In this document: piece by piece, positions 1 to 54,482 of the stretch
How positions within the stretch are numbered: position 1 is the first letter of the stretch
How the letters are laid out: the number at the start of each line of letters is the position of its first letter
Assembly (NCBI GenBank): GCA_011389735.1
Contig: JAABTS010000016.1
Coordinates: 1-54,482 of the forward strand
Length of the DNA: 54,482 nt
Source: Desulfobacteraceae bacterium
GTDB taxonomy: Bacteria > Desulfobacterota > Desulfobacteria > Desulfobacterales > JAABTS01
Reading direction: 5' to 3'
The notes under the pieces: generated by a model
What the model was told of the DNA's origin: nothing
Seen by the model: the letters and a program-made list of their open reading frames with translations, nothing else
The model's database searches: none
Made by a program: the position numbers and the translations under genes

Positions 1-1227
1 ACCCGACTCGTCATCATAGTGGCCCAGTTTGAGAAAAATGATCAACACCGGCCCGATCAGCATAAAACATCCGGCCAGAATGACGCCTGATGCGAATGAA
101 ACCGTTTCGCCCAGATAACCTATCAAAGTCGGAAACAGTCCGCCGCCGATCAAAAAGGATGTGGGCGGGCCCAGAGCGCTTGTGACGCTTCGCAGAGACG
201 GATGGGCGATCCGGGAAAGGGCTCCGAAAGCCCCCGGAAAAAACGACGACAGCAGGGCCGGTTGAATAAATATAACCGCTACAAGCCATCCGCCGCTCAA
301 CAGGCCGATCAGAACCGTCGATATCCCGGCCGTCGCCAGGGTAATGGCCATGATCAATTTCTGGCCGGTTTTATCGGTGATCAAACCGGCCGCGAACACC
401 ATGATCAGCCCTGGCGCCTGGGATAGGCCGATCAATATGTTGGCGTAGGACAATTCCATCCCGTGTTCCGTGACCAGATAAAGAGGGAGCATGGCGTAAA
501 TGCCTGCGTTACCGCCCATGGCCATGCCGAAAAGCAAAACCATGATCCAGAAAGAAGGGATGGAGAGAATCGTTTTGACATTTTCGCCGTTGGGCAATCG
601 CCCCGGAAAGTCTCCGCCCTTCCCTTTCATCCCATACAAAAATGCGGATATCAAAGCAATTGCGGCCCAAATTACAAGCGTCATGCGCCAGGAAACTATA
701 TTGATCAGAAGCGCCGCAATAAGCGGTGCGGATACGAAACTCAGAGGGGGGGCCGCCTGATGGACGCTGAGAGCCTTTCCCCAGTCTTCTTTGCGGATTT
801 CTCCGGTGATCGCGGCAATGGCGGAAGGCAGATGCACGCCCGCCGCAAGACCGATAACAATCAGCAAAATCCGGATCACCCATATGTTTTCCACAAAGGC
901 GAAAGGCAGCAGAGCCAGACCCACCGCCCAGGCCGAAATTTTCAACGCTCCCCGGTGATTGATTTTCGAGGAAATAAAACCAGAACACAACGGCGCCGTC
1001 AAATACCCCAGGGACATCATCAGGAACAATGTTCCGGCCTGAGTGTGGCTAAGGCCGAGTTCCTGTTCGATGGCCGGCATCAAGGGAGCGAACAGGATAC
1101 GGGCGACAAATCCCAGAAAAAAAAGCCAGGCCAGAAACACCGTCAATCCCATTTTTTCCTTGAACGGTTCAGGCATGGGGCATTCATCCATATCCAAATC
1201 AGGCGTGTATTGAACCTCGCTTTGCAT
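1..1227 (-). CDS. MFS transporter, partial (C-terminus beyond the window)
   Basis: The frame is open from an ATG at 1227 to the window edge (409 codons), so the C-terminus is cut off. The protein begins MQSEVQYTPDLDMDE and has about twelve hydrophobic segments in two halves separated by a charged stretch (FLYGMKGKGGDFPGRL, about residues 195-210). A motif-A-like loop (AGLITDKTGQK) opens the second half, and GxxxG-rich helices fit the major facilitator superfamily. An AGGAG ribosome-binding site overlaps the stop of the upstream MFS gene (ten bases from stop to start), so the two are co-transcribed and probably translationally coupled. The substrate cannot be read from sequence. Its place downstream of the TRAP transporter and the transhydroxylase-like enzymes suggests uptake or export of an aromatic or organic acid (inference). 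Confidence 0.85.
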   Translation of the reverse strand, partial: MQSEVQYTPDLDMDECPMPEPFKEKMGLTVFLAWLFFLGFVARILFAPLMPAIEQELGLSHTQAGTLFLMMSLGYLTAPLCSGFISSKINHRGALKISAWAVGLALLPFAFVENIWVIRILLIVIGLAAGVHLPSAIAAITGEIRKEDWGKALSVHQAAPPLSFVSAPLIAALLINIVSWRMTLVIWAAIALISAFLYGMKGKGGDFPGRLPNGENVKTILSIPSFWIMVLLFGMAMGGNAGIYAMLPLYLVTEHGMELSYANILIGLSQAPGLIMVFAAGLITDKTGQKLIMAITLATAGISTVLIGLLSGGWLVAVIFIQPALLSSFFPGAFGALSRIAHPSLRSVTSALGPPTSFLIGGGLFPTLIGYLGETVSFASGVILAGCFMLIGPVLIIFLKLGHYDDESG

Positions 1228-1236
1228 CTTTTCTCC

Positions 1237-2469
1237 TTATGCTTTTCGATAAGGTCCGAACATCGGCGCCAGTAATACAATCGACGCAGCGGATCCGATC
1301 GTTCCCGAAATAAAAGCCCAGAAATAACCGCCTGTGTGATCGATTGTCCAACCGCAAACGACCGGGGATAAAATGGAGCCAACGCCTAAAAACACCGTCC
1401 ACAGACCAATGACGGTTCCTGCGACCCGTTTGGGAAAATAATCCGACGCAGCCGCTGCATAAACAGGCCATATGGAACCGAACCCCAGCCCGAAGACGCC
1501 TGTGAAAAAATAAAGCGCCGGTAAATTTTCAAAGCAGGCGATGCCCAGGCATCCTGATCCCACCAGGAGTCCACATAAGACCATAACCTTGATTCGTCCC
1601 AGTTTATCCGACAGAACGCCCAGAATCAGCTTTCCGGACATGCCCGTAATCGCGATGACTGCGATCAGTCGAGTCGCCGCTCCATAGGACAGGCCAAGTT
1701 CCTCGGAGGCGTAAACGCTCAAAAATGTGTACGGCGCCAGCACTACATACCCCATAAGCATATAGGACAGCCCGATAAACCATAACCGGCTGTTTTTTAG
1801 AACCGCCTGAAACGAGGACGCCTCCATCGGCAAATTAGCCGGGGACAAACCGGAGGAAGGCGGATCGAGACGAGAATCGCTCGGATTTCTGACCAGAATC
1901 CAGCTCAGCAAAGCGACAAGGACTGCAAAGAGGCCCATGCTGATCCATCCGGCCCGCCATCCATAATCGGCGACAATAAAAGGTAAAAGAAGGCTCCATA
2001 TAGCGATTCCGGTACCGCTGCCCATGCTGGTGAACGCCAGAGCCGCTCCCCGGCGGTTGTCCGGAACCCATTTTTGAACCAGACCGACCACCGGGGCCCA
2101 GCACGCGGCGTTGCCGATACCCGCCAGACTGAAAATCAGGGCGGCGCTCAACACGGATGTCGCAAAAGCCATGAAGAAAGCGCCGGCCCCCAGCAAAGCC
2201 GTAAACACCGTAAGAATCATCCGCGTGTCATACCGGTCTGATAACACTCCGAGTACAGGAGAGAAGAGCGTATAGACCAAAAAATACGAGGCGTAAACAA
2301 AGCCCGCTTCGGTCTTGGATATGGAGAGCGACAACAGCATTTCAGGCAACAGCATGCCGTATCCGTAACGGATGGCGTAGGCGATAAACACCGTAAAAAA
2401 ACCCGCGGTGATGACGGCTACGGCCCGTCCGGTCATGCGGGTTTCATGTTCGGATACAATTTCAGTCAT
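1237..2469 (-). CDS. MFS transporter
   Basis: A complete 410-residue inner-membrane carrier with twelve predicted hydrophobic helices. The loop after helix 2 carries motif A (GVLSDRYDTRMIL, about residues 74-86), with its repeat in the second half (GVLSDKLGRIKVMV). The helix containing ACWAPVVGLVQKWVPDNRRGAALAF resembles carriers of the monocarboxylate and oxalate/formate groups. It lies 62 bp after dctM and ten bases before a second MFS gene. The start is the ATG at 2469, with only a weak GAG as ribosome-binding site. The gene probably belongs to the long minus-strand operon coming from the oxidoreductase genes. Substrate unknown; an organic acid or phenolic compound is an inference from context. 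Confidence 0.88.
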   Translation of the reverse strand: MTEIVSEHETRMTGRAVAVITAGFFTVFIAYAIRYGYGMLLPEMLLSLSISKTEAGFVYASYFLVYTLFSPVLGVLSDRYDTRMILTVFTALLGAGAFFMAFATSVLSAALIFSLAGIGNAACWAPVVGLVQKWVPDNRRGAALAFTSMGSGTGIAIWSLLLPFIVADYGWRAGWISMGLFAVLVALLSWILVRNPSDSRLDPPSSGLSPANLPMEASSFQAVLKNSRLWFIGLSYMLMGYVVLAPYTFLSVYASEELGLSYGAATRLIAVIAITGMSGKLILGVLSDKLGRIKVMVLCGLLVGSGCLGIACFENLPALYFFTGVFGLGFGSIWPVYAAAASDYFPKRVAGTVIGLWTVFLGVGSILSPVVCGWTIDHTGGYFWAFISGTIGSAASIVLLAPMFGPYRKA

Positions 2470-2531
2470 AAATATCAGCTCATGGCCTGAAATCCCATGC
2501 GCCGGCCGCCTTCCGTTTCCGGTGTTCCGGG

Positions 2532-3848
2532 TTAATACATCAGGTTCGGCAGATATAAGATAATCTGCGGGAAAATGGACATAATAATGATTCCGATCAG
2601 CACGGCCAGCATGAACGGCAGCACTCCCTTGAAAATGGATTCCAGGGATATGCCGCCTCCGGGAAGGCCCCGGGCGACCCCGTAAACCACATAGACGTTA
2701 ATCCCCACCGGCGGCGTAATAACCCCCATTTCCGTCACCATGACGATAATGATGCCGAACCAGATCGGATCATATCCCAGTTCCGTGACCACAGGCAAAA
2801 AAATAGGGATGGTCAGCATGACCAGAGCCAGGGAGTCCATAAAGCAACCCCCTAGAAAATACATCACGACAATGACGCCCAGAACCATGAGTGCGGGCAT
2901 ATCGAATCCGCCGATCCAGGACGCGATATTGAAGGGAATCCGCGTGACGGCCAGAAACTTCCCGAATATGGTGGCGCCGGCGATGAGCAGCATGACCATG
3001 CAAGAAGTCCGCATGGTTTCGTACAACGAATCGACAAAAAGAGGCCAGGTCAATTGCCGGCGAATCAATGATACGAGCAGTACGCCGAATACGCCGACGG
3101 CCGCCGCCTCCGTGGGCGTGAACAATCCCATGAACAGACCGCCCATGACCAAAAGAAACACAGCCAGGGTTTCGCTCAAATCCACGAGCGACAGCAGTTT
3201 TACTTTCCAGGGGAATTTTTCACCGCGAGGCCCCTGGTCCGGAGCGAAAAAACACCAGACCATAATCGCGATCACAAACAGAAATGTCACCAGGATAGCC
3301 GGCAGGATACCGGCGACAAACAATTTTCCGATGGATTGTTCCGTCAGTACTCCGTATACGATCAACACCACGCTGGGAGGCATAATCATTCCCAGTCCGC
3401 CGCCGGACGCCACCGACCCTGCGGACAGTTCATCCGCATATTTAAATCGTTTCATCTCGGGCAGGCCGACCGTCGCCATTGTCGCAGCGGTCGCGGGGCT
3501 CGATCCGCAAACCGCCCCAAAAGCCGTGCAGGCGGAAACCGTCGCAATGGCCAGTCCGCCCTTGGTGCCGCCCAAAAATTTGTATCCCGTATCATATAAT
3601 CTCCGGCTGATTCCGCTCGCGAACGCTAACTGCCCCATTAAAATGAACAAAGGTATGGTGGTCAGGCCATACGAGGCGAACGTTTCGTAAATACTTCGGG
3701 CCAGAAGATTTAGCGATCCTTGAAAGGATATAATGATTCCGAACCCGAAAAAACCGACAATCGCCATCACATAGGCCACGGGCATCCGGGTCAAAAAAAT
3801 CAATATCATTATAACAATGCCGATAATACCGATCAGGGTGGGGTTCAT
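2532..3848 (-). CDS. dctM: TRAP transporter large permease DctM
   Basis: A 438-residue multi-spanning protein of the DctM family, the Na+-coupled transport subunit of TRAP systems. Family features are visible: the N-terminal hydrophobic helices, the loop AFGAVCGSSPATAATMATVGLPEM (about residues 112-135), GMIMPPSVVLIVYG, and the C-terminal half with GVITPPVGINVYVV. It acts in the inner membrane with DctQ and the periplasmic binding protein DctP, all on the same strand. The ATG at 3848 has GAGAG as ribosome-binding site. Unusually, its first bases duplicate the end of dctQ: the 41 bp around the start are repeated at 4004-4044, with a hairpin element between. Confidence 0.93.
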   Translation of the reverse strand: MNPTLIGIIGIVIMILIFLTRMPVAYVMAIVGFFGFGIIISFQGSLNLLARSIYETFASYGLTTIPLFILMGQLAFASGISRRLYDTGYKFLGGTKGGLAIATVSACTAFGAVCGSSPATAATMATVGLPEMKRFKYADELSAGSVASGGGLGMIMPPSVVLIVYGVLTEQSIGKLFVAGILPAILVTFLFVIAIMVWCFFAPDQGPRGEKFPWKVKLLSLVDLSETLAVFLLVMGGLFMGLFTPTEAAAVGVFGVLLVSLIRRQLTWPLFVDSLYETMRTSCMVMLLIAGATIFGKFLAVTRIPFNIASWIGGFDMPALMVLGVIVVMYFLGGCFMDSLALVMLTIPIFLPVVTELGYDPIWFGIIIVMVTEMGVITPPVGINVYVVYGVARGLPGGGISLESIFKGVLPFMLAVLIGIIIMSIFPQIILYLPNLMY

Positions 3849-4044
3849 GATTCTCTCAACTTTCTAAAATTTTGGCATCCTTCATCTGTCAGTTTACACT
3901 TTGAAATCGGGATCGGGATCGCTATCGAGAGCGAATTGTTTCGATCCCGATCCCGATCCCGATCCCGATCCCGACCTGGGAAGTGTAAACTATTTATCAG
4001 CATTCAGGGTGGGGTTCATGATTCTCTCAACTTTCTGAAATTTT
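3833..4044. repeat. Hairpin element flanked by a 41-bp direct duplication
   Basis: The 41 bp at 3833-3873 and 4004-4044 are identical except for one base (3866 versus 4037). Between them lies about 130 bp with inverted ends AGTTTACACTT (3890-3900) and AAGTGTAAACT (3981-3991). Inside are hexamer arrays, GATCGG on one side and CCCGAT repeated about five times on the other, which pair into a long hairpin. Removing one duplicate and the element restores an ATGA overlap of the dctQ stop and dctM start. The insertion thus kept both reading frames and a ribosome-binding site. A relative of the element lies at 50717-50834. There is no coding capacity. Confidence 0.8.
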
Positions 4045-4501
4045 CAACGATTCCTTTCATGATAATCAAGGAAAATACGATAAAACAAAACGCTACGGCG
4101 AAAATTACAAGCCATTCCGGAAGCTGGAGTTCAATTGATACTTCTCCGGACGCTTTCATTTTGAAGGCGTAATCCACCATGCGCCAGCTCACAATGCTGA
4201 AAAACACTAAAGCCGTGATTTGAGTGATACTGTCGATGACGAGTCTTTTGGTGGCCGATAAACGGGTGACGATGATTTCCACGCCGATATGGCCTTTTTG
4301 ATAGTGGGTGTCGGGCAAGGCAAAGGCCACGGCGAGTACGCCCATGAAAGTCACCAGTTCGACTGATCCGAAAATCGGATGCTTGAAAAACCGCCCCACC
4401 ACGTCAATGCACGTCAGAGCCGCCATTCCACAGAGGCATATGGCCCCCACCGCCCGCATTTTATCGGATACGAATTGAATTGCTTTCCAGATGGGATTCA
4501 T
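4016..4501 (-). CDS. dctQ: TRAP transporter small permease DctQ
   Basis: A 161-residue protein with four hydrophobic helices (about residues 17-36, 50-70, 92-110 and 128-150). The typical DctQ features are the segment CIDVVGRFFKHPIFGSVELV and the charged loop DTHYQKGHIGVEII. In TRAP systems DctQ is the small membrane subunit that pairs with DctM and docks DctP. The gene ends in KLRES followed by TGA. The original overlap with the dctM start has been broken up by the hairpin element and duplication at 3833-4044. The ATG at 4501 has no strong ribosome-binding site. It sits between dctP and dctM, as usual for a dctPQM operon. Confidence 0.9.
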   Translation of the reverse strand: MNPIWKAIQFVSDKMRAVGAICLCGMAALTCIDVVGRFFKHPIFGSVELVTFMGVLAVAFALPDTHYQKGHIGVEIIVTRLSATKRLVIDSITQITALVFFSIVSWRMVDYAFKMKASGEVSIELQLPEWLVIFAVAFCFIVFSLIIMKGIVENFRKLRES

Positions 4502-4612
4502 AATATCGATGCATCATCCTTGCCGCTGCCGAAACAATTTTCAACGGAGACCGGATCGCAGCTCTACCCGGTCTCCGTCGTTACCTTAAATCAAATATTC
4601 AAATAATCCGGA

Positions 4613-5632
4613 TTATTCAAAACGCTTCAGCGTCGCCCGGACCGCGTTTACAATGTCTTCCCCTTTAAAGCCCTGCTTGTTCAAGTCCTTGATTTTTTCA
4701 TCGATCAGAGGCGCGACGGCGTTTTTCCAGTTTTCCGCCTCATTTGAATCGAGCCCGATCAAAGTGTTTCCCTGTTGCAGGAAAAACCGAAGACCTTCCA
4801 TATCGCTGCTGTCCCAGGCTTCGCCGTGCTTAACCGCCCATTCCTTGCTGATCTCTTCAATCGCTTTCTGGTCTTTGGCGTCGATGGAATTCCATTTATC
4901 CTTGTTCATGACCACATAAAAAGCTGTGGTGTAGGCTGCTGAATAGGCGGCGGTCGCGTAATCTACGACTTCGCCCAGCTTCCAGCCTTTATTGGCTTCC
5001 AGCGGATATGCGGAACCGTCCACAACTCCTTTTTGCAGGCTCTGGTACGCTTCGGGCATGGGCTGAGCCACAGGCATGCCGCCCAGCGCTTTCACCACTT
5101 CCGCGCTCAAGCCCGTAGAACGGATTTTTACGCCTTTCAAATCTGCGAGTGTTTTTATTGGTTTATCTTTTGTATGGATTAGTCCAGGACCATGAGCGTG
5201 AATGTAGAGGAATTTGACATCATCAAACTCTTTGGGTTTGAATTTGTCAAACAGCTCGTTTGCAACGGCTGTTGCGGCTTCACCCGACGGATATCCGAAC
5301 GGCAGATCAATGGTGGCCATTACGGGAAACCTGCCTCGGGTGTAAGCCAGAGCGGACAAACCGATGTCGCAGATACCATCGACAACGCTGTCGAAGGTCT
5401 GCTTGGCGTTGGTCAATGTCTGTCCGGCGTAATACTGCACTTTGACGCGTCCGTTCGTGCGTTTTTCCACTTCCTTGCACCAGCTTTCCGGAAGCTCGCT
5501 CTGAATATGCGTCGGCGGGAAAAAATTGCTGTAGGTCAATGTGATGGATTTAGCGGCGGCCGGAACCGATGATAGTCCGGCCAGCATCATGCAAATAGTG
5601 ATTACGCAGAAAATTTTGGTGTTTTTTGTCAT
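4613..5632 (-). CDS. dctP: TRAP transporter periplasmic substrate-binding protein DctP
   Basis: A 339-residue secreted binding protein. The ATG at 5632 is chosen because AGGAG lies nine bases upstream; the frame extends nine codons further. Residues 1-28 form a signal peptide (MTKNTKIF, a hydrophobic core, then VPAAAKS). The mature part shows the DctP fold signatures: LTYSNFFPPTH, VQYYAGQTL, and GVKIRSTG, which holds the arginine that binds the substrate carboxylate in this family, then the QSLQKGVVDGSAYPLEA segment. A substrate carboxylate is therefore likely, and linkage to transhydroxylase-like genes makes an aromatic carboxylate plausible (inference). It follows the beta-1 gene by about 240 bp, with hairpins between. 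Confidence 0.92.
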   Translation of the reverse strand: MTKNTKIFCVITICMMLAGLSSVPAAAKSITLTYSNFFPPTHIQSELPESWCKEVEKRTNGRVKVQYYAGQTLTNAKQTFDSVVDGICDIGLSALAYTRGRFPVMATIDLPFGYPSGEAATAVANELFDKFKPKEFDDVKFLYIHAHGPGLIHTKDKPIKTLADLKGVKIRSTGLSAEVVKALGGMPVAQPMPEAYQSLQKGVVDGSAYPLEANKGWKLGEVVDYATAAYSAAYTTAFYVVMNKDKWNSIDAKDQKAIEEISKEWAVKHGEAWDSSDMEGLRFFLQQGNTLIGLDSNEAENWKNAVAPLIDEKIKDLNKQGFKGEDIVNAVRATLKRFE

Positions 5633-5788
5633 AAGAAGCGCTCCTTTTAAATTGATCATCTTAAAAAAAATGTGACGAAATCCTTTTCACTTATGCCGTT
5701 CCGGTTTCAAGCCACCTCCTTTCCTTCTCAATTATTGAATCCGCCCGCCCAACTCCTGCAGCCGTTCGGCGGAGGGGTCAATTAAAGA

Positions 5789-5812
5789 GGGAACGGCTCG
5801 CGAACCGTTCCC
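5789..5812 (-). terminator. Hairpin after the beta-1 gene, possible terminator or processing site
   Basis: On the minus strand GGGAACGG, an eight-base middle and CCGTTCCC form a perfect 8-bp stem, followed by TCTTTAATT, which is only partly T-rich. A second palindrome (CCCTTTGTCAAAGGG, 5833-5847) lies between it and the beta-1 stop. They could reduce read-through into dctP or stabilise the upstream mRNA. The weak T-run leaves termination uncertain. Confidence 0.45.
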
Positions 5813-5873
5813 GCCTAAATCCCTTTAAATAGCCCTTTGTCAAAGGGGGACTTAGGGTGATTTTGTCCGGAAA

Positions 5874-6740
5874 TCAAGGATAGGACACTTTTCCCGGAAA
5901 GGGTTGATGCCGTTTTTTTCTCATCTCCATGGGAATGTCTCCCAGGCTTAGATCGATATCGGTCTTGATATCGGTGATCTTCTTCGAATTTCCGTCCTTG
6001 TCGATGCTAAGGGTGAATTGCCGGTTGTCTTTCAAGCCGCGGAACCAGAAATCCCCGAAATTATCGGTGGCCACGGAAAAAGTTTCCCCGGATTGATCGT
6101 CCTTCAGCACACAGGACGCTCCGATAATGACTTCTTTTTCCAACGGATCATAGACCGTCCCGGCCACAAATTTTTTGGGCAGGTTTTTGTAAAAAACCCT
6201 CGGTTTGGTTCCAGCCTCGGGTTTTAAGGGCTGCGCGCCGTCCATATAAGGGCTCAGCTCCTCTTCATCACCGAACCGGATTGCATCGGTGGGGCATTGA
6301 TCCACACAGCGCGGAACCGTCCATTCTTCCGGATCGTTATCCCTGAGATGAGAACAGCCCGTGCATTTCTGGGCGATATTGAGATTCTCGTTGAAAAAAA
6401 CCGCTCCATATGGACAGGTGTCAACACACAGCTTGCATCCGGTGCATTTTTCCGGATCGATAATCACCATGCCGTCGTCCCGTTTATAGATGGCGCCGGG
6501 CTTGCATTCTTCGATACACGGCGCGTTGTCACAATGGTTGCAAAGCTTCGGAATATAGGTGACCATAACCTTGGGAACCTGGCCCCGCACCTGCTCGGTC
6601 ATGCCGATCCAGAACTGCCCGGTGTCGGGCTGAGGTTTGGCGTAAGGCGTCCAGTCATTGGCCACATGTTCGTCCTTGCAGGCGATCTGGCAGCAATAAC
6701 AGCCATTACAGACGGAAAGATCGATTAAAAATGCTTTCAT
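5874..6740 (-). CDS. Iron-sulfur beta subunit of a transhydroxylase-type molybdenum enzyme, copy 1
   Basis: A 288-residue protein pairing with the alpha subunit just upstream; ATGA overlap (stop 6739-6737, start 6740) with AGGAG before the ATG. The N-terminal two-thirds is a ferredoxin-type electron-transfer domain with four complete cysteine sets: CNGCYCCQIAC (C11, C14, C17, C21), CNHCDNAPCIEEC, CTGCKLCVDTC, and CTGC paired with CVDQC. The C-terminal part (from about residue 195, FVAGTVYDPLEKEVIIGASC onwards) is a transthyretin-like beta domain, as in the beta subunit of Pelobacter acidigallici transhydroxylase, including the shared linker KPRVFYKNL. The Pelobacter subunit is known to hold three [4Fe-4S] clusters; four sites here suggest a complete electron wire (inference). 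The N-terminal half is nearly identical in DNA to copy 2. Confidence 0.9.
   Translation of the reverse strand: MKAFLIDLSVCNGCYCCQIACKDEHVANDWTPYAKPQPDTGQFWIGMTEQVRGQVPKVMVTYIPKLCNHCDNAPCIEECKPGAIYKRDDGMVIIDPEKCTGCKLCVDTCPYGAVFFNENLNIAQKCTGCSHLRDNDPEEWTVPRCVDQCPTDAIRFGDEEELSPYMDGAQPLKPEAGTKPRVFYKNLPKKFVAGTVYDPLEKEVIIGASCVLKDDQSGETFSVATDNFGDFWFRGLKDNRQFTLSIDKDGNSKKITDIKTDIDLSLGDIPMEMRKKRHQPFPGKVSYP
6361..6704 (-). repeat. Gene-conversion block shared with 9924-10267
   Basis: These 344 bp inside the beta-1 gene match 9924-10267 in the beta-2 gene with a single mismatch (6540 versus 10103). Just outside, the two genes drop to clearly lower identity: about eight mismatches in the 60 bp on the 3-prime side of the genes, and divergence again in the first codons. 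The block covers most of the cysteine-rich domain. Confidence 0.85.
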
Positions 6741-9349
6741 AATTCATCTCCTTTAACGACCCAGGAATCAAAAATCACTCCTGCGGCCGGATCATATTTT
6801 CTTTTAAACGCATCGGGATATTCCTGTCGCCATTTATCCATTTCCTCCCCTTTGACGCGCTGGACTTCCACCAGATAACCGCCGCCGATCTGGCCCACGC
6901 AATTTTCCGATGTAATGGCGCCGGGAGTGATCGTATTGATCGCGCCGCCGCGTTCAATCGCGCCGGTTTTGATCGGATCATGACGCGCGCCGTGATCTAT
7001 GGAGACAACGCCTTCCCTAAGCCGTTCGGTGATATAGGCGCCCGCCAGTACGACGCCGCGCTCATTATAAATTTTGACAATATCTCCGTTTTTTATGCCC
7101 CGGCGTTCAGCCTCCTTTGGGTTCAACCATGCGGGTTCGTACATGTATCCGTCCGAACCTCTGACCTTGCCGGTCGGAGTCTCCCGGGTCCAGGTGATGT
7201 CGTCGCATTGAGCGTGCACCCGCCAACGGCCGTGGTTGGACATGATCAACAACGGAAACATTTTGGCCCGGCTGCTCGACAACCGTTCGTCATGGTTGTG
7301 GCTTTTTTCGATCCACTTGGGAATCGGCTGTCGTTCCATATCATCGGGATAGGCTTTGGCCAGGCTTTCGGAATAAAATTCCAGTTTCCCGGACGGGGTG
7401 CCCAGAGGATTCTTTTCAGGATCTTCATAAAATTTCCGGAACCCCGGTGAATCGTCTTCCCAATCTTCGGCCGTATTGTAACACCAGTATTTCTTTTCCA
7501 ACAGATCCTCCCATTTAATCAGATCTTCGCCGCCCATATACTCCCAAACTTTTTTCTGAAGATCCGCAATGGTCATCCCTTCGGTCAGAATGTCCTCCAG
7601 CCCGACCTTTTTGGCTACCTCCAGCACGACTTCGAAATCGCTCTTGGATTCGCCGATTGGTTCGATGGCCTTTTCCGCAAGCATGATATTGGGTTGCTGC
7701 GTACCCTGGCGAATATTGGTCAGGAGGTCGTCCACTTCCATATAGGTGTTGGACGGCAGGATGATATCGGCGTACAGGCAGTCGTTCTCCAGCCAGGGAT
7801 GCTGGGCGACCATGAACTCGATTTTGGAACTCTGATGAGCCAGTTGCGTTTCATGCCCGTAGTTCCAGCAGGTTATTCGACATGGCGTGTCCGACCAGAT
7901 CATGCGAATCTCGGCGCCCTGTTTTTCCTTGGAAATGGGATACACGTATTTATTGAACTGGTCGATTACCAGAGCGTTCTGAGCCCCAGTGCCCTGGAAC
8001 CGAACCGGTTCGTCGGAAAGAATCGCCTTTTGAATCAAAGTCTTTGGAATAACCTGTTCCTGCCATGCGGTGACCGACGACAGCACCGGCAGCGCCAGCC
8101 GTTCCTCGATTTCCGGATTCCAGAAAAACGTGCCGCCCAGTTTTTCAGCTCGCGGCAATCCGAAATAGGTGAATTGATGCTGATGGACGCCGGGCTTGCC
8201 AAGCCCCTGCATTCCCAGAAGAATACATTCGAGCCGGGCCGGTTCATGGGAGAACGGCCCCCGGATGAATCCGCCGCCGAAATAATGCGCGATGGAAGTG
8301 GTCTGCCGGGCGAATTCACGGGCCAGCGCTTTGATCGTCCATTCGGGAACGCCGCATTTGGGAGACGCCCATTCCGGAGACTTGGGAACGCCGTCCTCTT
8401 CCCCCATGACATACGCTTTCACCTTGTCAAAACCTACAACGTGAGTATCCACGTATTCCTTGTCGTAATTGTCTTCCTTGATCCACATATAAATGATGGC
8501 CAGTTGAAGAGCCGCGTCCGTGTTCGGAAGCACCGGAATCCACTTGTCCGCATGAATCGCCGCTCCGTAGTTACAATCCGGACAGATGTAAATCTGCTTG
8601 ATTCCGACTTCCGCCCAGTAATAACACAGACGGCTGGCGAACTGGCCCGTGAATCCCCAGGGCGTCGTTTCCGGGTCGCATCCCCAGAACAGCACCATGT
8701 CCGCGTGTTCCGTGGTGTCCTTGATAATGTTCGCGGCTGGATACATAATTCCCTGCGCGCCCTGGCCCCAAACATGCTTGGCGCCCCAGTACCATCCTTC
8801 CCAGGAATCCGGATTGCGCACCTGAAGCGTGAATCCGCCCATTCGGTCCAGCAGCACCCCCGGATGCCCGTGCGGCGTATTGATGGTTTTGCATTCTCCG
8901 TGGCCGTCGCCCTGGAGCAAAATGGCGTTATATCCGTACATCCGGTGAATCCGTTTGATTTCACTCGCTATGATATCCGCGGCCTCATCCCAGGATATGC
9001 GGACAAACTTGCTCTTTCCACGGTTTTGGGGATTCCTTTCCCCGTTGGGATCCCAGTCCACGCGTTTCAAGGGATATTTGATGCGGTTGGGGGAATACAC
9101 GCGTTTTTTATACGCCAGAGAAAACGGACCGGGCAGTGATTTCCAGGCCGGTCCGATCGATTTGCCGTTCCGGGTGATTTTCCACTGGCGGACGTCTTCT
9201 TTTTTATATTTCCACCCGTACCGCATGGGACGAACCCGGACGATCTTCCCGTCCTTGACATCGACCATGCCTTCGGCCCCGCCGCCGAAATATCCGCCCA
9301 GCCCGAGGGATCTTAAAACGGTTTTGTCTTTTGTTTTGATTTTAGGCAT
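6737..9349 (-). CDS. Transhydroxylase-type bis-MGD molybdenum alpha subunit, copy 1
   Basis: An 870-residue catalytic subunit of the DMSO reductase superfamily, close in length to Pelobacter pyrogallol-phloroglucinol transhydroxylase alpha (about 875). It lacks the N-terminal CxxC...C cluster motif and any Tat signal, so it should be cytoplasmic, as in that subgroup. The segment NPDSWEGWYWG (D181, S182, W183) matches the family's Mo-ligating serine preceded by the catalytic aspartate; H150 (GDGHGECK) is near the family's active-site histidine. Further signatures are VLFWGCDPETTPWGF, DKWIPVLPNTDAALQLAI, and the C-terminal cofactor domain (MSNHGRWRVHAQCDD, GIKNGDIVKIYNERGVVLAGA). The region after GMQGLGKPG differs from what I recall of Pelobacter, so the substrate may differ. 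Relatives include resorcinol hydroxylase and catechol dehydroxylases. The ATG at 9349 is preceded by AGGAG. Confidence 0.88.
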   Translation of the reverse strand: MPKIKTKDKTVLRSLGLGGYFGGGAEGMVDVKDGKIVRVRPMRYGWKYKKEDVRQWKITRNGKSIGPAWKSLPGPFSLAYKKRVYSPNRIKYPLKRVDWDPNGERNPQNRGKSKFVRISWDEAADIIASEIKRIHRMYGYNAILLQGDGHGECKTINTPHGHPGVLLDRMGGFTLQVRNPDSWEGWYWGAKHVWGQGAQGIMYPAANIIKDTTEHADMVLFWGCDPETTPWGFTGQFASRLCYYWAEVGIKQIYICPDCNYGAAIHADKWIPVLPNTDAALQLAIIYMWIKEDNYDKEYVDTHVVGFDKVKAYVMGEEDGVPKSPEWASPKCGVPEWTIKALAREFARQTTSIAHYFGGGFIRGPFSHEPARLECILLGMQGLGKPGVHQHQFTYFGLPRAEKLGGTFFWNPEIEERLALPVLSSVTAWQEQVIPKTLIQKAILSDEPVRFQGTGAQNALVIDQFNKYVYPISKEKQGAEIRMIWSDTPCRITCWNYGHETQLAHQSSKIEFMVAQHPWLENDCLYADIILPSNTYMEVDDLLTNIRQGTQQPNIMLAEKAIEPIGESKSDFEVVLEVAKKVGLEDILTEGMTIADLQKKVWEYMGGEDLIKWEDLLEKKYWCYNTAEDWEDDSPGFRKFYEDPEKNPLGTPSGKLEFYSESLAKAYPDDMERQPIPKWIEKSHNHDERLSSSRAKMFPLLIMSNHGRWRVHAQCDDITWTRETPTGKVRGSDGYMYEPAWLNPKEAERRGIKNGDIVKIYNERGVVLAGAYITERLREGVVSIDHGARHDPIKTGAIERGGAINTITPGAITSENCVGQIGGGYLVEVQRVKGEEMDKWRQEYPDAFKRKYDPAAGVIFDSWVVKGDEL

Positions 9350-9381
9350 TGATATTTACTCCTGATATGCGCGGGACCGGC

Positions 9382-9401
9382 CGGGTTCCAGCCGGCTCCG
9401 C
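9382..9401. other. Intergenic hairpin between the two alpha/beta pairs
   Basis: GCCGG-GTTCCAG-CCGGC forms a short stem-loop in the 69 bp between the end of beta-2 and the start of alpha-1. No T-run follows, so it is more likely a mRNA stabilising or processing structure than a terminator. Confidence 0.35.
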
Positions 9402-9418
9402 AAATTATGGATACTGAA

Positions 9419-10303
9419 TTAGGGGAACACGCCGGGAACCGCTTCACCCTGAGGCGCTTTTGCGCCCGGAGGCGTTCCATGGTGAACATGCATCGGAATG
9501 TCTCCCAAACAAATATCGATATCGGTTCTAATGTCGGCCAATGTCTTTTTGGCGCCGTCTTTATCCAGAGTCAACGTGAAGCTTCTCGAGTCTTTCAGCC
9601 CCCGAAACCAGAAGTCGCCGAAATTATCCGTCGTTACAGTTACGCTTTCCCCGGACTCGTTATCGATCAACACACAGGACGCCCCGATAACCACTTCTTT
9701 TTCCACCGGATCATAAACCGTGCCCGCGACGAATTTTTTGGGCAAATTTTTATAGAACACCCTGGGTTGAGTTCCGGCTTCCGGTTTCAAGGGTTGGGCC
9801 CCGTCCATATAAGGTTTTAGTTCCTCTTCGTCGCCGAAGCGGATCGCATCGGTGGGGCATTGATCCACGCACCTCGGAACAGTCCATTCTTCGGGATCGT
9901 TGTCCCTGAGATGAGAACATCCGGTGCATTTCTGGGCGATATTGAGATTCTCGTTGAAAAAAACCGCTCCATATGGACAGGTGTCAACACACAGCTTGCA
10001 TCCGGTGCATTTTTCCGGATCGATAATCACCATGCCGTCGTCCCGTTTATAGATGGCGCCGGGCTTGCATTCTTCGATACACGGCGCGTTGTCACAATGG
10101 TTACAAAGCTTCGGAATATAGGTGACCATAACCTTGGGAACCTGGCCCCGCACCTGCTCGGTCATGCCGATCCAGAACTGCCCGGTGTCGGGCTGAGGTT
10201 TGGCGTAAGGCGTCCAGTCATTGGCCACATGTTCGTCCTTGCAGGCGATCTGGCAGCAATAACAGCCGTTGCAAACGGCGAGATCAATCAAAAAAGCTTT
10301 CAT
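9419..10303 (-). CDS. Iron-sulfur beta subunit of a transhydroxylase-type molybdenum enzyme, copy 2
   Basis: A 294-residue paralogue of the 5874-6740 protein with the same layout: four cysteine sets for [4Fe-4S] clusters (starting CNGCYCCQIAC), the linker KPRVFYKNLPKKFVAGTVYDP, and a transthyretin-like C-terminal domain (VTTDNFGDFWFRGLKDSRSF). The tail differs from copy 1 (HVHHGTPPGAKAPQGEAV). The ATG overlaps the alpha-2 stop by one base (TAATG), with AGGAGG upstream, so it is co-translated with alpha-2. Residues of the cluster domain are almost identical to copy 1, which follows from the DNA block at 9924-10267. Predicted role: electron transfer to or from the alpha active site, in the cytoplasm. 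Confidence 0.9.
   Translation of the reverse strand: MKAFLIDLAVCNGCYCCQIACKDEHVANDWTPYAKPQPDTGQFWIGMTEQVRGQVPKVMVTYIPKLCNHCDNAPCIEECKPGAIYKRDDGMVIIDPEKCTGCKLCVDTCPYGAVFFNENLNIAQKCTGCSHLRDNDPEEWTVPRCVDQCPTDAIRFGDEEELKPYMDGAQPLKPEAGTQPRVFYKNLPKKFVAGTVYDPVEKEVVIGASCVLIDNESGESVTVTTDNFGDFWFRGLKDSRSFTLTLDKDGAKKTLADIRTDIDICLGDIPMHVHHGTPPGAKAPQGEAVPGVFP
9924..10267 (-). repeat. Gene-conversion block shared with 6361-6704
   Basis: The second copy of the 344-bp near-identical tract, at an exact offset of 3563 bp from the first, with one mismatch. It lies wholly within the beta-2 coding sequence. Confidence 0.85.
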
Positions 10304-12912
10304 TATTCGTCCTCCTTCACGATCCAGGCGTCAAACCTCAACCCTGCGGCCGGGTCATATTTTCTTTGAAAGGCTTCAGGATAGTCCCTGCGCCATTGAT
10401 CCATCTCTTCCCATTTCAGCTTTTCAACCTGCACCAGATATCCGCTGGTGGCCTGGCCTACACAGTTTTCCGATGTAATTCCAGCCGGGGAAATGGTGTT
10501 GATAGCCCCGCCCCGTTCGATTTCGCCGGTTTTGATCGGATCATGCCGCGCTCCGTGATCGGCGTACACAACGCCTTCTCTCAGACGTTCGGTCACATAA
10601 GCGCCGAACAGCACGACGCCTCGCTCGTTGAACATTTTAACAACGTCGCCGTGCTCGATACCTCGTCTTTCAGCCTCTTTCGGGTTGATCCACATAGGTT
10701 CGTACATGTAGCCGTCCGGCCCTTTGACTTTGCAGGTCGGCGCTTCCCGCGTCCAGGTGATATCGTCGCACTGGGAATGCACACGCCAACGGCCGTGATT
10801 CGACATCAGCAGCAACGGAAACATTCTGGAACGATGGCTGGAGAGCCGCTCGTCATGCATGGCGCTTCGCTCAATCCATTTCGGGATAGGCGGCCTTTCT
10901 TTATCGTGCGGAAAATTTTTAGCCAAAGCCTCGGAATAAAATTCCAGCTTGCCGCTAGGCGTGGGCAGCGGATTTTTTTCAGGATCGTCATAGAATTTGC
11001 GCAGCCCCGGCGGATCGTCTTTCCAGTCTTCGGCCGTGTCGTACATCCAATATTTCTTTTCCTGAAGCTGCTCCCAACTCACCAGTTTTTCACCGCCCAT
11101 ATATCCCCAGACTTTTTTCTGCATCTGAAACACATCCAGACCGTCGGTCAGGTTATGTTCCAATCCCAACTTTTTAGCAACTTCCACGACCGCTTCGAAA
11201 TCGCTCTTGGATTCTCCGATGGGCTCGATAGCCTTGTCGGCGAGCATAATATTGGGCTGCTGAGTGCCCTGGCGGATGTTGGTGATAATATCGTCCACTT
11301 CCATGTATGTGTTCACCGGAAGGATAATGTCCGCATACAGGCAGTCGTTTTCCAGCCAGGGATGTTGCGCCACGATGGTTTCGATTTTCGGGCTTCGCAT
11401 GGCGATCTGAGTCTCGTTGCCGCCGTTCCAGCAGGTTATCCGGCAAGGAGTGTCCGTCCAGATCATATGTATTTCGCTTCCGCCTTCTTCTTTCGGGATG
11501 GGGTAAGTGTATTCATTGAACTGATCCATGACCAGGGCCTCGATTGCACCGGTCCCGTGAAACGAAATCGGTTCGTCCGACATGATCGCTTTGTGAACCA
11601 GTGTTTTCGGCAATACCTGCGCCTGCCATGCGGTTACCGACGACATGACCGGAACCGACAGACGCTCCTCGATTTCAGGATTCCAGAAAAACGTGCCCGC
11701 CAAACCTTCTTTTCGAGGCATTCCGAAATAGGTCAACTGGTGATGATGAACGCCCGGGCCGCCCAGCCCCTGCATTCCCAGCAGAATGACTTCCAGACGC
11801 CCATGCTCGTGAGAATACGCGCCCCGGATAAATCCGCCGCCGAAATAGTGGGCGATGGACGTGGTCTGACGCGCGAATTCGCGAGCCAGCGCCTTGATCG
11901 TCCATTCAGGAACCCCGCATTTTTCTGACGCCCATGCAGGCGTTTTGGGCACGCCGTCTTCCTTGCCCATAACATAGTCGGAAAATTGTTCGAATCCGAC
12001 GACATGCGTATCCACATATTCCTTGTTATACAAGTCCTCGTTGATCCAGATATACGCAATCGCCAGTTGAAGCGCCGCGTCCGTATTGGGCAGCACCGGA
12101 ATCCATTTGTCGGCGTGAACCGCGGCCCCGTAGTTCAAGTCCGGACAAACGTAAACCTGCTTGATACCACATTCTTTCCAGAAATAACAAAGACGGCTCG
12201 GAAACTGGCCAGTAAACCCCCAGGGCGTGGTTTCCGGATCACAACCCCAGAACAGCACCATCTCCGAATGTTCCGTGGAGTCGTTGACAATATTGGCCGC
12301 CGGCCACATGTTGCCCTGCACTCCCTGGCCCCAAACATGCTTGGCCCCCCAATACCAGCCTTCCCAACTGTCCGGGTTTCTGACCTGAATCGTAAACCCG
12401 CCCATATGATCTAACAGGCATCCGGAATGACCATGTGGAGTATTGATGGTCTTGCACTCGCCGTGCCCGTCCCCCTGCATCAAAATGGCGTAAAAACCAT
12501 ATTCCTTGTGAATCCGCTTGATTTCTGCCGAAATAATATCGGTGGCCTCTTCCCAGGATATCCGCACATATTTGCTTTTTCCCCGGTTTTGAGGATTCCG
12601 TTCCCCTTTGGGATCCCAATCCACCCGTTTCATGGGAAACTGAATCCGGTTGGGAGAATAAACCCGCTTTTTATAGGCCAGAGAAAACGGGCCCGGCAAC
12701 GATTTCCAGGAGGGTTCAATGGTTTTTCCGTTCCGTTCCATTTTCCATTGCCGAACATCTTCTTTTTTATACTTCCATCCATACTTCATCGGGCGGACTC
12801 GGACGATCTTACCGTCTTTCACATCCACCATGCCTTCTGCGCCCCCGCCGAAAAATCCGCCGAGGCCAAGGCTCCTCAAAACCGTCTTGTCTTTGGTTTT
12901 AATGGTTGCCAT
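10303..12912 (-). CDS. Transhydroxylase-type bis-MGD molybdenum alpha subunit, copy 2
   Basis: An 869-residue paralogue of the 6737-9349 protein; by eye roughly four of five residues agree over the first 140. It is colinear, with the same NPDSWEGWYWG active-site segment (D181, S182, W183), no N-terminal iron-sulfur motif and no signal peptide. Differences cluster in places that could affect substrate or partner binding: SMMSDEPISFHGTGAIEAL versus the copy-1 equivalent, and WNGGNETQIAMRSPKIE versus WNYGHETQLAHQSSKIE. It is the first gene of the minus-strand operon (alpha-2, beta-2, alpha-1, beta-1, dctPQM, MFS). The ATG at 12912 has AGGAGG about eleven bases upstream. An anaerobic hydroxylase, dehydroxylase or transhydroxylase acting on a di- or trihydroxylated aromatic ring is the best supported role; other DMSO-reductase activities are possible. 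Confidence 0.88.
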   Translation of the reverse strand: MATIKTKDKTVLRSLGLGGFFGGGAEGMVDVKDGKIVRVRPMKYGWKYKKEDVRQWKMERNGKTIEPSWKSLPGPFSLAYKKRVYSPNRIQFPMKRVDWDPKGERNPQNRGKSKYVRISWEEATDIISAEIKRIHKEYGFYAILMQGDGHGECKTINTPHGHSGCLLDHMGGFTIQVRNPDSWEGWYWGAKHVWGQGVQGNMWPAANIVNDSTEHSEMVLFWGCDPETTPWGFTGQFPSRLCYFWKECGIKQVYVCPDLNYGAAVHADKWIPVLPNTDAALQLAIAYIWINEDLYNKEYVDTHVVGFEQFSDYVMGKEDGVPKTPAWASEKCGVPEWTIKALAREFARQTTSIAHYFGGGFIRGAYSHEHGRLEVILLGMQGLGGPGVHHHQLTYFGMPRKEGLAGTFFWNPEIEERLSVPVMSSVTAWQAQVLPKTLVHKAIMSDEPISFHGTGAIEALVMDQFNEYTYPIPKEEGGSEIHMIWTDTPCRITCWNGGNETQIAMRSPKIETIVAQHPWLENDCLYADIILPVNTYMEVDDIITNIRQGTQQPNIMLADKAIEPIGESKSDFEAVVEVAKKLGLEHNLTDGLDVFQMQKKVWGYMGGEKLVSWEQLQEKKYWMYDTAEDWKDDPPGLRKFYDDPEKNPLPTPSGKLEFYSEALAKNFPHDKERPPIPKWIERSAMHDERLSSHRSRMFPLLLMSNHGRWRVHSQCDDITWTREAPTCKVKGPDGYMYEPMWINPKEAERRGIEHGDVVKMFNERGVVLFGAYVTERLREGVVYADHGARHDPIKTGEIERGGAINTISPAGITSENCVGQATSGYLVQVEKLKWEEMDQWRRDYPEAFQRKYDPAAGLRFDAWIVKEDE

Positions 12913-13265
12913 GTTCTGGTGTACCTCCTTTGCGAAAAAATTATAGAGTTGAATTGAAAACTCGCCGAATCGAAGTTATTGCCGGGGCGGCTTCAGGAAC
13001 GAATGGACATGTTAGGTTGGAATGATTCCGCAGGATTGCGGGCCTGGAATATACGAGCCCATCCGCATGTTTTTGAGTTCCGCGTTCAATAGACCAAAAT
13101 AAAAAAAACAGTGTGAACCTCCGCACTATCGGAAGCCGAATCATTGCGACATATAGCCTTCCGGAAATTTATTTTCTGAAAACCTATGGATTCAACCGGC
13201 AATCATTTTCAGCCGTCCGGAAAATCATGGTCTGATTACACCGGCGCGAAAAATTAATGGCTCAA

Positions 13266-13293
13266 ATTAAATGAACGTCATACAGTTTGTCAA
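13266..13293 (-). promoter_or_regulatory. Sigma-70-like promoter of the transhydroxylase-TRAP operon
   Basis: On the minus strand TTGACA (13293-13288), a 16-bp spacer and TTTAAT (13271-13266) give a full -35 box and a 5 of 6 match at -10. It is the best promoter seen upstream of alpha-2 and predicts a leader of roughly 345 nt. No -24/-12 match was found in this region, so the catabolic operon appears to be outside the sigma-54 group. Confidence 0.5.
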
Positions 13294-13355
13294 GCATTTT
13301 TTACATGTAATTTTGCATATTATCCAATTTATTGTAAATTCAAATATTTATATTG

Positions 13356-13394
13356 TATAAGGATATAAGGATATAAGGATATAAGGATATAAGA
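13356..13394 (+). repeat. Tandem octamer array (TATAAGGA)n
   Basis: Four perfect copies of TATAAGGA followed by a partial fifth (TATAAGA). It is intergenic and a likely length-variable microsatellite. No gene start is close enough to suggest phase variation. Confidence 0.9.
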
Positions 13395-13422
13395 CGGCAG
13401 GTCTGGCTTAAGCGCTGTTTAA

Positions 13423-13488
13423 AGCTTCCCGGAAATTAAATTTCACTGAATTGTCGGCCTTGTGAAATTTAATCCAATAGCCCTATAG
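13423..13488. repeat. Dispersed CCGGAAATTAAATTTCAC repeat, double (palindromic) form
   Basis: CCCGGAAATTAAATTTCACTG is followed by TTGTCGGCC and then the inverse GTGAAATTTAATCC and CTATAG, so two head-to-head half units form a hairpin. Related units lie at 13151-13180, 13751-13800, 16680-16722, 18435-18460, 32201-32252, 40132-40169 and 50588-50692. All are intergenic. Confidence 0.75.
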
Positions 13489-13552
13489 GGCAAGCTCGGG
13501 ATTGTTGCGTTTTTTGGGCCTGGTTCTAATTTCGGCCATAATTTCTCTGGTT

Positions 13553-13662
13553 GGAGCGCCAAAGCCGGAGACCGCGCTTCGTAAGTCGCGGGTTACAAAC
13601 CCGCTCAGAGCAAGAGACCCGCTCAGAGGGGGTTTGCAACCCCCGGCTTACCCTGGCGCTCC
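13553..13662. repeat. Complex palindromic intergenic element (about 110 bp)
   Basis: The ends GGAGCGCC (13553-13560) and GGCGCTCC (13655-13662) are inverted. Inside, GCCGG, GGGTTACAAACCC, CCGCTCAGAG (twice) and GGGGGTTTGCAACCCCC form further stems. There is no coding capacity; the short frames across it on both strands are by-products of the palindrome. It probably folds as RNA or is a remnant of a miniature mobile element. Confidence 0.7.
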
Positions 13663-13690
13663 GGCCGATCTTAGAATCAAGCCCCGTTTT

Positions 13691-13739
13691 TTGTTGAATG
13701 TTAAATGCTAAATGGGAGCCCGCATCCAACATTCAACAA
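13691..13739. repeat. AATGTTAAATGCTAAATG / AACATTCAACA hairpin repeat
   Basis: TTGTTGAATGTTAAATG and CATCCAACATTCAACAA form an inverted repeat. Relatives lie at 25375-25422 and 32131-32190, all in gaps between genes. They may serve as terminators or be a second dispersed repeat family. Confidence 0.65.
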
Positions 13740-13750
13740 GATAAAATCCG

Positions 13751-13800
13751 TATATCGCGGGCCGACAACGCAGTGGAATTGTATTTCTGTAAGGCTATAA
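13751..13800 (-). repeat. Dispersed CCGGAAATTAAATTTCAC repeat, single form
   Basis: Read on the minus strand it is TTATAGCCTTACAGAAATAC, then CACTGCGTTGTCGGCCCGCG and ATATA, a diverged single unit of the family. It abuts the end of the universal stress protein gene at 13801. Confidence 0.65.
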
Positions 13801-14745
13801 TTAGTATTCCTGGTTTCCAACCACCCAAACAGTATGTTTCCTCGCGATCTGAACGACTTTATTGCTGACTCTTCCCAAAAAGAACTCCTGCACTTTTGAA
13901 ATTCCGCGCCTTCCCAACACAATTGCGGCGTATACTCCTGCGTCGGCTTCCATTACGATCCTTGCCGCACGGCTAGTTCCAGTCAATACTTTTATATCGA
14001 TGTCATCATCTTTAAATCCCAGGTCAATCAGACGATTTTTAGTTTTATTCAGCATTGCTTCCGTTTCGGTTAACGCAACGGTATACCCGCCGTCAGGCAT
14101 AAAATACTTTTGAAATCCGAATTGACCTTCATCGCTTCTTCGAATTACATGCACGAGAGAAATTTTAATATTATGGGACGACAGGGTTTTTCCGACCAGG
14201 TCAACCGCCTGGGCGGCGCATGTTGATTCGTCCACAGCCAAAAGGATATTCCCCGCCGGCGGTTGCCTGTTTCCATGCAAAACCAGAGTAGTAAAATTCA
14301 CTTTTTCCAGTAGCTTCGACGCAGTGCCTCCAAGCACCATCTGCGAAATCTGGCTGACGCCCTTTCGGCCCGACACAACAAAACGATAGTTATTCCTTGC
14401 TTCGGCCACAATGTCTCTGGCGATTCCCACTTTCTTGTTTTGAACTTTTACTTCAATATCAGTCTTTGAAAACCCGGCGTTGTTGAGTTTTTCCACGGCT
14501 TTTTCCATAAACGCATTGATTATTTTCCGCTGCCCCGCCTCCCATGCGCGAACATTGACGGCCGATCCATGAAATTGAGGATCCTTTTCAAGATCTTGAT
14601 AGTATTTGGGAATGGCGCTGAAAACATTGAACAGCGTAACCCTCATATCTCGAAAAGGAAGAAAATTGGCGACATATCGAACAGTTTCATTAGACCGTTC
14701 GGATCCGTCAACGGCGATTAACAGTTTTTCTTTTTTATTGTTCAT
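13801..14745 (-). CDS. Tandem-domain universal stress protein
   Basis: A 314-residue protein of two UspA domains. Domain 1 (about 1-150) starts EKLLIAVDGSERSNETVRYV and ends near VVSGRKGVSQISQMVLGGTASKLLEKV, with the G-x2-G-x9-G(S/T) type nucleotide-binding loop. Domain 2 (about 165-314) starts NILLAVDESTCAAQAV and has the equivalent IVLGRRGISKVQEFFLGRVSNKVV. Usp proteins of this type bind ATP or AMP and act in stress and starvation survival. AAGGAG precedes the ATG at 14745. It lies 38 bp after the CBS-ACT gene and probably shares its sigma-54 promoter at 15577-15592. Confidence 0.9.
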   Translation of the reverse strand: MNNKKEKLLIAVDGSERSNETVRYVANFLPFRDMRVTLFNVFSAIPKYYQDLEKDPQFHGSAVNVRAWEAGQRKIINAFMEKAVEKLNNAGFSKTDIEVKVQNKKVGIARDIVAEARNNYRFVVSGRKGVSQISQMVLGGTASKLLEKVNFTTLVLHGNRQPPAGNILLAVDESTCAAQAVDLVGKTLSSHNIKISLVHVIRRSDEGQFGFQKYFMPDGGYTVALTETEAMLNKTKNRLIDLGFKDDDIDIKVLTGTSRAARIVMEADAGVYAAIVLGRRGISKVQEFFLGRVSNKVVQIARKHTVWVVGNQEY

Positions 14746-14783
14746 TAGATATCTCCTTTTTATTAATTTTGTAAAGGGTTCAA

Positions 14784-15470
14784 TCAGTCTTGTTTATAAA
14801 TTTCCCGTTTGCCCTCTCTATGATCCACCATATAAAGCAAATTACACTTCTTTCCGACAGTTTCGAGTAGTTCGCCAAAAGACCGGCGATTAATATCGTA
14901 CATCCGAATATACACATTCCGGTATCCTTGCGGAACCTTCTCATAGGACGTAAGTATGCTCGCCAATCTGTAACCGCATTCACGAATGATGTCCGTGATC
15001 TCTTTAATTGAGCCGGGCCTGTCTTCTATTCGGCATGCAATCTGGACGCCCCGTTTCCCAAATCCGGAAATCGAAATGAACAGATTGAATAAATCGGTTT
15101 TTGTGATTACGCCGATGACTTCGCCGTCATAATCGACAACAGGAACCCCTGAAAGCTTATGATTCATAAGTAGATGGGCCGTTTCTTCCATGGTGAAATC
15201 CGGAGGGACGGTGACCGGATTGTTGCTCATAATTTCCTTTACCTTAATTTTGGAAAGAAGATACATGAGTTCGTGGATTTCCAAAGTTGTCGCATCCGAC
15301 GCCGAAGCCTTTTTCAAATCCTGATCCGTTACGACTCCGACCAGCTTCCCCTTGCTCATGACCGGAAGCAAGCTGATCCGGTTGCTCTTCATTTTTTCCA
15401 CCGCATCTTGAAACGATTCATCGGCGTCAATAAAATGCACCTTTTCGTTCATCCAGTTTTTAACCAACAT
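14784..15470 (-). CDS. CBS-pair plus ACT domain protein (AcuB-like)
   Basis: A 228-residue cytoplasmic sensor protein. Two CBS motifs form a Bateman module (about residues 5-60, VKNWMNEKVHFIDADESF...LVGVVTDQDLK; and 75-130, VKEIMSNNPVTVPPDFTMEETAHLL...VIGVITKTDLF), followed by an ACT-like domain (about 140-215, VQIACRIEDRPGSIKEITDIIRECGYRLASILT). CBS pairs commonly bind adenine nucleotides, and ACT domains bind small ligands. AcuB of Bacillus has the same layout and is linked to acetoin use, but no acetoin genes are nearby. GGAGGTG precedes the ATG at 15470. A textbook -24/-12 promoter and a 26-bp enhancer-like motif lie upstream. The stress protein gene follows. Confidence 0.88.
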   Translation of the reverse strand: MLVKNWMNEKVHFIDADESFQDAVEKMKSNRISLLPVMSKGKLVGVVTDQDLKKASASDATTLEIHELMYLLSKIKVKEIMSNNPVTVPPDFTMEETAHLLMNHKLSGVPVVDYDGEVIGVITKTDLFNLFISISGFGKRGVQIACRIEDRPGSIKEITDIIRECGYRLASILTSYEKVPQGYRNVYIRMYDINRRSFGELLETVGKKCNLLYMVDHREGKREIYKQD

Positions 15471-15576
15471 AATTCACCTCCAAAAATTTTCAATATTAAA
15501 TGATTTCTATCCGAAAGCGCAGGGATCCATTACATTGAAGCCGTTCGGATTCTTGCCTGATGATAATTAAAATGAT

Positions 15577-15592
15577 AGCAACGAATGTGCCA
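15577..15592 (-). promoter_or_regulatory. Sigma-54 promoter of the CBS-ACT/Usp operon
   Basis: TGGCACATTCGTTGCT on the minus strand matches the -24/-12 consensus (TGGCAC-N5-TTGCW) at every position. Transcription should begin near 15565, about 95 nt before the ATG. The motif at 15689-15714 lies 97 bp further upstream. Confidence 0.85.
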
Positions 15593-15688
15593 AAGAACTT
15601 TTGCTTGGCTTTTTTAGGCATAACAACCTGAATTAATGCTGCATATTTTATGAAATGGTTATTGAATCTAATTTTGTAAAACGGCGGA

Positions 15689-15714
15689 TGTCGAGAATCT
15701 TTACACTATGTAAA
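15689..15714 (+). promoter_or_regulatory. Enhancer-like 26-bp motif (copy 1)
   Basis: TGTCG, nine bases (AGAATCTTT), ACA, three bases, TGTAAA. The core is an inverted repeat TTTACA-CTA-TGTAAA. The distance to the -24 box (97 bp) is typical of an NtrC-type activator site. Confidence 0.7.
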
Positions 15715-15758
15715 TTGTATACAAAAGGTAATTCGCGGATGAAACTCTCCGCCTTAAT

Positions 15759-15929
15759 TCACAACGAATTGTTACCGATCAATTGAAGCATTGCAGGCAT
15801 TGTAGATCGAACGCGGTCTTTCACGGCAAATGAAAGGCCGTGAGAAAAACTGAAATCCTCGCCCCGGATCGCCAGAAAATAGGCGTCCGGAGTCTTGTCA
15901 TACTGCGCCGCCATGATGTAAAGAAACAT
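15759..15929 (-). pseudogene. Small ORF resembling the C-terminus of a hydrogenase maturation protease (possible remnant)
   Basis: A 56-codon frame reading MFLYIMAAQYDKTPDAYFLA then IRGEDFSFSHGLSFAVKDRV. The pattern aIRGxxFxxxxxLS followed by an amphipathic helix recalls the C-terminal part of [NiFe]-hydrogenase maturation proteases, but the catalytic N-terminal part is absent. A TAA stop lies 17 codons upstream in frame, and there is no good ribosome-binding site. It may be a gene fragment or a chance frame. No hydrogenase gene is in the window. Confidence 0.25.
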
Positions 15930-16026
15930 TTCCGGGCTCTTCCGATCCTCACCGCGCCCATATTTCAGAGATTATTCACCGGCCGGAAACAGCGCCAGGC
16001 CCGAAAAACTAAGCCAGAAGTCTGCA

Positions 16027-16488
16027 TTAGTGTTCTTTTTGTTTCCGTATGCTTAGCAATGGAACCGGGCAGCGGCGAAACATTTTTTCGGCAGTGGTTC
16101 CGAACAGCACTCCGATCAGATTGCTTCTGCCCTTTATTCCCATGACCATCAAATCGGCTTTTTCATCCCGGATCGCCTGAACCAATTCCAGAAACGGCGT
16201 TCCGATCCGGATCACTTTTTTTACTCGAAGTCCTTTGCATCCTGTGGCTTTGATCGTTTTCTCGATTTCGTATTCCCTGTAACTTTTTTGATCCTCGAGG
16301 TATTTTTCAACATTCATCGTCGAGCATTCGAGTTCGATTTTTTTGATCATCTCGATGTCTCTTTGATGAATCACACTGACGACGATCAATTCGGCTTTCA
16401 GTGATTCGACCAGTTGAGCGGCGTATTTGATCGCTTCCTCAGCATGCTCCGACAGATCATATCCCACCATTACTTTGGTTATTTTCAT
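16027..16488 (-). CDS. Universal stress protein, single domain
   Basis: A 153-residue UspA-family protein: [20 protein letters not shown] at the start and [36 protein letters not shown] near the end, the latter holding the G-x2-G-x9-G-like ATP-binding loop. The start is the ATG at 16488 because AGGAGG lies eight bases upstream. A longer frame beginning at 16554 would run through the promoter at 16538-16553. The predicted sigma-54 transcript would start near 16526 and leave a leader of about 38 nt. It is a single-gene unit, probably a cytoplasmic stress or starvation protein. Confidence 0.9.
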
Positions 16489-16537
16489 GTTCGCGACCTC
16501 CTTTCCCTTTATTTTTTTTGAACATGAAAATAGTATA

Positions 16538-16553
16538 GGCAATGGATATGCCA
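16538..16553 (-). promoter_or_regulatory. Sigma-54 promoter of the single-domain Usp gene
   Basis: TGGCATATCCATTGCC on the minus strand has the GG-N10-GC spacing and matches TGGCAC-N5-TTGC at nine of ten positions. The enhancer-like motif at 16654-16679 lies 101 bp upstream. Confidence 0.75.
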
Positions 16554-16653
16554 ATTGTTTTCGGCGACAGCTATTGAATTTTAAGTATCTGTTATAAAAA
16601 AATATATTTCAATATCAGGCCATAGATGTATTTGACGGATCAGTGGATTGTGA

Positions 16654-16679
16654 TGTCGGAAATTTTTCCAGGTTGTAAA
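16654..16679 (+). promoter_or_regulatory. Enhancer-like 26-bp motif (copy 2)
   Basis: TGTCG, nine bases (GAAATTTTT), CCA, three bases, TGTAAA. Same orientation and nearly the same distance to its promoter as copy 1. A dispersed repeat begins immediately after it. Confidence 0.65.
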
Positions 16680-16722
16680 TATAGTCTTCCGGAAATTAAA
16701 TTTTACTGCGTTGCCGGTGTTT
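16680..16722 (+). repeat. Dispersed CCGGAAATTAAATTTCAC repeat, single form
   Basis: TATAGTCTTCCGGAAATTAA, then ATTTTACTGCGTTGCCGG: a good match to the family consensus. Confidence 0.7.
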
Positions 16723-16917
16723 GGTTATTGATTTTTCATCTTTGACTATCCCGGTGATGCGATCCACTCGGTATATCAAGTTCAAAAACGCAATTCAGAG
16801 AATCGACTTTACCGATAAACTCCTTGATTCATATCAGCAAAACAGGTATTTTAGCGAGTAGTGATAGTAGGTTGTGAACAGCATCGCCACCAATCGCTAA
16901 CAACAAGGGAATGGCTA

Positions 16918-18417
16918 ATGAATATCAATGAAAGAGAAATAGAGACGCTTTTAGACGCTGGTGAAAGCCTGACACTGGAGTTCAAGGAGTGCGGGATCGG
17001 ATTGAGCCGGGACTTGTTTGAGACCGTATGCGCCTTTCTTAACCGAAGGGGAGGAACAATACTTCTGGGAATAAGCGATAAGGGAGAAATGAAAGGCGTT
17101 GAGCCCAGCCAGGTTGCTCGGATCAAGAAAGATTTTGTGATCACGATCAACAATCCGCAGAAAATAAATCCGCCTTTCTATCTATCCATTGATGATTTAC
17201 GAATCAACGATAAGATGGTTCTTCGAATCTATGTGCCTGAAAGCTCCCAGGTTCATCGGTGCAATGGACGTATTTACGACCGCAATGAAGACGGCGATCT
17301 TGACATTACGGACCATACCAGTTCAGTGGCGGATTTGTATCACCGCAAACAGGCTGCGTACTCAGAAAATAAAATCTATCCATACGCCGAATTAAATGAT
17401 CTTCGAAAAGATTTAATCGCAAGATGCAGAAAAATAGGGGGGATACAACGTGAAGACCATCCATGGACACAGATGGATGATTTAGAAATTCTGAAAAGCG
17501 CTCAACTTTATCAGACCGACCATGAAACAGGCAAAAGCGGCGTCACCCTGGCGGGAATTCTTCTTCTTGGAAAAGACGAAACCATTCTTTCCGTCGTTCC
17601 CCATCACCGAACGGATTTAATTCTTCGTAAATACAATCTTGACCGTTATGACGACAGAGATTTCGTGGACACGAATTTGATTGAAAGCTATGAACGTATT
17701 ATGGCATTTATCGCCAAACATCTGCCTGACCCGTTTTATCTGGAACGGGATACACGGATTAGCATCCGCGATGCGATTTTTCGGGAAATCGCATCGAATA
17801 TGATGATTCATAGAGAATATATGAACGCCTTCCCGGCTAAATTGATTATTGAGCGAGGCGTCGTCCGGACGGAAAACAGTAATAAGCCGCATGGGTTCGG
17901 TCCCATTGATCCCGCATTGTTTTCTCCTTTCCCCAAAAATCCGGTCATTGCCCGGTTTTTCAGAGAAATCGGCAGGGCGGACGAACTGGGGTCGGGAGTT
18001 CGCAAATTGATGAAGTATGGCAGAACATATGGAGGAGTTGATCCTCAATTGATCGAAGGAGATATTTTTAAGACGATTATCTGCTATCCCGATCCCGGAG
18101 TTTATGCGGATGATCCTGATAACGTGGCCGGGCCAGGCGCTCTATTCAAATCAGGGGTAGAGTCAGGGGTAGAGTCAGGGGTAGAGTCAGGGGTAGAGTC
18201 GGAGATCACCATGAAAATATTGACTATATTAACTGATGAGCCGCTCGGTAAAGCCGAAATCGCCCAAAAACTGGGAAAAGAAAAGCCGACGCGATATCTG
18301 CATGAATTAATGGCTACCCTGATTGATAAAAATATTGTTGAATTCACCATTCCGGAAAAGCCAAACAGTAGATTGCAAAAATACCGGCTCACTGAAAAAA
18401 GGGATTTCAGTTGTTAA
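16918..18417 (+). CDS. AlbA_2 / Schlafen-type ATP-binding regulator with winged helix
   Basis: A 499-residue protein. Residues 15-125 are an AlbA_2 (Schlafen AlbA) domain (LTLEFKECGIG, AFLNRRGGTILLGISDKGEMKGV). Residues about 270-385 hold an HATPase_c_4-like module (IFREIASNMMIHREY ... RADELGSGVRKL). The C-terminal 65 residues form a winged helix (MKILTILTDEPLGKAEIAQKLG). Family members are putative transcriptional regulators or defence-linked proteins. The start is the ATG at 16918 with AAGGGA upstream; a GTG at 16861 would add 19 residues. Residues 412-427 are SGVE repeated four times, coded by a perfect 12-bp tandem array (18151-18198) in the linker before the winged helix. It is convergent with the NtrC-type gene that follows. 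Confidence 0.85.
   Translation: MNINEREIETLLDAGESLTLEFKECGIGLSRDLFETVCAFLNRRGGTILLGISDKGEMKGVEPSQVARIKKDFVITINNPQKINPPFYLSIDDLRINDKMVLRIYVPESSQVHRCNGRIYDRNEDGDLDITDHTSSVADLYHRKQAAYSENKIYPYAELNDLRKDLIARCRKIGGIQREDHPWTQMDDLEILKSAQLYQTDHETGKSGVTLAGILLLGKDETILSVVPHHRTDLILRKYNLDRYDDRDFVDTNLIESYERIMAFIAKHLPDPFYLERDTRISIRDAIFREIASNMMIHREYMNAFPAKLIIERGVVRTENSNKPHGFGPIDPALFSPFPKNPVIARFFREIGRADELGSGVRKLMKYGRTYGGVDPQLIEGDIFKTIICYPDPGVYADDPDNVAGPGALFKSGVESGVESGVESGVESEITMKILTILTDEPLGKAEIAQKLGKEKPTRYLHELMATLIDKNIVEFTIPEKPNSRLQKYRLTEKRDFSC
18151..18198 (+). repeat. In-frame 12-bp minisatellite (4 copies)
   Basis: TCAGGGGTAGAG repeated four times without mismatch, coding SGVE. Copy-number change would lengthen or shorten the linker by four residues without a frameshift. 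Confidence 0.95.
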
Positions 18418-18434
18418 TGGGTAGTGGATGGTGA

Positions 18435-18460
18435 ATATAGGTTTCCGGAAATTAATACAT
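18435..18460 (+). repeat. Dispersed CCGGAAATTAAATTTCAC repeat, truncated
   Basis: ATATAGGTTTCCGGAAATTA between two convergent genes; only the first half of the unit is present. Confidence 0.5.
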
Positions 18461-18469
18461 CACCAACCC

Positions 18470-19903
18470 CTACTTATCGGCGTTAGCCGAAGTTTCGAGA
18501 ACGATTCCGTATTTTTCGATTTTGGAATGTAATGTCGGCCTGGATAGGCCCAATAGTTTGGCCGCGGCGGAACGGTTCCCGCCGGTGATGTTGAGAGCTT
18601 CCATAATGACGACCCCGGCGAAACGATCAACCCAGTAATCGAACATTTTTTCATTACTCTTATTTTTTAGTTCATGCCTTAAAAATTCCCGGAGAATTTG
18701 ATCCGAATCTCGTTTATCAGCGCTTTTCGCCGTGTTTTCGTCCGCCAGAACGCGGGAAATTTCTTCATCAAGGATTGGCGCTCCACGGTTGAATATCAGT
18801 GTTTTTTGGATGACATTGGACAGTTCGCGAACATTGCCGGGCCATGAATGACCGTCGAGCAGTTTTTTCGCTTTTTTAGTAATTCCGGGATTTTCCATGT
18901 TTTCCATTGCGGCGTGGCGGGAAAGAAAATAGTCCGCCAGAAGTTCGACGTCGCCGATACGATCGCGCAAAGGAGGAAGCCGGATTGTGACGACTTTCAG
19001 ACGGTAATAAAGGTCTTCGCGAAACCGGCCGTCCGAAATAGCGGCTTCAAGATCCCTGTTGGTGGCGGCGATAATGCGGACATTCACCGGTATTGTGTCT
19101 CTCCCTCCAATACGTTCGATGCTTTTTTCCTGCAAAAGTCTCAGCAATTTGGATTGAAGCCCGATCGGCATATCCCCAATTTCGTCCAGAAAAATTGTGC
19201 CGCCGTCGGCTTGTTCAATTTTTCCGACTCGACGATGGGCGGCGCCGGTGAACGCCCCTTTTTCATAGCCGAACAGTTCGCTTTCCAGCAATGTTTCGGG
19301 AATGGCGACGCAATTGATCACCAGAAAAGGTTTGTCGGCTCTTAGGCTGTGCTGGTAAATGGCTCTGACGGCGAGTTCTTTTCCGGTTCCGGATTCACCC
19401 CGGATGAGAACGGTGGCGTCTGTAGGGGACGATCTGCCGATTGCCTTGTAAACTTCCTGCATCGCTGCGCTTTTCCCGATAATCGCATCATGTGACGTTT
19501 CGTCGGCATGGCCGTCCATGTTCACGGGCGAACGCATGAAACGGCCGGCGTCATGCGCCTGACGAATGACAGACAGCATATCCGGGATTTCGAACGGTTT
19601 GAGAACATAATCGAATGCGCCTTTTTTGGTGGCTTCAATAGCGGTTTCGGTTGTGCCGTAGGCCGTCATGATAATCACCGGCAGTTTGGGGTCCGATTTA
19701 TTGATTTGCTCGAAAGTCTCCAGACCGTTCATTCCGGGCAGACGCATGTCCAGAATGACGAGTTCCGGAGGCTCGTCGCGGATCATGGCCAGGCCCGATT
19801 CTCCCGACGCCGCGCTTTGCACCGAATAGCCCTCTCCTATGAGCAATTTTTCAAAACTTTTTCTCAACTGGTCGTCGTCATCGATGATCAAAATCGAACT
19901 CAC
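18470..19903 (-). CDS. NtrC-family sigma-54-dependent response regulator
   Basis: A 477-residue protein with a receiver (about 1-120; acidic DDDD at 8-11, phospho-acceptor D52 in LVILDMRLPG, lysine in VLKPFE), a sigma-54 AAA+ domain (about 140-380; Walker A GESGTGKE, the intact GAFTGA loop that contacts sigma-54, and DEIGDMPIGLQSKLLRLLQ), and a Fis-type HTH (NITGGNRSAAAKLLGLSRPTLHSKI). It starts at a GTG (19903) with GGAG seven bases upstream, four bases after the stop of its kinase gene, so the two form a pair. It is one of two local candidates for binding the 26-bp motif upstream of the sigma-54 promoters in this window. Confidence 0.93.
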   Translation of the reverse strand: MSSILIIDDDDQLRKSFEKLLIGEGYSVQSAASGESGLAMIRDEPPELVILDMRLPGMNGLETFEQINKSDPKLPVIIMTAYGTTETAIEATKKGAFDYVLKPFEIPDMLSVIRQAHDAGRFMRSPVNMDGHADETSHDAIIGKSAAMQEVYKAIGRSSPTDATVLIRGESGTGKELAVRAIYQHSLRADKPFLVINCVAIPETLLESELFGYEKGAFTGAAHRRVGKIEQADGGTIFLDEIGDMPIGLQSKLLRLLQEKSIERIGGRDTIPVNVRIIAATNRDLEAAISDGRFREDLYYRLKVVTIRLPPLRDRIGDVELLADYFLSRHAAMENMENPGITKKAKKLLDGHSWPGNVRELSNVIQKTLIFNRGAPILDEEISRVLADENTAKSADKRDSDQILREFLRHELKNKSNEKMFDYWVDRFAGVVIMEALNITGGNRSAAAKLLGLSRPTLHSKIEKYGIVLETSANADK

Positions 19904-19907
19904 GATA

Positions 19908-21371
19908 TCACTCCTTTACAGGCAGGGAGATGATAAACGCTGCGCCTTCGGCCGCCCCTCCGTCAATGTCGATTTCACCGCCGTGTTCCTGGATAATGCG
20001 GGCGGCGATACTGAGCCCCAGCCCCGTGCCCTCTTCCTTGGTGGTGAAAAACGGCTGAAAGATCTTGTCCTTCAGAGCGTCCGGAATTCCAGGGCCGTTG
20101 TCGCTGATCCTGATTATCGCTTTGCTTTTTGATGATCCGCCGGAAATCGTTTCCTCATGAACAATGATCATCCCTTCTCCTTTATCCATTGATTCACATG
20201 CGTTCACAACGATGTTGACAAGCACTTCCTTCAATTGTTCGGGATCGGCCTCGATGGTTGGAGGCATCTGTTCGCGGACAATATCTACACTCATATTATA
20301 GGATTTCAGGCGATGCTCCAATAATTGAATCGCCATATCCACCACAACGGACGGACTGATTTCCTGCATCACCAGTTTGGGAGGTCTCGAAAATTCGAGG
20401 AAATTTTGAACAATAGCGTCAATATGACGAATTTCCTCGGATATTACATCGAAATCTTCTTTTTCAGTTTCGGTCAATTTTAACGAACGGCCTAGCGAAA
20501 ACAATCTCATTTTTACGGATGTAAATGGATTACGGATGCTGTGAGCCATTCCGGCCGCAAGCTTTCCGACCATGGCCAGTTTTTCGGATTGAAGAAGATG
20601 TTCGCGGCTTTTTTCAAGTTCCGCCCTGGTATGGTTTACGTCCTGTATTAATCCGTGAACCCCCATGCTCAGAGAAATAATTTCGTCTTCGGACAACTGG
20701 CCGCTCTTTTTGTCAATCTTTTTGAGCAGTCTGCGAACCGGCCCCAATATATGATTCATAATGAAAAACGCCAGAAATGCGCCGATAACAAACACGACGA
20801 AAACCGACGCGCCCGCTATCATTCTGATTGTTTCAGCCTGGGATTTTGCGTTCGCCCGAACCTGATTGATACGGGCCAAATGCATTTTCCTGTACTCCTC
20901 GCATAAGTTCAGAGTTTTGAAAAAAAGGGCTCTTGCCTCTTTATGGAGGACGCCTCCTTTTTCATTCGCGTTTGCGTTGTAAAGAGAGATAACGCGATCC
21001 TTGATATCGATATATACAGTGTATTCCTTATCGATTTCATCCAGAATTTGCTTTTCTTCGGCGTCTTCCACTTTTGAACGGATTTTATCGAATTTTTCTC
21101 TGAATATCTGACGGTATTTGCCCAATTTATTGAGCCAATCCGGATCTCCATCGATAAAATAATAGGAAACAAACCCCTTCTGGTTGACCAGCGCCGATGC
21201 GAGCGCTTCGGCGTTCTGGAACGCCGCCACATCCTCATCAATCACGGAACTCAGAAATTTTTCCATTCGGAAGGTGTACCATACCATGACGGCGCCTCCC
21301 GCCATGGTAATAAAAACCAGGAGGGCCAGCAGCACATAAAATTTGGCGCGAAGGTTGATTCTAATCCACAT
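19908..21371 (-). CDS. Membrane sensor histidine kinase (partner of the NtrC-type regulator)
   Basis: A 487-residue kinase. TM1 is at about residues 11-32, a helical periplasmic region spans 36-183 (chemoreceptor-like four-helix bundle, rich in charged heptads), and TM2 is at about 184-206, followed by a HAMP-like linker. The HisKA domain has H277 (LAAGMAHSIRNPFTS; HS rather than the more usual HE), and the HATPase has N, G1 (ISDNGPGIP), F (FQPFFTTKEEG) and G2 (GTGLGLSIA) boxes. It should phosphorylate the regulator encoded directly downstream. A weak -24/-12 candidate (AGGGTAGTGTGTTGCG, 21430-21445) lies upstream but is not counted as reliable. Confidence 0.92.
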   Translation of the reverse strand: MWIRINLRAKFYVLLALLVFITMAGGAVMVWYTFRMEKFLSSVIDEDVAAFQNAEALASALVNQKGFVSYYFIDGDPDWLNKLGKYRQIFREKFDKIRSKVEDAEEKQILDEIDKEYTVYIDIKDRVISLYNANANEKGGVLHKEARALFFKTLNLCEEYRKMHLARINQVRANAKSQAETIRMIAGASVFVVFVIGAFLAFFIMNHILGPVRRLLKKIDKKSGQLSEDEIISLSMGVHGLIQDVNHTRAELEKSREHLLQSEKLAMVGKLAAGMAHSIRNPFTSVKMRLFSLGRSLKLTETEKEDFDVISEEIRHIDAIVQNFLEFSRPPKLVMQEISPSVVVDMAIQLLEHRLKSYNMSVDIVREQMPPTIEADPEQLKEVLVNIVVNACESMDKGEGMIIVHEETISGGSSKSKAIIRISDNGPGIPDALKDKIFQPFFTTKEEGTGLGLSIAARIIQEHGGEIDIDGGAAEGAAFIISLPVKE

Positions 21372-21460
21372 TATTCATCATCCATTAAAATGCCGGCATG
21401 ATACCGGAACATTTGTTTAATCGAAAGTCCGCAACACACTACCCTCTATCAGCCGGTATT

Positions 21461-21901
21461 TCAATAGGGAAGATTTTGAAATTTTTCCCTCGCGATCTCC
21501 TCGATCACATGTTTAAGTTTTTCGATGCTGTTTCCGTTTTTTTCTACGAACGCAGCGCCCGGAAGAATATTGCGCCTTTCATTATAATCCGACTGAAAGG
21601 TGTGAATTATAATCGGGATTCGACCACCGAGACGCTCAAGTTTTTCCAATGTTTCCGATTCATCCGAATCGGGCAGATTCGGGTCCAGCACCAAAAGGCT
21701 TATCGCGTCCGGATAAAACGCCAGCCTTAGAATCTGCCTGTAATTTTCAGCCGATCTGACGATATAGCCTTCCGAAGCCAATTCCCTGTGCAAAAATTCC
21801 CTTACATGGTGATTTCTGTCGGCAACAATGATTGTAAATTCTTTTTTCACGGATTTTGCCTGTTTTTTTTCGAATCTATTTGTCAGTTTGTCAGTCAGCA
21901 T
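21461..21901 (-). CDS. Stand-alone receiver-like protein
   Basis: About 146 residues from the ATG at 21901 (a TTG at 21925 is also in frame; neither has a strong ribosome-binding site). It is one receiver-like domain with no output: FTIIVADRNHH gives a single acidic residue instead of the usual pair, the likely phospho-acceptor is in LLVLDPNLPD, and the lysine may be in AFVEKNG. The divergence suggests altered phosphorylation chemistry or a purely protein-binding role. A sigma-54 promoter lies at 21949-21964, and the transcript would begin very close to the TTG, which favours the ATG. Divergent from another lone receiver at 22303. Confidence 0.75.
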   Translation of the reverse strand: MLTDKLTNRFEKKQAKSVKKEFTIIVADRNHHVREFLHRELASEGYIVRSAENYRQILRLAFYPDAISLLVLDPNLPDSDESETLEKLERLGGRIPIIIHTFQSDYNERRNILPGAAFVEKNGNSIEKLKHVIEEIAREKFQNLPY

Positions 21902-21948
21902 TGAACATATCAGTAACCAGGACAAGACTGTGGTCCACTAAAGCATAA

Positions 21949-21964
21949 AGCAATAAACATGCCA
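21949..21964 (-). promoter_or_regulatory. Sigma-54 promoter of the receiver-like gene
   Basis: TGGCATGTTTATTGCT on the minus strand, with GG-N10-GC spacing and an exact TTGCT. It is one of a divergent pair with 22222-22237; the enhancer-like motif at 22053-22078 lies between them. Confidence 0.75.
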
Positions 21965-22052
21965 TATCCCTATTTTCCGGTTATATAACCCCTAACATAT
22001 TTATATCAAAAGGATATCTCAACCCTTTGATTTTTCGGTGGAATGTGGAACA

Positions 22053-22078
22053 TGTCAGATTTTTTTTCTAATCGTAAA
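22053..22078 (+). promoter_or_regulatory. Enhancer-like 26-bp motif (copy 3, degenerate)
   Basis: TGTCA, nine bases (GATTTTTTT), TCT, three bases, CGTAAA. It has the same spacing as the other copies with three substitutions in conserved parts. It lies 89 bp from the -24 box at 21964 and 144 bp from that at 22222. Confidence 0.5.
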
Positions 22079-22221
22079 AATTCCGTCGGATTAATTTGAG
22101 GCCTTTTGCCCGGAAATTAATCTCCAGATTCAAAAATGATGAAATTAAGTATCTTTGATTTTTCCAGGAACTCAGTATTTCTGGGCATTGATCAAATAAT
22201 ATGGTTCTCCATACAGTAGTA

Positions 22222-22237
22222 TGGCGCCCAAATTGCA
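22222..22237 (+). promoter_or_regulatory. Sigma-54 promoter of the receiver gene at 22303
   Basis: TGGCGCCCAAATTGCA: one mismatch to TGGCAC and a perfect TTGCA. The leader would be about 54 nt. Confidence 0.8.
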
Positions 22238-22302
22238 ATAACCGTATCGGCAAATACAACATAAGGCTCAATCTCAATTCAAAAAAGAAAAGGAGTAATC
22301 TC

Positions 22303-22755
22303 ATGGAAAAACCGAAAATCCTAATCGTTGACGACAATATGACATTTCTTATAAGCACCGCAAATATCCTTTCCAGATCAGGCTTTCAAATTCTATTTGC
22401 TTTGAATGGGAGAGAAGCGCTGTCTCTTCTGGATCAACGAACGGATATCGACGCCGTGGTGCTTGATATGAAAATGCCGGGCATGAACGGTTTGGAAACC
22501 CTTAAAAAGATAAAAGCGCGCCAACCCCTTATAGAGGTCATTATCCTTACAGGATACCCCGATGTGGATGATCTGATCGACAGCCTTAAAATTGGCGCGA
22601 CTTCATATGTTATGAAACCTTTTCCGATTGAACGGCTTATCGAGAAATTGAAACGCGCCGTTTCATCCAAGCGAAAAATCGAAGCGGAGCTGGAGATTGC
22701 TCTTTCGTGCAGCCAGCACTATCAATCCGATCAAGTACAAAACCTCTCTGCATAG
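22303..22755 (+). CDS. Single-domain response regulator
   Basis: 150 residues: one receiver domain (ILIVDDNMTF acidic pair, phospho-acceptor in AVVLDMKMPGMNG, lysine in YVMKPFP) plus a 25-residue helical tail. No DNA-binding output is present. The start is the ATG at 22303 with AAGGAG seven bases upstream; the frame extends 34 codons further into the promoter region, which is rejected. Such lone receivers act in phosphorelays or by protein contact. It is driven by the sigma-54 promoter at 22222-22237 and convergent with the PPDK-like gene. Confidence 0.9.
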   Translation: MEKPKILIVDDNMTFLISTANILSRSGFQILFALNGREALSLLDQRTDIDAVVLDMKMPGMNGLETLKKIKARQPLIEVIILTGYPDVDDLIDSLKIGATSYVMKPFPIERLIEKLKRAVSSKRKIEAELEIALSCSQHYQSDQVQNLSA

Positions 22756-22764
22756 AAGACAAAA

Positions 22765-22791
22765 GAGCGGTTAAAATGCATTTAACCGCTC
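22765..22791 (-). terminator. Hairpin at the end of the PPDK-like gene
   Basis: GAGCGGTTAAA, a five-base loop and TTTAACCGCTC form an 11-bp stem. On the minus strand it is followed by TTTTGTC. It overlaps the stop of the minus-strand gene and lies just past the end of the plus-strand receiver, so it may serve both. Confidence 0.6.
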
Positions 22792-25362
22792 AATATCGGT
22801 AAGCAGTTTAGATCTGAAATAGTTGACCTGGGCGGCGTTTTCCATGATCATGTCAAGCTGGCGGGTGTGCAGGGAAAGGTGGCCTAAAATTTTAATCCGT
22901 TGCTTCATGACATTCATATCGAAATTTTCGATCCGTGAGATCAGGTTGTCTTCCCGGATTTCTACCCGGAAATCGTATGTTTCCAGAATATCACCGATAA
23001 AGCGGACGCGTTTGAGGCGTCTGGCGTAATCGGCCGCGCCTCCTTTGAACTGAAAACTGACGTAATTTTCCAGGCTTCGTTCGCTCACCAGAGCCTCCAT
23101 TATTGAAAAATGATAGCCGAGACGTGAATTGAGATTGCAGAAATGGCGGGAAATCATGAAATAATTTTTTTCCGCGAATTTTGATTTGCCTCCGGACGCC
23201 AGTGCGGGGTTGACGGTAGATTGAAACAGCACCGATGTAAAGCCCCGGCGATCCAGAGCCGGCGGTCCGTCCCAGGGAATGGCGGTGAATCCTTCCCAAA
23301 AGGCGAGCATAGGGATGGATGCGATTTGCTCCAGCCGGACATATTTTCCTGAAATTTCTTCCTTGAATCCATCGTCCAGGTTCAAAACCCACCATTGCAT
23401 GGGAACCTTGTAATGCAATTGTTTTCCGGATCGTTCAGCGAATCCGTGTTCATGGCCGAAACTGAACATATCGTGAACGGATCGTTCATGGATAAACCTG
23501 GTTATGTCATGGAATGTTTTGCAGTTTGAAGGGCGAAACTCGGGAGACGCCGGATCGAGAAGCGTCAGTGGGGTGATATGGCGTCCCGCCGATTCCAAAA
23601 TTCGGTATACCGGGCTGCCGTCGATAGGATTTACGGATGTGTCTTTTGGGACAAGCAGCGATTCGATTCGATCCTGATAAATCTTTTGAGAATCAGCGTC
23701 GACGGTCACAATTTCGCTCTGTGTTAATTTTTCGAAGGCGTTTTTGCACCCAAAAAGCGCCGGAACGCCGAATTCCCTGGCCACATTGGCGAGATGGCCG
23801 GCGGCGCCGCCCTGTTCTGCCACAATAGCGGCCGCCCGTCCGATAAGCGCCGCCCATTGAGGGGACGCCTGCCGAATCACAAGAACGCCGCCGTCCGGAA
23901 ACTTCAACAGATCCATGGATTTCGACGCTTTAAAAACCGGACCTGCTCCCGCACCCTGAGCCGCCGTGATTCCGTCTTTCAGAATCACCTTGTTAGAGGG
24001 CGTTTCAAGGCCGGGTTTTTGAGTTTTGCTGTCCGGACGTTTCAATGGACGGCACTGAAGAATGACTATGTCCCTGTGTGGTGTAACGGCCCATTCTACA
24101 TCGACCGGCTTCCCGTAATACTTTTCAAGCTTCAATACAATTGCAGCCAGATCCCTGATTTGCGCCTGCTCAAGCGAGGGAGCGGCCGCTTTGTCCTCGG
24201 ACAATTGAATTCTTTGCACGCCTTCTTCGGGATAACAAACAAAACAGGAGGTTTTCCGGTCAATGGTTGAACGGATCGGGAATGGATCGCCGGAACGGGC
24301 TACAACAAACTGGTCGCAGGCGGTCGAACCGTCGACAACGGCTTTGGGAAGGCCCCAGGCCGAGCTGATATGAACCGAATCGTCGTCGGGATCGATAGGG
24401 GCTGTCGAATAAGCTACGCCTCCTGATTCGGCGTCCACCATGACCACGCATCCAACCGCCACGGCAATGTCCTCGTCCCGGAATCCCTTGTTCACACGGT
24501 ATGTGATGGCGTGTACACCGTATTTGCTCGCTACGACCTCACGATATGCCGTTAGCAAGGAATCCCGCGAAACATTCAATTCCGTCCGAAACTGTCCGGC
24601 GAACGATGCGCCTGCGGTGTCCTCGAACAGGCTGCTGCTTCGAACGGCCACAGCCGTTTTTTTCGATCCCCGAGAATCGGCCAGCTTTTTCCACGCCTGA
24701 TAAATTGCGTTCGCCAGATTATCAGGTACAGGTGTTTTCACGATCAATTGCTGGATTCGGGCGCTTAGGTCGTGTAGGGAGTTCGAATCCGAAGTATCAG
24801 ACGCCTGAAACAACCGGTCGATTTCTTCCTGAAGTTTGGCGCCGGATAAAAATCGTTCATAGGCGCGCGTCGTAATGACGAATCCTTCGGGGACGGAAAT
24901 CGACAGCCGGTTCCGTATTTCGCCCAGGGTAGCCATTTTTTCTCCGGCCAGTTCAGTTCCGGATCGATCGAGTTCCTCCAATGAAATTACCAGGGATTCC
25001 TGTTTGACTGCGTAAGCAGGCGCGATCTCTTTTTGTACGGCTTGATTGAGAATGTCGAAACGGAGCCTCAATTTGGGGTATTTTCCGGGAGCCAGCCTTT
25101 CTATGCTTCTAATCATCCGCATTACATTGACGGCGGCGCCGGTGCATGACGAACGGACGAACGTCATGCCGAACGGACGGATGCGTAGCGCGTGTTCGAT
25201 ATCCGCCATGATTTCCAGAGCCTGCTGGTTGGCGTTGAGAAGAAGTTTAAAATGGTGGTAACGTTCCTTGAACTCGATCCGCAGATCTTCCGCTTCTTCC
25301 TCGCCCGGCGGCGGCGTTCGTGAACTACGGAGTTTTTTGAAGGCGTGAATGAATCGTTTCAT
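22771..25362 (-). CDS. PEP synthase / pyruvate phosphate dikinase-like protein with unusual C-terminus
   Basis: 863 residues from the ATG at 25362; a frame start at 25407 would add 15 residues coded inside an inverted repeat and is not preferred. An N-terminal helical segment (1-125) is followed by a PPDK ATP/pyruvate-binding domain (about 140-440: GTELAGEKMATLGEIRNRL, TAVAVRSSSLFEDTAGASFAGQFRT, VDVEWAV, ILQCRPLK) and a phosphohistidine swivelling domain with H523 (GGAAGHLANVAREFGVPALFG). The PEP-binding TIM barrel expected next is absent. The last 280 or so residues (HERSVHDMFSFGHEHGFAE to the end) are an unrelated domain. It may phosphorylate a protein or sense pyruvate, or be a histidine phosphotransfer protein. 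It stands between the TauE operon and a receiver gene. Confidence 0.8.
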   Translation of the reverse strand: MKRFIHAFKKLRSSRTPPPGEEEAEDLRIEFKERYHHFKLLLNANQQALEIMADIEHALRIRPFGMTFVRSSCTGAAVNVMRMIRSIERLAPGKYPKLRLRFDILNQAVQKEIAPAYAVKQESLVISLEELDRSGTELAGEKMATLGEIRNRLSISVPEGFVITTRAYERFLSGAKLQEEIDRLFQASDTSDSNSLHDLSARIQQLIVKTPVPDNLANAIYQAWKKLADSRGSKKTAVAVRSSSLFEDTAGASFAGQFRTELNVSRDSLLTAYREVVASKYGVHAITYRVNKGFRDEDIAVAVGCVVMVDAESGGVAYSTAPIDPDDDSVHISSAWGLPKAVVDGSTACDQFVVARSGDPFPIRSTIDRKTSCFVCYPEEGVQRIQLSEDKAAAPSLEQAQIRDLAAIVLKLEKYYGKPVDVEWAVTPHRDIVILQCRPLKRPDSKTQKPGLETPSNKVILKDGITAAQGAGAGPVFKASKSMDLLKFPDGGVLVIRQASPQWAALIGRAAAIVAEQGGAAGHLANVAREFGVPALFGCKNAFEKLTQSEIVTVDADSQKIYQDRIESLLVPKDTSVNPIDGSPVYRILESAGRHITPLTLLDPASPEFRPSNCKTFHDITRFIHERSVHDMFSFGHEHGFAERSGKQLHYKVPMQWWVLNLDDGFKEEISGKYVRLEQIASIPMLAFWEGFTAIPWDGPPALDRRGFTSVLFQSTVNPALASGGKSKFAEKNYFMISRHFCNLNSRLGYHFSIMEALVSERSLENYVSFQFKGGAADYARRLKRVRFIGDILETYDFRVEIREDNLISRIENFDMNVMKQRIKILGHLSLHTRQLDMIMENAAQVNYFRSKLLTDIERLNAF

Positions 25363-25374
25363 TTCAGTGAAATA

Positions 25375-25422
25375 TGCTGAATGTTGAATGTTAAATGTTG
25401 ACAGCATTTAACATTCAACATT
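25375..25422. repeat. AATGTTGAATGTTAAATG / CATTTAACATTCAACA hairpin repeat
   Basis: TGAATGTTGAATGTTAAATG and GCATTTAACATTCAACAT form a long inverted repeat of the same family as 13691-13739 and 32131-32190, directly upstream of the PPDK-like gene. Confidence 0.7.
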
Positions 25423-25426
25423 TTAA

Positions 25427-25469
25427 AAAAGGTGTAAAACGGATCAAATTTCCATTTTACACCTTTTAC
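25427..25469. terminator. Bidirectional terminator-like hairpin after the TauE operon
   Basis: AAAAGGTGTAAAA and TTTTACACCTTTT pair over a 17-base loop. The stem ends in A/T runs on both strands, suited to terminate the minus-strand TauE operon that stops at 25472. Confidence 0.65.
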
Positions 25470-25471
25470 GA

Positions 25472-26158
25472 TTAATGCTCAAGCCGCATACCCCATCCTT
25501 CGAACAAAAACATGATCGAAAAACCGAACCACAGCGTATAAAATACATAAAACACAAGCGAAAAAATCACGATGCCGATTTTGTCCTTGATGCTTTGCGG
25601 CTCGATTTTGTAATAGTTGTATGCGCATTCGACGGCCTTCGCCTGAACGGATGCAACTGTTTTCGCTTCATCAAACAATTTCTGTTTTTTCAGTTGGTTA
25701 TCCAGACTTTTCGCCGCTAGATACCAGTTGTAGAGGGCTACTTTTTCCGGGTACCCGTACTTGGCCTGAACTTTTTCCCCCTGGTTGTGGAACATGTAAT
25801 CCGCATCTTCGAGGCAATTGGCCAGAATTCCACCCAGATCCCCGGATACGGACACTTTTTCGCCGGAGACTACCGCCGCTGCGCCGCTTTCCTTTATCAG
25901 CAAGGCGGTCTGTGCAGCGGTCTTCTCATTGTTCATCTCCAGTTCCAAATTGATTGTTTTTCCCTTGTACTGCTCTACATCTTCTTTCATTTTAGGAATA
26001 TAATAAGCCGAATCCTTGGAAATGGTGTTATACAGGTTGTCCATATAGTTCAAAAAATTTCCCTGCTCGAAAAAGGGCATGAACATAAGGATAAACACGA
26101 TAAAAAATGTGATAAACAAAATCAATCCCTTTGAAAACAGTTTTTTGTTCGCTATCAT
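25472..26158 (-). CDS. Two-helix membrane protein of unknown function, partner of TauE
   Basis: 228 residues with a TM helix near each end (about 8-30, LILFITFFIVFILMFMPFF; and about 195-220, IGIVIFSLVFYVFYTLWFGF). The 160-residue region between them is hydrophilic and helical, with a central small-residue stretch (SGAAAVVSGEKVSVSGDLGG), and is probably periplasmic. It overlaps the end of the TauE/SafE gene by ATGA (26155-26158) with GGAGG upstream, so it is made together with the permease and could be its accessory subunit. I do not recognise a named family. Confidence 0.75.
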   Translation of the reverse strand: MIANKKLFSKGLILFITFFIVFILMFMPFFEQGNFLNYMDNLYNTISKDSAYYIPKMKEDVEQYKGKTINLELEMNNEKTAAQTALLIKESGAAAVVSGEKVSVSGDLGGILANCLEDADYMFHNQGEKVQAKYGYPEKVALYNWYLAAKSLDNQLKKQKLFDEAKTVASVQAKAVECAYNYYKIEPQSIKDKIGIVIFSLVFYVFYTLWFGFSIMFLFEGWGMRLEH

Positions 26159-27447
26159 GACGGCGCCTCCTCTCCTTTCAGGGTTTTAATATTAGTGAAA
26201 AACGTGCCGATCACCCATACGCCGAAGGCCCCAAGTACGATAAAAAAGGCGTAAACGCCGATCTTATCCAGAATAACGATTGTGGCCGGGGAAAGGTCGA
26301 TTACATCCAGAGCCGACAGTTTGCCGGGAAGCGCAAAGATCCGGTTGATGAAACCGGACAGCACCGCGGTCGCATAAAACCCTCGGATCGTGATTCCCTT
26401 GACTACCTTGGTTACCATGGCGCCGATCTGGATTCCCACCAGTGATCCCAGAAGCATCCCCATAGCCAGGGTGTAAAAAATGAACCCGAAAATGGCGTAC
26501 TGGCTGATAGCAGCGTAACCGGCTGTGAACACGATCTGGAAAATATCGGTGCCTACGGTTGTCATGGATGACACCCCAAGCATGTAGACAAAAATCGGAA
26601 ATGTGAGAAATCCACCGCCGACGCCCATGATAGCTGCAGCCAGACCGACCAGCATTCCGCTCAAGACCAGAAACACCCATGAAATGCTTCTGCCGCCCGG
26701 AATAATCTCCTGATCAAAGTTGATCATGGGCGGTATTTTCATGGCCTGGAGTTTTTTTGGCAGCGCATTCAATTCTGCGCCTTCGGATTTGCCGCCGCCG
26801 TGGGCGTCGCCGGCGTCACCGGATTTTCGCGCTTTCAGAAAATCAAGCAGGGCGTAAATGCCAAGAAACCCGAGCATGATCGAATAAATCGTGGTGATAA
26901 AGGCGTCGCTCAAAATGGGATTGATTTCATAGAGCACACGGTTGATCACGCCGCCCACGGTGGCGCCGAGAATCGCTCCGATCAGGAAGATCAACGCCAG
27001 TGGCACCGATACATTGCCCAGCTTTCGATGTATCACGCTCCCCATAATGGCTTTTGCGAATATGTGGAATAAATCCGTACCGACGGCAAGAATGCCTTTG
27101 ATCCCCGCGCTCATCAAAGCCGGAGCAATGATGAAGCCGCCGCCGGCGCCGATGCAGCCGGTGATCAAGCCGGCGATGAGCCCGATGAGAATGGACGCTA
27201 CAAATATCCCGGTGGTGAAAAACGCCGGGCTGTAGGCTTTTTTCCCGCCGATCATGCCGGGGAGGGAGCCGGCGAGTTGATCGGCGAAAGCTATGCCGCC
27301 GATCAGAACCGGCAGCATCATTAGTCCAAGGATCAGCATCCGTTTCCGGCTTCCCAGCACCGTATCCGAAACGTCTTTTTCCCATCGGGCGTGCGCCCTG
27401 GAGGCGGCCATCATGAACGCCCCCCACTGTTTAAAAAAATTCAACAT
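26155..27447 (-). CDS. TauE/SafE family anion permease
   Basis: A 430-residue membrane protein with two homologous TauE halves. The first has GLIAGLITGCIGAGGGFIIAPALMSAGIKGILAVGTDLFHIFAKAIMG; the second has GLAAAIMGVGGGFLTFPIFVYMLGVSSMTTVGTDIFQIVFTAGYAA. The first 60 residues form a cytoplasmic extension and an extra helix. The family moves sulfite, sulfonates or related organic anions. In a presumed sulfate reducer, sulfite or sulfate handling is plausible but unproven. It follows three lone receivers and a double-Cache kinase on the same strand, which points to signal-controlled expression or activity. AAAGGAG precedes the ATG. Confidence 0.88.
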   Translation of the reverse strand: MLNFFKQWGAFMMAASRAHARWEKDVSDTVLGSRKRMLILGLMMLPVLIGGIAFADQLAGSLPGMIGGKKAYSPAFFTTGIFVASILIGLIAGLITGCIGAGGGFIIAPALMSAGIKGILAVGTDLFHIFAKAIMGSVIHRKLGNVSVPLALIFLIGAILGATVGGVINRVLYEINPILSDAFITTIYSIMLGFLGIYALLDFLKARKSGDAGDAHGGGKSEGAELNALPKKLQAMKIPPMINFDQEIIPGGRSISWVFLVLSGMLVGLAAAIMGVGGGFLTFPIFVYMLGVSSMTTVGTDIFQIVFTAGYAAISQYAIFGFIFYTLAMGMLLGSLVGIQIGAMVTKVVKGITIRGFYATAVLSGFINRIFALPGKLSALDVIDLSPATIVILDKIGVYAFFIVLGAFGVWVIGTFFTNIKTLKGEEAPS

Positions 27448-27480
27448 TGCCTTTCTCCTTTCGTTTTCCGTATTCAGTGA

Positions 27481-27909
27481 TTAACTGTTCAATTCCCGCG
27501 GCTCGGACGCCGCTTTTCCATACTTTTTCCGCTTGTTCAAGATTCTCGCCTGGTTTGCGTCCTGCAATTTGAACATCAATTCATCGATGTTCATGGGTTT
27601 CATCAGGTAATCAAAAGCGCCAAGCTCCATGCCTTGAACCGCAGCCTCGACGTTGGCGTGTCCGGTCAGCATGACGACTTCGATTGCGCTGTCGATCCGT
27701 TTGATCGCTTTCAAGGTTTCGATTCCGTCCAGTCCGGGCATTCGAACATCCAGCACCACCACGTCGATCAATTCCGCGCCGATCATCTCCAGCGCGTCTG
27801 CGCCGTTACGGGCTTCGAACACGGATACGCCCCGTTTGGCCAGACGTTTGGACAGAATGGTTAAAAAGTCCGCCTCATCATCCACAACAAGCACGTTGAA
27901 ACGGTTCAT
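27481..27909 (-). CDS. Single-domain response regulator (third of three in tandem)
   Basis: A 142-residue receiver: acidic pair in VLVVDDEADF, phospho-acceptor in VVVLDVRMPGLDG, switch threonine in VMLTGH, lysine in YLMKPMN, then a 20-residue basic tail (ILNKRKKYGKAA). It overlaps the preceding receiver gene by ATGA (27906-27909), with AGGA upstream. No output domain. It lies directly before the TauE/SafE gene. Confidence 0.92.
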   Translation of the reverse strand: MNRFNVLVVDDEADFLTILSKRLAKRGVSVFEARNGADALEMIGAELIDVVVLDVRMPGLDGIETLKAIKRIDSAIEVVMLTGHANVEAAVQGMELGAFDYLMKPMNIDELMFKLQDANQARILNKRKKYGKAASEPRELNS

Positions 27910-28304
27910 GGCGATTTTTTCCTTTCAAATATCGCATTCTGAATAATTCCCGTCAGGTCGTCGATATCATAAGGCTTGGACAGATAATCAAAAGCGCCGT
28001 GTGCGAATCCTTCCTCGGCCGCCTGGTGAGATCCGTGTCCGGTCAGCATGATTACCGGCATATCGGGGGCTTTGGACTTGAATAACTTCAGGGTTTCAAG
28101 CCCGTCCATGCCCTCCATTTTTAAATCCAGCACGGCGACTTCGTATTTGTTTTGATTCAGCAATTCAATTGCCTGAACTCCGCTGTTGGCTGTCGTGGCC
28201 CAGATATTGCGCCTGCCGAGACGCTTGACCATGATCGACGTGAATTCGACTTCGTCATCGACCAGCAACAGTCTGATGGGTTTGATAGAATCGTTTGGCG
28301 TCAT
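27906..28304 (-). CDS. Single-domain response regulator (second of three in tandem)
   Basis: A 132-residue receiver: acidic pair in LLLVDDEVEF, phospho-acceptor in VAVLDLKMEGMDG (Glu in place of the usual Pro two residues after Met-Lys), switch threonine in VIMLTGH, lysine in YLSKPYD. TAGGAGG precedes the ATG and the gap to the previous gene is eight bases. No output domain. Confidence 0.92.
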   Translation of the reverse strand: MTPNDSIKPIRLLLVDDEVEFTSIMVKRLGRRNIWATTANSGVQAIELLNQNKYEVAVLDLKMEGMDGLETLKLFKSKAPDMPVIMLTGHGSHQAAEEGFAHGAFDYLSKPYDIDDLTGIIQNAIFERKKSP

Positions 28305-28312
28305 GGTTCCTC

Positions 28313-28747
28313 CTAGGCCATACGGCTGGTTATTTCCTTGATTCGCGCATCCACGATTTTCTGTTCATGCCCGCGTTTTTTATTGGCGGCTTCAGCCACC
28401 TTGGAAAGCAGGACATCCATTTCACACGGTTTCATCAAATAATCGAACGCGCCCTGTTTCATGCCGTCGATAGCCGACGCCACAGTGGCGTGCCCGGTCA
28501 GCATTATCACTTCCATTAGAGGAAATTTGCGCTTGATCTCGGTCAGCGTTTCGATTCCGTCCATACCCGGCATTTTGACATCCAGAATAACCACCTCGAT
28601 TTGATCCCCTTCATCCCGAAGAATATCCAGCGCGGCCATTCCGGAATCCGCCGTTTTCACGGTAAAATTCCGTTTGGTGAGGCGCCTGGACATCGCGTCC
28701 AGAAAGCCGGTTTCATCATCCACAAGCAACAGATTGGCGATGCTCAT
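28313..28747 (-). CDS. Single-domain response regulator (first of three in tandem)
   Basis: A 144-residue receiver: LLLVDDETGF, phospho-acceptor in VVILDVKMPGMDG, switch threonine in VIMLTGH, lysine in YLMKPCE, and a charged helical tail (NKKRGHEQKIVDARIKEITSRM). The tail resembles those of the receivers at 32831 and 37243, so these are paralogues. AAGGAGGG precedes the ATG. It lies 21 bases after its likely kinase. Confidence 0.92.
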   Translation of the reverse strand: MSIANLLLVDDETGFLDAMSRRLTKRNFTVKTADSGMAALDILRDEGDQIEVVILDVKMPGMDGIETLTEIKRKFPLMEVIMLTGHATVASAIDGMKQGAFDYLMKPCEMDVLLSKVAEAANKKRGHEQKIVDARIKEITSRMA

Positions 28748-28768
28748 ATGACCCTCCTTCTTGTTTCA

Positions 28769-30511
28769 TTAAGTTTGTTGATTGCCGGCGGCCCCGGTCC
28801 GTGGCGATTCTTCATCCTCATCCGAGGCCGGAAGACGGATTTCAAAACGGGAACCTTTGCCCGCGGCGCTCTCCACAACAATATCACCGTCCATCTTTTT
28901 TACGATTCCGTAGCAGATAGACAGGCCCAGGCCTGTTCCCTTGCCGACGGGTTTGGTGCTGAAAAACGGATCGAAAATTCGTTCCAGATCGCCGCCGGAA
29001 ATACCGGAGCCGGTGTCCTTTATTGAAAAATACACCATATGATCAGTGTCCCAGGTTTGGATCTCAATTTTTCCCCCTTTTCGGTCGATAGCATCGATGG
29101 CGTTGTTCAGGAGATTGAATAAAACCTGCTCAAGTTCCGTCTGAGACGCCTTGACCGGCGGCAAACCGTTCGACAGATTCATTTCGATAGAGATGTTGTT
29201 GTACCGGGCGTGCTGGGACACCAAATCAGCGACTTCCCGGATAAGTTCATTAAGGTCGAACAATTGAATCCGTTGATCCGAACGTCTTGCAAAACTCAAT
29301 AGTTTGTGTGTGATATCCCGGCACCGGACGCCCTGTTTCCGAATTTGCCCCAGAGAGCGCATGAATTCGTTCAAATTCTCCCCGTCCTGAAAAGTTTCAT
29401 CATCGAGGAGATCTTCGATCCATCCGGCCTCTTCGACCATAATCGCAATGGGATTGTTGATTTCATGGGCGATTCCGGCCGCCAACATTCCGATGGACGC
29501 AAGATGCCCGCTCTGGACCACCTGCCGGTTCATGATCTCCTTGGCCTGATCCGCTTCGGCGATTTTGATCGCAGTTAGCCGGGAAACACCGTAAGCCATC
29601 AGAACAATGGCGAAACCGCCTATCGCCAGCGTCATAAGAGCGATACGCCGGGCGTGGTAAAGATCGCTGTAAGCGTCCAATTGGTCCTGGCGGAATATAA
29701 GCGCCCAGTTTCCTTTCTTCAGAAGCCGGGCCACATAGATTATTTCGCGGCCTTCCTGATCGATCCTGCTTTCAAAAAAGGGTTCGTCGTCGACAAAAGC
29801 CGCCGGTATATCATTGTCGAAAATCACCATATTATGGGAGATATCGATTTCGGTCTGAGGGGGGGAATGGGTTTGAAGTTCCCCGTTTCGGTTGATAATA
29901 AAAGCGAATCCGGTTTTTCCCAGATGGATATTCTGCACCAGTTCGTTAAAAGCTCTGAAATCGATCGTTGCGCGAAGCAACCAAACGTTTCCGTTTTCGA
30001 AACGACGCACCGCCACAATAAAATGCGGCAACCTTCGAAGCCCCATGAACACATTGCTGGTGTAAACATCCGATTCAACAGCGTGCTCAAACCATTCCGA
30101 ATCCGAATAGTCGGCGTCAGCCAGTTCAAAGGGGCCGGCGTAAGACACCTGTTCTCCATCAGCGTTAATAACCCCGAGATCCGTTATAACAGCGCCATAG
30201 GCGGTTTGAAACCGTTCGAGCTGCCGCCTCAAAAACTCGTTGTCGGACAACTGCTCGTATCCGAACGCCTCGGCCAAAGAAACGATATTGGCCTCCCGTT
30301 CAATGAGAAACGTATCGACATTCTGCGCGTGCTTTTTCACCATCGTGGTAAGATGCGCCTTCACGCGTTCAATATAGGAAGTCTGAAACACATATCGAAT
30401 GATTCCGCCGAAAATCAGCAGCGGAATCAACGAAACGATAACCACCGAGATAAATATGTTTCGTTTCAGAGATTTGTAATAATCAGGGCGTTCCGACAGG
30501 TTGCTTTTCAT
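28769..30511 (-). CDS. Double-Cache sensor histidine kinase (TauE cassette)
   Basis: 580 residues: TM1 at about 20-42, a periplasmic double-Cache domain (45-285, with [19 protein letters not shown] and [18 protein letters not shown]), TM2 at about 289-309, HisKA with H349 ([17 protein letters not shown]) and an HATPase with [17 protein letters not shown]. Cache domains of this type sense small extracellular ligands such as carboxylates or amines. It heads an operon with three receivers, TauE/SafE and a small membrane protein. It is paralogous to the kinases at 33308 and 38217. GGAA precedes the ATG, and a sigma-54 promoter lies at 30602-30617. Confidence 0.93.
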
Positions 30512-30601
30512 TTCGGATTCCTTTTCGTTTCCAGTTCAGTCCGGTCGTTTCCAAGGCGGAATTTGAAGCTGCGTTTCCGGAATGGAGACATATACTGGTA
30601 A

Positions 30602-30617
30602 AGCAAAAAACGGGCCA
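30602..30617 (-). promoter_or_regulatory. Sigma-54 promoter of the kinase-receivers-TauE operon
   Basis: TGGCCCGTTTTTTGCT on the minus strand: one mismatch to TGGCAC and an exact TTGCT. The leader would be about 80 nt. No copy of the 26-bp motif was found within 150 bp upstream. Confidence 0.7.
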
Positions 30618-30720
30618 ATGACGGGCCAATGATGGATAGAAAGCATAACTATTTAAATAACTATTTAAATTAACATAATATATACGCTTTTATGATTTGC
30701 ATAAGACCTTTTGGAGCTAC

Positions 30721-32115
30721 TTATGAGGAGAAATGCTCCGGGGAGTTTTTCCCCGGTGGGGAGAAATTCCCCGGCGGGGAATCGGGGAGACCGAATTTTT
30801 TGATTTTTTCACGCAGAGTTTTCCGGTCTATTCCCAGAATGGATGATGCGCGGCTTTTGTTGCCGCCGGTGGCCTGGAGTACGGCGCGGATATGTTCAGC
30901 CTCGGCCTGAGCCAGCGTTTTCATCGGGTCGATCCGATATTCTGTGTTTGATCTCATGACGTGCGGGAGATCGGATACATCTATGACGGCCCGGTCCGTG
31001 ATGATCATGAGCCGCTGGATACAATTTTCGAGTTCACGCACATTTCCGGGCCATTGATAGTTTTTTATGGTTTCGAGGGCGTTGTCGGTGAATTCCGGAG
31101 GATCTTTCTTGAGTTCTTTTACAAATCCGGCAATGAACATATTGGCCAGAGGCAAGATATCCTCCCGACGTTCGCGCAGAGGGGGCACTGTGATTTCAAT
31201 GACCGCGAGCCTGTAGTAGAGATCTTCCCGGAACAACCGGCTGGCGCAAGTGGCGAGGAGATCCTTGTTGGTCGCTGCGATGATACGGGTATCGATTTTT
31301 TTAATCCGGCCTGACCCCACAATCTGGATTTCCTTGTTTTGAAGGACGCGCAGGAGCTTGCCCTGCATTGCAAGACTGGCGTCTCCGATTTCATCGAGAA
31401 ACAGGGTTCCACCGTCGGCGATCTGAAAAAAGCCTTCTCGTCCGTCTCCGGCGCCGGTAAAAGCGCCTCTGGCGTACCCGAACAATTCGCTTTCCAAAAG
31501 TGTTTCCGGGATCGCCGTGCAATTGACGGGCACAAAAGCGAACCGGGCGCGTTCGCCGGCGTAATGGATCGCCCGCGCCACCAGTTCCTTGCCCACTCCG
31601 CTTTCACCCTGAATCAGCACGTTGGCGTTATAAGCCGAGGCTTTGTCGATGTTTTCGATCACTTTTGCGATCCCCGGCGAATTTCCGATTATGCCGTATG
31701 ATTTGCGCGTGTTTTCTTCTTGGATCTGGCGTCTCAGAATCAGTTTGTCCTTGATCCGGTCCATGATTGAAAGCAACCGCTCCCGGTCCGGAGGTTTCAC
31801 CAGATAATCTTCGGCCCCTTCCTTGATCGAGAGAACGGCGCTATCGATACAAGGGGCGTCCGTGAGGATCACAATCGCCAGATCTTTGAAATTTTCCCGG
31901 ACGTAACGGATAAAATCAAGCCCTATCACATCATAAAGGGTTGTCTCCGAGATAACAATATCGATGCTGACAAATTCGAGTACGCGAACGGCGTCGGCCG
32001 CGCTTGTCACGGTTGTGACCTGATATCCGGCGGCGCCGAGCGTGTGTTGGATGATATCGAGGGCGTCCTGGCGGTCATCCACGGCCAGAACCCGGAATGA
32101 TGTGCGGCTTTTCAT
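30721..32115 (-). CDS. NtrC-family sigma-54 activator with Glu at the phospho-acceptor site
   Basis: 464 residues: receiver-like domain (1-120), sigma-54 AAA+ domain (about 145-385; Walker A GESGVGKE, GYARGAFTGA, DEIGDASLAMQGKLLRVLQ) and a Fis-type HTH (QATGGNKSRASSILGIDRKTLREKI). The acidic pair (AVDDRQD), threonine (VILTDA) and lysine (LVKPPD) of the receiver are present, but the phospho-acceptor position is E57 (DIVISETTLYDVIG) instead of Asp. This may mimic a permanently active state. The tail after the HTH is a proline/serine stretch (SPPGNFSPPGKNSPEHFSS) coded by GC-rich inverted repeats. AGGGGAA precedes the ATG. It is the second candidate for driving the local sigma-54 promoters. No kinase gene is directly adjacent in an operon. 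Confidence 0.92.
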   Translation of the reverse strand: MKSRTSFRVLAVDDRQDALDIIQHTLGAAGYQVTTVTSAADAVRVLEFVSIDIVISETTLYDVIGLDFIRYVRENFKDLAIVILTDAPCIDSAVLSIKEGAEDYLVKPPDRERLLSIMDRIKDKLILRRQIQEENTRKSYGIIGNSPGIAKVIENIDKASAYNANVLIQGESGVGKELVARAIHYAGERARFAFVPVNCTAIPETLLESELFGYARGAFTGAGDGREGFFQIADGGTLFLDEIGDASLAMQGKLLRVLQNKEIQIVGSGRIKKIDTRIIAATNKDLLATCASRLFREDLYYRLAVIEITVPPLRERREDILPLANMFIAGFVKELKKDPPEFTDNALETIKNYQWPGNVRELENCIQRLMIITDRAVIDVSDLPHVMRSNTEYRIDPMKTLAQAEAEHIRAVLQATGGNKSRASSILGIDRKTLREKIKKFGLPDSPPGNFSPPGKNSPEHFSS

Positions 32116-32130
32116 ATAATTCCCCTGAAT

Positions 32131-32190
32131 TAATGCTAAATGTTGAATGCTAAATGGGGGGACTCACATTCAACATCCAACATTCAACAT
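32131..32190. repeat. AATGTTGAATGCTAAATG / CATTCAACATCCAACATTCA repeat
   Basis: Third member of the AACATTCAACA hairpin family, directly upstream of the NtrC-type gene at 32115. Confidence 0.65.
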
Positions 32191-32200
32191 AATACTATTC

Positions 32201-32252
32201 TTATATCCCGGGCCGACAGCACAGTGAAATGTTAATTTCCGGAAGACTATAG
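32201..32252 (-). repeat. Dispersed CCGGAAATTAAATTTCAC repeat, single form
   Basis: On the minus strand CTATAGTCTTCCGGAAATTA, then TTTCACTGTGCTGTCGGCCC and GGGATATA. It is the best single-unit match to the consensus, lying between the CBS gene and the NtrC-type gene. Confidence 0.75.
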
Positions 32253-32263
32253 AACCATGCCGT

Positions 32264-32818
32264 CTATTTCTTACATTGCTTTATCATATCCGCAAGGTAT
32301 GTGAATACATCCGTAAGCCGGAGTACGCCGACCGCCTTTTCGCCGTCCATGACCAACAATGATTGATGATTTCCGAAGACCAGTTGATGAACGGCCAGAT
32401 CCAGTGAATCATCGGCGTTTGCATATTCCGTCTCAACGAGCTTATGCATAAAATCTCGCACTTTTCGTTCGGCCCCACGACTGCAAATGTCTTCGAAAGG
32501 TCTGCTCCAGAGATTGTAGGTTGTGAAAATGGATTGAATGAAGGCTTTCCTAAATCCGAGATGAGCCAGGCCGCTGTTATCCTGAAGTTCATCATAAACC
32601 GGTTCTATCGCCCGCATGACGTCCAACTGGCTTATCTTGCCGGATACGCCGCCATCATTGTCCAGCACAAAAATCGCACGGTGCGGATACCGGGATTTGT
32701 CATATTTCTTCTGCGATTCTTCCAGGGCCGCCACAGCTTCGAGCAACGAAGCGTCCTCCCGGACTATCGCATATTCGGACAATTGAACCATAAAGTCTTT
32801 TACTTTCTTTCTTTTCAT
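32264..32818 (-). CDS. CBS-domain protein linked to a receiver gene
   Basis: 184 residues with two CBS motifs (about 5-72, VKDFMVQLSEYAIVREDASL...GGVSGKISQLDVMRAI; and 118-180, VRDFMHKLVETEYANADDSLDLAV...AVGVLRLTDVF). The middle part (FIQSIFTTYNLWSRPFEDI) is specific to this subgroup. It resembles the CBS half of the REC-CBS fusion at 40198-41106 (shared HRxI.V.D..G, RA..P.Y and FTT segments). It lies 12 bases after a lone receiver, so the pair is the unfused form of that protein. Bateman modules usually bind adenine nucleotides. AAAGGAAA precedes the ATG. Confidence 0.85.
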   Translation of the reverse strand: MKRKKVKDFMVQLSEYAIVREDASLLEAVAALEESQKKYDKSRYPHRAIFVLDNDGGVSGKISQLDVMRAIEPVYDELQDNSGLAHLGFRKAFIQSIFTTYNLWSRPFEDICSRGAERKVRDFMHKLVETEYANADDSLDLAVHQLVFGNHQSLLVMDGEKAVGVLRLTDVFTYLADMIKQCKK

Positions 32819-32830
32819 TTTTGATTTCCT

Positions 32831-33298
32831 TTAATCTTCATCCTTTAGCTGATCGATATCGAAAGCACGACTCGGATACCTTATCAACTCCTTGATTTTA
32901 GCCTTGCGGATTTTTTCCTCATGGGCGTTTTTTTTCTCAAAAGCTTCCCCGACTTTCGCCAAAATGTCTTCCAGCTTGACGGGTTTCAGCAGATAATCGA
33001 ACGCGCCGAGTTTCATGCCTTCGATACTGGTTTCGACAGATCCGTGGCCTGTCAACAGAATGACTTCCGTCAAGGGCTGAAGTTTTTTCATTTCTCTCAG
33101 CGCTTCAATGCCGTCCATTCCGCCCGGCATTTTGATATCAAGCAGCACCACATCGAAAAGTCTTTCTTTCATTGCTTCGAGGGCTTTTTCTCCACTTGTG
33201 ACGCCCACGGTGTCAATGTTTCGTTTCTGAAAACGTTTTACGATCGTATCGAGAAAATCAACTTCGTCGTCAACGACCAGTATACTGAAATAATCCAT
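32831..33298 (-). CDS. Single-domain response regulator
   Basis: A 155-residue receiver: ILVVDDEVDF, phospho-acceptor in VVLLDIKMPGGMDG (one extra Gly compared with its paralogues), threonine in ILLTGH, lysine in YLLKPVK, and a charged helical tail (EEKIRKAKIKELIRYPSRAF). It lies nine bases after the double-Cache kinase gene and 12 before the CBS gene, with AAGGAGG before the ATG. It is likely the direct phosphorylation target of that kinase. Confidence 0.92.
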   Translation of the reverse strand: MDYFSILVVDDEVDFLDTIVKRFQKRNIDTVGVTSGEKALEAMKERLFDVVLLDIKMPGGMDGIEALREMKKLQPLTEVILLTGHGSVETSIEGMKLGAFDYLLKPVKLEDILAKVGEAFEKKNAHEEKIRKAKIKELIRYPSRAFDIDQLKDED

Positions 33299-33307
33299 AA
33301 TGCCTCC

Positions 33308-34987
33308 TTATTTGGTTGCCGGTGGAATGATAGGTATGTCAACCGTGAATGCGGCCCCTTCCCCTTTTTGGCTTTCCGGATGAATAGCGCCGCCCATGTT
33401 GTCGATAATGTTGTAGGTGACCCATAGCCCCAACCCTGTCCCTTCGCCCGCCTTTTTCGTGGTGTAAAACGGGTCGAACAGTTTTTTACGAACATCTTCA
33501 TCGAATCCTGGGCCGTTATCCGTTATTTTGACAAAAATATGGTCGTTATCAACCCAGGAAATGATTTCGATTATACCGTTTTCCCCTACGGCGTCAATTG
33601 AATTGGTGATCAGGTTCAGGAAAACCTGCTGCAATTTCGATTGATCGCCGGCGATAACCGGCAGGGAATCGTATAAATGGGTATCGATCCTGATATTTTT
33701 TGTTTTCGAATAATTTTCGATAAATGCGATGGTCTGGCTCAACACCTGGTTGATATCCACGTCTTCCATGCGCGGCTCCATTTTACGGGCGTATCCGAGC
33801 ATATTATGCACCACCTTGCGGGCCCTTTCCACATGATGCTCGATCTTTTCGGCCGCCTTTTGAAGTTCTTCAAAATTTGGGCTGCCGCGGACGTCTTCTT
33901 CGTCCAGAAGATCTTCGATCCATCCTGTCTGCTGGAGAATGACCGCCAGCGGATTGTTGATTTCATGCGCCACGCCGGCCGCCAGTTTTCCCAGAGCCGC
34001 GAGTTTATCCATCTGAAGAAGCTCCGCTTGAAACATACTCGCTTTTTCATCCGCCTGAAGCAGTTGCCGGATACTCATTCGCGTGGTGAAAAAAGCCGTC
34101 AGCAAAATAGCAAGAGCGCTTATTGTGATGATAATGATTTCAAATATCTGAACTTCGAAAATCCCGCTGATCATTTCTTCAGGCGCCTGTTTGACGATCA
34201 AAATCCACTTGTTTTCGTTCAAACGGCTGCCGGCGTAGAGGAACGGCCTGTTCTTTTCATCGGTCATTTCCACCAGGGTCATCCGGCCGCCGAAAGACCT
34301 TGGATCGATGTCCGATTTACTGAGTACGGGGCCTTCGAAGCGGGGATTGGTCTGGTAGATTCCGTCTCGATTGAGCAAAAACGCGTCCCCGCTTCTCCCC
34401 ACCTGAGCTGATTTAACAATGCCTTCGATTTTTTCCTGATCGATGGAGGCTCGTAAAATCCAGGCGTGTTTTCCTTCGCTTCGACGAACCGCAATAATAA
34501 AGTGCGGAAAATTCCTGAATCCCATGAACACGTCGCTGATAAACACGCCTTTGCTCATTACTTCATCGAACCAGGGCTGGCCGGAATAATTTTTGTCCTT
34601 GAGATCGTAGGGGCCTACATAAGCCCGATGCATTCCCGTGACGTCGATCACGCCGATATCGATTAGCGCTCCGGAACGGTAATTGATCACATCGAACACC
34701 TGGGATAGAAAAGTTTCATCAACCATTTGATCGAAGCTGTGGGTTCGTGCCATGGCGTTCAGTATGGCCGTTTGCTTTCTAAAAAACAGATCCATAGATT
34801 CCGCCTGGGATTGAGCCATGTAGCGTATCTGGCTTTCCGCCGTGATCCGGGAATATTTGGCGAACTGCGCGTAAACCGTTATTCCGAGGATAATGAGCGG
34901 AGCGATGGAAACGGTCAGGGTCAGAAACATGATCCGTTTTTGAAAACTTGAAAACAGATGTTCTTTTTCTATCGAAGGCGATTCCAT
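33308..34987 (-). CDS. Double-Cache sensor histidine kinase (DASS-1 cassette)
   Basis: 559 residues from the ATG at 34987 (a TTG at 35002 is in frame and less likely). TM1 is at about 17-40; the periplasmic double-Cache domain (42-275) contains SDVFMGFRNFPHFIIAVRR and GRSGDAFLLNRDGIYQT; TM2 is at about 280-302. HisKA has H341 (GKLAAGVAHEINNPLAVI) and the HATPase ends with FYTTKKAGEGTGLGLWV. It is paralogous to the kinases at 28769 and 38217. Downstream are a receiver and a CBS gene; upstream on the same strand are a small protein, a DASS permease and a receiver, so it may be the distal part of one operon from the promoter at 37782-37797. Confidence 0.92.
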   Translation of the reverse strand: MESPSIEKEHLFSSFQKRIMFLTLTVSIAPLIILGITVYAQFAKYSRITAESQIRYMAQSQAESMDLFFRKQTAILNAMARTHSFDQMVDETFLSQVFDVINYRSGALIDIGVIDVTGMHRAYVGPYDLKDKNYSGQPWFDEVMSKGVFISDVFMGFRNFPHFIIAVRRSEGKHAWILRASIDQEKIEGIVKSAQVGRSGDAFLLNRDGIYQTNPRFEGPVLSKSDIDPRSFGGRMTLVEMTDEKNRPFLYAGSRLNENKWILIVKQAPEEMISGIFEVQIFEIIIITISALAILLTAFFTTRMSIRQLLQADEKASMFQAELLQMDKLAALGKLAAGVAHEINNPLAVILQQTGWIEDLLDEEDVRGSPNFEELQKAAEKIEHHVERARKVVHNMLGYARKMEPRMEDVDINQVLSQTIAFIENYSKTKNIRIDTHLYDSLPVIAGDQSKLQQVFLNLITNSIDAVGENGIIEIISWVDNDHIFVKITDNGPGFDEDVRKKLFDPFYTTKKAGEGTGLGLWVTYNIIDNMGGAIHPESQKGEGAAFTVDIPIIPPATK

Positions 34988-35098
34988 ATATTTTACTATC
35001 AATCTTTGCTTTTAAATGGTTCCGTCCGTGTCAAAGGCGCCGGAAGCCCAGACTTAAAGGCCTATTTGAAACACCGGAGCCATTCGACCGCCCGTTCA

Positions 35099-35350
35099 TC
35101 AATCCATAATCCGGTTAATTACCCGAAGATTTTGATTCCAGAAGGTTTGTATCCGTCTGTTCACGGTTCGTGAATACTCACATAAAACACTGACCGGCTT
35201 TAATTCGGCATCCTCGTTCCATAAACGTCTCCCCATCAGAGTGACCCCTGTTCCGGTCTGCTCCAGAAAAAAGTCCGCAACGTAAAAAGAATGCTGCAAG
35301 AAAGTGTCTTGAAGGTTAAGCATGCCTTTTATGATGTTTTCCAAATTCAT
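35099..35350 (-). CDS. Small hypothetical protein between DASS permease and kinase
   Basis: 83 residues from the ATG at 35350, chosen because AGGAG lies six bases upstream; the frame extends 12 codons further. The protein is soluble and mostly helical (MNLENIIKGMLNLQDTFLQH, then FYVADFFLEQTGTGVTLMGR). The pattern recalls short helical scaffold proteins, but I recognise no family. It is 57 bp after the DASS gene and probably co-transcribed. Confidence 0.6.
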   Translation of the reverse strand: MNLENIIKGMLNLQDTFLQHSFYVADFFLEQTGTGVTLMGRRLWNEDAELKPVSVLCEYSRTVNRRIQTFWNQNLRVINRIMD

Positions 35351-35407
35351 CAGGGCTCCTTTCATTGTTAAAGCGTCGCTGTTCATATCGAACAGGTAAA
35401 TTCGGTT

Positions 35408-37081
35408 TCAGGCTCCGAATGACAGAAATCGCCAGTACCCTAACACCGTCCAGAACCAGAGGATGATCATGGCCAGAATTGTCACTGGGAGGCCGTGTTT
35501 AAAGAAATCCATGACGGTCACCAGTTTTTCGCCGGTCTCCGGATCTTTGCCCATGGCGAAAACAATTGCGTTGTTTGGAGTGCCTACAATCAGGATATTG
35601 GCGAATGAAGAAGAGAAAGACGTGATCAAACCTACTTTCCAGATGCTGACCTGGGCGAGCGTGGCCATGGGAAGTACGATAGGCCCCAGGGCAGCCACTG
35701 TCGCGCCGTCGCTCATGAAATTGGTCATGATCGTCGTTAAAAGGCTGACGCCAATGACCAGGCCGTCTCCTTTGCTCAGAAAATCCGGGAGAATATCCAC
35801 AAACGCTTCGGCCAACCAGAGCGCTCCGCCGGTAAATTTAAGGGCCACGCCCATCGCGCACGCCGCCGCGTAAAGCCCGACTACGTCGAAGGCGACCCCG
35901 TTCTGCACGTCCTCCCAACGAACAATGCGGAACAGAAACATGGCCATGACCGCATAGAGCGTTGGCCCGCCAAGACCCGCATGTTCGCCGATCACCACCC
36001 ACGCGATGACCAGCAGAATCAATATTACCGCCATCGCCGCTTCTTTGCCGCCGAATTTCGGCATCCTGGCGACTTCGGCTTTCACCACCTCGCTTGGGTT
36101 AATGTCCGGAACCTTAAATTTGGGTTTCAACCTTAGATACATATAGGCGCCGATCACAACCGACATGACCGGCACAAAAGGAAAGCCGATCTTCATCCAT
36201 TCAAGAAAAGTGATGGGCGTCCCGTATTCCGCCAGATAACCGACCATAATCGCGTTTCTGCCTCCAGCCGCGGGCGAACCCGGGCCTCCATGATTGGCGG
36301 CCAGACATATGCCGAGCAGCAGAAACACAGCCAGAGCCGGATCTTTTTTTACACCGTTCATTTTACAACTGACTTTGTAAACACCCATCAGCACCGGTAT
36401 CAAAAGCGCCACCAGGGCGTGTTCGGACAGAAACCCGGCCGCGATAGCCAGCATGGGCAGAAAAATGAAGGCGAACGCGCGGGCGCTTTTAATTTTACTG
36501 AGCAAAATCAGTCCGATACGTTTGTCGAGCCCGGTTTTCGCAACGCCCACGGCCACCGCCAGAATCCCGAAAATGAAAAAAACCGCGTCTTTCATATACG
36601 CCTGTGAAATTTCATTAATCGGCAGTATAGCGAAAAGATAAAGAAGCACGCCGACCAGAATGTCGGTCGCCCCAAGACTCAGCGCTTCCGTGCCCCAAAG
36701 AAAGGCGGCCAGCAATAATATGGCCACCGTAATTTTAGCCATCCGGGCGACATCGACAGCCGTCAGGGGCTGTTCTTCGCCTTCCGCTTCAGCGCTCGCG
36801 GCTGGAGTTCCCGCCTCCGCTTTCTGAGACCGGGCGAAGGCGTCAGGTCTTAATTTCTTATTGACCGCGTCCAGGATCGTCTCACATCCGGAAGGCATTT
36901 TATAGCCCGAAGGATTGACCCGGCTTACAAGCTCCACCATCCCTTTTGAAGGGGGAAATATAACGATTGCGATAAAAACGGCCGCCGCAATCAGCAGCAG
37001 CACAGGCTTATATCCTGGAGTGCTTTTCCAGCTCCAGGCATGTTCCATTGTATCGGCTGTTGAAGCTCCATGATGTGACAT
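35408..37081 (-). CDS. SLC13/DASS-family permease 1
   Basis: A 557-residue Na+- or H+-coupled anion transporter with about twelve TM segments. After TM1 there is a 65-residue hydrophilic insert (from about residue 50, ending EAEGEEQPLTAVDVARM). The family's paired substrate and Na+ motifs appear as AANHGGPGSPAAGGRNAIMVGYL and TNFMSDGATVAALGPI. DASS proteins carry dicarboxylates or sulfate; sulfate uptake is known to be assigned to DASS members in some sulfate reducers, so both are possible. AAGGAG precedes the ATG. It follows a lone receiver gene and precedes a kinase, receiver and CBS set. Confidence 0.88.
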   Translation of the reverse strand: MSHHGASTADTMEHAWSWKSTPGYKPVLLLIAAAVFIAIVIFPPSKGMVELVSRVNPSGYKMPSGCETILDAVNKKLRPDAFARSQKAEAGTPAASAEAEGEEQPLTAVDVARMAKITVAILLLAAFLWGTEALSLGATDILVGVLLYLFAILPINEISQAYMKDAVFFIFGILAVAVGVAKTGLDKRIGLILLSKIKSARAFAFIFLPMLAIAAGFLSEHALVALLIPVLMGVYKVSCKMNGVKKDPALAVFLLLGICLAANHGGPGSPAAGGRNAIMVGYLAEYGTPITFLEWMKIGFPFVPVMSVVIGAYMYLRLKPKFKVPDINPSEVVKAEVARMPKFGGKEAAMAVILILLVIAWVVIGEHAGLGGPTLYAVMAMFLFRIVRWEDVQNGVAFDVVGLYAAACAMGVALKFTGGALWLAEAFVDILPDFLSKGDGLVIGVSLLTTIMTNFMSDGATVAALGPIVLPMATLAQVSIWKVGLITSFSSSFANILIVGTPNNAIVFAMGKDPETGEKLVTVMDFFKHGLPVTILAMIILWFWTVLGYWRFLSFGA

Positions 37082-37242
37082 TGCTTACTCCTTAATCAGA
37101 ATTACAAAAGATTTCGGTTTAATTGCCAACGGAAACGTGACCGTGTTCCTTACGTTCACGCCTGCGCGAAATTCGCTTTTAGACACGCATCCGGCCGATC
37201 GGGCCTCGTCAAAGAACTGATGAATGACGTATCCAGGACTGA
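37082..37242. other. Gap between receiver and DASS-1, possible decayed frame
   Basis: On the minus strand an open frame without a proper start reads GYVIHQFFDEARSAGCVSKS, then EFRAGVNVRNTVTFPLAIKP, and stops at 37089. Codon use looks gene-like, but there is no ATG or ribosome-binding site, so it could be a remnant. No promoter was recognised. Confidence 0.25.
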
Positions 37243-37689
37243 TCAGGCGTCTTGAAGGATTTCCCGAGCCGTGCCTGTAACTTTCCGCATCATGGCGACA
37301 CGGATTTTCTCCTCCACATCAACCCGCCTAACGTATGCGTCTTTCGCCTTCCGGATCAGATCATCGATATCGGCGGGTTTCATTAAATAATCACAGGCTC
37401 CGGATTTCATACCTTCGACCGCGGATTCCACAGTGGCGTGACCGGTCAGCATGATCACCTCAATCATGGGAAATTCCCGCTTGATCCGAAGTAATGTTTC
37501 ATGACCGTCCAGTTCGGGCATTTTCACATCCAGAATCACCACATGGACATTATGCGCCCGCAGCATCTCCAGGGCCTGGATTCCGCCGGGAGCGGTCAAT
37601 ACGTCATAGCCTTTTTTTTCGAGCAGTTTTCCGGTGGTTGTCAGAAACCGCTCTTCATCATCGACAAGCAGTAATTTCATCTTTTCCAT
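37243..37689 (-). CDS. Single-domain response regulator
   Basis: A 148-residue receiver: LLLVDDEERF, phospho-acceptor in VVILDVKMPELDG, threonine in VIMLTGH, lysine in YLMKPAD, and a charged tail (VDVEEKIRVAMMRKVTGTAR). The start is the ATG at 37689 with AGGG upstream; the frame extends 41 codons back into the leader and is rejected. It is the first gene after the sigma-54 promoter at 37782-37797 and is followed by the DASS-1 permease. Paralogous to the receivers at 28313 and 32831. Confidence 0.9.
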   Translation of the reverse strand: MEKMKLLLVDDEERFLTTTGKLLEKKGYDVLTAPGGIQALEMLRAHNVHVVILDVKMPELDGHETLLRIKREFPMIEVIMLTGHATVESAVEGMKSGACDYLMKPADIDDLIRKAKDAYVRRVDVEEKIRVAMMRKVTGTAREILQDA

Positions 37690-37781
37690 AATCCCTACTT
37701 TCGTTTTTGAATTGAAATGATTGAAATGACCATAATTTCCTTGCTGGAAACAATAATTTGAATTCATTCTCAAGGTGGTTC

Positions 37782-37797
37782 TGCAATCAGGGCGCCA
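37782..37797 (-). promoter_or_regulatory. Sigma-54 promoter of the receiver/DASS-1 operon
   Basis: TGGCGCCCTGATTGCA on the minus strand: one mismatch to TGGCAC and a perfect TTGCA. The leader would be about 80 nt. The enhancer-like motif lies 102 bp upstream. Confidence 0.8.
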
Positions 37798-37898
37798 ACT
37801 GCCTTCGGACATTCAAATTGATGGTTATGTGATTGAATTAATAAAATAAATCTTTGATCATAGGAGATAAAGCCGGGTTTGGATTGATATCCGGGTGG

Positions 37899-37924
37899 TG
37901 TCGGAATTTTTTACAAGATGTAAA
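37899..37924 (+). promoter_or_regulatory. Enhancer-like 26-bp motif (copy 4, best palindrome)
   Basis: TGTCG, nine bases (GAATTTTTT), ACA, three bases, TGTAAA. The core TTTTACA-AGA-TGTAAAA is a perfect inverted repeat. It lies 102 bp from the -24 box at 37797 and 213 bp from that at 38137. Confidence 0.7.
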
Positions 37925-38136
37925 AAGAGCGAGAATCTTTTCGCCGGTAAGAACCTCCGGTCCTATTGCCCGGCTTTCTTTCAGAGCATGGAAATCCAAG
38001 GATTGGAGGTCAATAAACAGGCTTTTTATTCAGTCCGGCTTTCAAGCCATGTCGGCGGCTTGCGGAATGCTTCCTGCGGGGCTGGAAACTTCGGGAACGG
38101 ATTGGAAACAAAATTGAGGACGGAGTGTTCAGGGTC

Positions 38137-38152
38137 TGGCGTAAAAATTGCA
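38137..38152 (+). promoter_or_regulatory. Sigma-54 promoter of the kinase/REC-CBS/DASS-2 operon
   Basis: TGGCGTAAAAATTGCA: GG-N10-GC spacing, perfect TTGCA, two mismatches in the -24 hexamer. The leader would be about 53 nt. Confidence 0.65.
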
Positions 38153-38216
38153 GAAATATGGAAGAAGGCGTAAAAACAACAAAATCAGCGTCATATGACT
38201 AAGCCAGGGAGGTCCA

Positions 38217-39911
38217 ATGGAAAAAACACGTTATTATTCAACTATACGAAAAATGATTCTGATCAGCATGATCTTTTTACCGGCTATTCCTTTTATATTG
38301 GCCCTGGGGATCGGTTACGCCCACTTCACCGGATCGATCGAAAACAGAACGATAACAAGTTTCGAGAGGATTGTTAGCGATCATCGGTACATTATTGAAT
38401 CTTTCCTGGACGAACGGAAATCGGATCTTGAACTCATCCGCGACCTTTACGGATATGATCATTTGAAAGACCGGACAAATTTATCCGCTGTATTCGGACA
38501 TCTGAGCCGGAGGGCGGACGCGTTCGTCGATATCGGGGTCTTTGACGAAAATGGATTGCATGTGGCGTATCACGGTCCATATGAGCTTGGCGGGAAAAAC
38601 TACAGCAGCGCTCCCTGGTTCACGGAAGTCATGCATCGGGATTACTACATCAGTGACATTTTTATGGGATTTCGGAATATTCCGCATTTTATTATAGCCA
38701 TCACAGGTGACACAGAAGATGAAAAATGGGTTTTGCGGGCTACGATAGATTCTAAAGTATTTAATGAGCTTGTGGGAAAAATCCATATTGGAAAAAGCGG
38801 GGAAGCATACCTGCTCAATAAAAAAGGCGTTTTTCAAACAACGCGGCGTTCCGGCGGAAACCTGATGGAAAAGGATGGGAACAGTTCGCGGTACCTTGAA
38901 TTTCATGAAGGTGTGAAAACCTTTCTGCTAAAGGACGGATCCAACGAGTTTCTATACGCGGCTACATGGATGAAGGATAAGAGCTGGCTGCTGGTGATTC
39001 GACAGTCCAGGACCGACGCCTTTCAAGCTTTGAGTTCGGCGTCGAGCCTGATTATCCTGGTCGCCGTAGTAGGAGGCGGCGTGATTCTTGCCGTCGGGAT
39101 CAATCTGACCAACTACATTATCAATCGAATGCAAAAGATGGATATGGACAAAGACAATCTCGAAAGTCAACTCATCCGCTCTCAAAGGCTTGCGGAACTT
39201 GGCGAAATGTCCGCCGGATTCGCTCATGAAATCAACAATCCGCTTCAGATTATCCGGAGCGAACAGGCGCTTATCGATATGCTCCTGTCTGAGCTGGAAG
39301 AATCCGGAGCATTGAAAGAGTCTGAACAACTGAACGATCTCAAGGATTCCATCGGCCAGATCAAGCTCCAGGTAGTGCGATGCGCTGAAATTACACATGC
39401 GATTTTGAAGTTCGGCCGGAAAACCGATCCAAAAACGGAAAAGATCAATCTGTATGACTTCATTCCTGAAATCACCGCAATGATATCCAAAAAAGCGAGC
39501 GTACACGGTGTTTCCATCCGACAGGACATTTCCGAAACGATTCCTCTGATTTACGGAGATTCGGGACAATTGCAACAGGTGTTGCTCAATCTTTACAATA
39601 ACGCGATTGACGCCATAGTGGAGAGACATGGCTCCGTCAACGGGGAAATTATCGTAAAGGCTGATAAAATGGAAAACAACGGCGTTAAAATATCCGTTAA
39701 GGATAACGGCGGCGGAATCACTTCGGAAAATCAGAAACGCATTTTTACGCCTTTTTTCACCACCAAACCGTTAGGGCAGGGAACCGGGCTGGGACTGTCC
39801 GTTTGTTACGGAATCATTAAAAATATGAACGGCGTACTGGAGGTGTCCAGCCGCCCTGGAATGGGGGCAACCTTTACCATTTCCCTGCCGGGGAAGACGT
39901 TCACAACTTGA
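38217..39911 (+). CDS. Double-Cache sensor histidine kinase (DASS-2 cassette)
   Basis: 564 residues: TM1 at about 13-35, a double-Cache domain (38-268; SDIFMGFRNIPHFIIAI, GKSGEAYLLNKKGVFQT), TM2 at about 275-298, HisKA with H337 (GEMSAGFAHEINNPLQI) and an HATPase with FFTTKPLGQGTGLGLSV. The VAYHGPYELGGKNYSSAPWF segment matches the kinase at 33308 (RAYVGPYDLKDKNYSGQPWF), so ligands may be similar. AGGGAGG precedes the ATG. The REC-CBS fusion and the second DASS permease follow on the same strand. Confidence 0.93.
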   Translation: MEKTRYYSTIRKMILISMIFLPAIPFILALGIGYAHFTGSIENRTITSFERIVSDHRYIIESFLDERKSDLELIRDLYGYDHLKDRTNLSAVFGHLSRRADAFVDIGVFDENGLHVAYHGPYELGGKNYSSAPWFTEVMHRDYYISDIFMGFRNIPHFIIAITGDTEDEKWVLRATIDSKVFNELVGKIHIGKSGEAYLLNKKGVFQTTRRSGGNLMEKDGNSSRYLEFHEGVKTFLLKDGSNEFLYAATWMKDKSWLLVIRQSRTDAFQALSSASSLIILVAVVGGGVILAVGINLTNYIINRMQKMDMDKDNLESQLIRSQRLAELGEMSAGFAHEINNPLQIIRSEQALIDMLLSELEESGALKESEQLNDLKDSIGQIKLQVVRCAEITHAILKFGRKTDPKTEKINLYDFIPEITAMISKKASVHGVSIRQDISETIPLIYGDSGQLQQVLLNLYNNAIDAIVERHGSVNGEIIVKADKMENNGVKISVKDNGGGITSENQKRIFTPFFTTKPLGQGTGLGLSVCYGIIKNMNGVLEVSSRPGMGATFTISLPGKTFTT

Positions 39912-39988
39912 AATCCGGCAGGGCGAATTTTAGGTCCAGCCAATTCTTTTGATATAGGTTTTCAGATATTACATTACAGGAGGAGGGA

Positions 39989-40092
39989 TTGGTTCTAACT
40001 TCGGCCATCAGTTTAGTTATTGGGCTTGAAGTTTTTGAATCCAAATCACGTTCCCGATCCTGATAAATGAAAATGGCCGAAGATAGAACCAA
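39989..40092. repeat. Palindromic intergenic element with GGTTCTAACTTCGGCCAT ends
   Basis: TTGGTTCTAACTTCGGCCAT at the left and ATGGCCGAAGATAGAACCAA at the right are inverted ends of a roughly 104-bp element between the kinase and REC-CBS genes. Half of the same sequence occurs at 13522-13540. Confidence 0.7.
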
Positions 40093-40131
40093 ACCCCAGG
40101 AGGAGATAATACAAGTCGTATGTCTCCGTTC

Positions 40132-40169
40132 GGTAACGCACTGAAAATTAATATTTGGAAGGCTATAAT
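40132..40169 (-). repeat. Dispersed CCGGAAATTAAATTTCAC repeat, diverged
   Basis: On the minus strand ATTATAGCCTTCCAAATATT, then AATTTTCAGTGCGTTACC; a diverged unit just before the REC-CBS gene. Confidence 0.55.
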
Positions 40170-40197
40170 GAGTAAAAATAAACAAAAGGAGGTCATA

Positions 40198-41106
40198 ATG
40201 GTGAAAAAAATTCAAGTTTTGATGGTCGATGATGAAGATCAGTTTCGGAAAACCACGACCAGGATTCTGGAAAAGCGTGGTTTCGCCGTAAGCATGGCTG
40301 AAAGCGGCGAAGAAGCGTTGGATATAATGAAATCCCGAAGCCATGATGTGGTGATTTTGGATATCAAAATGAAAGGAATGGACGGACATGAAACCTTATC
40401 TCAAATCAGAAAGCTCGATCCCGACATCAAGGTGATTATGCTGACTGGACATGGCGATGAAGATTCGGCCAAAGCTTCGCACGAGATGGGCGCTTTCGAT
40501 TATTTGAACAAACCTTGTGATATCAATCTTCTGGCTGCGAAAATCAATCACGCATATTCGGCAAAAAAGCATAAACCAGAGGTCGGAAAAGAAAAAAGCG
40601 TCGAAGAAATCATGATTCATATCGATGATTACACGACCATTACCGAAGATAAAAGTGTTATGGATGCTATCCGGCAATTGATGTTGTCTTTTGAAGGGCT
40701 GATATCCACCAGTCGGGTCATGGAAACGGGGCATCGGTCGATTCTGGTGTTCGACAAGACCGGAAATGTGCTGACCGGAATTTTGAGTATCCGGGATCTG
40801 ATCCGGGCTGTGAGGCCGGCGTATCTTTCCGCGCCAAAGCCCAGCATGGCGGACAGCATGCAATATTCCCCCATGTTCTGGACTGGTCTGTTCACGACAC
40901 AAACCAAATCCCTTTCCTCAAAAAAAGTGGGCGATATCATGTCCGATACACCTCCAATGGTGGATTCGAAAACAAATCTCATGGAGCTTGCGGATCTAAT
41001 GTTTTCCCAAGGTGTGAGACGGGTTGCGGTCATCCGGGACAAAAAGGTGGTCGGCGTCGTAAGGGAACAGGAACTGTTTTTTGAAATGGCCGATATCATT
41101 CTTTGA
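40198..41106 (+). CDS. Response regulator with C-terminal CBS pair (REC-CBS fusion)
   Basis: 302 residues from the ATG at 40198, chosen because AGGAGG lies six bases upstream (an in-frame ATG at 40168 is less likely). The receiver (1-120) has LMVDDEDQF, phospho-acceptor in VVILDIKMKGMDG, VIMLTGH and YLNKPCD. A CBS pair follows (VEEIMIHIDDYTTITEDKSV...LTGILSIRDLI; VGDIMSDTPPMVDSKTNLMELADLM...VVGVVREQELF). It corresponds to the separate receiver and CBS genes at 32831-33298 and 32264-32818. It may combine phosphorylation with nucleotide sensing to control the DASS permease encoded 19 bases downstream. Confidence 0.9.
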   Translation: MVKKIQVLMVDDEDQFRKTTTRILEKRGFAVSMAESGEEALDIMKSRSHDVVILDIKMKGMDGHETLSQIRKLDPDIKVIMLTGHGDEDSAKASHEMGAFDYLNKPCDINLLAAKINHAYSAKKHKPEVGKEKSVEEIMIHIDDYTTITEDKSVMDAIRQLMLSFEGLISTSRVMETGHRSILVFDKTGNVLTGILSIRDLIRAVRPAYLSAPKPSMADSMQYSPMFWTGLFTTQTKSLSSKKVGDIMSDTPPMVDSKTNLMELADLMFSQGVRRVAVIRDKKVVGVVREQELFFEMADIIL

Positions 41107-41125
41107 TTGAAAGGAGGGGTTTATA

Positions 41126-42970
41126 ATGGAAAAGAAAAAAGCCAGCGGATATGATAAATATGTTGACTGGAAACTGTTCAGTATACCGGTTGTTTTGTTT
41201 TTCCTGATCCTTTTTTTGCCCACGCCCTATGGGATGAAAGATGTCGGTATGGAATACAATGTCGGGCCCGGAGCGGTGGTGAACCGTCTGTGCCAGGATT
41301 TTTTCGGGGAAACGAGTTCCGATGTGGAACAATGGCAACTGGCGGCCGCTCAAATCATGGAGCAAAACATGATCATGGGAGCCTTGACAAAAAGTCGATA
41401 TTTGAAGCGGGACCTGAAATGGTGTGGGCAATATAATATAAAGGTCGACAGTGCAAACCTAAAACGGGCCGCAACTTATATCGAATCCAATGTTTCCGAT
41501 GAGGCGTACCTCGGGATGATGAAAAACGCCCTGGAACTTCGCAAGGAAGGGCTCAAGTACGAAAATCTGAATGAAAAAGACAGAAAAACAGCGGACAAAG
41601 GCGCCTGGAAAATCAAGGTGGCCATAGCTATGGGCGCGTTCGTGGTGATCTGTTTTTTGACGGAATGTATTCCATTGCCGGGAGTCGCGTTTTGCGTCGG
41701 CCTGATTCTTGTATTCACTGGAGTCGTGTCCCGGCGGGAAGTGGCGCAGCTTTATTGGGACGACGCCTGCTGGTTTATCATGGGCAGCCTTATGTTCGCA
41801 GCCGCATTTGTCAAAACCGGCGTGGATAAGCGGGTGTGTCTCATGATGTTCAAAAAACTCGCCGTGCCGAATACGAGATGGATCACCCTGATCTTCTTTC
41901 TGATCATCGCTCCTCTGGCGGCGTTTATTTCCGATCACGCTCTGGCCGCCATGTTTCTGCCGATCGGGATGTTGTTATACCAGAACAGTTTGAATGATGA
42001 AACGCCTGATGATCCGGAGCTGGCGAAGATGCTGATGATCGCCATCGCCATGGCGTGCAATATCGGCGGCCCGGGCGCTCCTTCCGGAGGCGCCCGGAAC
42101 GTGATCATGATGACTTACCTGGCGGACATGTTCGGTATCGATATCGGGTATTTCCAGTGGGTGACCTACTGTTTTCCGTTTTTGATCGTGATGATTCCGA
42201 TCACCTGGATCGTGGTCAACTGGCGGTTCAAACCCAAAATCCGGTCATTGGCCCCGGCCATGAACCATCTGCGCAATGAGATCGATAAAATGGGAGGATG
42301 GAGCACAAAACAAAAATGGGCGCTGGTCATTTTCGTGATAATGGTGTTCGGATGGTTCACGGAGAAATCTTTCTACAATATGGGAATTTATCCGATACGG
42401 CTGGGAATCGGCGTGATCGCCGTGGCGGGCGCTGTGGCGTATATTTTCGCCGGCGTGGTCAACTGGCGGGATTATCAGGAGCGTGTGGACTGGGGGGTGG
42501 TCTGGCTCTACGCAGGGGCGATCATTTTCGGCAGAACCCTGGACGACACCGGAGCCGCCTACTGGCTGGCCAGATCCGTGATCGATCTGCTGGCCCCGCT
42601 TGGAATGGATTCCGGACTGCCCTTGCTGGCCACATCCAACGGCCTGACGGCGATACTGACGAACCTCATGGCTGACGGACCGGCGGCTGCGGCGGTTGGT
42701 CCCATCACGCTGAACATGGCGGGGCTCGTCCATCCGGGAAGCACCTACCTCCCGTTCATGGCTATGGCGACGGCTATTGCATCGTCCTTCGCCTACTGTT
42801 TGATCATCGGAACGCCGCCCAACGCCATAGTATACGCCAGCGGATATCTGGAGCCGAAAGATTATCTGCGTGTGGGAATTCCCATGTTTTTCGTGGCCAA
42901 TATCGTCCTGTTATGCATGACGGCCTTTTTCTGGGCCGCCCGGGGATTTTCAGGGCTGCCGGGATTCTAG
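41126..42970 (+). CDS. SLC13/DASS-family permease 2
   Basis: A 614-residue membrane transporter, a diverged paralogue of DASS-1. A hydrophilic, probably helical insert of about 125 residues follows TM1 (from about residue 45 to KTADKGAWKIKV). The family motifs are ACNIGGPGAPSGGARNVIMMTYL and TNLMADGPAAAAVGPI, with SDHALAAMFLPIGMLLY between. AAAGGAGG precedes the ATG. The substrate is a dicarboxylate or an inorganic anion such as sulfate by family; no residue visible here decides. It is in one operon with the kinase and REC-CBS genes. Confidence 0.88.
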   Translation: MEKKKASGYDKYVDWKLFSIPVVLFFLILFLPTPYGMKDVGMEYNVGPGAVVNRLCQDFFGETSSDVEQWQLAAAQIMEQNMIMGALTKSRYLKRDLKWCGQYNIKVDSANLKRAATYIESNVSDEAYLGMMKNALELRKEGLKYENLNEKDRKTADKGAWKIKVAIAMGAFVVICFLTECIPLPGVAFCVGLILVFTGVVSRREVAQLYWDDACWFIMGSLMFAAAFVKTGVDKRVCLMMFKKLAVPNTRWITLIFFLIIAPLAAFISDHALAAMFLPIGMLLYQNSLNDETPDDPELAKMLMIAIAMACNIGGPGAPSGGARNVIMMTYLADMFGIDIGYFQWVTYCFPFLIVMIPITWIVVNWRFKPKIRSLAPAMNHLRNEIDKMGGWSTKQKWALVIFVIMVFGWFTEKSFYNMGIYPIRLGIGVIAVAGAVAYIFAGVVNWRDYQERVDWGVVWLYAGAIIFGRTLDDTGAAYWLARSVIDLLAPLGMDSGLPLLATSNGLTAILTNLMADGPAAAAVGPITLNMAGLVHPGSTYLPFMAMATAIASSFAYCLIIGTPPNAIVYASGYLEPKDYLRVGIPMFFVANIVLLCMTAFFWAARGFSGLPGF

Positions 42971-43011
42971 CCGAGGCTCGAAAACTGAGAAACCGTATTT
43001 GACACCAGAAC

Positions 43012-43055
43012 GGAACGGCGTCCCGGATGATGACCTGAAACCGGAACGCCGTTCC
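43012..43055. other. Inverted repeat downstream of DASS-2
   Basis: GGAACGGCGT and ACGCCGTTCC form a 10-bp stem with a 24-base loop in the gap before the small membrane protein gene. No T-run follows, so attenuation or mRNA stabilisation is more likely than full termination. Confidence 0.5.
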
Positions 43056-43093
43056 ATCAAACAAGCGGGAAGTTTAATAAACGGAGATCGATC

Positions 43094-43234
43094 ATGGCCG
43101 GACACGAAAAACCCAGATTCAAGATAGAAAAGGGTAGAATTTATTTTTCGAAGGAAACCGAAAGGCGCATCTTTTTTGTCCTGACCCTGATTCTTCTGTG
43201 CGCCGGAATCGTTTCAAAACTGGGATGGATTTAG
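43094..43234 (+). CDS. Small single-helix membrane protein (46 aa)
   Basis: 46 residues: a basic N-terminal half (MAGHEKPRFKIEKGRIYFSK) and one TM helix (about 27-41, FFVLTLILLCAGIV), ending SKLGWI. GGAG lies about eight bases before the ATG at 43094. It follows DASS-2 by 123 bp on the same strand and could be a small regulatory subunit of that permease, as small membrane proteins often are (inference). No family recognised. Confidence 0.6.
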   Translation: MAGHEKPRFKIEKGRIYFSKETERRIFFVLTLILLCAGIVSKLGWI

Positions 43235-43275
43235 AGGTTCGTCCCATAGCGTTCGACAGCAAATTTAAGATTATA

Positions 43276-43851
43276 ATGACTGAAATGACGGGTGGCAAAA
43301 TGACATCAGACATAATGGATCGAACGGCCGCTGAAGAATTTTCAGCCGGATTTTATTTCCGAACATTGAGCGGCCTTTTGGGAGAACCCAGGTCTTTTTT
43401 TCAATCTTCCCTCAAAGACGCCGGCTGCTGGAAACCGTTCCAGTTTTTGCTGGTGTCTTCAATTCTGTTCACCGCGGCTTCGATGATCAGCAATGATTTT
43501 GTGAAGCCCGTGGTATCCGGAGGGATCTTTTTTCTCAACGCGCTGGGGACGCCGGCGATATCGGCGGCTATCGGCTACATGGCCATGGTCATGATTCTGG
43601 GGAAGAGAGTGTCGTTTTCACGTTTTTTCGCCCTATACGCATTTGCATCCGGCGTGACACTGCTTGCGTCATGGGCGCCTTATTTCATTTTTATCACGGA
43701 ACCCTGGCGATGGTGGCTGATCGGCGCGGGCATGACCAGGGGATTCGGATTTAAACGGCGTCACGCGCTGCTGATTATCATAATTTCCATTTTCGTTCTG
43801 GCGCTGTCGGTTTATTCCATATTGCTGGCGCTACCGTCCGGCGGCGCATGA
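43276..43851 (+). CDS. Yip1-like multi-spanning membrane protein
   Basis: 191 residues from the ATG at 43276; other starts at 43285 and 43300 are possible and none has a strong ribosome-binding site. The N-terminal part (FRTLSGLLGEPRSFFQSSLKDAG) is the usual lead-in of bacterial Yip1-domain proteins, which describe membrane proteins of unknown role with five helices; four or five hydrophobic segments follow. It is on the same strand as the DASS-2 operon and convergent with the hybrid kinase gene at 43895. Confidence 0.75.
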   Translation: MTEMTGGKMTSDIMDRTAAEEFSAGFYFRTLSGLLGEPRSFFQSSLKDAGCWKPFQFLLVSSILFTAASMISNDFVKPVVSGGIFFLNALGTPAISAAIGYMAMVMILGKRVSFSRFFALYAFASGVTLLASWAPYFIFITEPWRWWLIGAGMTRGFGFKRRHALLIIIISIFVLALSVYSILLALPSGGA

Positions 43852-43894
43852 ATTACCTTGACAAATATGAAAACGGTGCGCGCGAAATCAAGCG

Positions 43895-46033
43895 TCAGGG
43901 ACATGTCCGTATAAGCGCCCGGAAAACCGCCCCAGCCAGGTCTTTTTTTACGACAGGTTTCATCACATAGCCGTTGACGCCGATTTTCACGGCATCCTCT
44001 CTGCTGAAAAGCTCGCTGAAACCGGTGCACATGATCACCGGAATATCCGGCTTCACCGCCCTCAATTCTGTAACAAGGATATTTCCTGTCATGCCGGGCA
44101 TGGTCTGGTCGGTGACGACCAGATCGATTGCATTGCGTTTTTCGCGGAACAGCTCAAGGGCTTCGAAACTGTCCGTGACGGCGATCGTCCGGTATCCGAG
44201 ATTGCCGAGCATTCCGGCGGCCATTTGCGCAATCTGTGGTTCGTCATCAACAATTAGAATAAGCTGGTTTTCACCTTTTGGAATATGCATTGGCTGGTTT
44301 TTTGAATGGATTACGTCGTTCTCAACATATACCGGAAAATAAACAATGAACCGGGAGCCCGCCCCGGGAGAGCTTTCAACCTGAATCGCGCCGCCTATAT
44401 CCATTACAATGTCCCTGACCGTGGAAAGACCGAGCCCCGTGCCCTTGCCTTCTTCCTTGGTCGTGAAATACGGATTGAAAATCTGATCGATGATCGATGG
44501 ATCGATTCCGCAGCCGGTGTCGGAGACCGTCAATCTGGCGCAGAGACCAGGCGGCATTTTCCATTTCGCCGGTATTTCGTTTTCACCGGCGAAAATTTCA
44601 ACCAGTTCGATCGAAATCCCGCCGTTTTTCTTTTGCATAGCGTGGTAGGCGTTAATGCAAAGGTTCATGACCACCTGATGAATCTGAACCGGATGCGATA
44701 AAACCAACCCGCAGTTTTTATCAATATGCTGTGAGATTGTGATATATGAAGGAATCGTGGCGCTTATCAATTTCAATGCTTCTTTTATTACCAGATGAGG
44801 GCGGACCGGTTTTTTTTCCTGCACGTTGTTTCGGCTGAAAGAGAGGATATGATCGATCAGTTCTCCAGCGCGTTCAGCGGCTTTCAGGATTTCGGCGAGA
44901 TTATTTTCCATGCTGCTTCCTTTGGGGACGTCTTCAATACACATTTCAGTATATCCGATAAGCGGGAACAAAATATTATTAAATTCATGTGCGATTTCGC
45001 CGGCGAGGGTTCCCACCGCCTGGCGGCGCTGAGACTGCTGAATTTGGGCCTTTAATTTCGCCCCTTCCGATTTTAACCGGTACATGGAAATTCCATATGC
45101 GATATCGCCGGCGATTTCTTCAATCATTTCAGCCGTGCCGGCGAAAGCGTCCTCCTGGTCTGAATACAGTTTTAAAACGCCGGCGGCGGAGTCGTTTAAA
45201 ATGATGGGGGCGGTCATCGATGATTTGAAATCTGCGGGTAAATTCTTTTCCGGCCGGCTATGCGCCGATCCATCCCCGTTCGAATTCCGCCTGACCACCG
45301 GCTTCAGTGTCCGGAAGGGTTCGCCGTCTGATGTCCATTCCCATTCATCGCCTTGCGGGAAAATTTCAGCGGAGTTAAAACCGGCGGACGCCGCCGTTAT
45401 TATCCGTTTTTCGGAATCCTCGCCAGGGACTCCGACCATCGCCGACCGGTAGCCGCCGGTATCAACAATGATCCGGCATATTCTTCGGAAAAATTCCTGT
45501 TCGTTTTGAGACCCGGCCATCGCTTTGTTGCAATCGCTTCTGACCCGCAGCAAGGTGTTGATACGTTTCAATTGTTCACCGCTTTCCTGTAAAGACCGGG
45601 TGCGTTCATTTACGATTTGTTCAAGCAGCTCTTTTTCATTCTTCAACGATTTTTCAGCGGTTTTAATCCGCATCATGGCGCGAATCTGAGCAAGAAGCTC
45701 GACTTCATCAATGGGTTTTGTCAAAAACGCGTCGGCCCCGAATTCCAACCCTTTTATCCGGTCGGATGAATCAGTCTGAACCGCCGTCAGCATGATTATC
45801 GAAATATGACGCGTTTGCGAATTCGCCTTTAACCGCTTGCAGACTTCAAATCCATTCATGCCGGGCATCTGAATATCAAGGAGAATGATATCCGGCTGGT
45901 TTTCGATCGCCATCCGCATTCCTTCTTCCCCTGTTTGCGCCGTTTCCACCCGGCGCTCCTCCAACACCAATTCCAGCAGCGCCTTTACTGAAATCAGATT
46001 ATCTTTTCGATCGTCTATCACCAGAATATTCAT
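43895..46033 (-). CDS. Cytoplasmic hybrid kinase, REC-GAF-HisKA-HATPase-REC
   Basis: 712 residues from the ATG at 46033, which overlaps the upstream stop as ATGA with AGAGG before it; the longer frame start at 46066 is rejected. Domains: receiver 1 (D53 in IILLDIQMPGMNG), coiled coil (about 120-165), GAF domain (about 170-320, RICRIIVDTGGYRSAMVGVPG), HisKA with H349 (LAGEIAHEFNNILFPLIGY), HATPase ([25 protein letters not shown]) and receiver 2 (D642 in LVVTDQTMPGMTG). No TM segment, so it receives signals by phosphotransfer to receiver 1 or through GAF. It is last in the chemoreceptor, hybrid kinase, hybrid kinase operon, which suggests one pathway. Confidence 0.93.
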   Translation of the reverse strand: MNILVIDDRKDNLISVKALLELVLEERRVETAQTGEEGMRMAIENQPDIILLDIQMPGMNGFEVCKRLKANSQTRHISIIMLTAVQTDSSDRIKGLEFGADAFLTKPIDEVELLAQIRAMMRIKTAEKSLKNEKELLEQIVNERTRSLQESGEQLKRINTLLRVRSDCNKAMAGSQNEQEFFRRICRIIVDTGGYRSAMVGVPGEDSEKRIITAASAGFNSAEIFPQGDEWEWTSDGEPFRTLKPVVRRNSNGDGSAHSRPEKNLPADFKSSMTAPIILNDSAAGVLKLYSDQEDAFAGTAEMIEEIAGDIAYGISMYRLKSEGAKLKAQIQQSQRRQAVGTLAGEIAHEFNNILFPLIGYTEMCIEDVPKGSSMENNLAEILKAAERAGELIDHILSFSRNNVQEKKPVRPHLVIKEALKLISATIPSYITISQHIDKNCGLVLSHPVQIHQVVMNLCINAYHAMQKKNGGISIELVEIFAGENEIPAKWKMPPGLCARLTVSDTGCGIDPSIIDQIFNPYFTTKEEGKGTGLGLSTVRDIVMDIGGAIQVESSPGAGSRFIVYFPVYVENDVIHSKNQPMHIPKGENQLILIVDDEPQIAQMAAGMLGNLGYRTIAVTDSFEALELFREKRNAIDLVVTDQTMPGMTGNILVTELRAVKPDIPVIMCTGFSELFSREDAVKIGVNGYVMKPVVKKDLAGAVFRALIRTCP

Positions 46034-48918
46034 ACCATAAACCTCTGCTCCGTTTTTTTTATCCATCGTTCAATTGTATTCATTAGTGTATCAGGGTCCA
46101 GCGGTTTTGCGACATAATCATCGAAACCGGAGGCCAGAATTCTTTCCCTGTCTCCCTTCATGGCGAAGGCGGTCAGGGCGATCGCCGGTATATTTTTCGT
46201 TTTCGGGTTGCTTTTAAGATGTTTCACCACCGAAATTCCGTCCATGCCCGGAAGAGAAATATCCATTAGTATCAAATCCGGAAGGCGGCTGACGGCAAGG
46301 TCGAGCCCGGACATTCCGTCCGCGGCTATGATCCGGTCGTACCGGTCGCCGATAACCGCGATCAAGGTTTCCATATTATCCGGATTGTCCTCGATGAGAA
46401 GCAGGGATTTCCGGTAATGGCGTTCCGCGCCGGGAGGAAGGGGCTTGACTGTCTCAACATGGGTTTCGGATTGTTCTCCACGCTTTTTCGTCATTCCATT
46501 GACAGGCAAATGAACAGAGAAGGCCGTTCCAACTCCAGGCCGGCTCTCAACATCGATCGATCCGCCGAGCATTTCCGCCGATTTAAGAGCTATCGTCAAA
46601 CCGAGGCCTGTTCCTTCATGATTGCGTGACGACGATCCATCCACCTGGCTGAAAGCTTCAAAGATCGACGTTAGCGCATCCTCGGGAATCCCGATCCCTG
46701 TATCACTGACCCGAATGTGAATCCATTCCGAATCACTTTCCAGGCGAACCGTCACACTCCCTTTTTCAGTGAATTTGACCGCGTTCCCGATGATATTTTG
46801 AAGAATCTGATTGATTCTCATGGGATCAGTGACAATTTCCGGCGCGTTTTCAGCATCCCTGATGATCAGTTCGACGCCTTTTTGTTCCGCGATGGGCTTT
46901 AAACGTTCCCCGATTGTTGAAAGCACTGATCCGACAGATAATGCTTCCGGCTTGAGTTCCATTTTTCCCGATTCAATTTTTGACAGATCCAGAATGTCAT
47001 TGATCAATTCCAGAAGCAGGCCGCCGTTTCGATGGATAATTTTCAAGTATTCGACATCGGCCGGATCGAATCCGTCCGAATTTTTTCCGATAAGAACCCT
47101 GGACAGAGTCAGGATGGAATTCAGCGGCGTCCGCAGTTCATGGCTCATGTTCGATAAAAATTCAGTCTTCAACCGGTCCGCCGTTTCAACTTTTTTTTGT
47201 TGAATTTCGAGCATTTCGTTCTGTTCCCTGAGCGCATCCGCCATGTCTTTGAGGCTTTGCGCCTGGGCTTCGAGTTCGCAGGTCTGGGACTCCAGCTCCA
47301 TATTCTGGTGTTCGAGTCTCCGGGCGTATTTTTTTGTCTTTTCATCGGCTTTCAGATTTGAGACCACGGCGCTGATGGAAGGATGGATCTGCTCAAGAAT
47401 TTTCCGGTGTTCATCCTGATATCCGGTCAAAGACGCCAGCGAAATAATTCCCGCCACTTTGCTTTCATGCATGACAGGAATCGATAGAATTTCCTTCGGC
47501 GCCAGATTACCGGCGAACGTTTTGGCGGTAAACACAGTATTGTCTGGAATATTCCGAATACTGTGGATAGCGCTCGCAGACGACGGATCGCCGAACAGGC
47601 TGTTGACAAGGGATTCCGGCAAAGATTTGACGCGTTCCCCGGCGACACCGAAGGAGGTGGAATGGATATAACATTTTTTGATTACATCATAAATAAAATA
47701 GGCGCCCATGATTGAATCGGTGGCCTGAATCAGCTTTTTCAGCAACTTATCACGCAAATTCTCAAGTTTCGATGCCGGAAGCATGATTTTATTGATTTCT
47801 GACACGCCTTGCTGAACAATCATTCCCGATGTCAGGGATTTTGTCATTTCATTGAACGATCTGCTCAGAAAATCGATTTCGATGCTATGCCGACGTTCAC
47901 TGTTCCTGGCGGAAAGATCTCCGGCCATGATCCTTTCCGATACCTTGGTCATGTCCAGAATCGGCCGGGCGATCTCTCTCGCCAGAAAAATCGCGATGAC
48001 AATGAAAATCGCAATCATCAAAACCAGAACTATGGAGATTTCAATCATGGCCTTTTTTACGGGCGCAAAAATTTCACGATAATCCTGCTTGACCAGGACG
48101 CCCCATTGGTTTCCGGGAACATGGGTATAGGCGGCCATCACTTTTTTCCCACGATAATCATTGCATTGAACGATTCCTGTTTCGCCGGACACGGCGTTTA
48201 CCATGGCTATGGAATCATCTTCCAATGTCATGGGTGGTTGGGAGCTGTATTTTAAACGGCACAATACTTTTCGCTTGCTGTCGGCGATCACGGTTTCGCC
48301 GGTTGTTCCCATCCCGGTATTGTCAAGAAGCAACGAAAACAACGAGGTTTCCAGATCGATGCGGCTGACAAGGATCCCGGAAACGCTTTGTCCGGGACCG
48401 TTTGAATGGAAAACGGGCCTGAAAAAACACATAGTGGTTCGTCCGATAGCTTTTGAATAGTAGATATCCGTCATCAACACATCCACCCCGGCGGGATGTT
48501 TTTCATAATAAGGCGATTCCGATTTATTCAAGCCTTCAGCCGTTTTAACGGTTGAAATGAGAATATCGCCGGTTTTCGGATCCACAATGAAGATTTCATC
48601 ATAGAGGGTGTGGTTTTTGATGAAACGCTGAAGCAATGAGCCTGCGGACGCCCTGTGAACCAACCTCTCCCCGGCTCCGGAATGTGCAATACATGCCTCC
48701 AATTCAGTGGAAAGATGTTTGACGTCGTTTTTTCGTTCCTGAATCCAGGAGTTTATTTGACCGACCTTGAAATCCCGGATCGCCTTCAGTTTTTCAGACT
48801 CCCGAATTTTGACACCGTCGATACGCTGCCGATAGCCTATATAGCCGACCGCCAGCATGGGCGTCAGCGATACTAAAATAAACCAGAAACTGAGCGTAGT
48901 CCGAATGCTTTTCCGCAT
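46030..48918 (-). CDS. Membrane hybrid sensor kinase, Cache-HAMP-GAF-HisKA-HATPase-REC
   Basis: 962 residues from the ATG at 48918 (AAGGA eight bases upstream; the longer frame start at 48954 lies inside the chemoreceptor gene). TM1 at about 8-28, a periplasmic Cache region (about 30-285, IVDPKTGDILIST ... VSGETGIVQCNDYRGKKVMAAYTHVPG), TM2 at about 292-314, HAMP, a GAF-like domain (about 370-520), a coiled coil, HisKA with H593 (FLSNMSHELRTPLNSI), HATPase, and a C-terminal receiver (D886 in LILMDISLPGMDG). The stop overlaps the start of the next hybrid kinase. It begins two bases after the chemoreceptor stop. Confidence 0.94.
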   Translation of the reverse strand: MRKSIRTTLSFWFILVSLTPMLAVGYIGYRQRIDGVKIRESEKLKAIRDFKVGQINSWIQERKNDVKHLSTELEACIAHSGAGERLVHRASAGSLLQRFIKNHTLYDEIFIVDPKTGDILISTVKTAEGLNKSESPYYEKHPAGVDVLMTDIYYSKAIGRTTMCFFRPVFHSNGPGQSVSGILVSRIDLETSLFSLLLDNTGMGTTGETVIADSKRKVLCRLKYSSQPPMTLEDDSIAMVNAVSGETGIVQCNDYRGKKVMAAYTHVPGNQWGVLVKQDYREIFAPVKKAMIEISIVLVLMIAIFIVIAIFLAREIARPILDMTKVSERIMAGDLSARNSERRHSIEIDFLSRSFNEMTKSLTSGMIVQQGVSEINKIMLPASKLENLRDKLLKKLIQATDSIMGAYFIYDVIKKCYIHSTSFGVAGERVKSLPESLVNSLFGDPSSASAIHSIRNIPDNTVFTAKTFAGNLAPKEILSIPVMHESKVAGIISLASLTGYQDEHRKILEQIHPSISAVVSNLKADEKTKKYARRLEHQNMELESQTCELEAQAQSLKDMADALREQNEMLEIQQKKVETADRLKTEFLSNMSHELRTPLNSILTLSRVLIGKNSDGFDPADVEYLKIIHRNGGLLLELINDILDLSKIESGKMELKPEALSVGSVLSTIGERLKPIAEQKGVELIIRDAENAPEIVTDPMRINQILQNIIGNAVKFTEKGSVTVRLESDSEWIHIRVSDTGIGIPEDALTSIFEAFSQVDGSSSRNHEGTGLGLTIALKSAEMLGGSIDVESRPGVGTAFSVHLPVNGMTKKRGEQSETHVETVKPLPPGAERHYRKSLLLIEDNPDNMETLIAVIGDRYDRIIAADGMSGLDLAVSRLPDLILMDISLPGMDGISVVKHLKSNPKTKNIPAIALTAFAMKGDRERILASGFDDYVAKPLDPDTLMNTIERWIKKTEQRFMV

Positions 48919-48920
48919 GG

Positions 48921-50396
48921 TCAATTCCTTCCAACCAGAACAACCAGATCGCACACCATGGTTTTCATATCATTCGCTTGTGAATTCAACTGGCCTCCGG
49001 CTGAAGCCGATTCTTCAGCGCCGGCGGCGTTCATCTGAATCACCTGGTCCATTTCCATGACTGCTTTGCTGATCTGTTCGATTCCCCTGGCCTGTTCAAC
49101 CGATGCCATCGAAATATCCCCGACCAGATCGGCGACCTTGACGGCGCTTTCCACGACTTTGGAAAACTCCCGGTTCGTTTTTTCCGAAAGTTCGGCTCCC
49201 TGGAACACTTTTTTAACGATCCCACTAATAAGATCCGACGTATTTTTAGCCTCCGCAGCCGCCCGCAACGCGAGGTTTCGAACTTCATCGGCCACAACCG
49301 CGAATCCGGCGCCTGCTTCGCCGGCCCGGGCCGCTTCCACGGATGCGTTCAACGCCAGAAGGTTCGTCTGAAAAGCGATTTCATCAATTGTTTTGACGAT
49401 TTTGGATGTTTCTTCACCGGCCAGGGTTATTTCCTTCATATAACCGGACATATGATCCATTGATTCCCTGGCCTGTTCCACACGGTTTCGAGTGTTTTTC
49501 ATCAATTGGTCGGCATGATCCGCAGAATCCGCATTTTTTCTGGTCATGGACGCCATTTGTTCGAGGGACGCGGATGTTTCTTCGATTGCGGCCGCCTGCT
49601 CGGACGCGCCTTCCGCAAGAGCTTGGGATGATGAAAAAAGCTGTTCCGAGGCCGCGGCGACCTGTTCCGAGTTCACTTCCAGCGATGAAGACAGCCTCCG
49701 AAGCATTCCGTTGATCCCTCGGGTAATGGCTACGCCTGTAACAAGGGCAAGAACGAGGCCGCTGAACATCGCCGCAAGAGTCGCCATTTCAAGCCTGTTC
49801 GCCACTGATGAATATTTTTTCACCATTTCATCCGTGTTACGAACATTGTTGGCGGTCACTTCATCAAACGTCGTTCCAATGGTGTCGGAAACCGGAATCA
49901 AACGTTCGACCTGTTTTAGAAAAGTTTTCTGAAGGGCCTTCAGTTTGACAACATCATCCGTTTCCGACAGGTCTTCAAGGATTTCATCAAGACCGGCGCC
50001 GGCGTTTCGCCAATCTCCATACTCATCCTTGAGACGGCGGATCAAAATTTTTCCAAGCTCTGATTGCCTTTCTATGGAGATCAGACGCTCCCAATACCGG
50101 TCAATCCTGTTCCAAAGCGTTCGCCGAATTTTTATAATCTTCTGATATTCCAGTTTCAAATCGCTTGCGGACTCCAATATGACGGCGTTCAACATCGCGG
50201 AACGAAGCGCCAGCCTGTCACGGTTCAGCGCTCCGAGCGATTCCAGATCGGATACCCGGTTGTAACTCAAATTATTCAACCGGGATGTCAGCATATTAAT
50301 TCCGTAATAGCCGATAGCACCGACAATCAGGGTTATCATGGCGATTCCGGAAAACGATAGAATCAGCTTTTTTCCGATAGTCAATTGTCTTTTCAT
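48921..50396 (-). CDS. Methyl-accepting chemotaxis protein
   Basis: 491 residues from the ATG at 50396 (GGGAG seven bases upstream). TM1 at about 10-33, a four-helix-bundle type periplasmic domain (35-180), TM2 at about 187-210, no clear HAMP, then a signalling domain with the conserved tip [20 protein letters not shown] and [12 protein letters not shown]. Likely methylation helices carry glutamate/glutamine pairs ([20 protein letters not shown]). No CheA, CheW, CheB or CheR gene is near. Being the first gene of an operon with two hybrid kinases, it may feed these rather than a flagellar system (inference). A sigma-54 promoter lies at 50571-50586. Confidence 0.92.
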
Positions 50397-50460
50397 AATC
50401 GAACTCCCCATTAAGTTATTCTGTCAAGCAGTCGCCAATCCATACAATCCGTCAGTTTTT

Positions 50461-50486
50461 TTATCATTATGTAAAAATTTTCGATC
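50461..50486 (-). promoter_or_regulatory. Weak enhancer-like motif (copy 5)
   Basis: On the minus strand TCG, nine bases (AAAATTTTT), ACA, three bases, TGATAA: the spacing is kept, but the TG before TCG and the last half-site are altered. It lies downstream of the minus-strand promoter and 378 bp upstream of the plus-strand one, so it is much less convincing than copies 1-4. Confidence 0.3.
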
Positions 50487-50570
50487 CAATGAAGCCGTCT
50501 TCCAGCATGCGTTTAAACCAGACGTCAGGCCCCGGCGGCTAATGCGGGATAGAAAGAACGGTTAGTGGGT

Positions 50571-50586
50571 TGCAATTTTGGGGCCA
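50571..50586 (-). promoter_or_regulatory. Sigma-54 promoter of the chemoreceptor/hybrid kinase operon
   Basis: TGGCCCCAAAATTGCA on the minus strand: one mismatch to TGGCAC, perfect TTGCA. The leader would be about 164 nt. Confidence 0.7.
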
Positions 50587-50587
50587 A

Positions 50588-50692
50588 TATAGCCTTCCAG
50601 AAATCAAATTCAACCGGGTCGCCGGCCTGGATATACAGACGGTGTTATTCCTGGCCCGACGCCTCGTGAAATTTGATTTACGAGACCTATAG
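50588..50692. repeat. Dispersed CCGGAAATTAAATTTCAC repeat, double form
   Basis: ATATAGCCTTCCAGAAATCA is followed by AATTCAACCGGGTCGCCGGC; the inverse, GTGAAATTTGATTTACGAGA then CCTATAG, closes the element. It is a complete head-to-head palindrome of about 105 bp bounded by TATAG/CTATA. Confidence 0.75.
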
Positions 50693-50716
50693 TTCCTTAT
50701 GCTTTTTGGCGTCTTT

Positions 50717-50834
50717 CATAAATGCTGATAAATAGTTTACACTTCCCAAATCGGCATCGGCATCGGTATCGAATTATTACGATCCCGATCCCGATCCCGA
50801 TTTTGATAAAACTGTAAACAAAAAATGAAGGACG
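50717..50834 (+). repeat. Hexamer-hairpin element, second copy
   Basis: Outer inverted ends GGCGTCTTTCAT and ATGAAGGACGCC, then AATGCTGATAAATAGTTTAC and ACTTCCCA, a GGCATC array, and a CGATCC array (three copies) before TGTAAAC. It corresponds to 3874-4003 read on the minus strand, which shares the AATGCTGATAAATAGTTTAC segment and the ATGAAGGATGCC end. Confidence 0.75.
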
Positions 50835-50863
50835 CCTGCTTTTTCTTCGTTTATTTTCTTTGA

Positions 50864-50879
50864 TGGTACAATTGTTGCT
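50864..50879 (+). promoter_or_regulatory. Sigma-54 promoter of the acyl-CoA synthetase operon
   Basis: TGGTACAATTGTTGCT: GG-N10-GC spacing, one mismatch in the -24 hexamer, exact TTGCT. The leader would be about 40 nt to the GTG start. Confidence 0.7.
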
Positions 50880-50930
50880 TTCTTCAGATATCGGAAGAAA
50901 TACAACTTGAAAAAAATAAAGGAGCTGAAC

Positions 50931-53612
50931 GTGAGCATTGAAAAACTGAAAAACATATTTGAACCCAAATCAATCGCTGTGATCGGAGCAAGCGGCAGGG
51001 AAGGAAGTATCGGTTATGCGCTGATGCGAAATTTGATTCAAGGCGGTTTTAAAGGCGCTATATATCCGATTAACCCAAAGTATGAGTACATATGGGATGT
51101 TCCGGCGTATCCTTCTGTTCAAGCTATCAAGGAGCAGTTCGATATCGCGGTTATTGCGGCTCCTATCTCTACCGCGCCTCAAATAATCAAGGAGTGCGTG
51201 GATTCGGGAGCTTCCGGGGCTGTAATTATTTCAGCCGGCGGAAAGGAAGCCGGAACAAAAGGTAAACAAATTGAATCGGCCATTAAAGCCGAAGCAAAAG
51301 ATTCAGGCATAAGAATTATCGGACCCAACTGCATCGGCGTCATCAGCACTCACAGCTTTCTAAACGCCAGTTTCGCAAGCGGAACGCCTCTGCCTGGGAA
51401 AATGGCTTTTGTTTCCCAGAGCGGAGCTATTTGCACTTCCATCATAGATCTATCGATCAAGGAAAAAATGGGGTTCAGCCACTTTATCAGCCTCGGATCC
51501 ATGATCGATGTGGATTTCGGAGATATCGTCGACTATCTGGGAGGCGATTACAGGGTCCGCAGTATTGTAATGTATGTTGAAAACCTGACCCGATTCAGGC
51601 GTTTCATGAGCGCCGCCCGGGCGGTGTCTCGAATGAAACCGATTATTGTATATAAAGCAGGCCGGTCAAAAGCGGGTTCGGCCGCCGCCGCATCTCACAC
51701 CGGCGCTCTGGCCGGAGAGGATGAAGTTTATGATACTGCATTCGACAGAGCCGGAATCATTAGAGTGAGGACTTTCGAAGAATTGTTCGATTGCGCGGAA
51801 CTTTTAGCCAGGGAACCTCGCCCGTCCGGATCGGGATTGGCGATTATCACCAACGCTGGAGGACCGGGAGTTATGGCCGTTGACGCTTTGTCTTTCTACG
51901 GAGCCGATCCCGTCCGCCTTATGCCGAAAACCATCGATCAACTGAATGAAATCCTTCCGCCGCACTGGAGCCACGGTAATCCTATCGATATATTGGGCGA
52001 CGCATCGTCGGAACGATATTGCAAGACCGTCGAAATTTGTATGAAAGCCGATGAAATAAATGGTCTACTGATCCTGATGGCGCCCCAGGCCCTGAGCGAT
52101 CCCACTGAAGTTGCGAAAGCCCTCGTCGATCTGTTAATAAACAAAAAGAGGTTTCCTGTGTTCACATCATGGATGGGCGGCCGGTCCATGGAGCCGGGGC
52201 GCGATATTTTTAACGAGGCGGGGATCACAACCTTTGATACTTCTGAAAGAGCTGTTCGGGCGTTCATGGACTTGTTTAAATATTCCGTAAATATTGAGAT
52301 GTTACAGGAAATTCCGCCTAAACTGCCTGAAAAAATTAGCTTTGATACGGCAAAGGCGAAATCGATTATCGATTCAGCTCTGCCGAGAGAAAATGGTCTG
52401 CTTACAGAGATCGAATCCAAGAATCTTCTCGCCGCATACGGAATTCCCGTAACCCCGACGGTATTGGCGATATCCGCGGAAGACGCCGTTCAAAAAGCGC
52501 TCGACCTTGGATTTCCGGTGGCGATGAAGATTTGTTCGCCGGATATTACGCATAAAAGCGACGCCGGGGGAGTAAAACTAAATTTGACGAGCGAATCGGA
52601 TGTACGGGAAACTTTCCGTTGTGTGACGGCTGACGCAGCAAAATTCGACCCGGCGGCAAGTATAGAAGGCGTGACAATACAGCCTATGCTCAAGCGGCCA
52701 GACTATGAACTGATCATGGGCGTAAAAAAAGATCGGGATTTCGGGCCCGTAATACTGTTCGGCCTGGGAGGGATTATGACTGAAATACTCAAGGATCGCG
52801 CGCTCGCCTTGCCGCCTCTCAACCGGTTGCTCGCTCGAAGACTAATGGAAAAAACCAGAGTGTTTCGTATTCTGAAAGGTTATCGAAATCATCCGCCCGC
52901 GGATCTGGAAATGCTTGAAGAAATTATTGTGCGTTTGTCCCAACTCGTCATTGATTTTTCAGAAATTGAAGAACTGGACATCAATCCCATTTTAATCACT
53001 GATGAAAGCATCAGGGCCGTGGACGCCAGAGTTCGGGTAAAGAAATCGGATATACAAGCGCCGCTTCACCTCGTTATCAGCCCTTATCCCGGGCATTATG
53101 AATCCGGCGCCGTCACCGCTCACGGCGTGAACCTGTTCATCAGACCGATCCAGCCCGAAGACGCATCGCTCTTTGTAGAACTTTTCTCCGCGCTTTCGCC
53201 CAGAAGCGTGTATTTCCGTTTTTTCAGCCCGCTCAAAAAATTAACGCCGACTATGCTTACAAGATTCACCCAGGTCGATTACGATCGCGAAATCGCTCTG
53301 GTGGCCATGCAGGCGTCTTCAGAGGAAGAAAAATTTCTGGGCGTGGCCCGGATTATCCTTGAACCAGATGAAAACGAAGCGGAATTTTCCGTTCTGGTGA
53401 GGGATTCCTGGCATGGAAAAGGGATCGGCGCTGAATTGCTGAAACGATGCCTCGATTTCGCCGAAGAACGAGGCGTCAAAAAGGTCTGGGGATTGGTGCT
53501 CAATGAAAATACGCACATGCTCGCATTGGGTAAAAAACTGGGATTCGACATAAAAAGGGTTCCTGAATCATCGGAATATGAATTGGTTTTTGAATTTGAA
53601 AAATCCACTTAG
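50931..53612 (+). CDS. ADP-forming acyl-CoA synthetase fused to GNAT acetyltransferase (Pat-like)
   Basis: 893 residues from the GTG at 50931, chosen because AAAGGAG lies seven bases upstream; a TTG at 50907 is in frame but has none. Domains: CoA-binding Rossmann (about 5-130, FEPKSIAVIGASGREGSIGYAL), succinyl-CoA ligase-like domains (about 140-455) with the phosphohistidine H256 in AAAASHTGALAGED, ATP-grasp (about 480-690, GFPVAMKICSPDITHKSDAGGVKL, ELDINPILI), and a C-terminal GNAT domain (about 735-893, DSWHGKGIGAELLKRCLDF). Related fusions include Pat/YfiQ lysine acetyltransferases, in which the catalytic His is lost; here it is kept, so acyl-CoA synthesis with ATP gain or cost remains possible. 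It is preceded by a sigma-54 promoter. Confidence 0.93.
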   Translation: MSIEKLKNIFEPKSIAVIGASGREGSIGYALMRNLIQGGFKGAIYPINPKYEYIWDVPAYPSVQAIKEQFDIAVIAAPISTAPQIIKECVDSGASGAVIISAGGKEAGTKGKQIESAIKAEAKDSGIRIIGPNCIGVISTHSFLNASFASGTPLPGKMAFVSQSGAICTSIIDLSIKEKMGFSHFISLGSMIDVDFGDIVDYLGGDYRVRSIVMYVENLTRFRRFMSAARAVSRMKPIIVYKAGRSKAGSAAAASHTGALAGEDEVYDTAFDRAGIIRVRTFEELFDCAELLAREPRPSGSGLAIITNAGGPGVMAVDALSFYGADPVRLMPKTIDQLNEILPPHWSHGNPIDILGDASSERYCKTVEICMKADEINGLLILMAPQALSDPTEVAKALVDLLINKKRFPVFTSWMGGRSMEPGRDIFNEAGITTFDTSERAVRAFMDLFKYSVNIEMLQEIPPKLPEKISFDTAKAKSIIDSALPRENGLLTEIESKNLLAAYGIPVTPTVLAISAEDAVQKALDLGFPVAMKICSPDITHKSDAGGVKLNLTSESDVRETFRCVTADAAKFDPAASIEGVTIQPMLKRPDYELIMGVKKDRDFGPVILFGLGGIMTEILKDRALALPPLNRLLARRLMEKTRVFRILKGYRNHPPADLEMLEEIIVRLSQLVIDFSEIEELDINPILITDESIRAVDARVRVKKSDIQAPLHLVISPYPGHYESGAVTAHGVNLFIRPIQPEDASLFVELFSALSPRSVYFRFFSPLKKLTPTMLTRFTQVDYDREIALVAMQASSEEEKFLGVARIILEPDENEAEFSVLVRDSWHGKGIGAELLKRCLDFAEERGVKKVWGLVLNENTHMLALGKKLGFDIKRVPESSEYELVFEFEKST

Positions 53613-53651
53613 AGCCAACTTACAAAATGATGGCGGATGAAAGGAAAAAGT

Positions 53652-54392
53652 ATGGCGAATACCGTTCGTAAAGAAATAATCATGCTGGAAGAACTCATAC
53701 TCTACGCTTCTTATGGAAAATCTATTGAAATAGAAGCGAATCCGCACATTGAAGCCGCTGAAATCGACTTTGACGACCGCAGATTCGATGTCAGCATCCT
53801 TTTGACCGAGTTTTCAGGTTTGGTCGATGGAAATCCCTTCAGGTTTGTAAAAAGCTATTCGTTCACTGATGAAACTCAGCAAGAAGCTTTGGACAGTATT
53901 ATTACAGCCAACAGCCGGTTGCAAGGCGACTATGACAGACTTGAAAAAGTCGGAATATCAATCGAAAAACAATTTTTTTCATTTGTCGATAACTTTATGA
54001 ATATCACTATGCTGACATTCGTAATGGACATTCCGAAATTGAGATTGCAGCGTTTCGTCGACTTATCATACGCCGGAATTTCCGTCCCGGTTCATGTTGA
54101 ACTCAAACGTCCCGGACTTTTAATCAAAAAAGAAGACGAAGTGAAAAAAGGATACGGTTGTTTAGCTTCTTTTTCCTCCGGCGCAGGGAACAAAACAATG
54201 ACGATTGATAAGCTGTATGGAATCGGCTGCTATGACGACACGAAAAGGAAGGTCCCGGTGGACATAATAGAAGCCGCGGACAAACGTTTGGAAAGAGATT
54301 GCGAACGCTTAAGGAATGCCGGCCTAAAAATAGTTGCGCCTTCTTTCTGGTATGTTTGGAAAAAAGCCGCTGATCCGGAATCACATTTTTAA
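53652..54392 (+). CDS. Hypothetical protein downstream of the acyl-CoA synthetase
   Basis: 246 residues from the ATG at 53652 (AAGGAAAAAG upstream; a frame start at 53637 is less likely). Soluble, mixed alpha/beta, no signal peptide or TM helix. Two similar passages, DETQQEALDSIITANSRLQGDYDRLEKVGISI (about 75-107) and VDIIEAADKRLERDCERLRNAGLKI (about 202-226), suggest an internal duplication of a helical element. I do not recognise a family. The 39-bp gap and shared strand suggest co-transcription with the synthetase gene and hence sigma-54 control. Confidence 0.7.
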   Translation: MANTVRKEIIMLEELILYASYGKSIEIEANPHIEAAEIDFDDRRFDVSILLTEFSGLVDGNPFRFVKSYSFTDETQQEALDSIITANSRLQGDYDRLEKVGISIEKQFFSFVDNFMNITMLTFVMDIPKLRLQRFVDLSYAGISVPVHVELKRPGLLIKKEDEVKKGYGCLASFSSGAGNKTMTIDKLYGIGCYDDTKRKVPVDIIEAADKRLERDCERLRNAGLKIVAPSFWYVWKKAADPESHF

Positions 54393-54482
54393 TCTCCTCA
54401 CCGGAAGAATTTAATATCATCTGAAAAGCCTCAGAGTGTGCATGAAAAACCCAAATTGGAACGTTATAGAAGCGTCCATGTA

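Follow-up and report, generated by a model that had tools for sequence, protein, structure and literature searches.

The window analysed in this work is the whole stretch of 54,482 nucleotides at positions 1 to 54,482 of contig JAABTS010000016.1 (Desulfobacteraceae bacterium, assembly GCA_011389735.1). Its minus strand carries a TRAP transporter set consisting of dctP, dctQ and dctM (PF03480, PF04290 and PF06808, respectively), and the junction between dctQ and dctM holds a short insert that lies between two copies of a direct repeat. The features referred to in the text are as follows.

2532-3848, minus strand: dctM, TRAP large membrane subunit (PF06808)
3833-3873: 41-bp repeat copy at the dctM start, the native dctM start region, its last 8 bp being the left target duplication
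3866-3873: left 8-bp target duplication, AAAATTTT, directly preceding the left terminal inverted repeat (TIR)
3874-4003: MITE-like copy, 130 bp, left end intact, right end short by about 13 bp
3874-3885, plus strand: left TIR, GGCATCCTTCAT, exact
3890-3992: predicted hairpin stem-loop with arms of the hexamer GATCCC/GGGATC
3990-4019, minus strand: mini-ORF MNPTLNADK plus stop codon, its ATG overlapping the dctQ stop, its first five codons those of dctM
4004-4044: 41-bp repeat copy at the dctQ end, 33 presumably re-copied bp plus the right 8-bp target duplication
4016-4501, minus strand: dctQ, TRAP small membrane subunit (PF04290)
4037-4044: right 8-bp target duplication, GAAATTTT, a 7/8 match to the left copy
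4613-5659, minus strand: dctP, TRAP solute-binding protein (PF03480), upstream in the same gene cluster
50708-50836: second, two-ended copy of the family, with the 8-bp TGCTTTTT at 50700-50707 and 50837-50844

The two copies of the 41-bp repeat (3833-3873 and 4004-4044) are identical at 40 of 41 positions, are offset by 171 nt and abut the 130-bp insert on both sides; one base, the T at 4004, is common to the end of the element and to the repeat copy at the dctQ end. Each copy holds one ATGA. The ATGA at 4019-4016 contains the dctQ stop codon (TGA, 4018-4016 on the minus strand), and the ATGA at 3848-3845 is the start of dctM. Folded as RNA, the 212-nt region has a predicted energy of -72.6 kcal/mol (z = -5.0), a value that none of 200 shuffled sequences reached. 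The first-pass annotation of this DNA, which described a 41-bp repeat around about 130 bp of hairpin DNA with one ATGA in each copy, agrees with these values in both respects.

We scanned the window and 205 loci of the same genome, some of them overlapping (418,482 bases altogether), for repeat pairs of at least 18 bp lying 50-400 bp apart, with a 15-bp exact seed and with units rich in the element hexamer filtered out. On reading the resulting rows, the pair at dctQ-dctM is the only single-copy pair that brackets an insert. The remaining rows are heptamer arrays, REP-like repeats (loci L002, L014 and L096) and isolated pairs at L116, L119 and window position 27657. Heptamer arrays of the ATTCAAC/ATTCAGC type occur at L015, L014, L239 and L011. 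The isolated pairs of L119 and of the window are 20 and 18 bp long, respectively, and that of L116 (609-647 and 869-907) is a 39-bp direct repeat (37/39), partly made up of heptamer units, with its copies 260 bp apart downstream of a MITE copy.

What the junction looked like before the insert arrived can be judged from related transporters. A DctM search of named genomes left 80 loci, mostly from Desulfobacterales, Desulfobulbaceae or Deltaproteobacteria, 78 of which could be evaluated (the other two had too little upstream sequence). The two genes overlap by exactly 4 bp, in an ATGA, in 62 of the 78; four further loci have a 1-bp overlap, one has a 25-bp overlap, and only 11 have any spacer at all, of 1 to 223 bp (the spacing of 49 at L180 is unsure, its start codon not being clear). 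In a second, partly overlapping set the 4-bp overlap was found in 13 of 29 relatives and in 9 of the 15 most similar ones; L064 and L080 of this set have no usable DctQ stop. In DctM, even the nearest relatives share no more than about 80% identity. Since the samples searched included no second genome from this genus or family, the lineage's own empty site does not appear among them. The earlier proposal that the ancestral genes overlapped by four bases is borne out by these loci, and the relatives with an uninterrupted overlap that it suggested for comparison do exist. Among the loci that do have a spacer, L068 and L194 (which are the same junction) and L192 have spacers of 187-190 bp with related sequence, about 80% identical over 71 bp; another part of the L068/L194 locus also matches its spacer over 29 bp (90%).

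The insert belongs to a large MITE-like family of its own genome with the TIR GGCRTCYTTCAT. A first BLAST search gave at least 86 matches on both strands (40 of 378 candidates scored), and the GGCRTCYTTCAT end motif has 360 exact sites in the genome (178 + 182) versus one in the reversed control. Within the window the motif taken by itself has two matches at one mismatch, a number equalled by 9 of 100 shuffles; it is not significant there; the case is carried by the genome-wide copies. Mutual-best pairing of motifs in inverted orientation gave 158 unique two-ended copies among the matches listed, a figure that is therefore at least 158 and does not comprise every copy of the genome. Eight of them, with a flank shorter than 20 bp, were dropped and 150 were used. 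Their lengths are 88-180 bp in 149 cases and 264 bp in one (the search was bounded at 70-280 bp), and 121 of the 150 lengths are multiples of 3.

The flanks of these copies give the length of the target duplication. An 8-bp flanking repeat matches at 8/8 positions in 99 of the 150 copies, at 7/8 in 25 and at 6/8 in five; 21 copies fall below 6, so that the end behaviour of the family is not uniform. When 200 bp to the left were compared with 260 bp to the right, flanks present in full in 141 of the 150 copies, no exact direct repeat of 16 bp or more was found in any of the 150. The per-position counts of 98 perfect 8-bp duplications show a preference for A/T-rich targets. The family is short, with no room for a transposase gene, has both TIRs, a constant 8-bp duplication and many copies, and is thus a MITE-like element that makes 8-bp target duplications. 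Two side observations belong here. At L109 (323-605) a palindromic, REP-like stretch lies beside a two-ended MITE copy and is bracketed by a 14-bp repeat that runs on past one mismatch; it is possibly another insertion with a longer duplication. Five TIRs of the family with unusual inner neighbours were also noted in the genome.

Profiles of the transposases PF01610 (ISL3), PF12762 (IS1595) and PF00872 (mutator/IS256) matched control genomes and gave no match in this genome. PF01609 has two matches. The flanks fetched around each contain a single TIR-like site, with 2 mismatches; no TIR closer to the motif is present there, and the site lacks an inward-facing partner of that quality. Neither match was therefore taken to be the transposase source. 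An autonomous copy may lie elsewhere in the genome (about 100 of the 360 exact TIR sites were among those listed). As to distribution, the 42-base end of one subfamily, with up to 3 mismatches, is present only in the own genome among 389 genomes of the order. Of 146 genomes of the order, 27, the own genome among them, contain a looser pattern (the TIR, 4-17 bases, GTTTACA) that gave no hits in reversed controls; it has 250 sites in the own genome and more than 100 in each of the genomes G034, G037 and G143, with up to 242 in G037. G073 and G129 are among the other genomes with this end pattern.

The window copy differs from the two-ended members in its right end. Its left TIR is intact and follows an 8-bp duplication, the two copies of which differ by one base. 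The right TIR is absent: the best site near the expected place has 5 mismatches in 12. The last letters on the right, ...AGTGTAAACTATTTATCAGCATT, are inner sequence of one subfamily. In the sibling L002 these letters continue into TATGAGAGATGCC and then the target duplication of L002; about 13 bp are thus missing from the window copy. Having the left TIR only, the copy is a truncated member of the MITE-like family and not a complete MITE. Beyond the 8-bp duplication the repeat extends for 33 bp, counting the one base shared with the element end, and one shared base at a junction is no more than expected by chance.

How rare such an end is can be seen from 343 core sites of the subfamily (2 further ones at a contig edge were left out), 8 of which have no adjoining TIR. 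Three of the 8 were set aside, namely L137 and L140, which have a small internal duplication beside a TIR, and L302, which has a loosely matched core with the TIR slightly farther out. The five that remain are the window copy, L139, L252, L295 and L317. No flanking repeat of 10 bp or more is present at L139, L252 or L317, and L295 runs off its contig. The window copy is thus the only one with a long flanking repeat at a TIR-less end, and since the three comparable copies have none, the event in the window has to be regarded as a single case. An A-rich 7/8 match near the truncated end of L252 was dismissed as chance, as no repeat of the other flank follows it. A comparison of positions 3000-5000 with Rfam gave six matches with E-values up to 1, all below the gathering scores; these matches, to microRNA hairpin families over the insert and to a scaRNA family outside it (3725-3830), are ascribed to chance. 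The 212-bp region has no match in the phage or plasmid collections.

The origin that we consider probable is an ordinary insertion with an 8-bp duplication and, during or after it, a one-ended, template-switch repair that re-copied the dctQ-dctM junction. A non-autonomous GGCRTCYTTCAT element would have entered dctQ within its final codons, at a point 25 bp upstream of where dctM starts, with normal strand transfer and the usual 8-bp target duplication at its left end. On the right, the element would have lost about 13 bp, the TIR included, and the trimmed end would have been joined, via at most one shared base, to a fresh 33-bp copy of the target contiguous with the 8-bp duplication. This copy would begin 33 bp beyond the duplication and run through it into dctQ, the joining being a template-switch repair of the strand-annealing type at one transposon end. 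As a result DctQ has kept its C-terminus and stop codon, and dctM its upstream region and start. The sequences themselves show the 8-bp duplications of the family, the missing TIR, the overlap in the relatives and the two intact reading frames; the order of the events, the template and the loss of translational coupling we infer.

Two routes to such a junction can be envisaged. In a single episode, the broken target arm may have copied 33 bp from the empty sister chromosome and then been joined to the unprotected element end. Alternatively, a later partial tandem duplication may have been followed by a precise deletion between 8-bp duplications. Judged by its letters, the sequence appears equally compatible with both, since both would leave the same final letters. 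Other bacterial transposons are known to be excised precisely between their short target duplications, a process in which inverted repeats assist. The second route, which is a post-insertion variant of the same explanation and not exclusive of it, can draw on this precedent: 33 bp, the 8 bp and the element would be tandemly duplicated by template switching, and the second element would be precisely deleted between the 8-bp copies. It would yield exactly the order observed without an empty sister template. However, it takes two steps, and no tandem intermediate was seen among the 150 copies examined, so we hold it to be possible rather than probable.

A different history, in which a 41-bp tandem duplication of the junction came first, the element landed at the joint with an 8-bp duplication and its right end was deleted later, would also give the same final letters and would fit the truncated right end. 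It is unlikely in our view, as it needs three events and an element landing precisely where the first 41-bp unit ends; moreover, a long junction repeat was found at only one of 12 spacer loci of relatives (L219), and there it brackets an insert. An assembly artefact, in which a multi-copy repeat led to a false join in a draft of 477 contigs, has to be considered since the element is multi-copy and several contigs of the genome end within copies. Yet both flanks belong to one dctQ-dctM pair, the 41-bp copies differ by one base and the junction is absent from the other 84 sites of the same subfamily end, all of which makes an artefact very unlikely. Finally, that the element itself moves by a replication-based route which makes a 41-bp target duplication is highly improbable and largely refuted by the other copies: the repeat does abut the element on both sides, but most copies have duplications of 8 bp, none of the 150 has an exact flanking repeat of 16 bp or more, and the window copy lacks the right TIR.

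Note how this modifies the first-pass annotation. Its claim that the insertion split an overlapping gene pair stands, the overlap being the common state in relatives. The 41-bp duplication did leave both genes whole, as it had proposed, but is not the target duplication of an element that makes 8-bp duplications and has no flanking repeat of 16 bp or more in 150 copies. With the right TIR missing, 33 of the 41 bp have to be traced to a separate or aborted joining event. The replication-based mechanism it considered is retained as a likely copying step in repair at one end and dropped as the mode by which the element moves. The flanks of the other copies, which it recommended for inspection, mostly carry duplications, of 8 bp.

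There is a second duplicated junction among the relatives. In L219 (Desulfobacteraceae bacterium 4572_130) the dctQ-dctM junction, before position 3000, holds a different insert of 169 bp, which has no match among the other loci of this analysis. It lies between the copies of a 35-bp repeat (34/35); the first spans the dctQ stop and the second is found just before dctM. L219 is the only one of the 12 spacer loci tested to have a long repeat at this junction (L068 and L194, both counted, being the same junction). This may point to a tolerance of insertions at this site if the junction is duplicated along with them; two cases make no rule. One might speculate further that insertions at coupled junctions survive in these bacteria mainly via one-ended joining and template copying, recurring as a self-mending insertion at dctQ-dctM, and that in the window the duplicated start acts as a coupled 9-codon decoy ORF ahead of the hairpin and resets the DctQ:DctM ratio, a proposal that we regard as doubtful.

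What the re-copied stretch would save can be computed. If an element end of the L002 type followed the 8-bp duplication, the tail of DctQ would read ...VENFGISHKC and not ...VENFRKLRES; an intact element end would thus replace the last six residues, and the re-copied 33 bp restore the native tail and the stop codon. The dctM start now lies 167 nt from the dctQ stop with the hairpin in between, and the old coupling point opens a 9-codon mini-ORF whose stop, at 3990, falls within the foot of the predicted hairpin. The computed pairing with an anti-Shine-Dalgarno stretch is nearly equal for the two copies (-7.3 and -7.2 kcal/mol). In work with reporters on three Haloferax and three E. coli gene pairs (PMC10666635), a spacer of about 20 nt almost abolished coupling: 22 nt put an end to reinitiation in one Haloferax pair, and a 38-nt spacer caused an 80-90% drop in two E. 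coli pairs and abolished reinitiation in the third. For coupling to occur, 15 nt from the end of the upstream gene were enough. Given the 167 nt and the hairpin that now separate the dctQ stop from dctM, and the mini-ORF at the old coupling point, the translational coupling of dctM has probably been lost and replaced by independent initiation.

It is instructive to compare the locus with known systems. The ancestral dctQ-dctM junction is of the same type as the ATGA-overlapping pairs with termination-reinitiation (PMC10666635; PMC6728339). Unlike these pairs, the overlap in the window is split, its ATGA copies are 171 nt apart and the first opens the 9-codon ORF. BrickBuilt of Porphyromonas gingivalis, an example of the prokaryotic MITEs whose interior is a minisatellite, resembles the family in being short and multi-copy with small inverted-repeat ends and interior tandem repeats. 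Its units are 23 nt long and its copies are reported to be intergenic in every case (PMC4596501), whereas the present family has 6-nt units in a hairpin, mostly lengths in multiples of 3 (121/150) and the ends GGCRTCYTTCAT. The Correia, ERIC and QMITE elements, as covered in passages of a review (PMC10969869), are MITEs able to sit in transcripts like the family described here, and some QMITE2 copies lack direct repeats and TIRs through truncation, as the window copy lacks its right TIR. They differ in sequence and host, and those passages do not couple truncation to a re-copying of the target. No description of the present family was found among the literature matches listed.

A parallel for the joining step comes from animals. 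According to a study on Pack-TIRs (PMC8277862), gap-filling or template switching takes place at DNA transposons, and 190 (67.6%) of the cases in that study have short microhomology, 1-36 bp long with a median of 2, at one breakpoint or at both. Pack-TIRs and the window copy have in common that copied DNA is joined to a TIR element. However, Pack-TIRs are eukaryotic with fillers inside the element, whereas in the window the copy replaces a terminus and its source is the target itself. Titles and abstract beginnings among the literature matches listed contain no bacterial counterpart of template switching at DNA transposons. The anomaly is real and lies on top of an ordinary kind of element, and no second copy like it was found.

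The finding marks a MITE-like family that is abundant in its own genome and whose looser end pattern is shared by 27 of the 146 genomes searched, its own included. The case records, in letters, a mobile element striking an overlapping gene pair, where copying at one end would have restored what the insertion would cost. Should dctM now be translated independently, the locus would offer a natural test of the role of coupling in the stoichiometry of TRAP transporters.
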